Both the position numbers and the translations under genes were made by a program. From positions 544 through 64,543 of the forward strand of contig PKUO01000057.1 in the NCBI GenBank assembly GCA_002869585.1: a stretch of 64,000 nucleotides of DNA, read 5' to 3'. Each line of letters begins with the position of its first letter. Position 1 is the first letter of the stretch. This DNA is from Sedimenticola sp. (GTDB taxonomy: Bacteria; Pseudomonadota; Gammaproteobacteria; Chromatiales; Chromatiaceae). The notes under the pieces are model-generated. The model was not told the DNA's origin and did no database searches. It worked only from the letters and a program-made list of their open reading frames with translations. Below, piece after piece: positions 1 through 64,000 of this stretch.

Positions 1-905
1 TCCGAGATCGGCTCATTACAGAGCGAACAGCGATTGTCAATCAGATGCGCGCATTACTGCTCGAAAATGGCATTGTTATTCCTGTCGGTCGTAAACTGTT
101 TTCCCGGAAATTTCCCGATATCCTGGAAGATGCCGAAAATGGATTGTCGTTCGGGCTGCGGGCTCTTCTCGATCGCTTACGAGAGCGCTGGCGTCGGCTC
201 GATGTAGAGATTGATGAGGTTACCGAGCTTCTCACGAATTACGCGAAGCAGTCTGAACTATGCAAACGAGCGAGTACCGTTCCTGGCATCGGGCCCATAG
301 TGTCTACCGCTATGGTTGCGGCAGTCGGTAATGCACAGGCATTCCAGCGCAGTCGTGATATGGCAGCCTGGCTGGGCCTCGTGCCCAGGCAGTACACCAC
401 GGGAGGTAGGCAACGGCTGGGGCCCATTAGTAAACGTGGTAATCGACAGCTGCGGACGTTATTGATCCAAGGTGCCAATGCATTGTTGATCCACATGAAG
501 AGAGATCAGTCGGCGATGGGTGAATGGTTACGTCAACTGGAGGTTCGCAGTCATCGTCATGTCGCGATTGTGGCCTTGGCCAACAAAATAGTACGCATCT
601 GCTGGAAGGTATTGACATCAGGTGAGACTTATCGTCCGTATCCAGCAAATGTCTGATTGAAACTGCTGAAACAAACTAACACATACCATGTTTTGCGGAA
701 GTTGAAACATCAGATGGCACAATCGTCAACCCGGTGCATCATCAGCCTGGCTAAAAAAGCGGCTTTCGTAGCCGAACGCTTTATGAGGAATGATGTACGC
801 GGATTCCATCAAGGCCAGGGTAATCAATACCCATCAATAGGCCGGATACATTGACGCAAACGATTTGATGCCATGTTGATTTTCATCTTGCGCAATCGGG
901 GCAGA
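1..905 (+). mobile_element. IS110-family insertion sequence, right-hand part
   Basis: The transposase stop at 656 is followed by about 250 non-coding bases before recognisable IS3 orfA sequence resumes near 905-915 on the other strand. IS110 elements lack classical terminal inverted repeats, so the right boundary is approximate: it is set by where the IS3 OrfA protein stops matching its family, after EKEILKN. In the IS1111 subgroup the long 3' non-coding end encodes the bridge RNA that directs target choice. A bulged stem-loop at 756-782 (AAAGC-GGCT, loop, AGCC, bulge, GCTTT) fits a structured RNA. Subgroup membership is inferred. Confidence 0.6.
3..656 (+). CDS. IS110-family transposase, 5'-truncated by the window edge
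   Basis: The frame is already open at base 3, so the start lies before the window and about 217 residues of the C-terminal half are visible. They include the helix-hairpin segment VPGIGPIVSTAMVAAVG and the segment AAWLGLVPRQYTTGGRQ followed by ISKRGNRQLRTLLIQGA, typical of the Transposase_20 domain of IS110/IS1111 transposases. These enzymes pair an N-terminal DEDD RuvC-like domain (outside the window) with a C-terminal domain carrying a catalytic serine. In many relatives the segment before GG contains Ser; here it reads TT, which may mean a substituted catalytic residue, though I cannot align it properly. Gene identity is secure; activity is unknown. Confidence 0.9.
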   Translation, partial: RDRLITERTAIVNQMRALLLENGIVIPVGRKLFSRKFPDILEDAENGLSFGLRALLDRLRERWRRLDVEIDEVTELLTNYAKQSELCKRASTVPGIGPIVSTAMVAAVGNAQAFQRSRDMAAWLGLVPRQYTTGGRQRLGPISKRGNRQLRTLLIQGANALLIHMKRDQSAMGEWLRQLEVRSHRHVAIVALANKIVRICWKVLTSGETYRPYPANV

Positions 906-1175
906 CCATACATTTTTTAAGATTTCTTTCTCCATCTCCAGGCGTTTGACTTGTGCCTTGAGTTTTTTGATCTCTTCCTGCTCAGGGGTTAGCTTTCCAT
1001 TTCCACGGAAGGCCTGTCCACTATCATCTGCCTGATGTTCTCTTACCCAGCGCCCTACCAGGTCAGGTGTGATACCCAGACTCCTGGCTGCCTCTGATCT
1101 TTTATAACCTTGCTCAAGTACCAGACTGACGGCATCTAATTTGAATTCCTTCGAATACTGCTTTCTGACTTTCAT
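834..1175 (-). pseudogene. IS3-family transposase OrfA, interrupted remnant
   Basis: The encoded protein begins MKVRKQYSKEFKLDAV and has the HTH_Tnp_1 helix-turn-helix (SEAARSLGITPDLVGRWVREH) followed by the leucine-zipper segment EIKKLKAQVKRLEMEKEILKN, a classic IS3-family OrfA. The ATG at 1175 follows a GAGG-type ribosome site and is preferred over the GTG two codons upstream. In intact elements OrfA ends a few residues after EILK and overlaps orfB, which supplies the DDE catalytic domain. Here the last 27 or so residues are unrelated and no orfB follows. The simplest reading is that the neighbouring IS110 element inserted at this point. The gene cannot support transposition alone. Confidence 0.8.
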
Positions 1176-1241
1176 TATCACTTACCTCAGTTAAGGGGAA
1201 TTATGCTTAACTGGGTTGTACAAATCCATTAGACCACCTCA
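905..1241 (-). mobile_element. IS3-family element remnant (left end plus orfA 5' part)
   Basis: The stretch contains truncated orfA and its leader. The outer end is placed near 1241, because a sequence beginning TGAGGTGGTCT on the minus strand looks like an IS3 terminus with the usual 5'-TG. The DUF1566-type coding sequence resumes immediately to the right, so the element seems to have landed inside that gene. The other end is missing, apparently displaced by the IS110 element. Boundaries are approximate because the opposite terminal repeat is absent. Confidence 0.5.
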
Positions 1242-1671
1242 GCCAGATGCCACCTGTTCTTATCAAGATACAAGCTATAACCCTATTCAGGGTTCCGAAT
1301 TTAACTGCGAAGGCAGCGAACTGGCCCATCTGTTCAATGTCACCCTGAGCAATCTGAATTTTTTGGATGATGCATGTTTCGGAACCTGCTTGGTCAATAC
1401 CGGGCCTTTCAGCAATTTCCAGGATTACGCGTATTGGTCGGGTACGGAGTATGCGCCCGACCCTACCCAAGCGTGGGCCTTAGATGTCCTCTTTGGCGGC
1501 CAGGGCTTCGGCAGTAAAACCACCAACAACATCTCTGTCTGGCCTGTACGTCCCGGCAATGTCGCGGCTACGCCAGCCACCGCGCCTCAGGCGGTACCTG
1601 CAATGGGCATTTGGGGTTTGGGTCTGTTAGGTCTACTCTTGACATATCTGGCGCGCCGTCGGCTTGGGTGA
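1242..1671 (+). pseudogene. C-terminal remnant of DUF1566-type exported protein with CTERM sorting signal
   Basis: The open frame encodes a DUF1566-like tail (YWSGTEYAPDPTQAWALDV ... VWPVRPGNV), a domain found in secreted or surface proteins of many proteobacteria. A low-complexity Ala/Pro linker follows, then VPAMGIWGLGLLGLLL and a basic YLARRRLG end. That tripartite C-terminus (short motif, one membrane segment, Arg cluster) matches the IPTL/PEP-CTERM class of protein sorting signals. The N-terminus and signal peptide are missing: the frame runs into the IS3 end at about 1241, and the nominal TTG start at 1216 lies in IS sequence. Decapitation by insertion is the likely explanation. Confidence 0.65.
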
Positions 1672-1763
1672 TTCGGTCATTCGGGTGATTGGATCAATTC
1701 AAGGGCTTCGTCAAAAGCGATGACCTGTCCCCCTGAGCTTTGGGACGCAACTATCGCCCATCG

Positions 1764-1832
1764 TGGATAAAGCCGCTCCTATACAAGGCAAAGATGGTGA
1801 TTTCTATTGTAGGAGCGCGTTCACGCGCGATT
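1764..1832. repeat. REP-like palindromic pair (REPIN-like)
   Basis: Between the CTERM remnant and the response-regulator gene there are two inverted copies of a REP-type unit. ATAAAGCCGCTCCTATA (1767-1783) reads on the minus strand as TATAGGAGCGGCTTTAT. TGTAGGAGCGCGTTCACGCGCGA (1809-1831) has a GTAGGAGCG head and a GCGCGTtcACGCGC hairpin. The head resembles the GTAGGAGCGGGC REP family of gammaproteobacteria, and two such units head-to-head form a REPIN. These are extragenic and mobilised in trans by RAYT transposases; no RAYT gene is in the window. The rest of the 1672-1874 gap shows nothing else. Confidence 0.6.
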
Positions 1833-1874
1833 ACCGTGGGTATTTAGCTGCTTGGAAGCTTGCGGTGATGTCGA

Positions 1875-3230
1875 TTATTGGTGCTCTTTCAGGTTGAAAC
1901 GTTTTATCATTCGATAAACGCTACGCTCGCTGATTTTCATGACATCGGCAACCTGAGAACGTCGGCCGGAGTATTTTTTCAACTGATGCTCTAGATATTG
2001 GGCCGTTATCTCATCCAGACTGGGTTCATGATCAAAGGTGAGATTGAGAACCGTACTCTGAGTCGTGTGTGATGAGCCGAAGGCAAGGTGATTCGGTTCG
2101 ATTTTCCGCTTGTCGCGCGAGAGAATGATGGCTCTTTCAACCACATTCTTAAGTTCACGGATGTTTCCAGGCCAGTCATAGGCGATCAGTTTGCGGATAG
2201 CTGCAGGGGTTAGCTGTTTGTCGATACGTCTTGAGAAACTGTGGTTGTTGATGAAGTGTTCGGCCAGTTCAGGGATATCTACCCGCCGGTTTCTAAGAGG
2301 CGGTACGGTCAGGTCGAATCCATTCAGACGATAGAATAGGTCTGGACGAAAAGCCCCTTCACTGGCCATTTTTTCCAGATTTCGGTTGGTAGCGGCGAGG
2401 ATACGTATGTTGGCGTAGAGATCTTTTGTTCCCCCCAGTCTTCGGAAGATGCCAGTTTCCAGAATACGCAATAGTTTGGCCTGAATTGATGGCTCGATTT
2501 CACCAATTTCGTCGAGAAACAGTGTTCCGCCTTCTGCACCTTCGATTAATCCTTTTTTCTGTCGGTCTGCGCCGGTGAAAGCCCCTTTTTCATGACCGAA
2601 CAGTTCTGACTCAAACAGTTTTTCCTGCAAGGTACAGCAATCAACAGCAACGAAGTTACGTGTCGAGCGTGGGCTGCAATCATGAATGGCACGCGCAACA
2701 AGTTCTTTACCAGTACCGCTTTCTCCCTGGATCAATACAGTGATGTAATCCTGAGCAACAGCTTCGATAAGACGGTGTATCTCTTCTAACGTAGCGCTTT
2801 GTCCGATAAGTGTGCGATCACGATAAATGGTTTGTTTGAGTTGTCTTTTGCAGAATTGATGGTCACTCCGAAGCGCTGCAGTGGATAAGGTTCGTTGTAC
2901 CGTCAATAGTAGTTCATCCAGGCTGACAGGTTTTAATAGATAGTCTTCCGCGCCATTTTTCATGGCATCTACAGCGCTTTTAACTGAGCCGTACGCGGTA
3001 AGAATAATGACTGGATACTCTTCGACGAGTTCCGGTAATTGTGCCAAACTGTCACCATCGGGTAGTCGACCATCCATGATGATGAGTGAGGGCTCATTTT
3101 TTTCTAGATGTTTTTTAGTCTCTCGCCAGCTAACTGCACCGAGTGCACGATATCCGGCACCAATCAGCTGATCAATAATGAGTTTGTTCAGTGTGACATC
3201 GTCTTCGATGACAAGTATTAACTCACTCAT
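1875..3230 (-). CDS. NtrC-family sigma54-dependent response regulator
   Basis: This 451-residue regulator has the full NtrC layout. It starts with a receiver domain (acidic pocket IEDD, phospho-acceptor Asp in IIMDGRLPDG, Lys in YLLKPV). A sigma54-interacting AAA+ domain follows, with Walker A GESGTGKE, the sigma54-contact loop GAFTGA and [12 protein letters not shown] Fis-type helix-turn-helix (RSQVADVMKISERSVYRMIKR) closes the protein. ATG 3230 overlaps the kinase stop as ATGA, so the pair is translationally coupled; the upstream TTG is unlikely. It should be phosphorylated by the adjacent kinase, bind a palindromic enhancer and open sigma54 promoters by ATP hydrolysis. Four 15-bp palindromes and two -24/-12 promoters lie just upstream of the kinase gene and beyond, making the divergent secreted-protein and molybdoenzyme units its likely targets. 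Confidence 0.93.
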   Translation of the reverse strand: MSELILVIEDDVTLNKLIIDQLIGAGYRALGAVSWRETKKHLEKNEPSLIIMDGRLPDGDSLAQLPELVEEYPVIILTAYGSVKSAVDAMKNGAEDYLLKPVSLDELLLTVQRTLSTAALRSDHQFCKRQLKQTIYRDRTLIGQSATLEEIHRLIEAVAQDYITVLIQGESGTGKELVARAIHDCSPRSTRNFVAVDCCTLQEKLFESELFGHEKGAFTGADRQKKGLIEGAEGGTLFLDEIGEIEPSIQAKLLRILETGIFRRLGGTKDLYANIRILAATNRNLEKMASEGAFRPDLFYRLNGFDLTVPPLRNRRVDIPELAEHFINNHSFSRRIDKQLTPAAIRKLIAYDWPGNIRELKNVVERAIILSRDKRKIEPNHLAFGSSHTTQSTVLNLTFDHEPSLDEITAQYLEHQLKKYSGRRSQVADVMKISERSVYRMIKRFNLKEHQ

Positions 3231-5080
3231 GAAATACAACCTGGCGGCTTATCTGGATTAGGCAGTTGGATAGTAAATGTGCTTCCTTCTCCAACCTTAC
3301 TGATTGCTGAGATTTTACCTCCATGGTTCTTGATGATACTGCGTGCAATTGAGAGTCCAAGGCCCGTTCCATTTGAACCATCGGCACGGCGGCTGAAGAA
3401 TGGATCGAAAATACTCTTAAAATCAACTGGATCAATACCCATGCCGTCATCTTGTATATTGATTTGGATGCACTGATCATCACCTGAAGTGCTGATGAGG
3501 AGGTTTCCGCCATGGGGCATGGCGTGGAAGGCATTTTGAATAAGATTAAGTGCCGCCATGCGCAGATCGTTGTCTGTCGCTAACACACGAAGTCCGTTCT
3601 CATAATTCTCGATTATGTTGATGTGGCTATTTTGTGCCTCCCAATGCAACAGGCTGATTGTTTCGTGTATTAGGGGTTCCAACTCGACCAACATCGGAGG
3701 TGCTCCTGGAGGCGCACCAAGCTTCAATAGTCGTTCTGTTACTTCGATGCAGTTGTCTACCTCTTTGTCCAAAATCTCTAGATAGTTGTTGATATCGTTC
3801 GTTGGTGTGGAGATTTTCGCCAGTGCGTTTTGCGATGCATGTAAGGCAATGCGCACTGAAGAGAGGGGGTTGTATATCTCATGAGCGACGCCTGTAGCGA
3901 GACGTCCCAGTTCGGTTAGCTTCTGTTCTTGTGAGTATTTAATTGTTTTTTCAAGATCACGGATTGACTCAACGATTAGCAACTGTTCTTTGCCGTCAGT
4001 GTAGGTAATCAATGGAGCTGCGTATATTTCCACTTCTCTCGGACTGCCGTCGGAATGATAGTGGTGATGTAAAACCTTTAAGGGCTGCCTGTTTTTGACA
4101 ATCTCGTATACCGGACAGGTAATCAATGTCGGCACACAGGGTTCAGTCCGATTATAACTGCATTCATAGCAGTATTTCTGCACGCTAGACTCATCAATAC
4201 AAAACTGTTCCCTGAAGCTGTTATTGACCAACAGAACACGGAAGTCAGTGTCAATAATGCGTACTCCATCCGGAATTGCATCCACCAGCGATTGCAGAAA
4301 TTTCTCTTTTTCGCTCAACTCGCGGATTTTCCCCTGAAGGTTCTCAGCCATACGGTTGAAGGTGTGACCGAGCAGTGTGAGTTCATTTTGTCCCGGAAGG
4401 TTGACTCGCGTATCCAAGTTGCCTTGGCTTAATGCGTTGCTGGCAGTAGATAGGGTGGCGATTGGTTTGAGAACAAAACGGCGTATGAACCACCATCCAC
4501 CAATAATATTGACGACAACAATAAGCGCACCGGAACCCATGAGTACCAGAGTGGTTGCACTGGCCCGTCGACGAAGAGATGCAGCGTCATAGTCAACGTA
4601 GAGAATGCCGTTGATCGGGTTTTTATCTGTAGGACCATGGCATTGAATACAGGGTGACTTGTTACGAACCGGATTGATACTTCGTAACACCTCGACCCCA
4701 TTATGATTAGTAATGAATCCAGTGGTTGCCTCGGGACTCGATGGGTCAAAAGCCAAGTGCTTTCCAAGCAGATCTGATGAATCTGAAAAACGAATCTCCC
4801 CATGCGGATTTGTGATGATAACGTTGACAATATTCTGCTGTTGCCCCAAACCACTGACGATATTACGCAATCCATCAAGATCGCGTTTCAGCATGGCATT
4901 TTCCAGCGAGGTACGTAAAAGTTGGTTGACCTGTGATACAGCCTCTTTTCGTTCCCGACTGATTTCGGTCTCGTACATTGCGAGAAAGATTAGTAAGAAA
5001 ATGACAGTACTCATCAGCAACCCCGCAGCAGTTGCTGCTAAAAAACTGCGGTTTAAGCGCGATGTCATCCACTTGAACAT
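3227..5080 (-). CDS. Membrane sensor histidine kinase with periplasmic heme-c motif
   Basis: This is a 617-residue NtrB/ZraS-type kinase. Its order is: TM1 (about 13-36), periplasmic domain (about 37-175), TM2 (about 177-199), HAMP (about 200-253), PAS (about 262-375), HisKA with His400 in GVAHEIYNPLSS, and HATPase (DDGMGIDP, GTGLGLSIARSI). The periplasmic domain ends in CIQCH (Cys144-His148), a perfect CxxCH covalent heme-c site, suggesting redox, gas or ligand sensing by heme. The PAS domain carries Cys304, Cys307, Cys315 and Cys322, a cysteine set also present in the orphan sigma54 activator at 36274. The gene is first in a two-gene operon with the response regulator. A palindromic activator site lies 86 bp upstream of its ATG, hinting at autoregulation. 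The ligand is unknown. Confidence 0.9.
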   Translation of the reverse strand: MFKWMTSRLNRSFLAATAAGLLMSTVIFLLIFLAMYETEISRERKEAVSQVNQLLRTSLENAMLKRDLDGLRNIVSGLGQQQNIVNVIITNPHGEIRFSDSSDLLGKHLAFDPSSPEATTGFITNHNGVEVLRSINPVRNKSPCIQCHGPTDKNPINGILYVDYDAASLRRRASATTLVLMGSGALIVVVNIIGGWWFIRRFVLKPIATLSTASNALSQGNLDTRVNLPGQNELTLLGHTFNRMAENLQGKIRELSEKEKFLQSLVDAIPDGVRIIDTDFRVLLVNNSFREQFCIDESSVQKYCYECSYNRTEPCVPTLITCPVYEIVKNRQPLKVLHHHYHSDGSPREVEIYAAPLITYTDGKEQLLIVESIRDLEKTIKYSQEQKLTELGRLATGVAHEIYNPLSSVRIALHASQNALAKISTPTNDINNYLEILDKEVDNCIEVTERLLKLGAPPGAPPMLVELEPLIHETISLLHWEAQNSHINIIENYENGLRVLATDNDLRMAALNLIQNAFHAMPHGGNLLISTSGDDQCIQINIQDDGMGIDPVDFKSIFDPFFSRRADGSNGTGLGLSIARSIIKNHGGKISAISKVGEGSTFTIQLPNPDKPPGCIS

Positions 5081-5165
5081 CTGTGAGCCTGTTAATTGTA
5101 TGAAGGATTGGGCTCGAACTTTTAATCTTCTACGAATGATTTTATCGTTATTTACAGAAATTTCC

Positions 5166-5180
5166 CTGACAAATTGTCAG
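5166..5180. promoter_or_regulatory. Enhancer-type activator site 1 (perfect 15-bp palindrome)
   Basis: CTGACAAATTGTCAG: the CTGAC/GTCAG arms are perfect around a 5-bp centre. It is the best of four matching sites that occur only in the two intergenic regions controlled by this cluster. It lies 86 bp upstream of the kinase ATG and about 300 bp upstream of the first sigma54 promoter. Inferred binding site of the adjacent NtrC-type regulator. Confidence 0.7.
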
Positions 5181-5396
5181 ATAGCATATGGCGGTATTCG
5201 GTTTCTGGGTCAACCAGAGAATCAGGTTGAGGGTGAGAATGGGATGATTTGAAAACAGTGTGTCATCATTTGCATTGCTTGTATTCCTCCTTTACTTGTT
5301 CAGTGCAACTGATTGTTCTATCAGTGAAAATATCAAATCTCTACTGATTAATTCTGCGTGTTTTCAGTTGTCTGTAACACTTCTTCTCAGGATAGT

Positions 5397-5411
5397 CTGA
5401 CAAATTGGCAT
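5397..5411. promoter_or_regulatory. Enhancer-type activator site 2
   Basis: CTGACAAATTGGCAT: the left arm and centre are identical to site 1, with two changes in the right arm. It starts 79 bp before the -24 element of the promoter at 5476, a normal distance for a sigma54 upstream activating sequence. Confidence 0.65.
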
Positions 5412-5475
5412 TTATCAAAACAGCTGGTTTATGTGAATGTCAAAATATTTCTTTTAAAACAAGAAGATGATGTAT

Positions 5476-5491
5476 TGGCATCCTCTTTGCT
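5476..5491 (+). promoter_or_regulatory. Sigma54 (-24/-12) promoter for the 254-residue secreted protein
   Basis: TGGCATCCTCTTTGCT matches the sigma54 consensus TGGCAC-N5-TTGC(A/T), with both invariant GG and GC dinucleotides at correct spacing; only the sixth base differs. It lies about 150 bp upstream of the GTG at 5639, leaving an untranslated leader of about 135 nt. Confidence 0.75.
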
Positions 5492-5638
5492 GTTATTGGT
5501 AAATGTTGAGACAACAAGCGCTTTCCAGGGGAGTGACGATTTGGCTGGTGTAGTGGGTGCATGCAGCGCAAGCGTTGAATGGGGTATTTGAGTTTGTGTG
5601 GGTATGGGGTGGTTTAATTTTGGCGGGAGTAATCAAAA

Positions 5639-6403
5639 GTGAATAAAAATGAGATAGTTGGGTGTCATGCTTTTTTTAGACGACTTGGACTGTTAGTCAC
5701 ACTTTTTCCTTTAGTCTGTTTTGGGCAGGTCGATGGCCATTTGGCAGATAGTCTGAAAGAGGCACTGAAAGAGCAGGGTTGGCAGGAATTAGTTGCTGAT
5801 GACGGGAGCGTGATTTTCCATCAAGTAAAAGATAGTGACGTATCTGCTAGCCAACAGGTTTCAGCTGAAACTATCCCTGTGCAGTCACTTGATGAAATGT
5901 TGCAGCAGAGGAATTGGCAAGCGACATGGAAGCCAGATGGCAGCCTGCTTTTGATACCGAGAGTCCCATTAGACGAGCAGACAGTATCATCCCCTGGCAA
6001 TCCACCTGCAACAGATCAGTCTTCATCTGATGTAGCGCCGGATATGGCAGGATTTGAATATTGGCGAATAGAGCGCGGGATGGATGGATCTATGCTATTC
6101 CACACATTGTCAGAAGGGGAAAGGACCAACACGAAAGAAACGGTTGGTTCTCCTATGGGGGCTTGTGATGGCCAGCAGTTTTTTTCGGAAAATGTATTAC
6201 TACCCGTTGATGAATGGTCCGAAGTAAATGTTTTAGCACAGCTATGGATCGAGGCCTCTGGCAGTGAAGGCATTCAAGTAGGCAGAATCCGTAAACTGTT
6301 CCGCGTCTATATCGTCAGTTTGGTTTCCGATCAAGCCCCATTCTCATTGGTGCATCAATTGGCAATCCGTTCATCGGACGGTGGTGTGATTTTTCTCGAA
6401 TAA
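5639..6403 (+). CDS. Secreted protein of unknown function with W-x(6)-DGS repeats
   Basis: This 254-residue protein has an N-terminal signal segment (RLGLLVTLFPLVCFGQ). It then has three spaced copies of a roughly 20-residue motif: GWQELVADDGSVIFHQV, NWQATWKPDGSLLLIPR and YWRIERGMDGSMLFHTL. Each has the form aromatic-W-x(6)-DGS-hydrophobic, as in a beta-hairpin repeat. The remaining C-terminal part is a single uncharacterised domain ending GGVIFLE. I recognise no family. GTG 5639 follows GGCGGGAG, a good ribosome site. The gene is monocistronic: sigma54 promoter in front, strong terminator behind. Shared control with the molybdoenzyme unit suggests a periplasmic accessory or extracellular role. 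The function is unknown. Confidence 0.75.
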   Translation: MNKNEIVGCHAFFRRLGLLVTLFPLVCFGQVDGHLADSLKEALKEQGWQELVADDGSVIFHQVKDSDVSASQQVSAETIPVQSLDEMLQQRNWQATWKPDGSLLLIPRVPLDEQTVSSPGNPPATDQSSSDVAPDMAGFEYWRIERGMDGSMLFHTLSEGERTNTKETVGSPMGACDGQQFFSENVLLPVDEWSEVNVLAQLWIEASGSEGIQVGRIRKLFRVYIVSLVSDQAPFSLVHQLAIRSSDGGVIFLE

Positions 6404-6439
6404 TATGCTCCTTTAAGTAAGCAGCGACTTAATGGGCGT

Positions 6440-6471
6440 AGCGGAATTCGTGATTTGAATTCCGCTTTTTT
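6440..6471 (+). terminator. Rho-independent terminator
   Basis: AGCGGAATTC, a 7-nt loop, then GAATTCCGCT and TTTTTT. It is a perfect 10-bp stem with a U-run, 36 bp after the stop of the 254-residue protein gene, and it separates that gene from the molybdoenzyme unit. Confidence 0.9.
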
Positions 6472-6552
6472 GTAGGCCATATCTAACCCTACAACTCTCC
6501 GTCAATGTCCCCTCAAAAATTTTCATCTGATTATTGCCCATTTTTTACAAGC

Positions 6553-6567
6553 CTGACGGATTGTCAG
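6553..6567. promoter_or_regulatory. Enhancer-type activator site 3
   Basis: CTGACGGATTGTCAG: perfect CTGAC/GTCAG arms with a GGATT centre. It lies 250 bp upstream of the second sigma54 promoter and 147 bp from site 4, so the two control regions each hold a pair of sites. Confidence 0.7.
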
Positions 6568-6699
6568 ATTTTTATTTTCTCGATTCATGGCAATGATAAG
6601 GGGCTGTTCAAACACCATAACTAATTGTAATAAAAGGATAATGCCTTTTATCGTTGATTGGTTTGAATCAGTTGCAATGGCGTGTTGTACAAATATGGC

Positions 6700-6714
6700 C
6701 TGACAAATCGGCAG
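6700..6714. promoter_or_regulatory. Enhancer-type activator site 4
   Basis: CTGACAAATCGGCAG: the left arm is identical and the right arm has one T-to-G change, as in site 2. It starts 103 bp upstream of the -24 element at 6803. The surrounding 6472-6800 stretch is AT-rich and shows no gene. Confidence 0.68.
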
Positions 6715-6802
6715 ATTCTTATTATTAGTGCCCAATTTTTCTTCAGTATTTACAGAAAAAATAACTAACAAAATCAATGGGTAATAAGGTATCCAGCTCC
6801 CC

Positions 6803-6818
6803 TGGCACAACAGTTGCT
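6803..6818 (+). promoter_or_regulatory. Sigma54 (-24/-12) promoter of the molybdoenzyme unit
   Basis: TGGCACAACAGTTGCT is a full match to TGGCAC-N5-TTGC(A/T). It sits 67 bp upstream of the first gene (6870). No other convincing promoter or U-tailed terminator is visible down to 14706, so this probably drives the whole eight-gene unit. Confidence 0.85.
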
Positions 6819-6869
6819 CTGTTAGAGACTGCGTAGGCCCGAATCGAACAATAGAAAGATAAGGAGGGT

Positions 6870-7160
6870 GTGATGCGGGTTATTTCAATTGCCTGGGGAG
6901 GCATGTTGTTGGCAGCAAGTTGCAGTGCATATGCAGAGTACCCTATAGCGGGACTCAATCCTTCCCAAAGACCTGTTGGAGCACCAGTTATTGAGTGGGT
7001 GAACCATGATAACAACTGGTATCAGCACGCCTTGACAGGCGTTCAGCAACCCTATCCTCGCAGCCTCTATTTCCTCGAAAACCAGGGAGATTGGCACATC
7101 CCCTTCAATCAACCCGGAATGCAAGGGCGTTACGACATTCGTGGATGGCACCAGAAATAA
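6870..7160 (+). CDS. Small secreted protein of unknown function
   Basis: This 96-residue protein has a clear signal peptide (MRVISIAWGGMLLAASCSAYA, cut before EYP). The mature part of about 75 residues is rich in Pro, Asn, Trp and Tyr and has no cysteine or heme motif. AAGGAGG lies 7 bp before ATG 6870. As first gene after the sigma54 promoter it should be strongly expressed. It resembles no family I know; a small periplasmic partner of the repeat protein that follows is possible but unproven. Confidence 0.7.
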   Translation: MMRVISIAWGGMLLAASCSAYAEYPIAGLNPSQRPVGAPVIEWVNHDNNWYQHALTGVQQPYPRSLYFLENQGDWHIPFNQPGMQGRYDIRGWHQK

Positions 7161-7284
7161 GTTTCTGGCCCATGCACTCTTTGTTTCATCTGTTTCCCAG
7201 CCTGCTGAACTAAGTCGGCTAAACAAAAGTGCGATCTCCCGTGTGATGAGAGACCGTAATCCAACCTTAATGGAGGAATCCAAA

Positions 7285-8250
7285 ATGAAAAAAATTCGAA
7301 TGCCAAGCCTGAAAGGAATAATCAAAGCGTTGGGTTTTGCAACAGCGCTCGCGGTTACCCCTTTCGCATCAGCCAGCATGTACGGTATGTCTGGTATGGA
7401 TGGTATGAGCGGCATGGGCGGCATGGGCGGCATGTCCGGAATGAATGGCATGTCAGGTATGGGCGGAATGTCTGGAATGAGCGGCATGGGTGGCATGTCC
7501 GGTATGTCAGGCATGGGTGGTATGTCAGGCATGGGCGGCATGTCTGGAATGAGTGGCATGGGTGGCATGTCCGGTTATTTCCAAATCACACCTCAAGGCC
7601 AAATTTTCTTCTATCCAGCTAGTGGAATGTCAGGCATGGGCGGCATGTCTGGTATGTCAGGCATGGGCGGTATGTCCGGAATGTCAGGCATGGGCGGCAT
7701 GTCCGGAATGTCAGGCATGGGCGGCATGTCCGGAATGTCAGGCATGGGCGGTATGAATGGCATGTCTGGCATGTCAGGTCAGTGGGTTTGGATGCCTAGC
7801 GGTATGTCAGGCATGGGTGGTATGTCTGGCATGGGTGGCATGGGCGGTATGTCTGGCATGGGCGGTATGTCTGGTATGGGCGGTATGTCTGGTATGGGCG
7901 GTATGTCTGGCATGGGCGGTATGTCTGGCATGGGTGGTATGTCTGGCATGGGTGGTATGTCTGGCATGGGTGGTATGTCTGGCATGGGTGGTATGTCTGG
8001 CATGGGCGGCATGTCTGGCATGGGTGGCATGGGCGGCATGTCTGGGATGAGTGGCATGGGCGGCATGTCTGGAATGAGTGGCATGGGTGGTATGTCCGGT
8101 TATTTCCAAATCACACCTCAAGGCCAAATTTTCTTCTATCCAGCTAGTGGAATGTCAGGCATGGGCGGAATGTCTGGAATGTCAGGCATGGGTGGTATGT
8201 CTGGAATGTCAGGCATGGGCGGAATGTCTGGAATGTCCGGATGGAAGTAA
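7285..8250 (+). CDS. Secreted Met/Gly-rich tandem-repeat protein
   Basis: This 321-residue protein has a signal peptide (KKIRMPSLKGIIKALGFATA to PFASAS). The mature chain is built almost entirely from the triplet M-(S/G/N/D)-G in 6-residue (MSGMGG) and 9-residue (MSGMSGMGG) periods, making roughly one residue in three methionine. The array is broken by two identical islands of SGYFQITPQGQIFFYPASG (near residues 96 and 271) and one GQWVWMPSG island, so aromatic beta-like inserts alternate with Met-Gly arrays. ATG 7285 follows TGGAGGA; the frame is open upstream to 7141 but that part overlaps the previous gene. Met-rich arrays can bind Cu(I)/Ag(I), and low-complexity secreted proteins can coat mineral or sulfur/selenium particles; both ideas are inference. 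Its position inside a molybdoenzyme operon is very unusual. Confidence 0.88.
   Translation: MKKIRMPSLKGIIKALGFATALAVTPFASASMYGMSGMDGMSGMGGMGGMSGMNGMSGMGGMSGMSGMGGMSGMSGMGGMSGMGGMSGMSGMGGMSGYFQITPQGQIFFYPASGMSGMGGMSGMSGMGGMSGMSGMGGMSGMSGMGGMSGMSGMGGMNGMSGMSGQWVWMPSGMSGMGGMSGMGGMGGMSGMGGMSGMGGMSGMGGMSGMGGMSGMGGMSGMGGMSGMGGMSGMGGMSGMGGMSGMGGMGGMSGMSGMGGMSGMSGMGGMSGYFQITPQGQIFFYPASGMSGMGGMSGMSGMGGMSGMSGMGGMSGMSGWK
7567..7643 (+). repeat. 77-bp exact direct repeat, copy 1
   Basis: From ATGTCCGGTTATTTCC through the YFQITPQGQIFFYP island to GGCATGGGCGG, this is identical to 8092-8168 at 525 bp spacing. Flanks continue with only one mismatch for about 30 bp upstream, pointing to a recent segmental duplication or gene conversion inside the gene. 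Confidence 0.9.
8092..8168 (+). repeat. 77-bp exact direct repeat, copy 2
   Basis: Exact partner of 7567-7643. Recombination between copies would delete or duplicate 525 bp (175 codons, in frame). Confidence 0.9.
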
Positions 8251-8292
8251 TCGCCAGCCGATAGGTTTGCTGTGCTAAGCAGGGATGCATAA

Positions 8293-8310
8293 GGGTGCAT
8301 GGAAGCACCC
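8293..8310 (+). other. Intercistronic hairpin after the repeat-protein gene
   Basis: GGGTGC-ATGGAA-GCACCC followed by TATATA but no U-run. It sits between the Met/Gly-repeat gene and the cytochrome gene. It could stabilise or partly terminate transcripts, giving more structural protein than enzyme. Weak evidence. Confidence 0.4.
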
Positions 8311-8373
8311 TATATACGGGATATTTCCAAAAGATGAAGTGCGATTTGAATCGCGTCGGGCGAGGGTTTACCC

Positions 8374-9171
8374 ATGAAGCTGGAAACACAATTCACATTT
8401 GTCACTCTGCTCTTCTTGGCGATGCTGATGCTAGGTACTGGGTCTTTTGCGGCTGAGGACGTTAAAAGTGATTATGAACGTGCTCGTTGGCATCCTATAC
8501 ACTTTAAACCGGCCATAGATAGCGCAACTGATGAACAGTGTATCAATTGTCATCAGGAAATTCTGAATAGAAAGGTGCGGGAACAGTCGCCCGCTGGGGT
8601 TAAAGCGACAGATGTTTTGGCCTGGTATCAGACATTGACGACTTATGAAGGTGAGCAGGAGACATTTCATCGCCGTCATATAGTCACCCCCCTGGCAAAG
8701 CAACTCATGGATATGAAATGCACGACTTGTCACCAGGGCAATGATCCACGTGAAGAAGCAATAATTCCACCGGATCATGACAACAAGAATTTAACGCTGC
8801 GTAAATCGGTTAATCCTGAGATCTGCTTGATGTGTCATGGCTCCAATCCTTACCAGATGATGGGGTTGCCCAGTCCATGGTCTGAGTCGCGCAGCATGTT
8901 TCAGGAAAATTGTCTCTTATGTCACGTGAGCATTCGTATGACACGTCATCAGGTGAATTTCCTTAAAGCGGGTGCTATTGAAGAAGCTGCTAAAAAGGAT
9001 TCCGATGTCTGCTATGGATGTCATGGTGGACGTCAGTGGTATCGCATTCCCTTCCCATATCCTCGTCATGCCTGGTCAGGAATGGCGAAAGATTTGCCTG
9101 ATTGGGCCAAAGATCGGCCTACAGAATCAGAGCCGAGATTTCAGATTAAAACCCCAAAAGCCGCGAAGTAG
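8374..9171 (+). CDS. Pentaheme periplasmic cytochrome c
   Basis: This 265-residue protein has a signal peptide (FVTLLFLAMLMLGTGSFA). It carries five CxxCH heme sites at Cys56 (CINCH), Cys116 (CTTCH), Cys151 (CLMCH), Cys180 (CLLCH) and Cys213 (CYGCH), plus several spare His suitable as distal ligands. There is no further membrane segment, so it is soluble or peripheral. It directly precedes the molybdoenzyme gene (24 bp gap), and no membrane anchor subunit is encoded. It is therefore the likely electron partner of the oxidoreductase, playing a role like NrfB or other small multiheme shuttles. Which way electrons flow cannot be read from sequence. Confidence 0.9.
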   Translation: MKLETQFTFVTLLFLAMLMLGTGSFAAEDVKSDYERARWHPIHFKPAIDSATDEQCINCHQEILNRKVREQSPAGVKATDVLAWYQTLTTYEGEQETFHRRHIVTPLAKQLMDMKCTTCHQGNDPREEAIIPPDHDNKNLTLRKSVNPEICLMCHGSNPYQMMGLPSPWSESRSMFQENCLLCHVSIRMTRHQVNFLKAGAIEEAAKKDSDVCYGCHGGRQWYRIPFPYPRHAWSGMAKDLPDWAKDRPTESEPRFQIKTPKAAK

Positions 9172-9195
9172 CCTTCTGCTGACGGAGAGGTACGG

Positions 9196-11760
9196 ATGAG
9201 CACCAAGACAACAAATGATGAATTATTGAAGCGTCTAAATGTATCCAGACGCCAATTTCTCAAGACCACCGCACTAGGTGGCGTATCCATGGCCACTGGA
9301 GGTTTGGTTGAGCTGAAGACGGCGAAAGAGGCCAAGGCCTTTGCCTATGAACCATATCCTAAGGACGATGAACTGCAAACCATAGTAACAAGTTGCGCTC
9401 ACAACTGTGGTTCCCGTCATATGCTGGTGGCGCACAAATGGAAGGATGTCATCGTACGCCTCTCGACGGATGATGGTCGCTATCAGCGTGGTGGATATTT
9501 TGGCAAGGATAGCAATGAAGAGCCGCAGCTGAGAGCCTGCTTGCGGGGGCGCTCTTATCGCCAAAGACTCTACTCTGCAGAACGTTTGCTCTATCCGATG
9601 ATAAGAGTAGGTGATCGTGGCGAAGGCAAATTCAAACGTGCAAGCTGGGATGAGGCACTAGATTATGTTGTGAACAAGATGGTCCATATCAAGGAAACCT
9701 ACGGACCGACTGCTCTGCTTGATCAGAGTTATGCCGGTGCCTCTTATGGAGTGTTGCATAAGTCCGATCAAATCGAAGGTTTGCTGGGTCGTTTCCTAGG
9801 GATGTTCGGTAGTCGCACTAGCTCATGGTCGGTTCCGTCCTATCAAGGCACCACATTCAGTTCTCGAATGACCTTCGGCACTATCGAAGATGGCAATGAA
9901 GATGATGCCTTTGCTTATTCCAAGTTGATCATAATGTGGGGCTGGAATCCTGCCTATACCTTCCATGGCGGTAACACCTTCATGTACATGCGCATGGCGA
10001 AACAGCGAGGCTGCAAGTTCGTGCTGATCGATCCCCAATATACCGATTCAGCCTCTGCCTACGATGCTTGGTGGATTCCCATTCGGCCCAATACCGATGC
10101 AGCGATGATGGCTGGAATGGCGCATTACATCTTCACCAACAATCTGCATGATCAGGCGTTCATCGATAAGTTCTGTCAGGGAATGGATGCAGGCACCATG
10201 CCTGAATGGGCCAAGGATAAGGAGAACTTCAAGGATTACATTCTCGGCACATATGACGGTGAGCCAAAAACACCGGAGTGGGCAGAGAAAATCTGCGGTG
10301 TTTCGGCAAAGGACATCATTAAACTTGCCGATATGTATGCCAAAACCAAGCCTGCAGCATTGAAGGCATCCTGGGCGCCAGGGCGTAATGCCTATGGTGA
10401 ACAGTACAACCGTATGGCTGCGGCATTGCAAGCGATGACCGGCAACATCGGCATACTCGGTGGGTGTGCAGAAGGCGTCGGCAAGGCCTGGCATGCGGAG
10501 GCAGTTGCCTATCCCTATGACCAGTATGCAAACATATGGTTTCAGGCGATCAAGTCTGATCGTTGGGCACACTGCGTGCTCAACTATCCCAATGTTCCGC
10601 GCGAAGAGATCGGACTCTGGCCACGTCAGGATGAGTCAGACGGCCAGATTCCCAACATCAAGGGCATATTCTGGCAGGGTTCCGACTGGTTCAATCAGCT
10701 CACCAATATCAACAAAGAGATCGAGGCGATCAATAAACTCGAGCTGGTGGTCTGTATGGATTCCACGATCACTCCCTCCGGTCTTTATGCGGATGTACTT
10801 TTCCCCATTGCGACACACTTTGAACGGCATGATGTCGCTTTGCCCTGGTATAAGGGCCATTACTACATCCATCGTCCAAAGGTCATCGAGCCTATGGGCG
10901 AATCAAAAACCGATCTCCAGGTATTCACTGAACTGGCCTATCGCATCGGTGGCGATGTCTTCGGGGAGGCCTACAACCCGAAAGCGAACCGAGACTACTT
11001 TCATGTCAATGACAATGTTGATGAGGCCTATCTTCGTGACTGGTGGGAGAACAAGGTAATACCTCACCAGCATGTGGATATGTCCTGGGATGAGTTCAAA
11101 CAGCGGGGTGTCTACAAATTCATGTTTGATCAGCCCCACGTCGCGTTTCGTGATCAGATCGAAAATGGTGCACCTTTCCTGACACCGTCTGGGAAGATAG
11201 AGATTCTTTCCTCTCAGTTGGCACAGATCACTGACTGGAAGAAGACCATGTACGGTTACGAGATCCCCTATATTCCCAAGTGGATCGAGCCTTGGGAGTC
11301 GTTGAACAGTCCAAAGACCAAAGACTTTCCTTTTCATCTCATATCGCCTCATCCGCGTTGGCGCACGCATTCCATTTTTAACAACTGCAGTTGGTTGCGT
11401 GAAACCTATGAACAGGAGGTGACCATCAACGCATCAGATGCCAGGAAACTGGGCATCCAGACCGGCGATACGGTGGAAGTCTGGAATGACCGTGGAAAGT
11501 GCGTGGTACCGGCATACGTTACCGAGCGTTGTATGCCGGGTGTCGCGGTACTGCATGAAGGGGCCTGGATCGACTTGGATGAGAACGGTGTTGATCGGGC
11601 CGGTAATCCAGACATGTTGACTTTGGACGAACCCAGTCCGGCTGGGGCGTTTGCCTATAACACAGTGTTATGCGACATAAAGAAAACCGACCTTGAGCAT
11701 CGTCCAGGCTGGGACAAATTGGCCACATCCCGTGCACATGTATTTCGGCGTGATCTTTAA
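9196..11760 (+). CDS. Tat-exported DmsA-like molybdopterin oxidoreductase catalytic subunit
   Basis: This 854-residue protein begins with a twin-arginine signal (VSRRQFLKTTALGG). It aligns along its length with DmsA/YnfE-type bis-MGD enzymes: RACLRGRS, YPMIRVGDRGEGKFKRASWDEA, IDPQYTD, WWIPIRPNTDAAM, TPSGKIEI, and the C-terminal molydopterin-binding domain. The N-terminal Fe-S motif is Cys67-x3-Cys71-x3-His75-x39-Cys115, where DmsA has Cys at the third position. The Mo ligand is probably a Ser near residue 216 (VPSYQG), as in DMSO-reductase-type enzymes. SD GGAGAGG precedes ATG 9196. Candidate substrates include S-, Se- or N-oxides, or oxidation of a reduced sulfur compound; the sequence does not decide. 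DmsA-like membership is firm, function open. Confidence 0.9.
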   Translation: MSTKTTNDELLKRLNVSRRQFLKTTALGGVSMATGGLVELKTAKEAKAFAYEPYPKDDELQTIVTSCAHNCGSRHMLVAHKWKDVIVRLSTDDGRYQRGGYFGKDSNEEPQLRACLRGRSYRQRLYSAERLLYPMIRVGDRGEGKFKRASWDEALDYVVNKMVHIKETYGPTALLDQSYAGASYGVLHKSDQIEGLLGRFLGMFGSRTSSWSVPSYQGTTFSSRMTFGTIEDGNEDDAFAYSKLIIMWGWNPAYTFHGGNTFMYMRMAKQRGCKFVLIDPQYTDSASAYDAWWIPIRPNTDAAMMAGMAHYIFTNNLHDQAFIDKFCQGMDAGTMPEWAKDKENFKDYILGTYDGEPKTPEWAEKICGVSAKDIIKLADMYAKTKPAALKASWAPGRNAYGEQYNRMAAALQAMTGNIGILGGCAEGVGKAWHAEAVAYPYDQYANIWFQAIKSDRWAHCVLNYPNVPREEIGLWPRQDESDGQIPNIKGIFWQGSDWFNQLTNINKEIEAINKLELVVCMDSTITPSGLYADVLFPIATHFERHDVALPWYKGHYYIHRPKVIEPMGESKTDLQVFTELAYRIGGDVFGEAYNPKANRDYFHVNDNVDEAYLRDWWENKVIPHQHVDMSWDEFKQRGVYKFMFDQPHVAFRDQIENGAPFLTPSGKIEILSSQLAQITDWKKTMYGYEIPYIPKWIEPWESLNSPKTKDFPFHLISPHPRWRTHSIFNNCSWLRETYEQEVTINASDARKLGIQTGDTVEVWNDRGKCVVPAYVTERCMPGVAVLHEGAWIDLDENGVDRAGNPDMLTLDEPSPAGAFAYNTVLCDIKKTDLEHRPGWDKLATSRAHVFRRDL

Positions 11761-11777
11761 TCTTGGAGGAGAGTGAA

Positions 11778-12443
11778 ATGGCAGAACCAACAGACAAAGC
11801 CAAGATCAAGGATGCCATCAAGCGCCGTAAACGGGAAACCTACACGCCGATCAAACCTGATCTGCAGCTTGGCTTCGTGCACAATAACGTCGACTGCATC
11901 GGTTGTCGTGCCTGCGAAATGGCATGCAAGGATAAGAATGGATTGCCTCCAGGCCCACGTTTTCGTCGGGTGCAATATATAGAAGGTGGAACCTATCCGG
12001 ATGTGTTTGCCTACAAGGTCAACATGTCATGCAATCATTGCGAATCGCCGGCGTGCCTGCCGACCTGTCCGACAGGGGCAATTTTCAAGCGTAAACTGGA
12101 CGGAATTGTCGATATCGACTCCACGCTGTGCATTGGTTGCCGACGCTGTGAAGCGGCCTGTCCTTTTGGTGCCCCCCAGTTCGATCCATACGACGGTATC
12201 ATGAAGAAATGCAATATGTGTGTGGATGAGATTGAGGCAGGGCGAAAACCCTATTGTGTCATGGCCTGCATGATGCGCGTGCTCGATATCGGGCCGGTGG
12301 AAAAGATTTGGAGCGGTGAGCTGGAAACCGTGGCGGTTGGGCCCAATGATGAAATCTCCAGGCAGGTCAAGAATATGTCCGATATTGAGCTTACCAAACC
12401 TTCCATCGGCTTTGTGGCCCATAGCAAAGGTAAGGTCAAATGA
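11778..12443 (+). CDS. DmsB-like four-cluster Fe-S electron transfer subunit
   Basis: This 221-residue protein has four ferredoxin-type Cys groups in DmsB/NrfC order: CIGCRACEMAC, CNHCESPACLPTC, CIGCRRCEAAC and CNMCVDEI...CVMAC. They relay electrons between the catalytic subunit and an outside partner. It has no signal peptide and should be exported bound to the Tat-targeted catalytic subunit, as in related enzymes. ATG 11778 is preferred over TTG 11763, since GGAGGA at 11765-11770 lies 7 bp before it. The stop overlaps the next gene as ATGA. With no DmsC/NrfD-type subunit, its exit partner is probably the pentaheme or monoheme cytochrome. Confidence 0.92.
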   Translation: MAEPTDKAKIKDAIKRRKRETYTPIKPDLQLGFVHNNVDCIGCRACEMACKDKNGLPPGPRFRRVQYIEGGTYPDVFAYKVNMSCNHCESPACLPTCPTGAIFKRKLDGIVDIDSTLCIGCRRCEAACPFGAPQFDPYDGIMKKCNMCVDEIEAGRKPYCVMACMMRVLDIGPVEKIWSGELETVAVGPNDEISRQVKNMSDIELTKPSIGFVAHSKGKVK

Positions 12444-13216
12444 TTGGGCTCAACACAGAAAAACTGATCGATCGTCTCGACACTCTTCTCAAACCGCTCT
12501 GTGAACTGGTTGCCGAGGATCTGTCACTGCTTGCGCATCTGAATGATAAAGAACCGGATGCGGAATTACTGAATCGCCTACGTGACAATGGGTTTCCTGA
12601 TGGGCTTGGGCTGGTGTTGGTTGGTGATTCGGTGCCGCAGGTAATCGACCTGATCACAGGGTCGCTTGACTCGTTGCCAGAGACAATCGATGAGCATATT
12701 CTTGATGAGTTGGCAGCAGACTATGCCGATATTTACCTGAACTATGGTTTACAGGCCTCTCCTGAAGAGTCGGTGTGGGTCGATGATGAAAATCTCACCT
12801 GTCAGGACAGCATGTTTCAGGTCAGAGTCTGGTATGAGCAGTTAGATCTGATGGCAGAGAATTGGCGTATCAGGCCCGATGATCACCTGGTTTTACAACT
12901 TAAGTTTTTGTCCCATCTGTTCGCAACTGAAGCTAGTGAGTCCCGCTTGCGCCAGGCAGCTCAGTTTATGGATGAGCATCTGCTTCGCTGGTTATTGGAT
13001 TTCTCTCAGCGTGTAGCCAATCGATGTGCAACAGCCTATTTCGCAGGCATTTGTATGCTGACGGCAATCTATTGCGAAGAGTTGCGGGATCTCATTGCCG
13101 AAATTCTTGATGAGCCGAAACCCAGCGTAGAAGAGATTGAAGAACGAATGAAACCCAAACGTCGGACTGAAGAAATACCGGTTAGTTTTATGCCGGGAAT
13201 AGGACCGGCAGTTTAA
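12440..13216 (+). CDS. TorD/DmsD-family molybdoenzyme chaperone
   Basis: This 258-residue, mostly helical, acidic protein has no signal peptide. It carries the family hallmark of an all-alpha fold, with a central LAADYADIYLNYG segment followed by PEESVWVDDENL (TorD-like Y...P.ES) and an RxxDDHLVLQLKFLSHL helix. Members bind the Tat signal peptide of their partner molybdoenzyme and delay export until the Mo cofactor is inserted. The 4-bp overlap with the Fe-S gene indicates coupled translation and a dedicated role for the upstream oxidoreductase. Confidence 0.85.
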   Translation: MIGLNTEKLIDRLDTLLKPLCELVAEDLSLLAHLNDKEPDAELLNRLRDNGFPDGLGLVLVGDSVPQVIDLITGSLDSLPETIDEHILDELAADYADIYLNYGLQASPEESVWVDDENLTCQDSMFQVRVWYEQLDLMAENWRIRPDDHLVLQLKFLSHLFATEASESRLRQAAQFMDEHLLRWLLDFSQRVANRCATAYFAGICMLTAIYCEELRDLIAEILDEPKPSVEEIEERMKPKRRTEEIPVSFMPGIGPAV

Positions 13217-13230
13217 ACCAAGGAGAATAG

Positions 13231-13617
13231 ATGATGAATAGAGTACAACGCGCCGCGGTGGGGCTATCTGCATTAGGATTACTTGCTGTCTTACCCTTAA
13301 CCGTTATGGCCGATGCAGCCGCAGGTAAAGCTGTTTATGATGGTATAGGTGCCTGTGCCGGTTGTCACGGATCCGATGGTAAAGGTGACGGAGCCGCAGC
13401 TGCTGCATTGGACCCTAAACCACGTAATTTTGCTGAAGCGACGTTTGCCTATGATACGGATGGTGATGGCGCAACTGGGACAGATGTGGACCTGTTCAAT
13501 GTGATCAAAAATGGATCTGCTGTATATGGTGGAGCTCCTACCATGCCTGGACGCGCGGATATACCGGATGCCGACATTCAGGCGATGGTTGAATATATAC
13601 GTTCCCTGGCTATGTGA
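13231..13617 (+). CDS. Monoheme class I cytochrome c
   Basis: This 128-residue protein has a signal peptide (AAVGLSALGLLAVLPLTVMA) and one CAGCH heme site (Cys42-His46). The probable axial Met lies in GGAPTMPGR, as in small diheme/monoheme c5/c551-like proteins. AAGGAG precedes ATG 13231; a second ATG directly follows. It is a periplasmic shuttle within the molybdoenzyme unit and could link it to a terminal oxidase or bc1 complex. Confidence 0.9.
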   Translation: MMNRVQRAAVGLSALGLLAVLPLTVMADAAAGKAVYDGIGACAGCHGSDGKGDGAAAAALDPKPRNFAEATFAYDTDGDGATGTDVDLFNVIKNGSAVYGGAPTMPGRADIPDADIQAMVEYIRSLAM

Positions 13618-13623
13618 TCAATC

Positions 13624-14706
13624 GTGATTCGGCGATGGTTGGATTCAGCAATTTCAGAGTTGCGGTTGCCTGAAATTATTGCCGAACGATGTGTGCACGC
13701 GCATGCCGAAGTGGCAAGTTGCCGTGCCTGTTTGGATGCCTGTCCCCATGAAGCCTGGGTTATCGATGATGATGCCTTGGGAATAGACAGCTCTCTATGT
13801 GATGGTTGTGGACTCTGTTCGGCTGCCTGTCCACAGGCAGCCATAGTTTCTGACGGTGAGCCTGCTGTCATGCGCTACAAGGAGAGCATGGTGGCATTGG
13901 CGCGTTGTGAACAGACAAATGGAGAAGTTGAGCAACTGCCTAGCGACCGAAAGATCAGCTGCATCCATTCGCTGGGTTTTCGAGACTTGGCCCGCATGGC
14001 GGCTGAAGATGTTTTTGCACTCTATTTCTACACCGGAGACTGTGATCATTGTCAGCGTGGTGAGGCGCTGAGGCTGGAGCAGCGTTTATTGCAAATCAAC
14101 TACCTGTTAAACGCCTCAGAGCGCCCAGTAGTGTCGCTCTACCGGTTGAATCAGCGGCAGTGGAGCAACCTGTTGAGTAGCTTGCAGTCAGCGGAGCAGG
14201 GTAAGAAATCCACCCGTCGGCTTTTTATGCGTCAGGGGTTGGCGCAAATGGCGACTCAACTGTTGCCTGACTTGCAATTGTCGGATCACGAACGTGGTGC
14301 GATACAGACCCCAACTCAAATACTGTCGATTGACAAGCAGAAGAGCAGGGCACTTCATTCCCCGGCCATTGATTCACGATTATGCGATGGCTGTGATGCC
14401 TGTGTGCGCTTATGTCCGCAGTCGGCCATTCAGCTGATGATCGATGATCAGTTGACTCAATATACAATCAATTCACATGGCTGCACCGGTTGCCGACTTT
14501 GTGTGGATATCTGTGAAAACAGGGCGCTAAGTCTACAGTCTCCCAGCGTCTCAGGTGGAACAACCACCTTGTTGTTATATAGTGCAAGATGCAGAATATG
14601 CGGCGTTCCTTTTCATCGGCCTGCCATTCAGGACGTGGAATCCAACCTCTGCCATGTCTGTCGTAAAGTCAATCATAAACGGAATCTTTTTAAGGTTCTG
14701 CCATAA
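13624..14706 (+). CDS. Multi-cluster ferredoxin-like protein of the molybdoenzyme unit
   Basis: This 360-residue cytoplasmic-looking protein (no signal peptide) starts at GTG 13624, 6 bp after the cytochrome stop. Two N-terminal ferredoxin groups (CRACLDAC; CDGCGLCSAAC) and two C-terminal ones (CDGCDACVRLC; CTGCRLCVDIC) flank a middle domain with ISCIHSLGFRDL and CDHCQRGEALRLEQR. The C-terminus has two CxxC pairs (CRICG, CHVCRK) like a small zinc ribbon. The ends resemble NapF-type ferredoxins; the middle recalls Fe-S assembly-associated ferredoxins found beside other molybdoenzymes. A maturation or cytoplasmic electron-donor role is inferred. It is last in the unit and converges on trpG, and no clear terminator was seen in the 61-bp gap. 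Confidence 0.8.
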   Translation: MIRRWLDSAISELRLPEIIAERCVHAHAEVASCRACLDACPHEAWVIDDDALGIDSSLCDGCGLCSAACPQAAIVSDGEPAVMRYKESMVALARCEQTNGEVEQLPSDRKISCIHSLGFRDLARMAAEDVFALYFYTGDCDHCQRGEALRLEQRLLQINYLLNASERPVVSLYRLNQRQWSNLLSSLQSAEQGKKSTRRLFMRQGLAQMATQLLPDLQLSDHERGAIQTPTQILSIDKQKSRALHSPAIDSRLCDGCDACVRLCPQSAIQLMIDDQLTQYTINSHGCTGCRLCVDICENRALSLQSPSVSGGTTTLLLYSARCRICGVPFHRPAIQDVESNLCHVCRKVNHKRNLFKVLP

Positions 14707-14767
14707 TTCCACTCAACTGTGTTGGTCTGATTGGGAATCACCCATGTTTTATTATCCCTGCAGCTAG

Positions 14768-15349
14768 TTATTTCCCATCCAGAAAATTTTTCAACAGATC
14801 ATGGCCGTGTTCGGTAAGGATTGACTCGGGGTGGTATTGCACACCCTGAACATCCAGGTTGCGGTGACGCACGCCCATGATTTCATCCATATTGCCATCG
14901 GCTGTCTGGGTCCAGGCTGTGATCTCGAGACACTCCGGCAGGCTCTCTTTCTCAATTACCAGCGAGTGGTAGCGGGTTGCCTGGTAGGGGTTCTTCAGTC
15001 CGCTGAAGATGCCGGTGTCTGCATGGTAGATGGGCGATGTTTTGCCATGCATCACCTCGCGCGCATGCACAATCTTCGCACCAAAAGCCTGGCCGATGGA
15101 TTGATGGCCAAGGCAGACGCCGAGAATCGGAATCTTTCCGGCAAAGGTTTTTATCGCTTCCACAGAGATGCCTGCCTCGTTCGGTGTGCAGGGACCGGGG
15201 GAGATAACCAACTGATCCGGCTGCATAGTGTCGATCTGTTCGAGGCTGATTTCGTCATTGCGGTAGACGCGCACATCTGCGCCGAGTTCGCCAAAATACT
15301 GCACCAGGTTGTAGGTGAAGGAGTCGTAGTTATCGATCATCAGTAACAT
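14768..15349 (-). CDS. trpG: Anthranilate synthase glutamine amidotransferase subunit
   Basis: This 193-residue class I glutamine amidotransferase begins [19 protein letters not shown]. It has the oxyanion/nucleophile segment [16 protein letters not shown] (catalytic Cys) and a [14 protein letters not shown] ending with the catalytic His-Glu pair. It supplies ammonia from glutamine to TrpE for anthranilate formation, the first step of tryptophan synthesis. ATG 15349 lies 2 bp after the trpE stop, so the two are coupled. The longer open frame upstream overlaps trpE and is not used. Confidence 0.95.
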
Positions 15350-15351
15350 GG

Positions 15352-16848
15352 TTACGCCTCCATCTCGCAGCTGTTGGTGTCCAGGCCCGCCTCTGCAAGG
15401 GCCACGGCCCGGAATATGGCGCGACCCTTGTTCATGGTCTCTTCCCATTCCAGTTCCGGTTTCGAGTCGGCAACTATGCCGGCCCCGGCCTGGATATGCA
15501 GGGTGTTGTTCTTGATGACGGCGGTGCGAATGGCAATAGCGGTGTCCATGTTGCCGTTCCAGGAGAGGTAGCCGACTGCACCGGCATACACGCCGCGTTT
15601 TACCGGCTCGAATTCATCGATGATCTCCATGGCGCGGATTTTCGGTGCGCCGCTGACGGTGCCGGCCGGGAAGGTGGCGCGCAGCACATCAATGGCGCTC
15701 ATCCCCTCTTTCAGCTGGCCGGTGACATTGGAGACGATATGCATTACATGTGAATAGCGCTCGATGACCATTTTGTCGGTCAGTGTTACCGTGCCGATCT
15801 TGGCTACACGGCCAGTATCGTTGCGTCCCAGGTCAATCAGCATCAGATGTTCTGCGATCTCCTTTGGGTCAGCCAGGAGTTCGGCCTCCAGCGCCTTGTC
15901 TTCCTCTTCGTTGCGCCCGCGGCGACGGGTGCCGGCGATGGGGCGCACCGTGATCTCGCCATCCTCGAGATGGGTGAGAATTTCCGGGGAGGAGCCGACG
16001 ATGTGAAAATCCCCGAGATTCAGAAAATACATATAGGGACTGGGGTTCAATCCGCGCAGGGCTCGATACAGATCCAGGGGTGGTGCGTGAAACGGAATCG
16101 ACAGGCGCTGCGACAGCACCACCTGCATACAGTCACCATCCAGGATATAGTTTTTGGTTTTATCAACCGCCTGCTTGAAGGCGTGCTCGGTGAAGCCCGA
16201 GACAAAATCCGATTCGTCGATACTGTGGGACTCACGGCTGGGGAAATCAGGCAGGCATTCGCGCATACGATCAACAATGACGCGCAGGCGTTTTCTCCCT
16301 GATTCCAGCGTGCCGCCCGTGGTCGGGTCGACGTGGACAATGACATAGAGGCGTCCGCGCAGGTTGTCGAACACCACCACTTCGTCGGAGACCATCAGTA
16401 GTATATCGGGATTGTCGATGGGGTCGGGGTTGGGGCAGTTCGCCAGCTTGGGTTCGATATAACGAATCGTGTCGTAGCCGAAATAGCCAACCAGACCGCC
16501 CGTGAAGCGGGGCAGCTTATCGTGGACCGCAACCCGGTAACGCGACTGGAAATCCTCAATGAACGCCAGGGGATCGCTGGTCTCTATCGATTCGGTGATC
16601 TCGCCATCGGCTTCGATGGTGACGCGATGTCCACGCACGCGCAGAAGGGTGCGACAGGGCAGGCCAATGACCGAGTAGCGACCCCACTTCTCGCCGCCTT
16701 CAACAGATTCCAGCAGGTAGGAGTTTGCCCCATCGGCGAGCTTCATGTAGACGCTGAGTGGCGTGTCGAGGTCCGCGAGGACTTCGCACATCAGGGGGAT
16801 ACGGTTGTGTCCTTGCGCCGAGAGCGCATCAAATTGTTCGGGGGTCAT
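15352..16848 (-). CDS. trpE: Anthranilate synthase component I
   Basis: This 498-residue chorismate-utilising enzyme has the TrpE signatures: [20 protein letters not shown] (tryptophan feedback site region), SPSPYMYFL-like [40 protein letters not shown], and [12 protein letters not shown] at the active site. With TrpG it converts chorismate to anthranilate. ATG 16848 is preferred to the upstream in-frame start because GGAGAGG sits just before it. The gene follows gph after 204 bp. That leader contains only an 18-codon frame with a single Trp codon, so classical trp attenuation is not evident. Confidence 0.95.
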
Positions 16849-17052
16849 GTTCCTCTCCACAAAAAACGATCAGACAAACGAAAGCAGGGCGATCCATTCA
16901 CCCGCGCCATCGCGTTCCAGTCTTCAGCGTTTTATTGTGCTCGATGAGGTACATGGTTTGATCCTTGATTTGAAGACTCAAAGATAGAGCATTTTTACAG
17001 AACTATCCAGTGCAGGGGCCGGTGTGTCTGGATCGGCCACGTTCCCCAGCCC

Positions 17053-17721
17053 TTAGTTGGGTAACAGGCCGCTGATTTCAGTCATGGAATCCATCACCGC
17101 ATCCGGCTCAGCCTCGCGAATGTCCACCCCATGATTGTAGCCGTAACTCATGCAGAAGATGCTGAAGCCGGCGGCGCGCGCCGCCTTCACGTCGCTGATC
17201 GAGTCGCCCAGCATCAGCGCCTCTGAAGGCTGGATGCCGAAGTGCTTTGCGGCGTGCAGCAAGGGGAGCGGGTCGGGCTTCTTTTTCGGCAGGGTGTCGC
17301 CACTGATGACGATTTCGAAGTCGTCGTAGATACCCAGCGCCTTGAGCAGGGGTACGGTAAATTGCTCGGCCTTGTTGGTGACGCAGCCAAGATGAATGCC
17401 GGTGGTTTTCAGGTAGTCGATGCCTTCACGCACGCCGGGGTAGAGTCTGGATTTTTCGCCGTTGTGTCTATCATAAAGTTCGAGAAAAATCGGGTAGGCG
17501 CGATCGAAATCTTTATCGGTTGGTTCGCCGTCGAGCTTTCCGATGAGTGCGCGGCGCACCAGTCGTTCGACGCCGTTGCCGACCCAGTTGCGTACTTCGG
17601 TTTCACCATGGTCGGGGCGGTCGATCTGTTTCATCATCTCATCAACGCAGTAGGCGAGATCAGGGACGCTGTCGACCAGGGTGCCGTCGAGGTCGATGAG
17701 TATCAGTTTGGGTCTGTTCAT
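17053..17721 (-). CDS. gph: Phosphoglycolate phosphatase
   Basis: This 222-residue HAD-superfamily phosphatase has motif I LIDLDGTLVDSVPDL, motif II around VTNKAEQ, Lys in LPKKKPDPLPLL and motif IV MLGDSISDVKAARAAG. It removes phosphate from 2-phosphoglycolate, produced by DNA 3'-end repair or by RuBisCO oxygenation. The order rpe-gph-trpE-trpG is a common gammaproteobacterial arrangement, which supports Gph over other HAD functions. Confidence 0.9.
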   Translation of the reverse strand: MNRPKLILIDLDGTLVDSVPDLAYCVDEMMKQIDRPDHGETEVRNWVGNGVERLVRRALIGKLDGEPTDKDFDRAYPIFLELYDRHNGEKSRLYPGVREGIDYLKTTGIHLGCVTNKAEQFTVPLLKALGIYDDFEIVISGDTLPKKKPDPLPLLHAAKHFGIQPSEALMLGDSISDVKAARAAGFSIFCMSYGYNHGVDIREAEPDAVMDSMTEISGLLPN

Positions 17722-17747
17722 AGTAGGTATACTGCAGGTACTAAGAG

Positions 17748-17773
17748 GGCTGGAATCGTGGTGACTCCAGCCC
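17748..17773. other. Intercistronic hairpin between rpe and gph
   Basis: GGGCTGGA, an 10-nt loop, TCCAGCCC. No U-run in the direction of transcription, so more likely an mRNA-processing or stability element than a terminator. Confidence 0.4.
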
Positions 17774-17794
17774 GGGTTTCATAAGGTGGGGGTA

Positions 17795-18481
17795 TTAAAC
17801 CTTGGCGAGTTCGTCACGCATCTGTTTGATGATGGTGTTGTAACGATTGGGGTCGTTGGCGCCAGGTTTGCCAAAGATGCCGGAGCCGGAAACAAAGGTG
17901 TCGATACCGGCCGCGGCCACTTCCGCGATATTGTCGGCTTTGACGCCGCCATCGATCTCCAGGCGGCAGTCGAGACCACGCTCATCGATCATCTGCCGCA
18001 CCTTGCGCGCTTTGTCGAGAACGTAAGGAATAAACGCCTGACCACCAAATCCCGGGTTGACGGACATCAGCAGGATCATGTCGCAGTTCGGCAGGGCATA
18101 TTCGAGTATATCCAGTGGCGTGGCCGGGTTGAATACCAGGCCTGCCTTGCAGCCTTCTCCCTTGATCAACTGCAGGGTGCGGTCAACGTGTTCGGAGGCC
18201 TCCGGATGGAAAGTGATGTAAGTGGCGCCAGCCGCGGCAAAGTCAGGAATGATGCGATCAACGGGCTTGACCATCAGGTGAACATCGATAGGCGCGGTGA
18301 CGCCATGCTTGCGCAGGGCTTCGCAGACCAGGGGGCCGATCGTCAGATTGGGGACATAGTGGTTGTCCATGACGTCGAAATGGACAATATCAGCACCCGC
18401 GGCAAGAACGTTATCCACCTCTTCGCCCAGTTTGGCGAAATCAGCAGACAGGATGGACGGGGCAATTTGGTAATCTGACAT
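17795..18481 (-). CDS. rpe: Ribulose-phosphate 3-epimerase
   Basis: This 228-residue TIM-barrel epimerase has the family start [16 protein letters not shown], the metal and catalytic segments [17 protein letters not shown] and [19 protein letters not shown], and the second catalytic Asp in [12 protein letters not shown]. It interconverts ribulose-5-P and xylulose-5-P in the pentose phosphate and Calvin cycles. First gene of the rpe-gph-trpE-trpG unit; the 237 bp before it are shared with a divergent hydrolase gene. Confidence 0.96.
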
Positions 18482-18718
18482 GTTTTACTCCTCAGTCTGA
18501 ATTCCGGCGGTGGCCAGAGGTGACCAATCAGTGATTAGTGATGTAATCGGATACTTTAACCGATAAAGTTTCCTGTTGCATCCTAACCTATTTATAAGGT
18601 ATTGAATGACAAGAGTAATTTATGGCTTGTATAAAGAATTCTTAAGACAGGCGCTATTTTTCCTAGGGCCCTGAATTTTCGCCTGATTTTGTCGGATAAT
18701 TTTTTTGGAGTGGCTGCC

Positions 18719-19501
18719 ATGTGGTATCGAGTTACCGTGGGTGTGTTGTTTTGTCTGTTGGGTTATTCCGTGCTTGCGGCGGATCTCATTCGCGAACAGC
18801 GGATGGCCGCCGAGATCGAAGAGGCCATCCTGGTAGGTGAGCCGGTCTACCTGAAAGACGGTGACCATGAGTTTCTGGCTATCCATGCAGAATCCGAACT
18901 GGATCAGTTGTATGGTGGGGTGATCGTGGTGCATGGGCGCGGCGCGCATCCGGATTGGACTGAAGTGGTCAATCCCATGCGGTCCAATCTTCCGGGGCAG
19001 GGCTGGGAAACCCTCTCATTGCAGATGCCGGTAGCCGAGGCCGATGCGCCTGGTTCGGTCTATCAGGCACTGATTCCGGAGTCATTTCCTCGAATCGCCG
19101 CCGGTGTAGCGTTTTTCAAGGAGCGCGGTATCGAGAATATCGTCATCATTGCGCACAGTCTTGGTGCGCGTATGACGGCCGCCTATCTTGGAGAAAATGC
19201 CACAAATCCCGATGTGAAAGCGTTTGTGGCCGTCTCCTTGCCCGTAGGTGATGCAGAACAGGGGGAATTGGCGCTTGAGGCGCTGGAAAGGATCAAGATT
19301 CCTGTGCTGGATATCTACGGTAGCCGGGATATCGATGCGGTTTTGACCAGCGTGAAGCAGCGGGCGGCGGCTGGCCGCAAGGCGCAGAACCCGCAATATT
19401 CCCAGGTGGAAATTACCGGTGCCGATCATTTTTTTGTGGGTCTGGCGCCGACCCTGGTGAGCCGTGTCCACGCCTGGTTGCGCCGGGTGAGTGGGTCCTA
19501 A
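18719..19501 (+). CDS. DUF3530-type exported alpha/beta hydrolase
   Basis: This 260-residue protein has a signal peptide (YRVTVGVLFCLLGYSVLAA). It shows the DUF3530 pattern: VVHGRGAHPDWTEVV, GWETLSLQMPV, nucleophile elbow AHSLGARM, acid-region YGSRDIDAV and a late GADHFF His. This implies a serine hydrolase of unknown substrate in the periplasm. GGAG ahead of ATG 18719 supports this start; the longer frame begins 30 bp upstream without a ribosome site. Confidence 0.8.
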   Translation: MWYRVTVGVLFCLLGYSVLAADLIREQRMAAEIEEAILVGEPVYLKDGDHEFLAIHAESELDQLYGGVIVVHGRGAHPDWTEVVNPMRSNLPGQGWETLSLQMPVAEADAPGSVYQALIPESFPRIAAGVAFFKERGIENIVIIAHSLGARMTAAYLGENATNPDVKAFVAVSLPVGDAEQGELALEALERIKIPVLDIYGSRDIDAVLTSVKQRAAAGRKAQNPQYSQVEITGADHFFVGLAPTLVSRVHAWLRRVSGS

Positions 19502-19517
19502 GTAAAAGCTACTCTGA

Positions 19518-20315
19518 TCATTGCGGATTTTTCTGGAACGGCAGGAACAGCATGCCTATCAGGTTGGTTGTGGTTCTTGGGTTGCTGATGCCTTTGACGC
19601 CGAGGATCATGGCCAACTGGCCGCTGTCCGGCGAGGGTTTGTAGCTGGCGAACAGCCTGTCCCACCAGGAGAGGTTGAATCCATAGTTCGAATTGGTTTC
19701 CCGCCACTCCACTGAGTGGTGCACCCGGTGCATGTCCGGTGTTACCAGCAATACGCGAAGCCAACGGTCAAGCCGTTCCGGTATGTTGACATTACTGTGA
19801 TTAAACATCGCCATGCTGCTGAGTATGGCTTCGAATATCAGGGCGGCTATTGGCGGCACCCCAAGCAACAGGATGGCGGTGACCTTGATCAGCATGGAGA
19901 AGAGTATCTCAACGGGGTGAAAGCGCGAACCTGAGGTGATGTCCAGATCCGGATCGACATGGTGTACACGGTGAAAGCGCCAGAACAGGGGGACGACATG
20001 TACCAGCCGATGTTGCCAGTAGATCAGCAGGTCGAGCAGCAGAATAGAAAGCACAGTGGCAATAATCGCGGGCGTTGCCGAGATATTGAAAATCCCCCAG
20101 TTCTGCTCCTGGGCATAGAGCGCGGCTCCCAGGGTGGCTGTGGGAAACAGCAGTCGCAGGACAATGGTGTTGATAATGACCAGGCTGATATTGCTGAACC
20201 AGCGCCTGCTTTTTGATTGAGTCAGCGGTCGGCGTGGATTGAACACTTCCCAAAGCGCCATGAGCACGAAAACACTGAGGAAGAGTGTCAGGCGTAGTAT
20301 TGGTTCATGCTCCAC
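19518..20315 (-). CDS. Fatty acid hydroxylase/sterol desaturase-type membrane enzyme
   Basis: This 265-residue polytopic membrane protein has the three histidine clusters of the FA_hydroxylase family: HRLVH, HRVHHVDPDLD and HRVHHS, which hold a di-iron centre. Members hydroxylate or desaturate lipids (fatty acyl, hopanoid, carotenoid). Substrate is not evident here. It converges on the DUF3530 gene, whose stop lies 16 bp away. Confidence 0.88.
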   Translation of the reverse strand: MEHEPILRLTLFLSVFVLMALWEVFNPRRPLTQSKSRRWFSNISLVIINTIVLRLLFPTATLGAALYAQEQNWGIFNISATPAIIATVLSILLLDLLIYWQHRLVHVVPLFWRFHRVHHVDPDLDITSGSRFHPVEILFSMLIKVTAILLLGVPPIAALIFEAILSSMAMFNHSNVNIPERLDRWLRVLLVTPDMHRVHHSVEWRETNSNYGFNLSWWDRLFASYKPSPDSGQLAMILGVKGISNPRTTTNLIGMLFLPFQKNPQ

Positions 20316-20509
20316 GGCAAGTTTCCTGCAAAGTGATTTGATAATACAGACAGGTAATCTGTCCTACGGTTGCATCTATTCTAACCGACAAGTGGCGATC
20401 GGCCGTCATTCAGGAAAACCCCGAGGCGATGCAAGGTCAGTTGGGATGGGTTTTATGGAATATTTTCCGCAGAATGGTGCACTCATAACAAGACATTTAA
20501 GGATATGCC

Positions 20510-21457
20510 ATGAAAGTCTGGACAGCGTTGTTGGTTTTTCTAGCCGTCTCCATTCCCTGCAGCGCGAGTGATTATCCGCCAGCTACCGTGGGTATGGCAC
20601 TGGAGCGCATCTCGGAGCATGTCTACTATGTAAAGGGTGAGGCAGGTATCGCCACAGACAATCAGGGCTTTATCTCCAACGCGGCTGCGGTAATCACCCC
20701 GGAAGGTATAGTCGTTATCGATGCCCTCGGGTCACCCTCGCTGGCGACCCGCTTTCTTGGGCTGATCCGCGAAGTAAGCGACCTGCCTGTCAAGAAGCTG
20801 ATCCTCACCCATTATCATGCCGATCACATCTATGGGATTCAGGTGTTCAAAGCGCTGGGCGCCGAGATCATTGCCCCCGCCGGCTATGAAGAGTATTTCT
20901 ACTCGGCCAATGCCAAGGAGCGCCTTGAGGAGCGTCGCGTTTCACTGGCGCCCTGGGTGAATGAAAACACCCGTCTGGTCGCCCCCGACAAGGTGGTCGG
21001 AGAAGATTATCCATTCACATTTGGGGGTTTGGATTTTGTCATCAACTATTTTGGCTCGGCCCATTCTGAGGGGGATCTGGCCGTGCTGGTCCGGGACGAT
21101 GGCGTTTTGATTTCTGGCGACATCATCTTCGAGGGACGTGTGCCTTTTACCGGTAATGCCAATACTGAGCATTGGCTGGCGGTGCTCAGAACACTCAATG
21201 ATGTTGAACTGAAAGGGTTGATTCCCGGTCACGGCCCTGCCGCAAAAGAGCCTCAGGAAGCGGTAGCAATGACATTGGACTATCTGCAATATGTGAGGGA
21301 TAAGATGGCCGAGGCCGTTGAGGAGATGACGCCCTTTGCTGATGCCTATGATGCGACCGATTGGTCAAGGTTTTCTCATTTGCCGGCGTTCGATGCAACC
21401 CATAGGCGCAACGCCTATGGCGTCTATCTGTCGTTGGAGGCGGATCAGTTCAAGTAA
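20510..21457 (+). CDS. Exported metallo-beta-lactamase-fold hydrolase
   Basis: This 315-residue protein has a signal peptide (MKVWTALLVFLAVSIPCSAS). Its MBL metal motif is THYHADHIYG, with further ligands in GSAHSEGDL and PGHGPAA. Related periplasmic MBL proteins (SoxH-like, quinoprotein-associated) occur in sulfur and methylotrophic metabolism, but nothing here fixes the substrate. Monocistronic. Confidence 0.85.
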   Translation: MKVWTALLVFLAVSIPCSASDYPPATVGMALERISEHVYYVKGEAGIATDNQGFISNAAAVITPEGIVVIDALGSPSLATRFLGLIREVSDLPVKKLILTHYHADHIYGIQVFKALGAEIIAPAGYEEYFYSANAKERLEERRVSLAPWVNENTRLVAPDKVVGEDYPFTFGGLDFVINYFGSAHSEGDLAVLVRDDGVLISGDIIFEGRVPFTGNANTEHWLAVLRTLNDVELKGLIPGHGPAAKEPQEAVAMTLDYLQYVRDKMAEAVEEMTPFADAYDATDWSRFSHLPAFDATHRRNAYGVYLSLEADQFK

Positions 21458-21999
21458 CGCTGCATGTAGAAGGATCGCCACTCTGCCACAAAACAGAGCG
21501 CGAATGTCTGGTGCTGCGATGCAGTACCCGATGTGGACATGCGCCATGCTGTCCTTATCGAAATTTGATACTCGGAATTAAGATGGCACGAAATTGGCGA
21601 TATAAAAGCACGGTAATAAAATAAGATTTTTTTCATTAATATATAGTTGATGTTGAAGCGGGTATCAGGGCTGAAGTCTGTTGCGGATACATTAGATATG
21701 ACTAATTCGCTAATTGCTTATATGAGTTACTGTCTTTTCCTAATTTCTGAACTTGGGCTTGCACAGTGATGATTTGAGGGCTAGAGTCTAAGTCGTTTGC
21801 GGTGAAATCAGATATCTCACTCTGCGCTGTATAATGACCGCAGTCGCAGTTGGGTAACAAATCAGGTAAACCGACTGACCGATGACACTGGAGAGTGGCG
21901 GATAGAAATCTCTTTCAAAGAATGAAAGGTGCTATCAGTTGGCTTGGAGTTATCCAGATACAAAACAATTTTTAAATTACGAGAGAGGAATATGGCACC
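21458..21999. promoter_or_regulatory. Control region of the amino-acid ABC transporter
   Basis: This 542-bp gene-free stretch holds a possible sigma54 promoter TGGCACGAAATTGGCG (21584-21599), with invariant GG and GC at correct spacing but a T-to-G change in the -12 box. It also has a TATAAT at 21830-21835 with no good -35. An imperfect direct repeat (AGGGCT..AGTCT..TTGCGG..AGATAT at 21667-21703 and 21777-21818) is present. NtrC/sigma54 control of aap/bzt-type transporters would make sense, but no NtrC site was recognised. Confidence 0.4.
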
Positions 22000-23019
22000 A
22001 TGAATAAGTTTCATGTTATCGCTACTTCCGTCGCACTGGCTGCGGCATTCACCACCAGTGCATACGCTGGCGCTAGATTTGATGCAATCAAGGCAAAGGG
22101 TTTTGTTCAGTGTGGCGTGTCCACAGGTCTGCCAGGCTTTTCCATGGCGGATGATAAGGGTTCTTGGTCTGGTCTCGATGTTGACGTCTGTCGTGCCGCT
22201 GCGGCCGCCATGTTTGGTGATGCTTCAAAAGTGAAATATAGCCCGTTGACGGCTAAAGAGAGATTCACGGCGTTGCAGTCTGGCGAGATTGATATCCTTT
22301 CACGCAACACCACCTGGACTTTGACCCGTGACTCTTCCCTGGGTCTCAACTTCGCTGGCGTCAACTACTATGATGGCCAGGGTTTCATGGTCACCAAGAA
22401 ACTGGGTGTGAAAAGTGCGCTTGAACTGGACGGCGCTTCGTTCTGTATCCAGGCGGGAACCACCACCGAGTTGAATCTGGCGGATTACTTCCGTGCGAAT
22501 AAGATGTCTTACACGCCGATCACTTACGATTCCTCTGATGAAACCGCCAAGGCCTTCGATGCTGGTCGTTGTGATGCACTGACCTCTGACCAATCGCAGC
22601 TCTATGCATTGCGTATCAAACTGGGTAATCCTGACGGTGCCGTGGTGCTGCCGGAGATTATTTCCAAAGAACCATTGGGTCCGGTGGTCGCGCAGGGTGA
22701 TGATGAGTGGTTTAACCTGGTCAAATGGTCCCTGTATGCCATGCTGAATGCCGAGGAACTTGGAATCACTTCCGCCAATGTCGATGAGATGAAAAGCAGC
22801 AAGGATCCAAACGTCCTGCGTCTGCTGGGTGCAGAAGGCATTAAAGGCAAAGGGCTGGGTGTCGCTGATGAATGGGCTTATAGCATCGTCAAGCAGGTAG
22901 GCAACTATGGCGAGGCCTTCGAGCGCAATGTAGGCATGGGCAGTCCGCTTAAAATTGCCCGTGGCCAGAATGCCCTCTGGAACAAAGGTGGTATTCAGTA
23001 CGCGCCACCGATTCGCTAA
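22000..23019 (+). CDS. aapJ: General L-amino acid ABC transporter, periplasmic binding protein
   Basis: This 339-residue protein has a signal peptide (FHVIATSVALAAAFTTSAYA). It shows family-3 solute-binding features of AapJ/BztA: GFVQCGVSTGLPGFSMADDKGSW, DVCRAAAAAMFGD, TWTLTRDSSLGLNFAGVNYYDGQGFM and DALTSDQSQLYALR. It captures polar amino acids (glutamate, glutamine, aspartate and others) for the AapQMP permease encoded next. ATG 22000 is used; an earlier ATG at 21991 is also possible. Confidence 0.93.
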   Translation: MNKFHVIATSVALAAAFTTSAYAGARFDAIKAKGFVQCGVSTGLPGFSMADDKGSWSGLDVDVCRAAAAAMFGDASKVKYSPLTAKERFTALQSGEIDILSRNTTWTLTRDSSLGLNFAGVNYYDGQGFMVTKKLGVKSALELDGASFCIQAGTTTELNLADYFRANKMSYTPITYDSSDETAKAFDAGRCDALTSDQSQLYALRIKLGNPDGAVVLPEIISKEPLGPVVAQGDDEWFNLVKWSLYAMLNAEELGITSANVDEMKSSKDPNVLRLLGAEGIKGKGLGVADEWAYSIVKQVGNYGEAFERNVGMGSPLKIARGQNALWNKGGIQYAPPIR

Positions 23020-23113
23020 AACAGATCAGCTGTAGCATCTGCTGTCAGCCACAGTGGCGTTAAGCCGCTGTGGTTGACTGGTAGGCCATCTTCAGTTTAG
23101 AGAAGAATAAATT

Positions 23114-24304
23114 ATGGCAGTTGATCAAAACACAGATGCGGTACCAGCCAAGGCTGCGTTGTGGCGGAGACCTGCTTTCCGTGCAACGGTATTTCAGATT
23201 CTGCTGGTGCTGGGACTGGTTGCTTTCGGTTACTACCTGTTTCAGAATACCCTGCATAACCTTCAGCTTCGTGGTATCAGCACCGGATTCGGGTTTCTCT
23301 CCTATGAAGCGGGTTTTGGGATTCTCCAGTCACTGATCGAGTTTGACGAAACCCACACCTACGGTCGGACCTTCCTGGTCGGTCTTCTCAATACCCTTCT
23401 GATCGCAGGCCTGGGTATCTTTTTCGCCACCATTATCGGTTTTGTGATGGGTGTGGCGAGGCTCTCCAAGAACTGGCTGATTGCCAAAATAGCGACTGTC
23501 TATATCGAGACATTCCGTAATATCCCCCTGCTGCTGCAGATCATGTTTTGGTACTTTGCCATTCTGCAACCGCTGCCTGGACCGCGTCAGAGTCTCAGTT
23601 TTAATGATTCGGTTTTTTTGAACAATAGAGGGTTTTATCTCCCTGGTCCGGTTTTTGGAGAGGGATTCAATATTGTCTTTGCCGCAATTGTAATTGCAAT
23701 TGTCGCAGTCATCTTTCTGGCAAGGTGGGCGCGCAAGCGACAGGAAGATACCGGTCAGCAGTTTCATACGGTCTATGCGTCCCTGGCCATTCTGTTTGGT
23801 TTGCCGCTGATTGTTTTTTTCATCATGGGGTCTCCGCTCAGCTGGGAATACCCGGCGCTGAAAGGCTTCAACTTCAAGGGCGGGATCGTTGTTATTCCTG
23901 AATTGATTGCACTGCTGGTGGCTCTCAGTATCTATACCGGCGCATTTATCGCCGAGGCGGTCCGGTCGGGTATTCTTGCGGTCAGTCATGGACAGACCGA
24001 AGCGGCCTATGCCCTGGGTATTCGGCCAGGTGTGACCCTGCGCATGGTGATCATTCCCCAGGCGTTGCGAGTGATCATTCCCCAGCTCACCAGCCAGTAT
24101 CTCAACCTGACCAAAAACTCGTCACTGGCAACGGCCGTGGGTTATCCCGACCTGGTGGCGGTATTCGCCGGAACCACACTCAATCAGACCGGACAGGCGG
24201 TTGAGGTGATTGCTATGACCATGGGCGTCTACCTGACCATCAGTTTGACGATTTCGATGTTTATGAACTGGTACAACAAACGCAAGCAATTGGTGGAGAG
24301 ATAG
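23114..24304 (+). CDS. aapQ: General L-amino acid ABC transporter, permease 1
   Basis: This 396-residue inner-membrane permease is of the His/Glu/Gln/Arg/opine type. The long form has extra N-terminal transmembrane segments characteristic of AapQ/BztB. The EAA loop is EAAYALGIRPGVTLRMVIIPQALRVIIPQLTSQ, which contacts the ATPase AapP. It forms a heterodimer with AapM (next gene, 6-bp gap). Confidence 0.93.
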   Translation: MAVDQNTDAVPAKAALWRRPAFRATVFQILLVLGLVAFGYYLFQNTLHNLQLRGISTGFGFLSYEAGFGILQSLIEFDETHTYGRTFLVGLLNTLLIAGLGIFFATIIGFVMGVARLSKNWLIAKIATVYIETFRNIPLLLQIMFWYFAILQPLPGPRQSLSFNDSVFLNNRGFYLPGPVFGEGFNIVFAAIVIAIVAVIFLARWARKRQEDTGQQFHTVYASLAILFGLPLIVFFIMGSPLSWEYPALKGFNFKGGIVVIPELIALLVALSIYTGAFIAEAVRSGILAVSHGQTEAAYALGIRPGVTLRMVIIPQALRVIIPQLTSQYLNLTKNSSLATAVGYPDLVAVFAGTTLNQTGQAVEVIAMTMGVYLTISLTISMFMNWYNKRKQLVER

Positions 24305-24310
24305 ACGACG

Positions 24311-25414
24311 ATGAGCATACACACGCCACATCCTGATCTTCCGCCGCCAGTGACCAGTGTCGGTGCTATCGGCTGGCTCAGAAACAACCTGTTCTCATCG
24401 CCACTGAATACAGCGTTTACACTTTTTGCGCTCTATCTACTCTATGAAACAGTGCCGCCACTGATCGACTGGGCTTTTATCAGCGCCAACTGGTCGGGCG
24501 ATACCCGGGAGGTGTGCGACGCTAACCCGTCCGGTGCCTGCTGGGCCTTTGTCCGGGTGCGTTTTGATCAGTTCATGTACGGGTTTTACCCGGAGAGCGA
24601 GTACTGGCGAATCAACCTGGCGATTGGTCTCCTGGTCGCACTGATGGTGCCCCTGTTTATTCAAAAATTTACCCGGAAAGGGTTGCTGGCGGCCTTCATT
24701 CTCATCGCCTACCCGATCATTGCCCTGCAGCTGTTTGCCGGTGGCAATTTTGGTTTGGAGTCAGTCGAAACCAGTAAGTGGGGCGGTCTGACGCTGACCT
24801 TGATTCTCTCTGCGGTGGGCATTGTCGCATCACTGCCGCTGGGTATCGTCCTGGCGCTGGGTCGGCGCTCGAACATGCCGATCGTGAAATCGGTCAGCGT
24901 AGTGTTTATCGAATTCTGGCGCGGCGTGCCACTGATTACAGTGCTGTTCATGGCCTCGGTGATGCTGCCCCTGTTCCTGCCGGAAGGCACGCATTTCGAC
25001 AAACTGTTGCGCGCCATGATCGGTATTGCCCTGTTTCAATCGGCGTATATGGCCGAGGTGGTACGGGGTGGCCTGCAGGCGATCCCCAAGGGGCAGTATG
25101 AGGCCGCAGAAGCGCTGGGTTTGAGTTACTGGAAGAGCATGGGTCTGATAATCCTGCCCCAGGCGCTGAAGATGGTTATTCCGGGTATTGTGAATACCTT
25201 TATTGCGCTGTTCAAGGATACCACCCTGGTATTGATCATCGGCCTGTTTGACCTGTTGGCCATGATTCAGACGGCCTTCAATGATACCAACTGGCTGGGC
25301 TTCTCTATCGAGGGCTATGTGTTTGCTGCGTTGATCTTCTGGGTCTTCTGTTTCAGCATGTCCCGCTACAGCCAGGCGCTTGAGAGAAAATTACATACGG
25401 GTCATGCCCGTTGA
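24311..25414 (+). CDS. aapM: General L-amino acid ABC transporter, permease 2
   Basis: This 367-residue permease partners AapQ. Its EAA loop is EAAEALGLSYWKSMGLIILPQALKMVIPGIVNT. The N-terminal extension carries a periplasmic-looking segment (WSGDTREVCDANPSGACWAF) typical of AapM/BztC. Part of the aapJQMP operon. Confidence 0.93.
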   Translation: MSIHTPHPDLPPPVTSVGAIGWLRNNLFSSPLNTAFTLFALYLLYETVPPLIDWAFISANWSGDTREVCDANPSGACWAFVRVRFDQFMYGFYPESEYWRINLAIGLLVALMVPLFIQKFTRKGLLAAFILIAYPIIALQLFAGGNFGLESVETSKWGGLTLTLILSAVGIVASLPLGIVLALGRRSNMPIVKSVSVVFIEFWRGVPLITVLFMASVMLPLFLPEGTHFDKLLRAMIGIALFQSAYMAEVVRGGLQAIPKGQYEAAEALGLSYWKSMGLIILPQALKMVIPGIVNTFIALFKDTTLVLIIGLFDLLAMIQTAFNDTNWLGFSIEGYVFAALIFWVFCFSMSRYSQALERKLHTGHAR

Positions 25415-25438
25415 TGGAATCGAAACTGGAGAGGCAAA

Positions 25439-26212
25439 ATGTCTGAACCCACTTCCCCAAAAATGGCCGTCTCAGATGACGTCATGATTGAGCTGAAGGC
25501 TGTGCACAAGTGGTATGGTCAGTTTCATGTGCTCAAGGACATTAATCTGCGGGTGCAGAAAGGTGAGCGTATTGTCATCTGCGGACCTTCCGGGTCAGGC
25601 AAGTCCACCATGATTCGCTGCATCAACCGGCTGGAAGAGCATCAAAAGGGTCAGATCATTGTCGATGGCACGGAATTGACGGACGACGTCAAGCATATCG
25701 ATCAGATCCGCAAGGAAGTGGGCATGGTGTTCCAGCATTTCAATCTGTTCCCTCATCTGACCGTCCTGGAGAACTGTGCGTTGGCGCCCATCTGGGTACG
25801 CAAAATGCCGCGTAGGAAGGCCGAGGCGATGGCCATGGAGTACCTTGAAAAGGTCAAGATTCCCGAGCAGGCGAAAAAATACCCTGGACAGCTTTCAGGT
25901 GGGCAACAGCAGCGCGTGGCAATCGCCCGCAGCCTGTGCATGAATCCCAGCATCATGCTGTTTGACGAGCCGACATCGGCCCTTGATCCAGAGATGATCA
26001 AGGAGGTGCTGGATACCATGATCGAACTGGCAGAGAGTGGTATGACCATGCTCTGCGTCACCCACGAAATGGGTTTCGCCAAGACTGTGGCGAATCGTGT
26101 GATTTTCATGGATGGTGGTGAGATCATCGAGGAGAACGAGCCGGAAGAGTTCTTCACCAATCCGCAGTCGGATCGTACCAAGCTGTTCCTCAGTCAGATC
26201 CTTCAACACTGA
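25439..26212 (+). CDS. aapP: General L-amino acid ABC transporter, ATPase
   Basis: This 257-residue polar amino-acid ABC ATPase has Walker [11 protein letters not shown]-loop [13 protein letters not shown], signature [15 protein letters not shown], Walker [16 protein letters not shown] and H-loop VTHEMGFA. Two copies drive the AapQM permease. Last gene of aapJQMP, followed by a hairpin. Confidence 0.95.
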
Positions 26213-26222
26213 TCAGTTTCGA

Positions 26223-26251
26223 CGGTGGAGTTGCAGTCGGCGACTCCACCG
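26223..26251. terminator. Hairpin terminator between convergent aapP and fructosamine kinase genes
   Basis: CGGTGGAGT, an 11-nt loop, ACTCCACCG: a 9-bp stem 10 bp after the aapP stop. There is no U-run on either side, so strength is uncertain. Confidence 0.5.
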
Positions 26252-26263
26252 CTCCATTCTAAC

Positions 26264-27142
26264 TCAGTGCCCCAGCTCGGCGAGCAATTGCTCTGTCATC
26301 CTCAAAGCCTGTTCTGCATAGCCACCACCAAACAGGTTGAGGTGGTTGGTGATGTGGTAGAGGTTATACAGCGTCTTGCGCACCGCATAGCCCGCTTCCA
26401 AAGGCCAAGCCTCGTTGTAGGCATGATAGAAGGGTTGGCCGAAACCGCCAAACAGTTCGGTCATGGCCAGGTCCGCCTCGCGGTCGCCATAATAGGTGGC
26501 CGGATCAAATATCACCGGGTTGCCGGTACGATCATATCCCAGGTTGCCTCCCCAGAGATCACCGTGCAACAGAGAGGGTTGCGGGTTGTGGTCGATCAGG
26601 GCGGGAAAGAGGGATAGCAGCAGTTCGCCGCGCTCGATCAATGGACCCCCGAGTCCACTGTTTGCTGCCAATTCCAGTTGCAAGCCGAGACGCTCATCCC
26701 GCCAGAAGGTTACCCAGTCAGCGTGCCGGGCGTTCGATTGGGGTGTGGAGCCAATGGTATTATCGCGATGCCAGCCGAATTGCTCCTGGCGTGTGCGGTG
26801 CATGGCCGCCAGTTCCCGTCCCGCCCTGGCGCTGTCCCCACTGGTGCCGAACTGTATGTGCTCCATGACCAGGTAGGCCTCATTGGCTGTTGTGCCACAG
26901 CAGATTGGTTGCGGTACGCGGATGGCGTGACTCGCGGCGAGCTCCAGCAGACCGGCCATCTCGGCCTCGAACATGGCGCGCATCGAGGTCTGGTTGAATT
27001 TGACGAAGTAGCTGGCCACTCCGTCACTCAGGCGGATCGCGTTGTTGATGCAGCCGCCGGAGATCTGCCGGGGGGTGTCGGGTGAAAAGGTACTGCCCGT
27101 GGCCTTGCTGATCTGCCTCGCAATCTCTCTCCAGTCAGGCAT
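26264..27142 (-). CDS. Fructosamine/ketosamine-3-kinase family protein
   Basis: This 292-residue protein has the APH-like kinase fold of the fructosamine kinase family: SGGCINNAIRLSDG (nucleotide region), YFVKFN (Lys), LVMEHIQFG, LLHGDLWGGNLGYD (catalytic Asp), FDPATYYGDREADLAM (metal Asp). Members phosphorylate ketosamines on glycated proteins, leading to deglycation. It lies 1 bp downstream of the HNH gene, so both are probably co-transcribed. Confidence 0.9.
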   Translation of the reverse strand: MPDWREIARQISKATGSTFSPDTPRQISGGCINNAIRLSDGVASYFVKFNQTSMRAMFEAEMAGLLELAASHAIRVPQPICCGTTANEAYLVMEHIQFGTSGDSARAGRELAAMHRTRQEQFGWHRDNTIGSTPQSNARHADWVTFWRDERLGLQLELAANSGLGGPLIERGELLLSLFPALIDHNPQPSLLHGDLWGGNLGYDRTGNPVIFDPATYYGDREADLAMTELFGGFGQPFYHAYNEAWPLEAGYAVRKTLYNLYHITNHLNLFGGGYAEQALRMTEQLLAELGH

Positions 27143-27143
27143 G

Positions 27144-27755
27144 TCAGATCTGGTTCAGTCGTTCGTGGAGCGGACTGCTGCGGGGAAAGTGCGCGCGCAG
27201 AAACTCCATCTGATCGGCGAGTATGTGGCGTCCCTGGAGATAGATATACTCCGCGTGGGTTGGGGTGAAGGGGATCGCCAGCAGTTCCATGCCTGCCGCT
27301 TCCGGTGTGCGTCCGGACTTGTGGTTGTTGCAGCGGATGCAGGCGGTCACCACGTTGTTCCAGTGGTCTGGGCCGTTCTGGCTGACTGGACGAATGTGGT
27401 CCCTGGAGAGGAAGCGTCTGTGGAGGTGTTGTCCGCAATAGAGGCAGATGTAGCCGTCGCGCTGAAACAGGGTATGGTTGTTGAGCGGCGGGGTGTAATC
27501 CTTGCGCATCTTCTCCATCACGCGGCTATTGCCGTAGGTGGCGATGATGGTGTTGAGATCGATGGCGCTTTGCTGGTGGGTGATGGCGTTGATACCACCG
27601 TGGATGCGATAGAGCACGCTGCCGCAGCTGTAGGCGACCAGTCCCAGGGCATAGAGGCGCACGGCATCGCGGAAATCGATCCACTCAAGGGGCATTCCTG
27701 CGACATCTGTTCGGAGAATCTGGTGTTTCAAGCCTTCCACGTTTCCTGACTCCAT
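27144..27755 (-). CDS. HNH endonuclease family protein
   Basis: This 203-residue protein has an HNH core in its second half: CLYCGQ, then SRDHIRPVSQNGPDHWNNVVTACIRCNNHKSG, where the two CxxC pairs bind a structural zinc and D-H...N...H form the nuclease site. The N-terminus is a conserved extension (PLEWIDFRDAVRLYALG). Such stand-alone chromosomal HNH proteins are widespread, and their biological role is undefined. ATG 27755 has AGGA upstream and is preferred to the adjacent TTG. Confidence 0.85.
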   Translation of the reverse strand: MESGNVEGLKHQILRTDVAGMPLEWIDFRDAVRLYALGLVAYSCGSVLYRIHGGINAITHQQSAIDLNTIIATYGNSRVMEKMRKDYTPPLNNHTLFQRDGYICLYCGQHLHRRFLSRDHIRPVSQNGPDHWNNVVTACIRCNNHKSGRTPEAAGMELLAIPFTPTHAEYIYLQGRHILADQMEFLRAHFPRSSPLHERLNQI

Positions 27756-27842
27756 CAAATCCTGTGCTTAACTGAATCATCGTGAGAAACTGGTTGTGCT
27801 ACAGCGATCATACACAGTTAGAGATAGTGTGAATACAGGGGC

Positions 27843-28055
27843 TTATACACAACACTTAGAACCTGTTTCAAATTGTTTCCATTTTGTTGCACTGCGCAGA
27901 TTAGAGAGTGCTGAAATACTCTAACTTATTGATTTTATGTGGAACAGCTGATCTGTATAGTTTTTTGCCAATTTAACAACAATGTAATATTTTTGCCTCA
28001 CCGGGAGGTATTCCTGGGTTTTTTCCACAAAGTTATCCACAGGTTTTGTGGATAA
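27843..28055. promoter_or_regulatory. DnaA-box cluster upstream of priA
   Basis: The 386-bp AT-rich gap before priA contains two perfect DnaA boxes in inverted orientation, TTATCCACA (28033-28041) and TGTGGATAA (28047-28055). It also has TTATACACA (27843-27851, fits TTATNCACA) and TTTTCCACA (28021-28029, one mismatch). They could mediate DnaA control of priA or a DARS/datA-like function. No second cluster, DUE 13-mers or dnaA/gidA neighbourhood indicates a replication origin. Confidence 0.6.
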
Positions 28056-28144
28056 AAAGAGTTATTCCATAACGTTCCGATAGTTAGGTGGTTATTGTCA
28101 GTTTTACTCTTAATGATTTGCTGTAACTCAGGTAGAGTGACGCC

Positions 28145-30358
28145 ATGCCACAATTACTGATTCTCCGGGTTGCCGTGCCCGCGCCACTTTACCGGCTGTT
28201 TGACTATCTGCCGCCCAAGGAGAGTGGGGAAGGTGCGCTTGAGCCTGGGGTCAGGGTGCTGGTCCCCTTCGGGCGGGGGCGGTGCTGCGGTGTGGTGATG
28301 CAGATTGCCGATCACTCAGATTTTGACCTGGCCAAACTCAAGCGTGCCAGCGCCATCCTGGATCAATCACCGCTGTTCAGCGGAGAGGATCTGGCCTTCC
28401 TGCTGTGGTCTGCCAGTTACTACCAGCACCCGATCGGCGAAGTGGTGACCAATGCCCTGCCGGTTCGGCTTCGGACCGGAGAAGAGACACTGGACAACCG
28501 GCAGCAGGGCTGGTGTCTGACGCGAGAGGGCGAGCTGTTAGACATCGATCTGCTGGGACGGGCACCGAGACAGCGAGCATTGATGGAGTTCTTCAAGACC
28601 CATAAAGGTTGTCATGCCCGTGAGGGTATTGTTGAGTTCTGTGGCGAATGCCGCTCGATTCTCGCCATTCTGCTGGAGAAGGGTTGGCTCAGCACCTGTC
28701 AGGTGGCCGATCAGCCCCCTGCAACCGATCACCACCGACATATCCCAGGGCCGGAGCTGAACCGGGATCAGCAATCGGCGCTGAGCGCCATCCTGGAGGG
28801 CGGGGAGGGCTTTGGTGTCCATCTGCTGGATGGGGTCACCGGCAGTGGCAAGACCGAAGTCTATCTGAAGCTGATCGAGGATGCCCTGGCCAGGCACAAG
28901 CAGGTTCTGGTTCTGGTGCCGGAGATCGGTTTGACGCCACAACTGCTACGCCGCTTTGCCCGCAGAATCCCCGGTCGCATATCCCTGCTCCACTCTGCGC
29001 TGTCGAAGGGCGAACGCGAACGCGCCTGGCATGATGCCCGTCTCGGGCGTTCCCGGGTGATTCTGGGAACCCGTTCGGCACTCTTCACGCCGATCCCTGA
29101 TCTCGGGCTGATCATCGTCGATGAGGAGCATGATCTCTCCTTCAAGCAGCAGGATGGCTTTCGCTACTCGGCCAGGGATCTGGCGGTGGTCAAGGGACAT
29201 AGAATCAACTGCCCGGTGGTGCTGGGTTCTGCCACGCCGTCACTGGAAAGTCTGGGAAATGCCTTGCGCGGGCGTTATCGGCATCTTCGTCTGCAAGAAC
29301 GTGCCGGAGGGGCGGAAAAGCCAAGGATCGACCTGCTGGATATCCGCTCGGTCCGACTCGATGCCGGTGTGTCACCGACCATGTTGCATCTGATCCAGGA
29401 CGAGCTGATGGCGGGTAATCAGGTGCTGTTGTTTCTCAATCGTCGCGGGTATGCACCAGTAGTCACCTGCCACGACTGTGGCTGGATCTCGGTGTGCCGG
29501 CGCTGTGATGCGCGCATGACCCTGCACCTGACCAGCCAGATACTCTGGTGTCACCACTGCGGGGCCCAGCGTCGGCTCGATCCGGCCTGCCCGGAGTGTG
29601 GCAAGAGCGATCTGCGACCCCTGGGACAGGGTACCGAACGGCTTGAGGAGATGCTGGCGCAAAGACTGCCAGAGGTGGCGATAGCCCGTATCGACCGGGA
29701 TTCCACCCGGCGCAAGGGCAGTCTGGAACGACTGCTGAAGGATATCTCTGCAGGTAAGCACTCACTCCTGCTTGGAACCCAGATGCTGGCCAAGGGCCAC
29801 CATTTTCCCAATGTCACGCTGGTGGGCATTCTGGACGTCGATCAGGGTCTGTTTGGCGCAGACTACCGCGCGGCGGAGCGCATGGCGCAACTGATCATCC
29901 AGGTGGCGGGTCGCGCCGGACGCGCCGAGAAGCCAGGGCGGGTGGTGATTCAGACCCGGCATCCGGACCATCCGTTGCTGCAGACCCTGATTCATCGGGG
30001 TTACGATGCCTTCGCCGAGGAGGCGCTGCAGGAGCGCCGGGATGTGGGTTATCCCCCGTACAGCTATCAGGTACTGTTGCGCGCCGAGGCGGCCAAGGAG
30101 CCATATCCCCGCCAGTTTCTCGAGCAGGCGGTTGCGCTGCTTGGAAAGGATTCGCTCCAGGGACTCGAGGTGTGGGGGCCGGTGCCTGCGCCGATGGAGA
30201 GGCGCGCGGGTAAGTACCGGGCGCATCTGCTGCTCCAGTCTGCGGATCGCGCCCTGTTGCATCAACGACTCGCCCGCTGGGTCTGTGGCCTGCATGAGTT
30301 GCCCTCGTCCAGGCGGGTGCGCTGGTCGATCGATGTCGATCCCCAGGAGATGTACTGA
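28145..30358 (+). CDS. priA: Primosomal replication restart helicase PriA
   Basis: This 737-residue superfamily 2 DNA helicase has an N-terminal 3'-DNA-binding domain (ILRVAVPAPLYRLFDYLPP) and Walker A GVTGSGKTEVYL. The DEEH box is IIVDEEHDLSFKQQ. A double zinc-binding insert follows (CHDCG, CRRCD, CHHCG, CPECG), then GTERLEE and the helicase motif QVAGRAGRAEKPG. It reloads the replisome at collapsed forks. Length is normal. The upstream region holds DnaA boxes. Confidence 0.97.
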   Translation: MPQLLILRVAVPAPLYRLFDYLPPKESGEGALEPGVRVLVPFGRGRCCGVVMQIADHSDFDLAKLKRASAILDQSPLFSGEDLAFLLWSASYYQHPIGEVVTNALPVRLRTGEETLDNRQQGWCLTREGELLDIDLLGRAPRQRALMEFFKTHKGCHAREGIVEFCGECRSILAILLEKGWLSTCQVADQPPATDHHRHIPGPELNRDQQSALSAILEGGEGFGVHLLDGVTGSGKTEVYLKLIEDALARHKQVLVLVPEIGLTPQLLRRFARRIPGRISLLHSALSKGERERAWHDARLGRSRVILGTRSALFTPIPDLGLIIVDEEHDLSFKQQDGFRYSARDLAVVKGHRINCPVVLGSATPSLESLGNALRGRYRHLRLQERAGGAEKPRIDLLDIRSVRLDAGVSPTMLHLIQDELMAGNQVLLFLNRRGYAPVVTCHDCGWISVCRRCDARMTLHLTSQILWCHHCGAQRRLDPACPECGKSDLRPLGQGTERLEEMLAQRLPEVAIARIDRDSTRRKGSLERLLKDISAGKHSLLLGTQMLAKGHHFPNVTLVGILDVDQGLFGADYRAAERMAQLIIQVAGRAGRAEKPGRVVIQTRHPDHPLLQTLIHRGYDAFAEEALQERRDVGYPPYSYQVLLRAEAAKEPYPRQFLEQAVALLGKDSLQGLEVWGPVPAPMERRAGKYRAHLLLQSADRALLHQRLARWVCGLHELPSSRRVRWSIDVDPQEMY

Positions 30359-30495
30359 TCCCCCGGCGGTCACCCGCAGAAGCCCTGTTCTCCAGATCCG
30401 CCGAATGGTGAAAAAACGTCCCCAGACTCCTAACGGCAGGGATTTCCTGATATCCTTACGCGCTTCCCGTTTTAGCGCGTTCGTTCAGGTAGAAG

Positions 30496-32256
30496 ATGAA
30501 AATCCAGATTCAGCAGCTGATTGCCCAGGCATTGGAAAGCATCGCCTCTCAGGGTGTGGTTCCTGTCGACCAGATTCCCGAGCCGGTCATTGAGCGAACC
30601 CGGGACAATCGCCACGGCGATTTCGCCTGTAACATAGCGATGGTTCTGGCCAAGATCGCGCGCAGCAAGCCCCGCGACCTGGCCGAGAAGATCATTGCCG
30701 CGTTGCCGCCCAGCGAACTGGTCGCCAAGGTGGAGATTGCCGGTCCGGGATTCATCAACTTCTATCTGGGCGAATCCGCCTATCATTCGCTGATCCCCCA
30801 GATTATTGCCAAGGGCCATGATTTTGGCCGCAGTGAGCTGGGCAAGGGCAAGCGGGTACAGGTGGAGTTCGTCTCGGCCAACCCCACCGGACCGCTGCAT
30901 GTCGGACATGGTCGTGGCGCGGCCTATGGCGCAGTGGTGGCCGATCTGCTCCAGGCGGTGGGCTTCGATGTGCATCGCGAATACTACGTGAATGACGCCG
31001 GCCGACAGATGGATATCCTCGCCACCAGCGTCTGGCTGCGCTATCTGGAACTCTGTGACGAGACCCTGACGTTTCCTGTCAACGGCTACAAGGGTGACTA
31101 CGTGTGGGACATCGCCGCAACCCTGCATCGCGAAAATGGCGAGGCCTACAAGCACAGCAGCGAAGAGGTGTTCAGGGATGTGCCGGCCGACGAACCCGCC
31201 GGCGGTGACAAGGAAAAACACATCGACGGTCTGATCAACAGCGCCAAGCACCTGCTGGGCGATAACCGCTATCGGTTTGTCTTCGAGCTTGGGCTGAATA
31301 CCATTCTGGATGACATACGCGACGACCTGTCGCTGTTCGGTGTCAATTATGAGGAGTGGTATTCCGAGCGTAGCCTGACGGAATCAGGCGCGGTCAACCG
31401 GACCATTGAACGGCTGCGCGCCTCGGGTCATCTATACGAGAACGAGGGCGCGCTCTGGTTCCGCTCCACCGACTTTGGTGACGAAAAGGATCGCGTGGTG
31501 GTGCGCGACAATGGCCAGTCCACCTATTTCGCCTCGGATATCGCCTATCACATGGATAAGCTGGAGCGCGGCTTCGAACGGGTGATCGATGTCTGGGGCG
31601 CGGATCATCACGGTTATGTACCACGCGTCAAGGCGGCGCTGCAGGCGCTTGGGGATGACCCATCCAAGATGGACGTGCTGCTGGTGCAGTTCGCCATTCT
31701 CTACCGTGGCGGCGAGAAGGTGCAGATGTCCACCCGCTCCGGCGAGTTTGTCACCCTGCGGGAGCTGCGCAAGGAGGTCGGCGCCGATGCGGCACGCTTC
31801 TTCTACGTGATGCGCAAGTGTGAGCAGCACATGGATTTCGACCTGGATCTGGCCAAGTCCCAATCCAGCGACAACCCGGTCTATTATGTCCAGTATGCCC
31901 ATGCGCGGGTGTGCAGCGTACTGGCTCAGGCGGCGGAAAAGGGTATCAATATCGATATCAGTGAAGGCGCCGCCAACCTGGAACGGCTCAGCGAGGCCCA
32001 TGAGTTGGCGCTGTTGACCTCCCTGTCGCGCTATCCGGAGGTGGTCGAGTCATCGGCCATGAACGAGGAGCCACACCAGTTGACCCAGTATCTGCGTGAG
32101 CTGGCCAACGAGTTTCACACCTACTACAATGCCCACCAGTTTCTGGTGGACGATGATGCCCTGCGTGATGCGCGCATCAAGCTGATTCTGGCAGTGCGCC
32201 AGGTACTGCGTAACGGCCTGGGCCTGGTCGGGGTATCGGCGCCGGAGCGGATGTAG
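30496..32256 (+). CDS. argS: Arginyl-tRNA synthetase
   Basis: This 586-residue class I synthetase has the N-terminal tRNA D-loop-binding domain and a HIGH-type signature ([16 protein letters not shown]). Further marks are [27 protein letters not shown], a degenerate KMSKS segment ([13 protein letters not shown]) and a C-terminal anticodon-binding domain ending in the typical [20 protein letters not shown]. It charges tRNA-Arg. The next gene starts directly after its stop. Confidence 0.97.
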
Positions 32257-32904
32257 ATGGCCAGGGATTACAAGCCTCGGGCGGCGCCAGCCAAGAAGAA
32301 GCAGAACAAGGCGGTGCCGGGATGGGTCTGGTTCATCGGCGGTCTGCTGGTGGGTCTGTTTTTCAGCGGACTCGCCTGGCTGAAACTGATGCCGCCTGCG
32401 GGCCAGCAGGTCACCGTGATTCAGCAGGCGCCTGCCAGTCCGGCAAAACAGGCCAAGGCCAGTGAGCCGGCAAAGCCGACCGAGCAGGAGAGCGAGCCGG
32501 AGTCAGCCAAGCCGCGTTTCGATTTCTACACCATTCTGCCGGAGATGGAGGTGGTGGTGCCGGATCCCGAACCCGAGGTGAAACCACAGCCCAAGCCCCA
32601 GGTCCAGGAGACACGGGACAATGCCTCGCAGATCGCCACCCAGATGACACCGGCGGCGGTTACCACGGCGGATGGTTATATGCTGCAGATGGGGTCGTTC
32701 CGAAAATATAACGATGCGGATCGTCTCAAGGCCAGCCTGGCGTTGATCGGCATGCAGGCCGAGATACAGAAGGTAACGGTGAATGGTGGCGAGGTGTTTC
32801 ACCGGGTTCGCTCGGGTCCCTATTCGCGCGATCAGGTCAACAAACTGCGCGGTAAGCTGAAAGAGAACAACATCAGCAGTCTTGTGATCAAGATGAAGCA
32901 GTAG
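32257..32904 (+). CDS. SPOR-domain membrane protein, FtsN-like
   Basis: This 215-residue bitopic protein has a basic cytoplasmic N-terminus, one membrane segment (VWFIGGLLVGLFFSGLAWL, about 25-43) and a Pro/Glu-rich periplasmic linker. It ends in a SPOR domain (GYMLQMGSFRKYNDADRLKASL ... VFHRVRSGPYSRDQVNKLRGKL), which binds denuded septal glycan. The argS-ftsN arrangement is common in gammaproteobacteria, so a cell-division role like FtsN is likely, but the essential FtsN motif cannot be confirmed by eye. Confidence 0.85.
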   Translation: MARDYKPRAAPAKKKQNKAVPGWVWFIGGLLVGLFFSGLAWLKLMPPAGQQVTVIQQAPASPAKQAKASEPAKPTEQESEPESAKPRFDFYTILPEMEVVVPDPEPEVKPQPKPQVQETRDNASQIATQMTPAAVTTADGYMLQMGSFRKYNDADRLKASLALIGMQAEIQKVTVNGGEVFHRVRSGPYSRDQVNKLRGKLKENNISSLVIKMKQ

Positions 32905-32916
32905 GCCAGATACAGG

Positions 32917-33192
32917 TTAGACCTTATCGCAGCCGACCGGAGTGATCGGGATATTCCTGAAGTGGCTTTCCGCCTCCATCCATTGATAGATCTCGGTAGT
33001 GCTGCTGTCGCACTGATGGCAGCTGTCTCCGCATGAGCTGGTTACCGGCCGCATGCGTACCTTGCCCTTGCGTATCCATATCTCCAGCATGCCTCTGACG
33101 GCATCGGGATTGCTGTCGAAATGGATGGCGATATCGGCGAGAGTCGCCTGACCACGCTCCTGCAGATAGCGTTTGATATCGGCCAGAATCAT
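32917..33192 (-). CDS. feoC: FeoC-type winged-helix [Fe-S] protein
   Basis: This 91-residue protein has a winged-helix start (MILADIKRYLQERGQATLADIAIHFDSNPDAVRGMLEIW) and a cysteine-rich wing (CGDSCHQC) as in FeoC. It regulates or stabilises FeoB, and its [4Fe-4S] cluster may sense oxygen/redox. It overlaps the end of feoB by 4 bp. Confidence 0.85.
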   Translation of the reverse strand: MILADIKRYLQERGQATLADIAIHFDSNPDAVRGMLEIWIRKGKVRMRPVTSSCGDSCHQCDSSTTEIYQWMEAESHFRNIPITPVGCDKV

Positions 33193-35498
33193 GCCTTGGC
33201 AGCTTCCGAGGCTATGGTTTTTTTACCACCGCTCTGACTCCAGATGCGCAGTCCGATGACCACCAGTGCCAGCATGATCAGCAGCCCCACTATCCAGGCC
33301 ATGGCACTATCCGGATGCTTGGCATAAGTGGCCGCCTGGTAGTAGACGGTGGATACGGTGAAGGCGATGCCGGTGGTCCAGGCGGCGACAAAGGCGGTCC
33401 AGGCCCCGCCCGCCTCGCGCATGATCGCGCCCATGGTGGCGACACAGGGGGAGTAGAGCAGGATAAACAGCAGGTAGGCAAAGGCCCCGGCCTGCCCATC
33501 GAAGCGGGTCGCCATGGCACCGAAGATACCGCTGCTGACCTCCTGCTGCGCCGCTGCCGCATCGGCTGAGCTGATATCGCCGACATCCAGGCTCAGTGGG
33601 TCGAGGATGTTGTCCTTCACCGCCGATAGGTTTTCCGGAATGGTGGCCGCGGCCTCCGCCAGCCGTTGCAGCAGATTGAACGGTTGTTCCTCGGTGGCGG
33701 GCGCCTCCTGCTCGGCCAGCTGGCTGTAGATCGAATCCAGGGTACCGACCACCACCTCTTTCGCCAGCACGCCGGTGAAGATGCCGACAGTGGCGGGCCA
33801 GTTATCTTCCTTGATGCCCAGGGGTGAGAGCACCGGCGTCAGGGTCTTGGCCACCGAGCTGAGGATCGACTTCTCGCTATCCTGATTGCCGAACGAACCG
33901 TCGTTGCCGATTGAGTTCAGCACATTCAGCGCCAGCACCATGATAATGATGATCTTGCCGGCATCGTGGATGAACAGCTTGACGCGATCCCAGGTGCGCA
34001 GGGTAACCCCCTTGATGGTCGGCAGATGATAGGGCGGCAGCTCCATCATGAAGCCCGAACTCTGTCCGCTGAGCAGGGTGCGGCGCATGATCAGCCCGGT
34101 GAGAACCGCCACGGCAATGCCGATCAGGTAGAGAAGAAACACCAGGTTCTGACCGTTGCTGGGAAAGAAGGCTGCGGCAAACAGGGCATACACCGGCAGT
34201 CTGGCGCCGCAGGACATGAACGGATTCATCAATATGGTCAGTTTGCGTTCGCGCTCGTTTTCCAGGGTGCGAGTAGCCATCACCGCCGGGACGTTGCAGC
34301 CGAAACCGACAATCAGTGGCACAAATGCCTTGCCCGGCAAGCCGATGGCGCGCATCGCCCGGTCCATCACGAAGGCGGCCCGCGCCATGTAGCCGGTATC
34401 TTCCAGCACCGACAGAAACAGGTAGAGACAGGCGATGATCGGGATGAAGGTGGAGACCACCTGCACGCCGCCACCCGCACCCTCGGCAATGAACAGTGTC
34501 AGCCACTCCGGTGAGCCGATGCCGCGCAGCCACTCGCCCAGTCCCTCGACCACGAAGGCGCCCACGGCGATGTCGAAAAAGTCGATGAAGGCGCCACCGA
34601 TATTGATGGTGAACATGAACATCAGGTACATCACCACCATGAAGATGGGGATGCCAATGATGCGGTTCAGTACCACCTTGTCGATGCGATCAGAGAGGGT
34701 GCGTCCCACCCGTCCCTGCTCCTTGATCGACTTCTGCGCCAGCGCATGGGCATGGCCATAGCGGGCGTCGGCGATATAGATATCCGCCTCTTCGCCGGTA
34801 CGGGATTCGATGGTCTGCTGCCAATGCGCCACCAGCGGCCGGATGTTATCGCCGGCAAGCTTTATTGCATGGTTATCACCCTCCAACAGCTTGAGCGACA
34901 GCCAGCGCAGGTTGGCGTCATCGGTGAGTCCCTGCAGTTGCGGTTCGAGATCGGCAATCGCCTGTTCCACTACATCGTCATGGGCAACTTGGAAGCGTCC
35001 ATCCGTGGCGGTGTTGGCAATCAGCCGGATCTGCTGTTTCAGCTCGCGGATTCCCTCGCCGGTCACGGCGACAATCGGCACCACCGGGCAGCCCAGTTCC
35101 TTGCTGAGGGTGTCTGTGTCCACCAGAATGCCGCGCTTGCGGGCAACGTCCATCATGTTCAGGGCAACCACCATGGGGATGCCCATTTCCCGCAACTGAA
35201 CGCTGAAATAGAGGTTTCGCTCGAGATTGGAGGCGTCGATGACATTAACGATCATGCTGGCATCGCGTGACAGCAGGTAGTCGCGCGTTACCTGTTCGTC
35301 GATGGAGGAGGCATCCAGTGAGTAGATGCCGGGGAGGTCGATAACCTGGACCTCTTCGCTATCCAGCGTGAAGCGCCCCTCCTTGCGATCCACGGTCACC
35401 CCAGGCCAGTTCCCCGTCTTCTGCCGGATTCCGGTGAAGGCGTTGAAGAGCGCGGATTTACCGCAGTTGGGATTGCCGCCGAGGGCGATTGTCAGCAC
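33189..35498 (-). CDS. feoB: Ferrous iron transporter FeoB
   Basis: This 769-residue inner-membrane protein has an N-terminal G-protein domain (G1 GNPNCGKSALF, G2 T in PGVTVDRKEG, G3 DLPGIYSL, G4 NMMD), a helical spacer, then the polytopic Gate region with GFGCNVPAVMATRTL and GCNVP-like repeats. It imports Fe(II), mainly under anoxia. The insertion with LLQRLAEAAATIPENLSAVKDNILD before the last membrane block is as in other gammaproteobacterial FeoB. Confidence 0.96.
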   Translation of the reverse strand: MLTIALGGNPNCGKSALFNAFTGIRQKTGNWPGVTVDRKEGRFTLDSEEVQVIDLPGIYSLDASSIDEQVTRDYLLSRDASMIVNVIDASNLERNLYFSVQLREMGIPMVVALNMMDVARKRGILVDTDTLSKELGCPVVPIVAVTGEGIRELKQQIRLIANTATDGRFQVAHDDVVEQAIADLEPQLQGLTDDANLRWLSLKLLEGDNHAIKLAGDNIRPLVAHWQQTIESRTGEEADIYIADARYGHAHALAQKSIKEQGRVGRTLSDRIDKVVLNRIIGIPIFMVVMYLMFMFTINIGGAFIDFFDIAVGAFVVEGLGEWLRGIGSPEWLTLFIAEGAGGGVQVVSTFIPIIACLYLFLSVLEDTGYMARAAFVMDRAMRAIGLPGKAFVPLIVGFGCNVPAVMATRTLENERERKLTILMNPFMSCGARLPVYALFAAAFFPSNGQNLVFLLYLIGIAVAVLTGLIMRRTLLSGQSSGFMMELPPYHLPTIKGVTLRTWDRVKLFIHDAGKIIIIMVLALNVLNSIGNDGSFGNQDSEKSILSSVAKTLTPVLSPLGIKEDNWPATVGIFTGVLAKEVVVGTLDSIYSQLAEQEAPATEEQPFNLLQRLAEAAATIPENLSAVKDNILDPLSLDVGDISSADAAAAQQEVSSGIFGAMATRFDGQAGAFAYLLFILLYSPCVATMGAIMREAGGAWTAFVAAWTTGIAFTVSTVYYQAATYAKHPDSAMAWIVGLLIMLALVVIGLRIWSQSGGKKTIASEAAKA

Positions 35499-35513
35499 CG
35501 TTTTCTCCAGGAA

Positions 35514-35777
35514 TCAGTTGAGGTTGTCGATCAGTTGCAGGATCAGCTGCGAGGCAATGCTGCCTCCCAGGGCAACGCGGGTGCCGGCGCTGGCAACCAC
35601 GACCCCTTGTCCGCGGTGTTGCAGGACGCTGATCTCCGAGCCGACCCGCAAGCCAAGGCTTAGCAGGCGGCGCGCCACTGCACGGTCGCCTTTGATCATC
35701 TTGATGCGCGCTCTCTGACCGATGGGGAGATTGTTCAGGGAGATGTCGCTGGTCTCTTGTAATGCCTTGGGTATCAC
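35514..35777 (-). CDS. feoA: FeoA, SH3-like Feo system protein
   Basis: This FeoA protein (about 87 residues from GTG 35777, 96 from ATG 35804) has LNNLPIGQRARIKMIKGDRAVARRLLSLGLRVGSEISVLQ and GTRVALGG, the small SH3-like partner of FeoB. The upstream ATG at 35804 lies inside the probable Fur box, so a start at GTG 35777 (or another internal codon) seems more reasonable, though not certain. First gene of feoABC. Confidence 0.88.
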   Translation of the reverse strand: MIPKALQETSDISLNNLPIGQRARIKMIKGDRAVARRLLSLGLRVGSEISVLQHRGQGVVVASAGTRVALGGSIASQLILQLIDNLN

Positions 35778-35794
35778 GTTCGTCCAACCAACAA

Positions 35795-35809
35795 TAAGAA
35801 TCATTCTCG
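35795..35809. promoter_or_regulatory. Fur box ahead of feoABC
   Basis: On the minus strand CGAGAATGATTCTTA, 13 of 15 matches to the 7-1-7 Fur consensus TGAGAATnATTCTCA. Position just upstream of feoA fits iron repression of the operon. No site was sought genome-wide. Confidence 0.6.
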
Positions 35810-35910
35810 TTTATATTTTAGCAGCAGGGTATATCAGTTACAACTAATTTAGTGGGGTTTAGTTAAAAAATATATCTGGATAGCTGAATAATGCCGGGTT
35901 TTTTCCAGGC

Positions 35911-36152
35911 AAAAAAATACCGCCCGCGAGCGGGCGGCTTAAAAAGGAGGAGATGCGATATATACATAACGCATGTGGCGGAATTGCTGCTGCATAATTC
36001 CGCACGGAGTGGTCGGGCGAACCTGACCTGCCCTTGCATCCGTGTAAGGGGCTGGCCACATGGAGTGGTTGCACTCTGAATTGCATATGCTGTGCCAAGT
36101 TGTCCTGGTGCTGAGGGAGTCGTTTCGTTCTCTAGGAACTTATTGATTTTAT
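35911..36152 (-). ncRNA. Candidate minus-strand small RNA ending in a strong terminator
   Basis: A perfect GC hairpin at 35920-35937 (CCGCCCGC, GA, GCGGGCGG) is followed on the minus strand by U7, a textbook terminator for leftward transcription. Yet no protein gene lies on that strand between 36205 and the hairpin. On the minus strand a promoter-like TTACTG (36188-36183), 18-bp spacer, TATACT (36164-36159) would start a transcript near 36152 of about 240 nt. It contains another stable stem, GCGGAATT, a 10-nt loop, AATTCCGC (about 35976-36003). The 79-codon frame here has no credible start or composition. It matches neither 6S, SRP, RNase P nor tmRNA that I recognise. Expression is inferred. 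Confidence 0.5.
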
Positions 36153-36273
36153 TGAATTAGTATAAAAATAGATACTGATAATCAGTAATTGGTCATGTTA
36201 TAATATGCCTCGAACTGCCAATCTCGGCAGTTCAGATGTACTGTTATGCCGCTTATGGCATAGAGGAGATGTT

Positions 36274-37602
36274 GTGGCCTCGGTTTGTGAGAATCTTAAA
36301 GACGGTGAGTTGCGGGCCATTTTCGATGGCATCCAGGAACCGGCTATTCTGCTTTCGCGGGATTACCGCGTGCTGATGGCCAATCAGGCCTATCAAAAGA
36401 TCCATCAGCAGGATGAGAGTCTGATCAATCGCAAGTGCCATGAGATCTCCCATGGCAATTCAGTGCCCTGCTGGCAGGCCGGTGAGTCCTGCCAGATGGT
36501 CGAGGCCAAGGCAACGGGCCAGCCCCAGCGTGTTCTGCATATCCATCACTCCCCGCATGGCGATGAGCATGTGGAGGTGGAGGGTCGTCCGGTTTTCGAT
36601 AAGCACAATGAGCTGACCTGCTTTGTGGAGATCATCCGGCAGTCGAGGGCGGCCAGCCCGAGAGCCGGCGGTCAGGGTATGGTGGGTCGGTCCCGTGCCT
36701 TCAACCAGATGCTTGGCCTGGTACAGCGGGTTGCCCCCAGTGAATCCACGGCGCTATTGCTGGGAGAGTCGGGGACCGGTAAAGAGCTGGTGGCCCAGGC
36801 GGTTCATGATCTGAGCCCCAGAAGGGACAAGCTGTTCGTGCCGGTGGAGTGTTCAGGCCTTACCGAGACACTGTTCGAGAGTGAACTGTTCGGGCATGCG
36901 AAAGGGGCGTTTACCGGCGCCACGGTGGCCAAGCCCGGCCTGGTGGAGCTGGCTCAGGGGGGAACCCTGTTTCTTGATGAGATCGGTGATATTCCGCTCT
37001 CCATGCAGGTCAAACTGCTGCGACTGCTGGAGACAGGCACCTATCGGCGGGTTGGGGGAGTGGAGCCCCGACAGGCCGATTTTCGCTTGATCTGCGCGAC
37101 CCACAGGGATCTCGGGGAGATGGTGGCCGAGGGCCTGTTTCGCCAGGATCTCTACTATCGGATCAGCGTTTTCCCCATCGTCCTGCCGTCACTGAAAGAG
37201 CGTCGCGAGGACCTTGCCCTGCTGGTGGAGACGCTGTTGCAAAGGATCAAGGGTGGTGAGAACAAGCGCCTGTCCACGGAGGCCCTGGCGTGTTTGCAGC
37301 GTTACCCCTTTCCCGGGAATATACGTGAGCTGCGTAACATTCTGGAGCGTGCCTGCCTGTTGAGCGATGGCGAGGTCATACAGATCAGCAGTCTGCCGGA
37401 TGTCTGTATCGATCCGCAGCAAAAGGTTACCGCTGCCGAGACCCGGGTATTGACACTTGATGAGGTCGAGCGGCGCTATCTCGAAGAGGTGAGTCGTTCA
37501 TTTCAGGGCGATCGCCGGGAACTGGCGCGGCAGTTGGGTATCAGCGAACGCACGCTGTTTCGCAAGCTGCAGCAGGTGGGAAAAGAAGCGCTGTCCGACT
37601 AG
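36274..37602 (+). CDS. Orphan sigma54-dependent activator with Cys-rich PAS domain
   Basis: This 442-residue regulator has no receiver domain. It starts with a PAS domain ([26 protein letters not shown]), with cysteines in [21 protein letters not shown], then AAA+ (Walker A GESGTGKE, sigma54 loop [17 protein letters not shown]) and Fis-type HTH ([20 protein letters not shown]). GTG 36274 follows GAGGAG at 5 bp and is preferred to the longer frame from 36205. The PAS Cys pattern resembles that of the heme-c kinase at 3227 and may bind a metal or Fe-S cluster, giving direct redox control of sigma54 promoters. No kinase is adjacent and its targets are unknown; the last 4 bp overlap the convergent methyltransferase. 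Confidence 0.9.
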
Positions 37603-38306
37603 GGTTTGCGCAGCAGATCGACCCGCGATGGCTTCATGAAGTGGGCGCCCTGATCGGTCATGTGCTGCATGAAGGCGGCCTTGATCCGCCCATACAACAC
37701 CTCGTCGATATTATGCTCGGTGTGGGTGACGTTGAGCATCCGCGCCTCGAAATCATCAAAATCCTTATAGTGGCCGGGTGAGTTGAAAAAGATCTGTTCG
37801 ACCAGTTGCAGCCGTTTCTCCTGCACGGACGTTTGCAACGCCTGGAAGGCGGCCTTGCGCACCGCCTGCTCGTCATGGAACAGGCGCAGTATCTCGTTGA
37901 AATCACCACGATAGACCGGCTCCGAGATGTAGGCCAGTCCACCCGGCCTCAGCACCCTTGCGATCTCCTTCAGCGCAGGGTCCATTTTATCCAGGGGCAC
38001 ATGGTGGAGCGACTTGAGCATCAGCACGATGTCAACGCTGGCATCGGGCAGATCGATCGCCTCCGCGCCGCCATAGATGAAGCGGACACCAGGTAGATCG
38101 GTGATGGCCAGATTCTTCTCGTGCTGAATGCGATCGACCTCCGCGGCGGTGATCTGTCCGGGGTGAAACTGCTCGGCAATCTTGCGCGTCATCCAGGCGC
38201 TGCCGCATCCCAGTTCCAGGACATTGGCGTCGCGCAGGGGCAGGGTCCGCTGAATGATATCCAGTTCGGTGGCAGTCTGGTAGGCGTCAGGGCGATCTAT
38301 CTTCAT
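37599..38306 (-). CDS. SAM-dependent class I methyltransferase
   Basis: This 235-residue protein has the Methyltransf_11/25 SAM motif [18 protein letters not shown], acidic motif II in [10 protein letters not shown], and a post-motif [24 protein letters not shown] 38306 has AAAGAG upstream; the open frame continues to 39206 but that extension is only the shadow of the ClC gene. Substrate unknown. Confidence 0.85.
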
Positions 38307-38405
38307 GGTCAACTCTTTGGGTACCGTACATCGGTCGGATAGGTTAATGTTGATTATCTTGATTGCACAGGCTTGAGGCAAATCCAGCCCAGATAAGTTC
38401 CGGGG

Positions 38406-40169
38406 ATGATGACGAAAAGGACAAAGACAGACAAACGGTTTGCCGAACGCCTGGATCGGTTGCGCATGCATCTGTCGCGACCGGATGCCCTGCTTCAGCT
38501 CTCGGCGCTGGGTTTGTTGAGCGGCGTTTTCGCCGGCGCGGTGATCGTGCTGTTCCGTATCCTGGTGGAGGGTTCGCAGCGGGGGTTGCTGCCGGCCGGA
38601 CTGGCTGAAAACTACGAGGCGCTGCCGCTGACAGCCAGGGTGCTGTTGCCTGTTGCCGGTGGGCTGTTCATCGGCCTGATGTTCCACTTTAGCGCCCGGG
38701 GTGTGTATGTGCTGGGCGTCGCCAAGGTGCTGGAACGCATGGCCTACCACCAGGGCTATCTCTCCGTGCGGGGGTTTATCCTGCAGTTCTTCGGGGCGGC
38801 GATTGCCATCATCAGCGGCCACTCGGTGGGCAGGGAGGGGCCGCATATCTATCTCGGGGCGGCAACCGGCAGCCTGCTGGGTCAATACCTGACGCTGCCC
38901 AATAACAGCATCCGCACCCTGGTCGGCTGTGGTGCGGCGGCGGGTATCGCGGCATCCTTCAACACCCCGCTGGCCGGGGTGATCTTTGCCCTGGAAGTGG
39001 TGATGATGGAGTACACCCTGGCGAGTTTCATTCCGGTGATGCTGGCCGCGGTCGGCGCCACGGCGGTCTCCTATCTGGCGTTCGGCTCGGAGCCGGCCTT
39101 TCTGGTGCCGGCGCATCAATTCAATTCCCTGGGCGAGATCCCGCTGGTTGTGCTGCTGGGTGTGACCGCCGGTGCTGTGGCCGCACTGTTCATCCATTTG
39201 CTGCAACAGGTGGCGAAAAACGCCAGTCGGTTCCCCTTCTGGCAGCGCACCACACTGGCCGGGTTGGTGGTCGGTGTGCTCGGTCTGTGGGTGCCCCAGG
39301 TGATGGGTATAGGTTATGACTCGGTAAACAGCGCCCTGCTGGGGGAGTTGGGCCTGCTGCTTCTGGTGTCAGTTCTGTTCGCCAAACTGCTGGCGACGGT
39401 GGCCTGTGTGGGTCTGGGGGTGCCGGGTGGGATGATCGGCCCGGTGCTGTTTATCGGCGCCATGCTGGGAAGCTCCCTGGCACAGGGGGTTCAGCGACTG
39501 CTGCCGGATAGTGGTGTGGATGTCGGCCTGTATGCGCTGTTGGGGATGGGGGCGATGATGGGTAGCAGTCTGCAGGCGCCGCTGGCCGCCCTGACCGCGA
39601 TGATGGAGCTGACCCATACCCCGCAGATCATCATGCCTGGCATGCTGGTCATCGTCATTGCCAGCCTCACCGCCAGTGAGCTGTTTCGCAAGGAATCCCT
39701 GTTTATCACCATGCTCAAGGCAAGCGGCATGGACTACAGCGCCAACCCGGTGTTACAGACGCTGCGCCGCATCGGGGTGGCGAGCGTGATGCGTGAGCGT
39801 TTTCAGCGGCCAGAGCGGGTGATGGACCGGGATGCGGTCGATGCGCTGCTGAAGAAGGAGCCGGAATGGCTGTTGATCCAGGGGGAGGAGCGCCCGATAG
39901 CACTGCTGCGTGCCCTGGATCTGGCGCGCCATGTGCAGGCCCTGAAAGAGGGTCAGGAAGATGTGCAATTGATCGATCTGATGGAGATCCCCGGACAGCG
40001 CTACGAGGTGGCGCCGGTGCATCTGCAGGCCACCCTGCAGGAGGCGCTGGACATACTCAAGGACAAGGGCGTGGACGCCCTGTTTGTGGAGAGGATGACG
40101 GCACCGGGGATCAAGCGGATCTATGGCGTTCTGACCCGGGATCAGATTGAGTCTGCTTATCATTACTGA
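38406..40169 (+). CDS. ClC-family chloride channel/antiporter with CBS pair
   Basis: This 587-residue membrane protein has the ClC selectivity motifs GREGPHIYLG (gating Glu) and GVPGGMIGPVLFIGA. A Glu in AGVIFALEVVMMEY lies at the place of the internal proton glutamate, favouring a H+/Cl- antiporter. The C-terminal 130 residues form two CBS domains that usually sense nucleotides. ATG 38406 or the next ATG (38409) is the start. Confidence 0.92.
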   Translation: MMTKRTKTDKRFAERLDRLRMHLSRPDALLQLSALGLLSGVFAGAVIVLFRILVEGSQRGLLPAGLAENYEALPLTARVLLPVAGGLFIGLMFHFSARGVYVLGVAKVLERMAYHQGYLSVRGFILQFFGAAIAIISGHSVGREGPHIYLGAATGSLLGQYLTLPNNSIRTLVGCGAAAGIAASFNTPLAGVIFALEVVMMEYTLASFIPVMLAAVGATAVSYLAFGSEPAFLVPAHQFNSLGEIPLVVLLGVTAGAVAALFIHLLQQVAKNASRFPFWQRTTLAGLVVGVLGLWVPQVMGIGYDSVNSALLGELGLLLLVSVLFAKLLATVACVGLGVPGGMIGPVLFIGAMLGSSLAQGVQRLLPDSGVDVGLYALLGMGAMMGSSLQAPLAALTAMMELTHTPQIIMPGMLVIVIASLTASELFRKESLFITMLKASGMDYSANPVLQTLRRIGVASVMRERFQRPERVMDRDAVDALLKKEPEWLLIQGEERPIALLRALDLARHVQALKEGQEDVQLIDLMEIPGQRYEVAPVHLQATLQEALDILKDKGVDALFVERMTAPGIKRIYGVLTRDQIESAYHY

Positions 40170-40294
40170 CCGGTTTTCTGTTCTGCGTCAATGCACTCAG
40201 GACTGAAAACGGCTAGGATGAAAATTGATAAATCTCATCTCTTCGTGCTTGCTATTAAGCGCGATGTGTAACTACTGCTTTCAGGATCGAAACT

Positions 40295-41248
40295 ATGACT
40301 GTGGGAAGTAAATCAAAACCGGCGGGCGAGGCCGGTGCGAAGACAACGACTCAAGCCCAACAAATTGAAATCGAGGGCCAGCCGATGGATGTCGATGAAC
40401 TGGCCAACGAATGGCAGGTGCTGAAGAAAGAGGTTGCCAATCTAAAAGCGGATAGCCGCCAGGCGATCAGACGTTATCGCCGTGAAGAGGAGCTCAAGCC
40501 TTACCAGGCCGAGCTGATCAAGATGCAGCAGTATCTGGAAAAGACCGGTACGCGCATGATTATCCTGTTTGAAGGGCGTGATGCCGCTGGCAAGGGCGGA
40601 ACCATTCGCCGTGTCACCCGCTACATGAACGAGAAGCACTATCGTGTGGTCGCCATGGGTAAACCGTCGGACCGGGAAAAATCCCAGTGGTTTTTTCAGA
40701 AGTACATCACCCAGTTTCCACGAGGTGGCGAGGTAGTGCTGTTTGACCGCAGCTGGTACAACCGCGCCATGGTGGAGCCGGTGTTTGGGTTCTGTTCCGA
40801 GCATGAATATAAAAACTTTATGCTCGGTGTGAGTGGCTTTGAGAAAGACCTGGTGCGCCAGGGGACAGTCCTTATCAAGCTCTATTTCAGCGTCACCAAG
40901 GACGAACAGGCGCGGCGTTTTGAACGTCGCAAGAATGACCCGTTGCGCCAATGGAAATTGAGCGAGGTGGACGTCCAGGCACAGGAGCGCTGGGACGAAT
41001 TCACCAACGTCAAATATGAGATGCTGAAACGGACACATACCACCCATGCGCCCTGGACCATGATCCGCTCCAACGACAAGCACAAGGCGCGTCTCAACGC
41101 CATGAAGGTGATACTCAACTCCGTGCCCTATGAGCGCCTCAATCCTGAGCTCGATTTTGTGCCCGATCCCCAGGTGATGGTGTCCGGGTCACGTGAACTG
41201 GAGCTGATGGAAGCGCAACGGTTGCGCAGCGGCAAGTTCCAGGCCTGA
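40295..41248 (+). CDS. ppk2: Polyphosphate kinase 2
   Basis: This 317-residue PPK2 class I-like enzyme has Walker A FEGRDAAGKGGTIRRVT, Walker B FDRSWYNRAMVEPV, lid region SDREKSQWFFQKYI and RSNDKHKARLNAMKVIL. It transfers phosphate between polyphosphate and nucleoside diphosphates (GDP/ADP). The N-terminal 60 residues are a flexible extension. Confidence 0.95.
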   Translation: MTVGSKSKPAGEAGAKTTTQAQQIEIEGQPMDVDELANEWQVLKKEVANLKADSRQAIRRYRREEELKPYQAELIKMQQYLEKTGTRMIILFEGRDAAGKGGTIRRVTRYMNEKHYRVVAMGKPSDREKSQWFFQKYITQFPRGGEVVLFDRSWYNRAMVEPVFGFCSEHEYKNFMLGVSGFEKDLVRQGTVLIKLYFSVTKDEQARRFERRKNDPLRQWKLSEVDVQAQERWDEFTNVKYEMLKRTHTTHAPWTMIRSNDKHKARLNAMKVILNSVPYERLNPELDFVPDPQVMVSGSRELELMEAQRLRSGKFQA

Positions 41249-41899
41249 TTGTCAGTGTCGATATCAAGCCAGTCTCTGATGCTGATTGGGGGCTGGCTTC
41301 TCTATTTTCTGCTGCACTCACTGCTCGCTTCGTTGACAGTCAAATACTGGGTCGCGCAGCGCTGGCCCGCCCTGCTGCCGGCCTACAGATTGATGTTCAA
41401 TGCCATTTCCCTGCTGAGCCTGTTGCCCCTCCTGTATCTGCTCTATACCTTCCCCGGACCTGAAATATGGGCCTGGCGGGGGGTCGGCTGGGTGTTGGTC
41501 AATCTGCTTGCGCTGGCGTCGGTGGCAGGCTTTGTCTGGTCCATGCGTTACTACGATAGCAAGGAGTTCATCGGCCTGCGCCAGTGGCGGCAAGGGGTGC
41601 GCAGCGTCGAAGATCAGGAGCACCTGCATATCTCGCCTCTGCACCGCTATGTGCGTCATCCCTGGTATTTTCTCGGACTGGTCCTGGTCTGGACCCGGGA
41701 TATGTCCCAGGCGTTCCTGATATCAGCCCTGATGATTACCCTCTATTTCATCGTCGGTTCCTGGCTCGAGGAACGCAAGCTCATGGTCTATCACGGTGAG
41801 CGTTACCGCCGTTACCGCGAGAAGGTGCCGGGGCTGATCCCGTTGCCCTGGAAACACCTGTCCAGGGAGCAGGCTGGGGATATTCTCAAGGGTTTGTGA
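41249..41899 (+). CDS. NnrU/isoprenylcysteine methyltransferase-like membrane protein
   Basis: This 216-residue polytopic protein has the phospholipid/isoprenylcysteine methyltransferase-like C-terminus: LHRYVRHPWYFLGL and EERKLMVYHGERYRRYREKVPGLIP. These bind SAM at the membrane in characterised relatives (ICMT, MddA, NnrU). It starts with TTG or GTG immediately after ppk2, so probably co-transcribed. Substrate unknown. Confidence 0.78.
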   Translation: MSVSISSQSLMLIGGWLLYFLLHSLLASLTVKYWVAQRWPALLPAYRLMFNAISLLSLLPLLYLLYTFPGPEIWAWRGVGWVLVNLLALASVAGFVWSMRYYDSKEFIGLRQWRQGVRSVEDQEHLHISPLHRYVRHPWYFLGLVLVWTRDMSQAFLISALMITLYFIVGSWLEERKLMVYHGERYRRYREKVPGLIPLPWKHLSREQAGDILKGL

Positions 41900-42063
41900 A
41901 CGCAGATCCGCAAATGCAGGCGATTAGTCGGCGTCTACAGCCAAATCGACCAAATTTACTTAAGAAAATTGTGTTGTTGCCGATGCGTTAGTAACAGGCT
42001 CTGGCGTGCAGGGCCCGGAGCCGTTTGTCTTAACTAACTCAACTGATCCAGGAGCAACGACAG

Positions 42064-42396
42064 ATGCTGGACTATTCGGAAAAGCGGGATTACCCGCGTA
42101 TGTCAGTAGATTGCGCCGCGCGTTTCAGGGCCAACGGCGCTGATGCTGTGCGAAACGCCATTGTCAAAGACCTCAGCGGGGGCGGCATGCTGATTTGGAC
42201 GGATGAACCGGTGGAGGCAGGTTCACGGCTGTCGATCGTGGTGGTGCCGGGTAAAAATATAACTCCGCCCCTGCATGCCGAGTTGGAAGTGGTGCGTTGC
42301 GCCCCCCTGGAGATGGATACGGATCCGACCTTCTCCATTGCCTGTACCATCAGCAAGCTTTTCGCTGAGTCCGAGGTGGGGGACAATTTCCCATAG
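42064..42396 (+). CDS. PilZ-domain c-di-GMP-binding protein
   Basis: This 110-residue single PilZ domain has the c-di-GMP contacts RDYPR (RxxxR) and DLSGGGM (DxSxxG). A small cytoplasmic effector; GGAGCAACGAC precedes ATG 42064. The target process is unknown, but the window has a GGDEF enzyme at 48147. Confidence 0.9.
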   Translation: MLDYSEKRDYPRMSVDCAARFRANGADAVRNAIVKDLSGGGMLIWTDEPVEAGSRLSIVVVPGKNITPPLHAELEVVRCAPLEMDTDPTFSIACTISKLFAESEVGDNFP

Positions 42397-42416
42397 CTGT
42401 ATGGTTTTTGCTTCAA

Positions 42417-43376
42417 TCAGACGGTGATCAGGTTGCGCGGCTCACCGCGCAGATAGGCGTTGATGTTCTGGGCCACTTCGTTGATCAGGCGCTGCCGGGA
42501 TTCCAGGCTGGCCCAGGCGATATGCGGCGTCAGCAGCAGGTTGGGTATGGCGCTGTCGAGCAGTGGATTGCCCTCTGAAGGCGGCTCCTGGCTGAGTACG
42601 TCGATGGCCGCGCCTCCCAGTCTGCCGGCCAACAGCGCCTCCCGCAGGGCGGTCTCATCCACAATCCCTCCTCTTGCCGTATTGATCAGCAGTGCTGTCG
42701 GTTTCATCAGCGCCAGGGCTTCGGCATCGATCAGGTTTCGGGTGTTTTCGCTGAGTGGGCAGTGCAGGCTCAGAATATCCACCTGGGGTAGTAGCTCTTT
42801 CAGGGGCAGGCGTTCATCGTCACCTGGTCCGCCGGGCCGCTGGGCGATCATCACGCGCATGCCAAAGGCTTTGGCAACCCGTGCAACGGCCCTGCCCAGC
42901 TCGCCATATCCCACGATTCCCAGGCACTTGCCGGCGATCTCAGTGATCGGAAAATCCAGCAGACAGAATTGCTGGCTCTTTTGCCAGGCGCCCGCTTTCA
43001 CTGCCTGCTGATAGGCCGGTAGTTGTGTGGTCAGGGTCAGGATCAGGGCAAACACATGCTGCACCACGGAGGGCGTTGCGTAGCCGGTGACATTGCAGAC
43101 GCTGATACCCTGTCTGGCCGCCGCCGTGATATCAACATTGTTGGTGCCGGTGGCGGCGATGCAGATCAGTTTCAGAGGGTTGCACTGGGCAATGATTTCC
43201 CGGGTCAGCACTACCTTGTTGCTCACCACCACCTCGGCGTTGGCGATACGCTGCGCAACCTGCCCGGGTTCGCTGTTCAGATAGTAGTTCCAGTCATAGG
43301 GCGTCTGGTTCAGATGGGAGAGGTCCAGGTCGTCGCGGCAGACGGTATTGAGGTCGAGAAAAACGGCTTGGGGCAT
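42417..43376 (-). CDS. D-2-hydroxyacid dehydrogenase (glycerate dehydrogenase-like)
   Basis: This 319-residue NAD-dependent dehydrogenase has the Rossmann motif LGIVGYGELGRAVARVAKAFG, catalytic Arg in NTARGGIVDE, Glu and the His of LLTPHIAWAS. It most resembles HprA-type glycerate/hydroxypyruvate dehydrogenases. Exact substrate uncertain. Confidence 0.9.
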   Translation of the reverse strand: MPQAVFLDLNTVCRDDLDLSHLNQTPYDWNYYLNSEPGQVAQRIANAEVVVSNKVVLTREIIAQCNPLKLICIAATGTNNVDITAAARQGISVCNVTGYATPSVVQHVFALILTLTTQLPAYQQAVKAGAWQKSQQFCLLDFPITEIAGKCLGIVGYGELGRAVARVAKAFGMRVMIAQRPGGPGDDERLPLKELLPQVDILSLHCPLSENTRNLIDAEALALMKPTALLINTARGGIVDETALREALLAGRLGGAAIDVLSQEPPSEGNPLLDSAIPNLLLTPHIAWASLESRQRLINEVAQNINAYLRGEPRNLITV

Positions 43377-43440
43377 GGGCTTGCTGCTTAGCTGATCACT
43401 GCATTGAGTATAGGACGGATGGACAGGAAATAGCGAAAGG

Positions 43441-43469
43441 GGACGGAATCGCAGCGGGCGATTCCGTCC
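43441..43469. terminator. Hairpin terminator downstream of cytochrome c'
   Basis: GGACGGAATCGC, 5-nt loop, GCGATTCCGTCC: a perfect 12-bp stem, 10 bp after the cytochrome c' stop and before the convergent side of the dehydrogenase promoter region. On the minus strand a short CCCTTT follows, so termination may be Rho-assisted. Confidence 0.65.
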
Positions 43470-43478
43470 AGAGGCAGG

Positions 43479-43946
43479 CTACTCCTTGTAGGCCTTGTGA
43501 CACTCCTTGCAGCTGTTGGCGGTATCGCCAAACGCAGGGCGTATCGCATCCAGATTACCGCTGGCCGCGGCGCTGACCAGGGCCTCGGACTTTGTCTGCA
43601 GCGCCTGGTATTTCTCCTTGAAGTCGTCGGGGGTCATCCACACCTCGGCCTTGGCGCCAGTCTCCCCCTCGTCGGAACCCTCGGGAAAGCCGGCCAGCAG
43701 GTTGAGGCGGGCAGCGGCAGCCAGATCTGCCGCATGCTGGGCGAAGGCCGCCTGGTCATAGGCGGATTCACCCTTGACCACGCTACCCATGGCCTTCAGG
43801 TTCCAGCTGAAGATGTTCATGATCGATTCACGGTACTCGATGGCGCGTTCTGCTGAGGATTTCTCAGCCGCCAGTGCCTGGGAGCCGGATGCGATCAGTG
43901 CGGGCAGTGTCAAGGCGATCAGGGAATGTGTTACCAGTTTCTTCAC
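43479..43946 (-). CDS. Cytochrome c'
   Basis: This roughly 155-residue periplasmic cytochrome has a signal peptide (KKLVTHSLIALTLPALIASGSQALA), a four-helix bundle pattern (YRESIMNIFSWNLKAMGSVVKG) and a single C-terminal heme site (CKECH, followed by KAYKE), as in all cytochromes c'. Members bind NO and CO and protect against nitrosative stress. GTG 43946 has GGAG 9 bp upstream; ATG 43961 lacks a ribosome site but is the alternative start. Confidence 0.92.
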   Translation of the reverse strand: MKKLVTHSLIALTLPALIASGSQALAAEKSSAERAIEYRESIMNIFSWNLKAMGSVVKGESAYDQAAFAQHAADLAAAARLNLLAGFPEGSDEGETGAKAEVWMTPDDFKEKYQALQTKSEALVSAAASGNLDAIRPAFGDTANSCKECHKAYKE

Positions 43947-44104
43947 TGTAATAGTCTCCATGAAATAAGGTTTTTACTCCGATCAGATACCTCGTGCCAA
44001 TCAAGGTACAGTCGTTGCTATATTTAGGCTAGAATATTGCGATGCACAAGCCCGGATAGCCCCGCCGGGCATTTTTCATTTATGTCTGTAAATTCCAAAT
44101 CCTA

Positions 44105-47100
44105 ATGAGCGTATTAGAAGCACAGCGTATCCGAGAGATACCATACAACTATACATCCTTCTCTGACCGCGAAATTGTCATCCGGTTTCTTGGCGAGGAG
44201 ATGTGGCAGGTGATTGAACAGCTGCGCGGTACCCGGCGTACCGGGCGTTCGGCGAGAATGCTGTTCGAGGTGCTTGGTGATATGTGGGTGGTGGCGAGAA
44301 ACCCCTACCTGCAGGAGGATTTGCAGACCGACCCCGGGCGGCGTACGGCGCTGATCAATGCCCTCAAGCACCGCCTGGACCAGTTCGAGTCGCGGGCCAA
44401 CGGCAACCAGCAGGCCCTGCTGTTGCTGGATGCCGCGCGCCAGGCGGTGGACAAGTTTGCCACCTGCTTCGAGCAGAACAATGAGCTGCGCCGCCGGGTC
44501 AGTCGGGCGCTGGCCAAAATCACCCGTGCGGATAATATCGATTACGGCGGTCTGGCCAGGGTCTCGCATGCCACCGACGCCACCGACTGGCGTGTGGAAG
44601 TGCCGTTTGTGGTGATCAGTCCAGACACAGAGGACGAGGTGGCGCCGATGGTCAGGGCCTGTATTGAATGCGGGCTGACCATCATTCCGCGCGGCGGCGG
44701 CACCGGTTATACCGGCTCGGCAGTCCCGCTGGATGCCCACACCGCGGTGATCAACACCGAGAAGCTGGAGCGGCTCGGGGCGGTCGAATACCGGCAATTG
44801 CCAGGGGTCGAGGGTGAAGTGGCCACGGTCTACACCGGGGCCGGCGTGGTGACCAAGCGTGTTTCCGATCTGGCCAGTGAACATGGGCTGGCGTTTGCCG
44901 TTGATCCGACCTCGCAGAACGCCTCGACCATCGGCGGCAATATCGCCATGAATGCCGGCGGCAAGAAGGCGGTACTCTGGGGCACCACACTGGATAATCT
45001 GGTCTCCTGGCGCATGGTGATGCCGGATGCCTCCTGGCTGGAGGTGGAGCGGCTGAATCACAACCTGGGCAAGATTCACGAACAGCAACAGGTTGCATTC
45101 CGGATCAGTAAATACGATATCGACGGCAGAACATTATTGGGCGAGCCGCGTCTGCTGGAGATGGCCGGGTCGGTATTTCGCAAGACCGGCCTGGGCAAGG
45201 ATGTCACCGACAAGTTTCTCTCCGGCCTGCCCGGGGTGCAGAAAGAGGGTTGTGACGGGCTGATCACCTCGGCGCGTTTTCTGCTGCACCGCATGCCGGC
45301 GCATGTGCGCACGGTCTGCCTGGAATTTTTTGGCACCGACCTGGCCACCGCCGTGCCGGCGATTGTCGAGATCAAATCCGCCATTGAAAACAGCGATGGC
45401 GTGCAGATGTCCGGTCTGGAGCATCTGGATGAGCGCTACATCAAGGCGGTCAAGTACACCACCAAGGCGGCGCGGCGCGAACGCCCGAAGATGGTGCTGA
45501 TCGCCGATCTGGTGTCCGACGATGAGGATGCGGTATCCAAAGCGGCCTCGCAGGTGGTGCGTCTCGCCAATGCCCGCGAGGCGGAGGGTTTTATCGCCGT
45601 CAGCCCGGAGGCGCAGCGCCGTTTCTGGCTGGATCGGGCGCGCACCGCGGCCATCTCCGCCCACACCAACGCCTTTAAAATCAATGAAGATGTGGTGATC
45701 CCCATCGAGCGCCTGGCGGAATATAACCGCGGCATCGAGCGGATCAATATCGAACAGTCGATCAGCAACAAGCTGGAGATCATGGATGCGGTGCTTGCGT
45801 ATCTTCAGGGTGATCTGCGTGAATTGAGGCAGGCCGAGGATTACGAGGATTCCCAGGAGAATACCGCCATCCTCGAATCGAAACGGGATGCCGCGAGTGG
45901 CCTGGTGCGCGAGGCCCGTGACCGCTGGAGCCGGGTGCTGGCCAATCTCGATGCCCCGGCCGCAGCCCATAGCCACCTGTTACGCGAGAAAGAGAGCGCG
46001 CGGCTGCGGGAAGGGGACAGCCTGCTGGATATGATGCTGCGCCGCGATCTGGTTCACTCCTATCGCAAGGAGGTGGCGGCACGCCTCAACGAGGTGTTTG
46101 ATGGCCAGGATATGGGGGCGGTCAGAAGCCGGTTGGAGAAGATCCATGCGGAGATCCGCGACAGCCGTCTGTTTGTCGCCCTGCATATGCACGCCGGTGA
46201 TGGCAATGTGCATACCAACATTCCGGTGCACTCCCACAACTACCAGATGTTGCACGAGGCGGATCGGGTGGTGGAGCGCATCATGGCGCTGGCCCAGTCC
46301 CTCGACGGGGTGATTTCCGGCGAACACGGTATCGGGCTGACCAAGATCCAGTATCTTGAAACGGAAAAACAGCAGGCCTTTGTCGACTATAAAACCGAGG
46401 TCGATCCCCAGGGGCATTTCAATCGCGGCAAGCTGATGCCGGGTTCCGGGCTGGAGGGGGCCTATACCCCGTCTCTGCGCCTGGTACAGCAGGAAGCGAT
46501 CATCCTCGAGGCAAGCGAGCTGGGGCAGTTGAATGACGACATCAAACACTGCCTGCGTTGCGGCAAATGCAAGCCGGTGTGTCAGACCCATGTGCCACGC
46601 GCCAATCTGCTCTATTCACCGCGCAACAAGATTCTCGGCACCGGCCTCATGATCGAGGCCTTTCTCTACGAGGAGCAGACCCGGCGCGGCATTTCGTTGC
46701 GCCACTTCGAGGAGATGAACGATGTGGCCGACCACTGCACCGTCTGCCACAAATGCCTCAATCCCTGCCCGGTGAATATCGATTTTGGCGACGTTACCAT
46801 TCGCATGCGCAAAATCCTCACCGAAGGCGGGCACAAGCGTAAAAACCCGGGTACCTGGGCGGCGATGGCGTTTCTCAATGCCACCGATCCGCGCACGGTA
46901 CGCGCCCTTCGCAAGGGCATGCTGGAGTGGGGTTTCAAGGGACTGACCCTGGGCCATGACCTGTTCAAAAAGGCGGGTCTGCTGGGACGGGAGGATCGTC
47001 TGCCGGCCCGGACCACCGGCAAGCCGGCGATGAAGCAGCAGGTGGTTGATCTGGTGCGCCGTCCGCTACGGGTGGAACTGCCGAAACAGACCACCCGCGC

Positions 47101-47962
47101 CATGCTGGGGCTGGAAGATGCCAGTACCGTGCCGATCATCCGTGACCCGGCCAAGGTCACGGACGAGTCCGATGCGATCTTCTACTTCCCTGGCTGCGGT
47201 TCCGAGCGGCTGTTCAGTGATGTCGGCCTGGCGACCATTGCCATGCTCTATGAACTGGGCGCCGAGGTGGTGTTGCCGCCCGGCTATCTCTGCTGCGGCT
47301 ATCCCCAGACCTCGGCCGGTATGCATGAACAGGGACAGCGCATCACCACCGAGAACCGGGTACTGTTTCACCGGGTCGCCAATACCCTGAACTACATGGA
47401 CATCCGTACCGTCATCGTCTCCTGCGGTACCTGCATGGACCAGTTGCTGAAGTATGAGTTCGAGAAGATCTTTCCGGGCTGCCGCCTGCTGGATATCCAC
47501 GAGTATCTGCTGGAGAAGGGCGTGGCCCTTGAAGAGAAGTCGGAGACCAAGTACCTCTATCATGATCCCTGCCATACCCCGATCAAGCACTATGCCCCAT
47601 TGGAGGTGGTCTCCACGCTGATGGATCAGAAGGTGCTTCTCTCCGACCGTTGCTGCGGCGAGGCGGGCACCCTTGGGGTATCCCGGCCGGATATCGCCAG
47701 CCAGCTGCGTTTTCGCAAGGAGGAGGAGCTGCTCTCAGGCATCGGGCAGCTCAGCGGCGAGCAGGGAGCGACCCAGGGCAAGGTTAAAATGCTCACCACC
47801 TGCCCGGCATGCACCCAGGGCCTGAACCGCTATCAGGATAGCACCGGGCTGCAGGTCAGTTACATCGTCGAAGAGCTGGTGCGCGACCGGCTGGGGCCGC
47901 AATGGCAGCAGCAGTTTGTCGAGAGGGTGCGGCGCGGGGGTATCGAGCGGGTGTTGCTGTAG
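44105..47962 (+). CDS. Giant FAD-linked oxidase/Fe-S oxidoreductase (DUF3683)
   Basis: This 1285-residue fusion has four parts. First is a DUF3683 N-terminus ([27 protein letters not shown]). Next is a GlcD/D-LDH-type FAD-binding domain ([39 protein letters not shown]) with its cap and [19 protein letters not shown]. Then come two 4Fe-4S groups ([22 protein letters not shown]), and lastly GlcF-like CCG domains ([10 protein letters not shown]...[28 protein letters not shown]...CCGEAGTLG). It resembles a covalent GlcD-GlcF pair and should oxidise a 2-hydroxy acid (lactate- or glycolate-like), passing electrons to quinone or a c-type carrier. Such proteins are common in beta/gammaproteobacteria; the substrate is not established. 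Confidence 0.9.
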
Positions 47963-48146
47963 ACGGGGATAGGCAAGGCTCAGGGAGGCGCTGCTACTCC
48001 CTGGGTAATGGTGCTGGATTTAGCGCTAGCCATTTGAAATTAGGAAATATTTCCCCGGTTAATGCAGGTTTTTTTGCATGCTGGTCTTTTATGATCCATA
48101 GTTAAACTTCAACCTGAAAAATGTCTGGCTTCCACATGAGGAAAGG

Positions 48147-49727
48147 ATGACGCCGGTAGAACCCAAACCCCCTATTGGCCGGAGCGCCGCGGAATCCCTC
48201 GCCCACTTTAACCTGCGTTATCTGGCCATTGTTTTCTGTTTTGTCGCACTGGCCAGCGCCATTCTGTTTTCCGTCAGCCGTTATTATCTGAATGCAGGTC
48301 GTGAAGACGAGGTCTCCAGGCAGCGCCTGCTGATTGCCCAGGATATTGGTCATCTTCTGCGCTTTTATACCGATACCGTCGAGAATATTGCCAACCAGAC
48401 ACTGGTCTCTGATCTACTGGTCTTTGGCGATAGAGCGCTTGCCCACACCTGGGCCTTGCAGACCAGCAATCTGCTCCCGAAAAGCCTGGGATTGGCCCTG
48501 GTCATGGAGGATGGGACGGTCATGGGCGACCCCATACAGCTGAATCTTGGCCAGCAGTGCAGGCACTATATTTCCGACACCCTGCGGGGTGGCAATCTGA
48601 ATGTTCCACCGGTGCATGCTGATGTCGAGGGGCTGGAACATTTCGATATTGCCAAAAAGGTTTTTGCGGAGGGTGAACAGGTTGGAATGGTGTTCGCCAG
48701 TTTCAGTCTGGAACTGCTGCAGCAGCGCATCGATTCTTTGGTGATGAACGGGGAGTCGATTCTGATCAAAGACGGTGAAGGTGGTGTTATTGCGCACACC
48801 GGCACGGGGTCACCCGCCGAAACGCTCCTCAATCAGGAGGCCATCACTATTCCAGGAAGCGGCTGGAAACTCTACATGCAGAGCGCTCTACCCAGCGCCA
48901 CAGGGTTCTCCTATGTCCTGGCCATCGTTGGTGTTCTCGTGTTCAGTGGTCTGGGCTATGTGATTGTCTTGATGTCGCGACGCCTGGGGCGGGTCTTCCA
49001 GCAGGATATCAACCTGATTCATGACCGGCTCTCCGCCCTCAAGCTGGGATTCCGGATGAATGCCGCAGAATCGGGTTCCGGCTTTAAGGAGACGCAACAG
49101 ATCGTCGAGCAGATCGGAACCCTGGTTGATGAAATCGACCACTATCAGGTTGAATTGAAGAATCTCAGTGCCACCGATGATCTCACCGGGCTTTTCAATC
49201 GGCGTGGTTTTTTCGAGCGCGCCAGTTACGTGACCCAGGTGGCCAATCGCGGTGTTCCCTGCGCGCTGGTACTGTTTGATCTTGACCACTTCAAGGCCTG
49301 CAACGACCGGTACGGGCATGAATGCGGCGATCAGGTGCTGAAACTGTTTGCCGATACCCTGAAGCGCAGAGTCCGCGGCAGCGATGTCTGCGCCCGTTTT
49401 GGTGGCGATGAATTTGCCGTGATTCTGGTCAATCTCGATCAGGAGGCGGTGATTCCCTGGTATCACCAGGTCGCCGAGGCCTTTGTAGAGGAGCAGAAGG
49501 TGCTGATGGGGCAATATGGCATATCAGAGCCCTGCACCCTCAGCTCCGGCGCCATTTCCATGGTCAATCTCCACTGCCGGATCGAGAATCTGATGCGTTT
49601 TGCCGCTGAGCAACTGTATAAGGTGAAGCAGTCGGGGCGTGGTGATATCAGCCTGCGCAACCGCACAATGTCTTGTGATGACTGCGATGACCACTCGCTG
49701 CAGCGATGCAGGGAGACGGCGCTCTGA
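48147..49727 (+). CDS. Membrane diguanylate cyclase
   Basis: This 526-residue protein has TM1 (LAIVFCFVALASAILFSVS), a Cache-like periplasmic sensor (about 55-250), TM2 (SYVLAIVGVLVFSGLGYVIVL) and a GGDEF domain with RFGGDEFAVIL. An RGSD sequence five residues before GGDEF is the RxxD inhibitory site, so product inhibition is expected. It makes c-di-GMP in response to an unknown periplasmic signal. Confidence 0.93.
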   Translation: MTPVEPKPPIGRSAAESLAHFNLRYLAIVFCFVALASAILFSVSRYYLNAGREDEVSRQRLLIAQDIGHLLRFYTDTVENIANQTLVSDLLVFGDRALAHTWALQTSNLLPKSLGLALVMEDGTVMGDPIQLNLGQQCRHYISDTLRGGNLNVPPVHADVEGLEHFDIAKKVFAEGEQVGMVFASFSLELLQQRIDSLVMNGESILIKDGEGGVIAHTGTGSPAETLLNQEAITIPGSGWKLYMQSALPSATGFSYVLAIVGVLVFSGLGYVIVLMSRRLGRVFQQDINLIHDRLSALKLGFRMNAAESGSGFKETQQIVEQIGTLVDEIDHYQVELKNLSATDDLTGLFNRRGFFERASYVTQVANRGVPCALVLFDLDHFKACNDRYGHECGDQVLKLFADTLKRRVRGSDVCARFGGDEFAVILVNLDQEAVIPWYHQVAEAFVEEQKVLMGQYGISEPCTLSSGAISMVNLHCRIENLMRFAAEQLYKVKQSGRGDISLRNRTMSCDDCDDHSLQRCRETAL

Positions 49728-49733
49728 CCGGCC

Positions 49734-50417
49734 TCAGCCTGTCTCTCCGGTATAGGCCTTGAGCAGGGTATTCAGGTCTATCAGACGCTTTTCAGCAGTT
49801 GCCAGATCCACGCCGGTCCCTCTCCAGGCATCGATCATCTGGTCCGCCTCGCTGCACAGCATTTCGAGCTGAGACTGGTCGAACAGGCTGATGGCCGCGC
49901 CGAACTCTTCATCGCTGACGGAAAACAGTGTTGCCACCAGCTCGTTATCGCCGATGAGCTTTTCCGGATAGAGCAGGTCGGCGACCAAGGGTTGTTCGAG
50001 GAGGGCGAAGTGGGTGTCGCGCGCAATGCGCTCCTGCTCCAGTTCATCGAGGGCGACCGGGTCGTTTTTCGCCCCGCCCTCAACTGATTTCATGATCACC
50101 GCCAGCAGTTTTATGATCGCGGTTTTCGTCTCGCTCTGATCATCCGCCAGCCCACAGGCCTGTTCATAGCTCTTGTCGAAATCCTCTTTCAGCTTGAGGA
50201 TCACCTCGCTCTGTTCATTCGGCTGGAGCGCGACCGCCTGCTGGATCAGCTTGCGGAAGCCGGGGATGAACTCGACGATCTCTTCATGATCGAGGCGTTG
50301 GGCCTCGGTCAACGCCTGCGGGCTGATCGCGCGTTCGCTTTCCGGGAACAGCGGGTTGTTGTGCTTGCGCATCAGGTGGCGTTCACGCCGCCCTGGCTTG
50401 AGACTGAATTTCAACAT
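49734..50417 (-). CDS. Conserved cytoplasmic protein of unknown function
   Basis: This 227-residue acidic, helical protein has no signal peptide, membrane segment or cysteine motif. It has a basic start (KPGRRERHLMRKHNNPL) and helix-rich remainder with several Leu heptad-like runs. It lies 4 bp downstream of the AI-2E-type permease gene and appears co-transcribed. I recognise no family. Confidence 0.7.
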   Translation of the reverse strand: MLKFSLKPGRRERHLMRKHNNPLFPESERAISPQALTEAQRLDHEEIVEFIPGFRKLIQQAVALQPNEQSEVILKLKEDFDKSYEQACGLADDQSETKTAIIKLLAVIMKSVEGGAKNDPVALDELEQERIARDTHFALLEQPLVADLLYPEKLIGDNELVATLFSVSDEEFGAAISLFDQSQLEMLCSEADQMIDAWRGTGVDLATAEKRLIDLNTLLKAYTGETG

Positions 50418-50421
50418 GGGG

Positions 50422-51549
50422 TTACTGCTCGGAGTCGGTATTATCGGATGATTTTTTCGGGAACCACTTTAACATATTCGCCTGGCGGGTGGGCCGATCG
50501 GTCTCTGTTTCATCGATTTCCGGGCCGAGAAGCACCGCCAGCCAGCGGGTATCCTCACGGCTGTCGAGGGCGATTTTGATGGTCATGGTCAGCGGTACCG
50601 AGAGAAACATTCCTACAGTACCGAGCACCCAGCCCCAGAACACCAGGGAGAGGAAGACCACCAGGCTGGAGAGGCCGAGCCCCTTGCCCATGAAGCGCGG
50701 TTCAATCACATTGCCGACCAGGTTGTTGGCCACCAGAAAGCCCGCCAGAGTCCAGAGGGCGCCGCCGGTACCCAGTTGCACTATGGCCAGCAGAATCGCC
50801 GGAATGGCGGCGATGATCGAGCCGATGTTGGGTACGTAGTTGAGAAAGAACGCCAGCACGCCCCAGAGAATCGGGTAGTCGATACCCACCAGTGTCAGCC
50901 AGACGGCGATGATCACCCCGGTCAGCAGGCTGGTGGCGCTCTTGATCGCCATGTAGCGTTTGATGTTGTCGACAAAGCTGTCGAAATGGGCGTAATCGTT
51001 ATCCGGATCGGGGAGTATCCGGCGCAGTTTCGCCGGGAAGCTTGAGGCTTCAAACAGGATGAAAATCACCGTCAGCAGGATCAGAAAGGTGTTGGTCAGC
51101 AGATTGCCGAAACTGCTCAAGCCCTGGGCCGCCAGTTTCATCGCCTTGGCCGGATCGAAGAACTTGGAAAAGATCTCCTCCGAGACCGGAATGCCGAAGG
51201 AGGTCAGCCATTGCAGGAGCAGGGCGGTCTGCTCCCGGAGCTTTGCCTGGTAGGTCGGCAGTTGTGCCGAGAAATCATCCACCGAGGTGCCGATCAGAAT
51301 TCCCAGCAGTGAGCCGGTGCCGACCAGGGCTATGATTACCAGCACTATCGCAATCCCGGTGTGAATGCCGTGATTCTTCAGAAACAGCATGCTTGGCGCG
51401 GCAATGATGGCGATAAACCCGGAGAGCAGAAAGGGCACCAGCATCGACTGGGCTTCCCGCATCCCCGCGACCACGATCACGAAGGCCGCTGCCGTGAGCA
51501 TTAACTGGCCGGTCGGAACGATATTCTTTCTCGCTTCCATGTCGCCCAT
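50422..51549 (-). CDS. AI-2E/PerM-family membrane transporter
   Basis: This 375-residue polytopic protein of the AI-2E transporter (PerM/TqsA) family has about eight membrane segments. Family marks are the TM pair LVPFLLSGFIAIIAAP, the central NLLTNTFLILLTVIFILFE and the C-terminal FFLNYVPNIGSIIAAIPAILLAI. Most members export unknown hydrophobic solutes or act in Na+/H+ antiport. Part of a three-gene minus-strand unit with the lipoprotein at 51555. Confidence 0.9.
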   Translation of the reverse strand: MGDMEARKNIVPTGQLMLTAAAFVIVVAGMREAQSMLVPFLLSGFIAIIAAPSMLFLKNHGIHTGIAIVLVIIALVGTGSLLGILIGTSVDDFSAQLPTYQAKLREQTALLLQWLTSFGIPVSEEIFSKFFDPAKAMKLAAQGLSSFGNLLTNTFLILLTVIFILFEASSFPAKLRRILPDPDNDYAHFDSFVDNIKRYMAIKSATSLLTGVIIAVWLTLVGIDYPILWGVLAFFLNYVPNIGSIIAAIPAILLAIVQLGTGGALWTLAGFLVANNLVGNVIEPRFMGKGLGLSSLVVFLSLVFWGWVLGTVGMFLSVPLTMTIKIALDSREDTRWLAVLLGPEIDETETDRPTRQANMLKWFPKKSSDNTDSEQ

Positions 51550-51554
51550 CGCGA

Positions 51555-51965
51555 TTACTCAAACACCGGAATGGCGTTGAAGCGGGTCCACTTTTGGGTC
51601 TCTTTTTCGTATTTCCAGACCTGGTTGTCGATCAGGGTTTTCTCAACCTGTTCATCCACCAGTACGTACTGGATGGCCACCGATTGCTGCGCCTTGTCCT
51701 CGGCCGTCTGGGCCGGTTGCTGAAACACCTTGTAGTTGGTCACCCGGATGTTATTCAGCGCCTCCTGGTTGGCCGTGTTCTGTTCGAGCGAGGGGTCCAG
51801 GAAACTGTAGGCCTGTGCCGGATGTCCCCAGCGCATCGCAGCCGCATAGGCGGCCAGGGCCGAGTCGAGCGAGACCTGGAAATCCCGCTTCTCCAGCGTC
51901 TGGCAGCCCGGCATGAGGAGGCTGCTCAGAAGGAGTGTGGTGATCAGGAGTATTGATTTTGTCAT
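51555..51965 (-). CDS. Predicted lipoprotein
   Basis: This 136-residue protein has a lipoprotein signal peptide with lipobox LMPGC (Cys21). The mature part has ALAAYAAAMRWGHPAQAYSFL and VAIQYVLVDEQVEKTLIDNQVWKYEKETQKW, suggesting a small NTF2-like alpha/beta domain. Unknown function; likely cotranscribed with the AI-2E-type permease 5 bp downstream. Confidence 0.75.
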   Translation of the reverse strand: MTKSILLITTLLLSSLLMPGCQTLEKRDFQVSLDSALAAYAAAMRWGHPAQAYSFLDPSLEQNTANQEALNNIRVTNYKVFQQPAQTAEDKAQQSVAIQYVLVDEQVEKTLIDNQVWKYEKETQKWTRFNAIPVFE

Positions 51966-52133
51966 GGGTAGCTCAAATAACGCCTTTTTTCAGTGTCGGA
52001 GGATCGGCCGGTGTGCCGCCAGTCCCAACGGTTAAAGGGCATGTTAAGCGACTCACATCCGACAAGCCAGTCTCTGAACTGGTATTATGCACTGCTGGCG
52101 TCTGATGTCGATGCGCGCCTTTGGAGAGATGGA

Positions 52134-53333
52134 ATGACAGAAAACCCCGAACAGGAGCCGATCGCGACTATACGGATCGGCGACAGCAGTATCACCCTGC
52201 TGGGAACGGCGCATGTGTCCCGCGCCAGCGCCGACAAGGTCGAGCAGATGCTCACCGAGGGCGAGTTTGATGCGGTTGCAGTAGAGCTCTGCCCAAGCCG
52301 CTATAACGCGGTTATAGACCCGGATGCGCTCGCGCGCATGGATCTGTTCAAGGTGATCAGGGAGGGCAAGGCGAGCATGGTGGCGGCCAGTCTGGCATTG
52401 GGCGCCTATCAGCAGCGGATCGCCGATCAGTTCGGCATCGAGCCGGGTGCCGAGCAGCGGGCGGCGATCAGGCACGGCCAGGAGCATCACAAGCCGGTGC
52501 TGCTCATCGACCGCGAGATCGGCATCACCCTCAAGCGCGTGTTGCACAATGTCCCCTGGTGGAAACGCATGGGGCTGTTTGCGGGACTGCTGGCCAGCGT
52601 GATCTCCAAGGAAGAGGTGACCGAGGAGCAGATCGAGGGGCTCAAGGAGGGCGATATGCTGGAGACCACCTTCGCCGAGTTTGCCGAGGATCGCAAGGAT
52701 CTGTTTCAGCCGCTGATCGATGAGCGCGATGAGTACATGGCGGCCAGGCTGCTCCAGGAGGTGCAGGCCCACCAGCATGAAAATGTTCTGGCGGTGATCG
52801 GTGCAGGTCATCTCAAGGGGATACAGCGTTATCTGCAGCAGGGGCAGGAACGGCCCGATCAGCGCATCATTGAGCTGGATCGACTACCACGGCCCAAGCG
52901 CTGGCCAAAACTGATTCCCTGGGCAATCGTCGCCCTGGTGTTGATCGGTTTCGGCATCGGTTTTTCGCGCAGCCCCTCCCTCGGCTGGGAGCTGGTGGCC
53001 GACTGGGTGCTGATCAACGGCGGGCTCTCTGCCCTGGGGGCGTTGCTGGCTGCGGCGCATCCCCTGACCGTGATCACGGCCTTTCTCGCGGCCCCGCTCA
53101 CCTCCCTGAATCCTACTGTCGGCGCCGGCATGGTGACCGGTGCGGTGGAGGTCTACCTGCGCAAGCCGCGGGTCGGGGATTTCAGCGAGCTGCGCCACGA
53201 CACCACCACCTGGAAAGGCTGGTGGCGCAACCGTGTCAGCCGCACGCTGCTGGTGTTCCTGTTCAGCACCCTGGGATCAGCGGCAGGTACCTATCTGGCC
53301 GGGTTCAGGATTTTCGATAAACTGGCGGGCTGA
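52134..53333 (+). CDS. TraB/GumN-family membrane protein
   Basis: This 399-residue protein has the TraB motif LLGTAHVSRASADKV, ELCPSRYNAV, GEHxxD-like segments and a conserved VIGAGHLKGI, with three or more C-terminal membrane segments (LIPWAIVALVLIGFGIGF and following). The family (pheromone-shutdown TraB, PrgY) has a Tiki-like metalloprotease fold. GGAGA 7 bp before ATG 52134 and the typical length of about 400 favour this start over the frame beginning at 51993. Confidence 0.85.
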   Translation: MTENPEQEPIATIRIGDSSITLLGTAHVSRASADKVEQMLTEGEFDAVAVELCPSRYNAVIDPDALARMDLFKVIREGKASMVAASLALGAYQQRIADQFGIEPGAEQRAAIRHGQEHHKPVLLIDREIGITLKRVLHNVPWWKRMGLFAGLLASVISKEEVTEEQIEGLKEGDMLETTFAEFAEDRKDLFQPLIDERDEYMAARLLQEVQAHQHENVLAVIGAGHLKGIQRYLQQGQERPDQRIIELDRLPRPKRWPKLIPWAIVALVLIGFGIGFSRSPSLGWELVADWVLINGGLSALGALLAAAHPLTVITAFLAAPLTSLNPTVGAGMVTGAVEVYLRKPRVGDFSELRHDTTTWKGWWRNRVSRTLLVFLFSTLGSAAGTYLAGFRIFDKLAG

Positions 53334-53340
53334 GCTTCAA

Positions 53341-53370
53341 AGGGTCGGAGTCATGCACGACTCCGACCCT
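53341..53370. terminator. Bidirectional hairpin between TraB-family and RND pump genes
   Basis: AGGGTCGGAGTC, 6-nt loop, GACTCCGACCCT: a perfect 12-bp stem in the short gap between two convergent stops. No U-run, but placement fits a two-way transcription stop. Confidence 0.65.
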
Positions 53371-53378
53371 CTACCCAA

Positions 53379-56300
53379 TCATTCCGAGGCGCGGATCAGG
53401 TCCACCCGATTCTGCATCGCCGCATAGTAGACCACTGGGATCACCACCAGGGTCAGCACGGTCGAGACGAACAGGCCGAAGATCAGCGAGACCGCAAGGC
53501 CGCTGAAGATGGGGTCGTCGAGGATGAAGAAGGCCCCGAGCATGGCCGCCAGTGCGGTCAGCGCGATAGGCTTGGAGCGCACCACCGCCGAGTGAATCAC
53601 CGCAGTCTCGAAGGCGACGCCGCTGCGCACCTGCTGATTGATAAAGTCCACCAGCAGTATCGAGTTGCGCACGATGATGCCCGCCAGGGCGATCATGCCG
53701 ATCATCGATGTAGCGGTGAACTGGGCATTCAATAAGGCGTGTCCCGGCATGATGCCGATAATGGTCAGGGGGATCGGCGCCATGATCACCAGCGGCACCA
53801 GGTAGGAGCGGAACTGGGCCACCACCAGCAGGTAGATCATGATCAGTCCAACGCCATAGGCGAGTCCCATGTCGCGGAAGGTCTCATAGGTAACCTGCCA
53901 CTCGCCGTCCCACTTCAGGCTGTACTCGTAGGGGTTGTCCGGCTGGCTGAAAAACCATTGCTCGGGTCCGCCGCTCTCTTTCAGCGAAGCCGATATGTCA
54001 AACATGCCATACAGGGGGCTGTCTTTTTCGCCGGTCATGTCGCCGGTGACATAGACCAGTGGCAGTAGGTCCTTGTGGTAGATGGAGTGTTCGCGCTGGC
54101 TCTCGATCAGCTCGACAATCTCTGACAGTGGTACTAGGTCACCGCTCTGGCTGCGTACCTTGAGCGACAACACCTGATCCAGATCGGCCTTGTCGGCATC
54201 GGACAATTCCATGCGGATCGGTACGGCGTATTTGATGCTCTCACCGTGCAGATAGCTGACATCCTGGCCGCCGAGCACGGTCGCCAGCGCGCTGGAAACC
54301 GTGGCCTGATCAACCCCAAGGCGGGCCGCCTTGGTCCGGTCGACCTTGAAGATGAATTTGTCAGAAGGGTGTTCCACCGAATCATCGACATCGACGATAT
54401 CGGCCGTCTGTTCGAACATCGTCCTGACATCCTTGGCTACCTGGATCTGGCCTTCGTAGTTGATGCCGTAGATCTCTGCGACCAGAGGCGACAGCACCGG
54501 CGGGCCGGGTGGCACCTCGACAATCTTGGCGTTGCCGCTGTATTGTTTCGCAATGGCCTGGATCGGATCACGTACGGCCAGGGCAATTTCGTGACTCTTG
54601 CGGTCACGTAGGTGCTTTTCCACCAGGTTGACCTGGATATCGCCGAGATTGGCGCCCTCTCGCAGATAATACTGGCGCACCAGGCCATTGAAACTGATCG
54701 GGGCCGAGGTGCCGGCGTAGACCTCGTAGTCGGTCACCTCTTCCACCTGGGATAGGTATTCGCCAATCTCTGCCAGCACCCGGGTGGTCTGCTCCAGGCT
54801 GGTGCCCTCCGGCATATCCAGTACCACCTGGAACTCCGACTTGTTATCGAAGGGGAGCATCTTCATCACCACGCTTCCGGTGCTGACCAGCAACATCGAG
54901 CCGGCGATCAGCCCCATCACTGCGGCAAACATGATCCAGCGTCTCAGACGTCCCTTCTGTCTGTCGAGGAAGGGCGCGATGATGCGCTGAAAGAATCGCG
55001 CGAGAGCGCCTTCACTGTGCTCCTCGCTGGCGTGAGCAGCCAGATGTGCGGCGGTATTGGCCAGGGCGCGATTGGTCAGCCAGGGGGTGAAGATGAAGGC
55101 GACCGCGAGCGAGATCAGCATGCCCATGCTGGCATTGATTGGGATCGGGCTCATATAGGGGCCCATCAGACCGCTGACAAACGCCATCGGCAACAGGGCT
55201 GCGATTACCGTGAAGGTGGCCAGAATGGTCGGTCCACCGACCTCGTCTACCGCTTTGGGTATGGCGTCCAGCAGGTGTTTTGCCCCCAGCGCAAGATGCC
55301 GGTGGATGTTCTCCACCACCACGATGGCGTCATCCACCAGAATGCCGATGGAGAAGATCAGGGCGAACAGTGAGACCCGGTTGAGGGTGAAGCCCCAGGC
55401 CCAGGAGGCGAACAGGGTGATCGCCAGGGTGACAATCACCGCTGCGCCGACGATCAGCGCCTCGCGCCAGCCCAGGGCGATCAGCACCAGCAGGATCACC
55501 GATGCGGTGGCGAAAAACAGCTTGCTGATCAGTTTCTTGGCCTTGGCATCAGCGGTTTCGCCGTAGTTGCGGGTGATGGTCGTCTCTATGCCATCCGGGA
55601 TGAAGGTGCCCTGCAGCTGTTCGAAACGCTGGATCACTGCATTGGAGATGTCCACCGCATTGGTGCCCGGCTTTTTGGCGATGGCGATGGTGACCGCCGG
55701 GGTTGTGCCGGAAAAATTCAGTCCCTTTACCTCGCCTTGGGGGCCGCTGCCCACCCAGACGTACTGATCTGGCTGGTCGTAGCCGTGGCTGATGCTGGCC
55801 ACATCGCGCAGATAGATCGGTTTGCTGTCACGACTGCCGATTACCAGGTCGCCGATCTCGTCGGCCGAGGTCAGAAAGGTTCCGGCCTGGACCAGAATCT
55901 CACGGTTGTCAGTGGTGATATTGAGATTGTCCCGGGCCGTGTTGCCGGACTCGAGGGCAAGGCGCAGGCCATTCAGGTCAATGCCGTAGCCGGATAGGGC
56001 CTGGGGATCGAGATGGACCGCAACTACCCGCTTGGGTTCGCCGATGGTATAGATGTCACGGGTGCCGGGTACACGCTTCAGCTCAGCCTCGATGGCATGG
56101 GCCACCTGTCCCAGTTCGTAGGCACCGACGGATTCGTCCTTCGACCAGAGTGTGGCGGTGACGATCGGCACATCGTCAATCCCTTTGGGTTTGATGATCG
56201 GTTGCCCAACGCCGAGATTCTGCGGCAGCCAATCCTGGTTGGAAAACACCTTGTTGTAGAGCCTGACGATGGCGTCGGTGCGGTTTTCCCCCACCTTGTA

Positions 56301-56600
56301 CTGGATGGTCAGCACCGCCATGCCGGGTTGCGAGATGGAGTAGACGTGCTTGATGCCTTCGATCTCCGAAAGCACCTGTTCCGCCGGGGTGGCCACCAGG
56401 TTTTCGATTTCGCTGGCGGTGGCCCCCGGAAAGGGGATGAACACATTGGCGAAGGTGACATTGATCTGCGGCTCCTCTTCACGTGGCGTGATGAGCACTG
56501 CAAATACCCCGAGCAGCAGGCCAACCAGGGCCAGCAGGGGGGTGATCTCGGTGTTCAGGAAGCGCTCCGCGATGCGCCCGGATATGCCCAGCTTAGCCAT
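53379..56600 (-). CDS. RND efflux permease (HAE1/AcrB type)
   Basis: This 1073-residue inner-membrane proton antiporter has TM1 (LLALVGLLLGVFAVL), two large periplasmic loops and TM4 proton-relay GILVDDAIVVVENIH. PLTIIGIMPGHALL and GIIVRNSILLVDFIN occur in the second half. It exports hydrophobic or toxic compounds out of the periplasm with its adaptor (56593-57636, 8-bp overlap) and an outer-membrane TolC encoded elsewhere. No repressor is adjacent. Substrate range unknown. Confidence 0.94.
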   Translation of the reverse strand: MAKLGISGRIAERFLNTEITPLLALVGLLLGVFAVLITPREEEPQINVTFANVFIPFPGATASEIENLVATPAEQVLSEIEGIKHVYSISQPGMAVLTIQYKVGENRTDAIVRLYNKVFSNQDWLPQNLGVGQPIIKPKGIDDVPIVTATLWSKDESVGAYELGQVAHAIEAELKRVPGTRDIYTIGEPKRVVAVHLDPQALSGYGIDLNGLRLALESGNTARDNLNITTDNREILVQAGTFLTSADEIGDLVIGSRDSKPIYLRDVASISHGYDQPDQYVWVGSGPQGEVKGLNFSGTTPAVTIAIAKKPGTNAVDISNAVIQRFEQLQGTFIPDGIETTITRNYGETADAKAKKLISKLFFATASVILLVLIALGWREALIVGAAVIVTLAITLFASWAWGFTLNRVSLFALIFSIGILVDDAIVVVENIHRHLALGAKHLLDAIPKAVDEVGGPTILATFTVIAALLPMAFVSGLMGPYMSPIPINASMGMLISLAVAFIFTPWLTNRALANTAAHLAAHASEEHSEGALARFFQRIIAPFLDRQKGRLRRWIMFAAVMGLIAGSMLLVSTGSVVMKMLPFDNKSEFQVVLDMPEGTSLEQTTRVLAEIGEYLSQVEEVTDYEVYAGTSAPISFNGLVRQYYLREGANLGDIQVNLVEKHLRDRKSHEIALAVRDPIQAIAKQYSGNAKIVEVPPGPPVLSPLVAEIYGINYEGQIQVAKDVRTMFEQTADIVDVDDSVEHPSDKFIFKVDRTKAARLGVDQATVSSALATVLGGQDVSYLHGESIKYAVPIRMELSDADKADLDQVLSLKVRSQSGDLVPLSEIVELIESQREHSIYHKDLLPLVYVTGDMTGEKDSPLYGMFDISASLKESGGPEQWFFSQPDNPYEYSLKWDGEWQVTYETFRDMGLAYGVGLIMIYLLVVAQFRSYLVPLVIMAPIPLTIIGIMPGHALLNAQFTATSMIGMIALAGIIVRNSILLVDFINQQVRSGVAFETAVIHSAVVRSKPIALTALAAMLGAFFILDDPIFSGLAVSLIFGLFVSTVLTLVVIPVVYYAAMQNRVDLIRASE

Positions 56601-57636
56601 TGTCTGGTTCCTTGTTCTGGGTCTTCAGGAGCGCGCCCGCCTGAATCGGATCGAGCGCCACCTGTTCTCCGGCATCCAGCCCGGACAGCACGATGATCTC
56701 ATCATTGGCGGTCTTGTTTCCTGTGCGAATGTGCCGCAAGGCGACTTTCCCGGAGGGGGCGACCACATAGACCCCGGTCACCTCGCTGCGGTAAACCACT
56801 GCTTGCGCGGGTATCAGCAGTCGGCTCTGCCGGCCCACCACGAAGGCGGTTTTGACATACATGCCGGGGAACATATGCTTACTTCCTGCCGGCAGGTCAA
56901 GCCGCACCTTTAAGGTGTTGCTGCCGGAGTGGGCGTAGGGGAATATGGTGAGTTTTTCAGCCTTGATATAACCGTTTCCCGGCTGCTGGACCCGGGCCTC
57001 ACCGACGCTGCGAATCGCCGGAATCAGGCTCTGTGGCACATCGACATTCACCCGCAACTGATCGAGAGAGATACCACTGATCAGCCTCTGTCCAGGGCTG
57101 GCGATTTCACCAACCTCGACGTGGCGCTGGGTGACGATGCCGGAATAAGGGGCGCGCACCAGGGTATATTCGAGTTGCTCCTGGGCCTGGTTTCGTCCAG
57201 CCTGGGCTGAATCGCGCTGGGCCCGGGCCTGTTGCAGGGCGGTGCTAGCTTTGTCCATCGCCGACTGGGAGACCAGGCTTTTCTCGTAAACGCCCTTGAT
57301 GCGGGTGAACTCATCCTGGGCCTCCTGCAGTCTGGCGTTGGCGGCCTTGAGTTCAGCATCCGCCTGGGCCAGGCTGGATCGCTGCTGGGTGTCCTTGAGC
57401 TGGATAATCAGCGTTCCCTTTTCGACGAAATCATCCACATCAAAAAAGATCTCCTCAATCTGTCCCTGGGTCTGGGATGAGACTGTCGATTGGTTTACCG
57501 CCTCAACCACGCCATCCAGCCGATGCTCCTTGGGTATTTCCCGGAGTGTGGCGGTAGCGGTGGCAAGCGGCTCACTGGCGACTGCGATCTGAGTGACGGC
57601 GATCATCAGCAGGCTGAGAAATAGCATTTTCTTCAT
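56593..57636 (-). CDS. RND periplasmic adaptor (membrane fusion protein)
   Basis: This 347-residue HlyD/AcrA-type protein has a signal peptide (MLFLSLLMIAVTQIAVASEP), a biotinyl-lipoyl-like half QTQGQIEEIFFDVDDFVEKGTLII, an alpha-helical hairpin (about 80-150) and beta-barrel and membrane-proximal segments. It connects the RND pump to the outer-membrane channel. Its stop overlaps the start of the pump gene. Confidence 0.93.
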   Translation of the reverse strand: MKKMLFLSLLMIAVTQIAVASEPLATATATLREIPKEHRLDGVVEAVNQSTVSSQTQGQIEEIFFDVDDFVEKGTLIIQLKDTQQRSSLAQADAELKAANARLQEAQDEFTRIKGVYEKSLVSQSAMDKASTALQQARAQRDSAQAGRNQAQEQLEYTLVRAPYSGIVTQRHVEVGEIASPGQRLISGISLDQLRVNVDVPQSLIPAIRSVGEARVQQPGNGYIKAEKLTIFPYAHSGSNTLKVRLDLPAGSKHMFPGMYVKTAFVVGRQSRLLIPAQAVVYRSEVTGVYVVAPSGKVALRHIRTGNKTANDEIIVLSGLDAGEQVALDPIQAGALLKTQNKEPDNG

Positions 57637-57759
57637 GGTTGGTGATAACCCTAGAAATAAGTATATAATTAATATCTAATATAATGTTTAATCATTAAAA
57701 ATACAATACTAGTCAAAAATCTGGTTTATAGGCTAATTATCTGGTTGTTGGCTGCATTG

Positions 57760-57788
57760 CTTTGTGATCAGTGAAATCAGGGTATAAT
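57760..57788 (+). promoter_or_regulatory. Possible sigma70 promoter of the SPFH/NfeD unit
   Basis: TATAAT (57783-57788) with a 17-bp spacer to a weak -35 CTTTGT (57760-57765), 37 bp upstream of the SPFH gene start. The 188-bp gap is AT-rich and otherwise empty. Confidence 0.45.
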
Positions 57789-57824
57789 CGAAAAAATTTA
57801 CCGGATGCTCTCTAAGGAGTGTAC

Positions 57825-58751
57825 ATGGAATACTTCGTCATAGTGTTGGCAGTTCTGGCTGTCGTGGTAGTTGTTCTGGGTGTCAAGCGGGTTCCGCAGG
57901 GCATGGAGTTCACGGTTGAACGCTTCGGCCGCTATACCAGAACGCTGCGTCCCGGTCTGAATCTGATCGTGCCCATGGTGGATGCCATTGGGGCCAAGCT
58001 GAACATGATGGAGCAGGTGCTGGATGTGCCCTCTCAGGAGGTCATCACCCGGGATAACGCCATGGTCACGGTGGACGGCGTGGTGTTTTACCAGGTGCTA
58101 GATGCGGCCAAGGCCGCCTATGAGGTCAGCCAGCTGACCCATGCCATTTTGAACCTGACCATGACCAACATCCGTACGGTGATGGGCTCGATGGACCTGG
58201 ATGAGCTGCTGTCGCAGCGTGATCTGATCAATGCCCAATTGCTGAATGTGGTGGATGATGCGACCACCCCCTGGGGGGTGAAGGTAACCCGTATCGAGAT
58301 CAAGGATATCTCGCCTCCCATGGACCTGGTGGAATCGATGGGGCGGCAGATGAAGGCGGAGCGTGATAAACGTGCCCAGATTCTCGAGGCCGAGGGGTCA
58401 CGCCAGTCGCAGATTCTGCGTGCCGAGGGTGAAAAACAGGCGGCCATCCTGGAAGCCGAAGGTGAGAAGGAGGCGGCCTTCCGCGAGGCCGAGGCCAGGG
58501 AGCGTCTGGCAGAAGCGGAAGCGCGGGCCACCCTGGTGGTTTCCCAGGCCATCGCCAAGGGCGATGTCAACGCCATTAACTACTTCATCGCCTTGAAATA
58601 TACCGAGGCGCTGAAACAGATTGCCTCTGCGGAAAACCAGAAGGTGATTATGATGCCGCTTGAGGCCTCCAGCCTGATCGGCGCGGTCGGTGGTATTGCC
58701 GAGGTCGCCAAAGAGGCCTTTGCCCAGCGCCAGACGAAGGGAGAGAGTTGA
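57825..58751 (+). CDS. SPFH/Band 7 membrane scaffold protein (QmcA-like)
   Basis: This 308-residue protein has one N-terminal membrane segment ([20 protein letters not shown]), the SPFH domain ([42 protein letters not shown]) and an alanine/glutamate-rich coiled-coil tail. Stomatin/QmcA family. AAGGAG lies 6 bp before ATG 57825; the GTG six bases upstream is too close. It overlaps the following NfeD gene by 4 bp. Confidence 0.92.
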
Positions 58752-59194
58752 TGGAGTGGCTGAACGGCGCCTCCTATTGGCACTGGTGGGTCTTGGGTCT
58801 GATCCTGATCATCCTCGAGGTGTTTTCCCCCGGCGCCTTCTTCCTCTGGCTGGGCGTTTCGGCTGGGGTGGTGGGATTTGTCCTGCTGCTTATCCCGTCT
58901 ATGGGTTGGGAGTACCAGTTACTGCTGTTTGCCGTGTTCAGCGTGGTGAGCATAGCCCTCTGGTACCTGGTGTTGAAACGGCATCCGACCAAAACCGATC
59001 AGCCCAGGCTGAATCGCCGTGGCGAGCAGTATGTCGACCGGGTATTTACCCTCGAGTCGCCTATTGTCAACGGTCTGGGCAAAATTCGGGTAGACGACAC
59101 TACCTGGAAAATTACAGGGATGGACTGTCCGGCCGCTACCAAGGTAAGGGTGGTGGGTGTGGACGGCGTGGTCCTTAAGATAGAAATTATATGA
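58748..59194 (+). CDS. NfeD-family membrane protein
   Basis: This 148-residue protein has three membrane segments ([52 protein letters not shown]) and a C-terminal OB-fold ([16 protein letters not shown]). The QmcA-NfeD pair acts together on membrane lipid microdomains. Translationally coupled to the upstream gene. Confidence 0.9.
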
Positions 59195-60303
59195 ATTCAG
59201 CTGAAACAAAAATAGACAGAGCGATGAGTGAGTCGAAATACCAACTGATCCTGAGTGGCCAGCTGATAGATGGTTTTGATTACGAAGAGGCCGTCAGCAA
59301 TCTGGGGCATCTGCTGAAACTCCCGGACGAGCAGGTACGCAAGCTGCTCCAGGGTGAGAAATCGCATATTCGCAAGCTGCTCGATTATGAGAAGGCCGAG
59401 CATCTGCGCCAGAAGTTGGTGGATCGCGGTGTGGAGTGTTCTATCGAGGCGGTTTCACTGGATCAGGTAGCCCCGGTTCATCGGCAAGAGTCCAGTCCCG
59501 AACCCACTCCGCCTGCCGCAACCGAGGATCTCTCGCTCGATTTCGATCTGAGCGACCTTCCTTCATCGGCTGATACCCGGGAACCGTCCCTGGATAACGA
59601 ACAGGCAAAACCGGCTAAGGCGTCCTCCGGTGAGCTGGAGTTGGTTGCAATCGAGGAAGAATCCGCGGAAGTAGATGAGACTAGCCCAGAGGAGAGGAGT
59701 GAGCGGGAGGAGATCGTACTCGAGACCGCCCCTGTCCAAACCACCCCCGTGGTGACCATCGAGCCGGAAAAGACGGAAAAACCCGCAGATCCGGATAGCG
59801 AGTTGAATAAGGGGACCTTTTTCGATCAGCCGAATGTGGTCAAACCCACGGCCCTTGCCAGGGCCTCGGCCGGATCAAACCGGATGCTGCTCCTTGTTGG
59901 TGGAGCGCTGATGCTGCTGGGGGTGATCTGGCTTGCGCTGCCCTACATCACCGGCGAATCTGATGAGGCTGTCGCGGTGAATTCCAAGGCCACGGCAGAG
60001 CCGGAAATCGCTGTGCCGGTAGATCCACAGCTGGCAGCCACCAATAAGAATCTGAATCTCATTTTCAGCTCGGTCAGGGTGTGGATGATTCAGTTCGGTG
60101 CAGGATTCGACCCCAGCCAGGTGACCCTTGAGCGGCTCAGTCAGGATCTGGCGCTCACCCAGGAGCAGATGGTCGATGGCTGGGGGCAGGCGTTTCGCTA
60201 TGTTGTGGACAATCCACACTATCGGGTCATCTCTGCTGGGCCGGATGGCCAGTTTGACAGCGCAGATGATATTGTGAAGAAGGGCAACGCCCTGCAGAAA
60301 TAG
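59191..60303 (+). CDS. Membrane protein with pseudopilin GspG-like C-terminal domain
   Basis: This protein of about 370 residues (an internal ATG at 59224 may be the start) has an N-terminal helical domain (ESKYQLILSGQLIDGFDYEEAVSNLGHLLKLPDEQVRKLL). An acidic Glu/Ser-rich region and one membrane segment (LLLVGGALMLLGVIWLALPYI, about 231-252) follow. The C-terminal domain DGWGQAFRYVVDNPHYRVISAGPDGQFDSADDI is the core of type II secretion major pseudopilins. The latter usually follows a prepilin signal, absent here, so this is a fusion or domain reuse. Function unknown. Confidence 0.75.
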   Translation: MNSAETKIDRAMSESKYQLILSGQLIDGFDYEEAVSNLGHLLKLPDEQVRKLLQGEKSHIRKLLDYEKAEHLRQKLVDRGVECSIEAVSLDQVAPVHRQESSPEPTPPAATEDLSLDFDLSDLPSSADTREPSLDNEQAKPAKASSGELELVAIEEESAEVDETSPEERSEREEIVLETAPVQTTPVVTIEPEKTEKPADPDSELNKGTFFDQPNVVKPTALARASAGSNRMLLLVGGALMLLGVIWLALPYITGESDEAVAVNSKATAEPEIAVPVDPQLAATNKNLNLIFSSVRVWMIQFGAGFDPSQVTLERLSQDLALTQEQMVDGWGQAFRYVVDNPHYRVISAGPDGQFDSADDIVKKGNALQK

Positions 60304-60349
60304 AGAAAGAGGCCTGTGCCGCTTTTGAATACCGGGTATTGCGGGTGTA

Positions 60350-61009
60350 TCAGCGGGTGCCGTGAACCACGATGGTCTTGCCCTTCACGCTGATCAGTCC
60401 CTGCTCTTCAAGGTTTTTCAATACGCGTCCCGCCATTTCCCGTGAACAACCGACAATCCGCCCGATCTCCTGGCGGGTGATGCGGATCTGCATGCCATCC
60501 GGATGGGTCATGGCATCGGGTTGTTTGCACAGTTCCAGCAGCGTTCCGGCAATGCGGCCGGTGACATCCAGAAAGGCAAGATGTCCCACCTTGCGGCTGG
60601 TGTTGAGCAGGCGCGTGGTCAGCTGTCCACCAAGGGCGTAGAGGATGTCCCGGGTGTATTGCCTGAGCTCTGTGTCGAACAGCTGCTCCAGGCGGGTATA
60701 GCTGATTTCCGCCAGCATGCATTCGCTGCGGGTGCGCACCAGCACGCTCCGGTTCGCACTGGCTGAAGGGGTAAACAACCCCATCTCACCGATAAAATCA
60801 CCCTTGTTGAGATAGGTAAGAATGATCTCCCGGCCCTCTTCATCCTCGATGATGATGGTGACAGAGCCGTCGATCAGGTAGTAGAGGATATCGGCTGGAT
60901 CACCTGGATGGATGATATCCGTTTTCGCAGGGTACCTGCGTCGATGACAGAATGAGAGAAACGGCTTGAGAAACTCCGGATCTTGTTCTGGTGGTTTTAT
61001 AATGCTCAT
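60350..61009 (-). CDS. crp: cAMP-receptor protein Crp/Vfr ortholog
   Basis: This 219-residue Crp has the cyclic-nucleotide domain ([37 protein letters not shown], cAMP-contacting RS in ANRSVLVR) and TS in NTSRKVG. The C-terminal half is nearly identical to enteric Crp ([58 protein letters not shown]). ATG 61009 is more likely than TTG 61030. It is a global regulator of carbon and stress genes. Confidence 0.94.
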
Positions 61010-61118
61010 TGTCAATATGTCTCTGCCCAATACACGCTTCCAGTATGGATTCTAGGTTAGCATCACTCTATTGTCGATCTATGCTAGTCTGCAAACAGTA
61101 GAAAATTGTGAGGATGTG

Positions 61119-61535
61119 ATGAAGGCACGTATAAAATGGGTTGAAAAAACACTGATGGTGGGCGAGTCCGGCAGTGGCCATGCCGTGGTTATGGACGGTC
61201 CGCCAGAGTCCGGCGGTCAGAATCTCGGCGTCAGGCCGATGGAGATGATCCTGCTGGGATTGGGCGGCTGCACACAGTTCGATGTGGTGCATATCCTCAA
61301 GAAAGGGCGCCATCAGGTGTCGCGCTGCGAAGTTGAACTACAGGCTGAGCGTGCCGAGCAGGACCCCAAGGTTTTCACCAAGATCCATGTGCATTTCATC
61401 GTCGCTGGCGACGGATTGACGGAAAAGGTGGTTGAGCGCGCGGTGGGGTTGAGTGCGGAAAAATACTGCTCTGCCTCGATTATGCTCGGCCAGGTGGCGG
61501 AGATCACCCACGACTTCGAACTGGTTGAGTCCTAA
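61119..61535 (+). CDS. OsmC/Ohr-family peroxiredoxin-like protein
   Basis: This 138-residue OsmC-fold protein has a Cys in GLGGCTQFDVVHIL and a second in SAEKYCSASIMLG, the reactive pair of OsmC/Ohr thiol peroxidases. GAGG at 5 bp supports ATG 61119. Function is probably detoxification of organic hydroperoxides. Confidence 0.85.
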   Translation: MKARIKWVEKTLMVGESGSGHAVVMDGPPESGGQNLGVRPMEMILLGLGGCTQFDVVHILKKGRHQVSRCEVELQAERAEQDPKVFTKIHVHFIVAGDGLTEKVVERAVGLSAEKYCSASIMLGQVAEITHDFELVES

Positions 61536-61580
61536 CGGAGTATTCAGCCTCCTGATGTGGCGCGGACTACGGCGGTTCTG

Positions 61581-62225
61581 TCATATCCAGTAGACACTCT
61601 GGGTCATCACCTTCGAAGAGAGCTTCATCGCCAACTTAATCGGACCGGGCAGCGCCGCGCCGCCGCCTTCCAGCGCAACGGTGGCGTGGTGCAGTTCGTC
61701 TTCTCGCATCTGCATCAGAATGCTGCGAGTTTTTTCATCGTTTTCAGGGAGTTGTGACAGGTGATCGTCCAGATGGGCGGTCACCTGATGCTCGGTCTCC
61801 GCGACAAATCCGAGGCTCCACTTGTCACCTGCAATACCGGCCAGCGCACCAATCACGAATGAGCCGGCGTACCAAAAGGGGTTGAGCAGGCTTTTGCGGT
61901 TATCCAGCTCCTTGAGGCGTTTCTCGCACCAGGCCAGGTGGTCGTTCTCCTCCTGGGCGGCGCGCTCCATGCTTTCCCGTACATCAGGCAGTTTTGCTGT
62001 CAGCGCCTGGCCTTGGTAGAGCGCCTGTGCGCACACCTCGCCGGTATGATTGATGCGCATCAGCCGCGCCGTGTGGTCGCGCTGTTCCTGATCCAGTTCC
62101 GTGGCGGGAACTGCGTCTGCCGGGTTGGGCCTCTCGGTAATCAGCGGCCGTCCGAAAATGGTGCGTAACGCCTGGTCGAAACCGAGTAAAAGCTCATCGG
62201 CTGGGGTGTAATTGCGTGTTTTCAT
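61581..62225 (-). CDS. coq7: Demethoxyubiquinone hydroxylase (Coq7)
   Basis: This 214-residue di-iron enzyme hydroxylates 3-demethoxyubiquinol in ubiquinone synthesis. Its carboxylate-bridged motifs include [31 protein letters not shown] and [17 protein letters not shown] 62225 gives the family length; the longer frame adds unrelated residues. Confidence 0.93.
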
Positions 62226-62269
62226 AGTGGTTAGAGTAGGAAAAAGTGGTTTCCTTGCCAATCTTTTTA

Positions 62270-63472
62270 TTAGGGACTGTTTGCGATTTTTAGCTGGCGG
62301 GCGATTAGTTCGACTGGATGACAAACCTCGATCGGCAGACTCGCCTGGACGATACCGGCGCGCAGATGCATGGCGCAGCCGGTATTCGATGTAACAAGGA
62401 TATCCGGCCGTTTCGCCCTTAGAATCTCGATTGCAGGCTCACGCAGTTGGTCAGCGATCACCGGCTGGGTAAGCATGTAACTGCCAGCCGAACCGCAGCA
62501 GTCTGTCAAGGCCAGGGCTTCGAGCTGCAATCCAGGTATCTTTTTCAGCAGGCCCGCTACCGCATGTTCCGATTTCATAACGTTTTTCATGGTGCATGGG
62601 GTGTGCACGAGCACGCTCTTGTCCAGCTTCCCCAGGACGTTCGCCCCGATATCAGCGGATTTCAGCAGAAATTCGCTGATATCCATGACCGGATGCTGTA
62701 GGTCAAGTCCGTGCAGGCCATACTCCTGTAGCTGCGCCCCGCAACCACTTGCACAGGTGATGATGGCCTCGACGCTCAGCGGGTTGAAGGCATTGAGGTT
62801 GTTATCGCCCAGTTTGTGCGCCTTGTCCGGATTGCCGCTATGCCCGTGGATTGCCCCGCAACACCCCTGATTCTCAGGGATTATTACCTCGTAGTGGCAG
62901 TGTTCCAGAACCTGGATGGCCGCCGCGAGCGTTTGCCGTTCCAGCAGGCCGGTTACACAGCCAGTAAAAAGAGCGACGCGACCTCTTGGCTGATCGGGTG
63001 CCGTGGTTCTGCTGACCAAGCGTTCGGTGGAGATTGCATTTGGCAGCAGGCTGTCCAGGCGTCTGACTGTTTTGCCGCCCAGCCAGCGCAAGATCCGGCG
63101 CAAGGGTGGTTTCAGGTAGATATTGAGGAGCGATCGGGTGATTCTCCTGTAGGGTAAAGAGGCAACTGCAGCATTGGCGAGGCCTGTTAGGAGGCCCTGC
63201 CTGGATTTTTGGCGTATCGCATCGATCAGGAATCCGTATCTGACACCCGAAGGGCAGGCGGTTTCGCAGGCCCGGCATACCAGGCAGCGGTCAAGATGGA
63301 ACCGCGTATGCGGTTCAGGGATCTGATCGGTCATCACCGCCTGGATCAGAGAGATTCGACCGCGCGGGGAATCGCCTTCGTCCTGGGTCAGCTTGTAGGT
63401 CGGGCATTGCGGCAGGCAGAGGCCGCATTTGACGCATCTATCGGCTTCGGTGGTGATGGAATTAGGGTTCAC
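62270..63472 (-). CDS. Glycolate oxidase-type iron-sulfur subunit (GlcF-like)
   Basis: This 400-residue protein has two 4Fe-4S groups ([24 protein letters not shown]) and two CCG domains ([10 protein letters not shown]...[32 protein letters not shown]...[12 protein letters not shown]). It carries electrons in GlcDEF-type 2-hydroxyacid oxidation. GlcD and GlcE are not adjacent, so the partner is encoded elsewhere. Confidence 0.88.
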
Positions 63473-63672
63473 AGAGGGGTCTGGATGCCGGCAATGTCCG
63501 AAGAAACCGCGATTGTACCCTGTTCACTACCGATTTAAAGGCGTAGCATAGCCGCTTCGACTATTTTTTGTTTCAAGATTAAATCAGCTCTTGCCAGTGT
63601 CGCTTGAGTCCGGTAACATTCGCGCTCTTTTTTCAAGCGATTTAACTTGAAACTCCGTTGGAGCTGACTCGA

Positions 63673-64000
63673 ATGACAACCGTAAGTGCAAAACCCGCAG
63701 AGGTTCGCCGCGACTGGTACCTGATCGACGCTAACGACAAGACGCTGGGTCGTCTGGCGAGCGAGATTGCGCACCGCTTGCGCGGGAAGCATAAACCCGA
63801 ATACACGCCGCACGTGGATACCGGCGACTACATCGTTGTGGTCAATGCCGAAAAGATCCGTGTAACCGGCAATAAACTGAAAGACAAGATGTACCATCAC
63901 CACACCGGCTACATCGGTAACCTGAAGTCCATCAGCCTGGAAAAGCTGCTGGTCAAGGCGCCGGAGCGTGTGATTGAAGGTGCTGTTAAAGGTATGCTGC
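63673..64000 (+). CDS. rplM: 50S ribosomal protein L13, 3'-truncated by window end
   Basis: The first 109 codons of L13 begin [40 protein letters not shown], followed by [20 protein letters not shown] and [10 protein letters not shown]. The gene continues beyond base 64000 (usually with rpsI next). The 200-bp gap before it probably holds its promoter; I see no certain element. Confidence 0.97.

Follow-up and report, generated by a model that had tools for sequence, protein, structure and literature searches.

A sigma54-linked periplasmic molybdoenzyme cassette and its pairing with a methionine-glycine repeat protein in Sedimenticola and other proteobacteria

Which compound does the periplasmic oxidoreductase system encoded in this stretch of a Sedimenticola sp. 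genome act on, and is it one of the systems that already have a name? The stretch, called the window below, is 64,000 nucleotides long. An initial annotation had placed an undescribed system at 6803-14706, consisting of a sigma54 promoter, a small secreted protein, a Met-Gly repeat protein, a pentaheme cytochrome, a DmsA-like enzyme with its DmsB-like subunit, a TorD chaperone, a monoheme cytochrome and a NapF-like ferredoxin. All of these parts are indeed present. According to the open reading frames and profile scans, the gene-filled span 6870-14706 consists of eight genes and, as had been stated, Pfam and NCBIfam scans find no DmsC or NrfD among them. What we see is a coherent periplasmic oxidoreductase cassette of uncharacterised function, with no DmsC/NrfD anchor encoded in its operon; the unit reaches beyond 6803-14706 to the divergent two-component genes at 1875-5080. 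To the initial annotation we can add this two-component system with its predicted c-heme sensor, the pairing of the Met-Gly protein with the enzyme, and a His ligand in the FS0 motif of the latter.

The eight genes all lie on the forward strand. The first (6873..7160, probably starting at the ATG at 6873) encodes the small secreted protein, with the motif IAGxxPSxRPxGAP...WYTPF...YDIRGWH and 14 invariant columns across 34 aligned rows. Pfam gave no match for the window protein and an E of 0.007 for the best of 32 relatives, and judged by sequence it is a new family; its structure prediction has a mean pLDDT of 63. It is followed by the Met-Gly repeat protein of 321 aa (7285..8250), which most likely starts not at 7141 but at the ATG at 7285, in front of a signal peptide (judged by eye), and by a secreted pentaheme cytochrome c with five CxxCH motifs (8374..9171). 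Then come the Tat-exported DmsA-like bis-MGD catalytic subunit (9196..11760) and a DmsB-like [4Fe-4S] electron transfer subunit (11763..12443; TIGR02951 188 bits, under the cut-off of 214.1). The last three are a TorD/DmsD-like chaperone (12440..13216; Pfam Nitrate_red_del, and 77 bits with the TorD model, under its cut-off of 132), a secreted mono-heme class I cytochrome c (13231..13617; one CxxCH, Pfam Cytochrom_C), whose gene the similarity search misses in some loci, and a multi-[4Fe-4S] ferredoxin, NapF-like and probably cytoplasmic (13624..14706; Pfam Fer4_7, TIGR00402 40 bits, under the cut-off of 102). Upstream, a conserved protein of 254 aa (5639..6403, forward strand) has relatives at the same position in many gammaproteobacterial loci and no match in the Pfam and NCBIfam scans.

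Is the promoter real? The site TGGCACAACAGTTGC at 6803..6817 (forward strand) matches the consensus exactly, and it is the only one to do so among 64 sigma54 matches in the window, a number that does not exceed chance when two mismatches are allowed. While the loose consensus alone is thus at chance level, the site becomes credible because it is conserved across loci: TGGCA[CT]N5TTGC occurs 61-114 bases 5' of the first gene in 25 of 38 distinct cassette upstream regions (partly from close relatives), a looser consensus in 30, and none in the other 8. On both strands of all the loci collected (1.72 Mb) there are just 35 instances of the strict pattern. On account of this conservation we rejected a chance promoter. 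The perfect inverted repeat CTGACN5GTCAG is found twice in the window, both times 5' of the cassette; one of the two, CTGACAAATTGTCAG at 5166..5180, is a probable activator site. We also note CTGACGGATTGTCAG at 6553..6567, about -320 from the first gene, and CTGACAAATCGGCAG with one mismatch at 6700..6714, about -173. Sites like TGACN5GTCA are seen in 24 of the 38 upstream regions, a count made without a chance control.

The putative regulators are encoded on the reverse strand. An NtrC-family sigma54 response regulator with receiver, AAA+ and HTH parts (1875..3239; Pfam Response_reg, Sigma54_activat) has orthologues that adjoin the cassette in many loci. The histidine kinase (3227..5080) consists of a periplasmic single-Cache domain with a CxxCH (C144-H148), HAMP, PAS, HisKA and HATPase. 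The CxxCH is kept in 37 of 39 aligned rows, and Cys 304, 315 and 322 of the PAS domain are invariant in all 39. With its structure model (mean pLDDT 87), Foldseek returned WalK and CitA at the top and the c-heme protein GSU0935 lower down. As in the sCache_heme kinases of the Tll0287/GSU0582 type, the CxxCH sits on a short helix that precedes the final strand of a Cache fold; unlike in those, the PF11845 score (16.4 bits) is below the Pfam cut-off of 24.1. Since a Cache fold together with a conserved CxxCH, found here by alignment, model and Foldseek, characterises sCache_heme sensor kinases, we assign the kinase a predicted c-heme Cache domain.

The initial annotation had been unable to match the combination to a named system, and the phylogeny of the catalytic subunit agrees with this. 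Identity to the window protein is 74-93% within its clade and about 38% or less outside. In a quick tree of every fourth clade sequence, the window, a plasmid copy, 30 homologues and 10 references, which do not extend to Shewanella DmsA, archaeal DmsA and other characterised enzymes, the clade is separate (SH-aLRT 100, stem 1.78) and lies outside E. coli DmsA/YnfE/YnfF and TorA/TorZ/BisC. The tree flags long branches and leaves the exact sister group unsure (row L138 alone, DmsA/YnfE/F), so that we claim only the separateness. For the references included, nesting in a known clade was rejected by both the tree and the curated models: TIGR02166 (DmsA/YnfE) gives 620.4 bits against a cut-off of 777.7 (611.5 for the plasmid relative) and TIGR00509 (DorA/TorA/BisC) 402.9 against 1017.55. 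S-oxide reductases and YnfE/F give the best model scores and are the closest of the characterised enzymes, and the active-site segments are DmsA/BisC-like in an alignment with such enzymes. Ser215, at the Mo-ligand position, and Tyr179 are present in all 92 rows of the alignment of the clade, which holds the window and 91 distinct sequences out of 101 in the clade. By these features the enzyme belongs to the S-oxide reductase branch of the bis-MGD DMSO reductase family, with a predicted activity to match; among the substrates suggested initially (oxyanions, sulfoxides or a reduced sulfur compound), sulfoxides fit best.

In place of the four-Cys FS0 cluster of DmsABC, the clade has C67-x3-C71-x3-H75...C115. 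The His is found by column in 92/92 rows and by motif search in 91, with one row unmatched, whereas the third ligand is a Cys in all 22 DmsA/YnfE/F-type rows caught by the motif search; two further rows of this type, from Rhodovastum and Azospirillum, have the Cys too when aligned with the clade. The same comparison shows E. coli TorA, TorZ and BisC to be without the FS0 cysteines.

With E. coli DmsABC/YnfEFGH, at about 35% identity, the cassette shares the Tat-exported DmsA-type subunit, the DmsB-like Fe-S subunit, the TorD/DmsD-like chaperone and the Ser at the Mo position, but it has the FS0 His, and cytochromes and the Met-Gly protein instead of DmsC. TorCA/TorYZ, DorCA and H. influenzae MtsYZ have single-subunit enzymes and use NapC-type cytochromes as quinol oxidases. 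A multiheme cytochrome c feeding a periplasmic S/N-oxide reductase would be common to them and to the cassette, which adds a B subunit and whose pentaheme cytochrome is secreted and has no NapC-type Pfam match. Shewanella DmsEFABGH likewise lacks DmsC and has a multiheme cytochrome beside DmsA and DmsB; our unit differs in having neither an outer membrane barrel gene nor the decaheme DmsE (five CxxCH; 21 bits with TIGR03508, cut-off 192.2). The type II DMSO reductases (Ddh, Ser, Clr, Ebd, Nar) have an Asp at the Mo ligand. Several of them couple to cytochrome c, which is the point in common, while the cassette enzyme is far under the family cut-off (TIGR03479 231.7 bits, against 984.75), has Ser for Asp and is not accompanied by a heme b subunit gene in the unit.

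A different kind of likeness is seen with perchlorate reducers, where the Met-rich periplasmic peptide MrpX guards the periplasm from a reactive product and forms, together with the Mo-dependent MetO reductase YedY1/MsrP, a renewable oxidant scavenger under the control of an ECF sigma factor. The cassette also has a periplasmic Met-rich protein, and a MetO reductase with Mo is what we propose for it below. It differs in the enzyme family (profile scans find no MsrP (YedY) gene among the cassette genes), in a two-component sigma54 system instead of the ECF sigma factor, and in the greater length of the repeat protein.

From where would the enzyme receive its electrons? In the pentaheme cytochrome, H43, H99, H102, H192 and M163 are conserved in 88/88 rows. 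Of 90 distinct ORFs (distinct as strings, some being from overlapping loci of one genome), 7 join it to a class I cytochrome domain, and the domain is cytochrome c-550-like in the one fusion scanned. This suggests coupling to the cytochrome c pool in place of a DmsC/NrfD anchor. Beside the plasmid copy, DmsC/NrfD is not listed in a gene table that is incomplete.

The Met-Gly protein has 85 Met, 120 Gly, 53 Ser and no Cys in its 321 residues, and the mixed Gly and Ser codons of its gene argue for selection acting on the protein. We searched genomes for its array with the pattern (MxG)6-M. Among 55 related genomes, all 15 carriers of the enzyme (identity at least 78%) have the array, and none of the 40 others does. 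Likewise, in a sample of 398 genomes from the phylum, exactly the 5 carriers had at least 10 matches (10-73), a threshold chosen after the counts were known; of the 393 non-carriers, 7 had 1-3 matches and the remainder none. Sixteen genomes of this sample with DmsA/YnfE-type matches of 34-37% have no array. The Fisher p values of the co-occurrence (1e-11, 8e-14 and 2e-22) ignore relatedness, so that its true weight is less, and one genome (G000) belongs to both samples. The array lies no more than 5 kb from the small gene in 38 of 42 loci (L105 and L157 being one genome), and in three carriers (G014, G016, G021) it is elsewhere in the genome, outside the stretch around the enzyme. Given this regular co-occurrence, the Met-Gly protein is probably a partner or substrate of the enzyme. 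Among the titles and abstract openings listed by searches of the open-licence PMC literature, none reports such a pairing.

The draft genomes are less clear. Among 29 named draft carriers, drawn from 80 named loci and mostly those with the upstream part missing or odd, 5 have no array and 3 a single match, which is no more than some non-carriers have. Many of the array-poor drafts are fragmented MAGs; L094, on the other hand, has no array although its small and pentaheme genes are adjacent. Arrays outside the cassette were seen in G003, G014, G030 and G226 (by eye from ORF starts, unannotated), and those of L180 and L186 resemble cassette contig ends, with kinase-like ORFs adjacent. For the other arrays of this kind we looked by eye for a common neighbour and saw none. 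Sulfur-globule envelope protein and copper binder are possible other roles for the Met-Gly protein, but neither accounts for its link to a single molybdoenzyme.

Our leading proposal, which is tentative and may well be wrong, is a sigma54-controlled periplasmic Mo S-oxide reductase paired with a secreted methionine polymer, MetO on the Met-Gly protein being its main substrate. The c-heme Cache sensor kinase, probably responding to NO or redox state, would activate the response regulator, which in turn would start transcription of the operon at the sigma54 promoter. Maturation of the Tat-exported DmsA/DmsB-like pair may be aided by TorD and the ferredoxin. Electrons would pass from the cytochrome c pool, rather than from quinol via DmsC, to the mono-heme cytochrome, the pentaheme cytochrome, the Fe-S subunit and finally the Mo site. 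The methionines would absorb oxidants and the enzyme would turn the resulting MetO back into methionine, so that the polymer could buffer oxidants, or serve as an electron sink, again and again. It is doubtful whether one can go as far as a respiratory-type molybdoenzyme with a self-made secreted protein as dedicated substrate, that is, an oxidant sponge or electron sink with up to some 80 sites per molecule, recharged from the cytochrome c pool under a c-heme NO/redox sensor.

There are several points against the proposal. Met-rich proteins bind Cu(I) as well, some drafts are array-less, a high-potential cytochrome c suits oxidation equally, and an antioxidant need makes no obvious call for sigma54 control. 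A precedent for the activity is DorA, which according to an excerpt of PMC7402097 reduces protein-bound MetO; the sulfoxide motif given there for DorA is SYGW, and the window enzyme has SYAG instead (178-181), which would speak against the proposal. The related H. influenzae MtsZ reduces MetSO and could not repair oxidised calmodulin, as an excerpt of PMC5122715 has it, so that protein MetO reduction is not automatic.

Could the enzyme simply serve to respire DMSO, or a different small sulfoxide, when oxygen is low, with the Met-Gly protein as an auxiliary (antioxidant, scaffold or metal binder) and not the substrate? We consider this somewhat unlikely. The characterised DmsA-type enzymes, to which models and tree relate it, do reduce DMSO. 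Excerpts on lucinid symbionts show that their authors propose DMSO as acceptor at low oxygen and that, in Table 1, the upwelling season brings higher transcript levels of dmsB and dmsD. DMSO respiration by itself, however, leaves the presence of both array and enzyme in 15/15 and 5/5 carriers unexplained, and there is no DmsC/NrfD and no DmsE-type cytochrome, with TIGR02166 below its cut-off.

It is unlikely that the system is a dehydrogenase which oxidises a reduced sulfur compound, such as a thioether, in the periplasm, with the pentaheme and mono-heme cytochromes handing the electrons on to a terminal oxidase. By its TIGR03479 score our enzyme is far from the type II family, to which the known DMS dehydrogenase belongs, and the Ser at the Mo position and the DmsA/BisC-like active-site segments are typical of reductases. 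The fusion to a cytochrome c-550-like domain would nevertheless suit an oxidation, and the carriers are mostly SoxB-positive: among 50 of the 80 named loci, picked to thin out Thiodiazotropha, 41 have soxB above the curated cut-off, 4 more a weaker match and 5 none, as compared with 60 of 398 in the phylum sample (one of whose five carriers, G168, has no SoxB match). In the lucinid symbionts, according to the excerpts, aprAB (sulfur oxidation) are also high during the upwelling season, as are dmsB and dmsD.

We think it very unlikely that the enzyme reduces an oxyanion (selenate, tellurate, chlorate or iodate) and that the Met-Gly protein, like MrpX in perchlorate reducers, shields the periplasm from a reactive product: the nearest characterised relatives do include YnfE/YnfF, whose annotation in E. 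coli is putative selenate reductase, but the 16 phylum-sample genomes with DmsA/YnfE-type matches have no array, and no chlorite dismutase or oxyanion gene is among the annotated genes of the window (about the first 23 kb).

Is the system undescribed, as the initial annotation had it? Its function is uncharacterised, but the enzyme itself has very probably been noticed already: we believe it to be the highly expressed 'DMSO reductase' of the lucinid symbiont Ca. Thiodiazotropha in print, because the genome of Ca. Thiodiazotropha endoloripes has a single match above 30% identity to the window enzyme, and this match is inside the clade. In that symbiont, an excerpt reports, a DMSO-reductase-like gene is among the highest expressed in five transcriptomes and six proteomes, and part of a review calls the substrate of the symbiont 'DMSO reductase' not verified. 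Here the pairing with a methionine polymer offers a concrete candidate; if that candidate is right, labelling the cassette genes dmsAB may credit their carriers with a DMSO reduction that they do not perform. The enzyme of PMC8269255 is of the psr/phs type in the excerpt concerned, and hence not that of the cassette. The carriers are many bacteria, largely sulfur oxidisers, from the alpha-, beta- and gammaproteobacteria; they include the named strains Thiofilum flexile DSM 14609 and Thermopetrobacter sp. TC1, and in Rhodobacter xanthinilyticus the cassette is on a conjugative plasmid.

The unit at 6803-14706 of the window contains the parts that the initial annotation had listed. A perfect sigma54 site stands at its head, and the genes for a small secreted protein, a Met-Gly repeat protein, a pentaheme cytochrome, DmsA-like and DmsB-like subunits, a TorD-like chaperone, a mono-heme cytochrome and a multi-cluster ferredoxin are all present. 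The reported lack of a DmsC/NrfD anchor also holds, with no match among the genes of the unit. The divergent genes upstream (1875-5080) encode a sigma54 response regulator and a histidine kinase. We count these as part of the system because many loci have them alongside the cassette, on its upstream side and divergent in gamma- and betaproteobacteria, downstream in alphaproteobacteria. A 254-aa protein of no known family (5639-6403, +) keeps its position in many gammaproteobacterial cassettes.

The stretch 1875-14706 has a G+C content of 48.4%, versus 57.3% downstream; it is bordered on the left by transposase-like ORFs (IS110-type, 45-656; HTH_Tnp_1-type, 834-1181) and on the right by trpG/trpE-like genes. 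It therefore looks acquired in this genome and, with the neighbouring transposase ORFs, is probably the edge of an acquired island. In tubeworm symbionts, a second tandem pentaheme-catalytic-FeS set lies behind the first cassette (L040, 16808-20926; L069, 16912-21052), its catalytic subunit being 74% identical.

The proposed phylogeny of the catalytic subunit (9196-11760, +) was run with a quick tree method, using as references E. coli DmsA, YnfE, YnfF, TorA, TorZ, BisC, FdnG and NarG, two plasmid-borne DmsA and 30 further homologues. Against these, the enzyme forms a separate clade (SH-aLRT 100, stem 1.78, 24 clade rows), and it scores below the curated cut-off of every Mo-enzyme family that it matches. 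The Fe-S cluster motif FS0 reads C-x3-C-x3-H...C in 92/92 clade rows, whereas the third ligand is Cys in all 22 DmsA/YnfE/F-type rows matched by the motif search. Ser215 aligns with the Mo-ligand Ser, Tyr179 is invariant, and where DorA has SYGW this enzyme has SYAG. Outside the clade, the closest relative that turned up is a 737-aa DmsA-like protein (L155, 6113-8326; genome G190), 45% identical over part of its length, in which the third FS0 ligand is Cys.

Scanning named bacterial and archaeal genomes yielded 140 relatives. The best 80 of these are 77-93% identical; many, judged by name, are sulfur oxidisers or their symbionts (Ca. Thiodiazotropha, Sedimenticola, Thiobacillus, Thiothrix, Thiofilum flexile), and others are MAGs under broad or different labels (Gammaproteobacteria, Hyphomicrobiaceae, Accumulibacter, Geminicoccaceae and more). 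In the phylum sample, 5 of 398 genomes, the window's own included, carry the enzyme at an identity of at least 78%; the next matches reach at most 37% over most of the length, apart from one partial 45% match (38% over its length). SoxB exceeds its curated cut-off in 41 of the 50 carriers examined versus 60 of the 398 phylum genomes, as raw counts that ignore kinship. Cassette and two-component genes also occur on a conjugative plasmid of Rhodobacter xanthinilyticus. A 90% identical cassette on a contig labelled Clostridia bacterium (L045) is most likely a wrongly assigned MAG contig.

The Met-Gly protein (7285-8250, +) has 321 residues, 85 of them Met and none Cys, and its repeats are coded by mixed synonymous codons. 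We searched for its array as a DNA pattern of six consecutive M-x-G steps plus Met. Among 55 related genomes, the array is found in 15/15 enzyme carriers and 0/40 others. The phylum sample of 398 gave 10 to 73 matches in the five carriers, 1 to 3 in seven non-carriers and none in the remaining genomes. In three genomes (G014, G016, G021) the array is not in the enzyme's own stretch, so the pairing is more than linkage. Counting against the pairing, the pattern is absent from 5 of 29 named draft carriers and occurs just once in 3 more; of those lacking it, L095 has a Met-rich ORF that the pattern missed. In L094 the genes that flank the array elsewhere adjoin directly, with no Met-Gly gene between them. 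Arrays stand at contig ends in L180, L185 and L186; assemblers therefore probably split or lose the gene, and annotation will miss it. In one genome an array protein is on a different contig from the cassette (L183, 6473-7576): 367 aa, with a signal-like start and a long Gly-rich repeat before the array.

The pairing is explained most economically by taking the Met-Gly protein as the enzyme's substrate, a reading we put forward tentatively and at less than even confidence. Its methionines would take up oxidants and become sulfoxides, which the enzyme would reduce, the chemistry of this enzyme branch. DorA is known to reduce protein-bound MetO (PMC7402097); speaking against a protein target, MtsZ failed to repair oxidised calmodulin (PMC5122715). 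Respiration of a small sulfoxide ranks next and seems to us doubtful.

Of 90 distinct pentaheme ORFs, 80 encode five CxxCH motifs, 7 encode six and 3 encode fewer. Four His and one Met that lie outside these motifs are conserved without exception in 88 rows and, from the alignment, are candidate distal heme ligands. In the seven six-heme cases a class I cytochrome is fused at the N-terminus; in the plasmid copy this domain matches Pfam Cytochrom_C above cut-off, and its best NCBIfam match is Bradyrhizobium cytochrome c-550 (64 bits, under the cut-off of 240). The fusion suggests that the partner is the cytochrome c pool. Either direction of electron flow fits such a partner. In many cassette loci, similarity gave no counterpart of the window's stand-alone mono-heme gene. 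Among the further readings, an oxidative role is unlikely, and reduction of an oxyanion is improbable.

The Ca. Thiodiazotropha endoloripes genome (G449) has a single match that exceeds 30% identity with the enzyme of the window, within the clade, so the highly expressed 'DMSO reductase'-like gene reported there is, by similarity, almost surely this enzyme. A 2021 review calls its substrate unverified (PMC8090883). In lucinid symbionts, a 2024 paper notes genes called dmsAB that lie upstream of soxY-S1c and of dsrAB (PMC11237559). The genes that a 2025 paper gives as higher in upwelling include dmsB and dmsD (Table 1, PMC12172469). The cited portions of this literature make no mention of a Met-rich partner.

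A strict sigma54 site is present in 25 of 38 cassette upstream regions, and in 30 with a looser consensus; 8 have none. TGACN5GTCA-like repeats occur in 24/38, typically near -170 and -330. In the window, the repeat CTGACN5GTCAG is perfect at 5166 and 6553 and has one mismatch at 6700; matches of this type number 5 versus 1.9 expected, and 3 of 100 shuffles gave as many. The periplasmic domain of the kinase has a Cache fold in the predicted structure (mean pLDDT 87), with CxxCH in 37/39 rows, and is a probable covalent-heme sensor. A 2026 preprint describes such sCache_heme domains and says that signal-fused members have NO-sensor properties (PMC12889525); NO or redox is therefore, by inference, the likely cue. 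In the kinase of the window (3227-5080, -), the CxxCH lies at 144-148 in the Cache domain, and three cysteines that are invariant in a PAS domain may provide a further redox or metal site.
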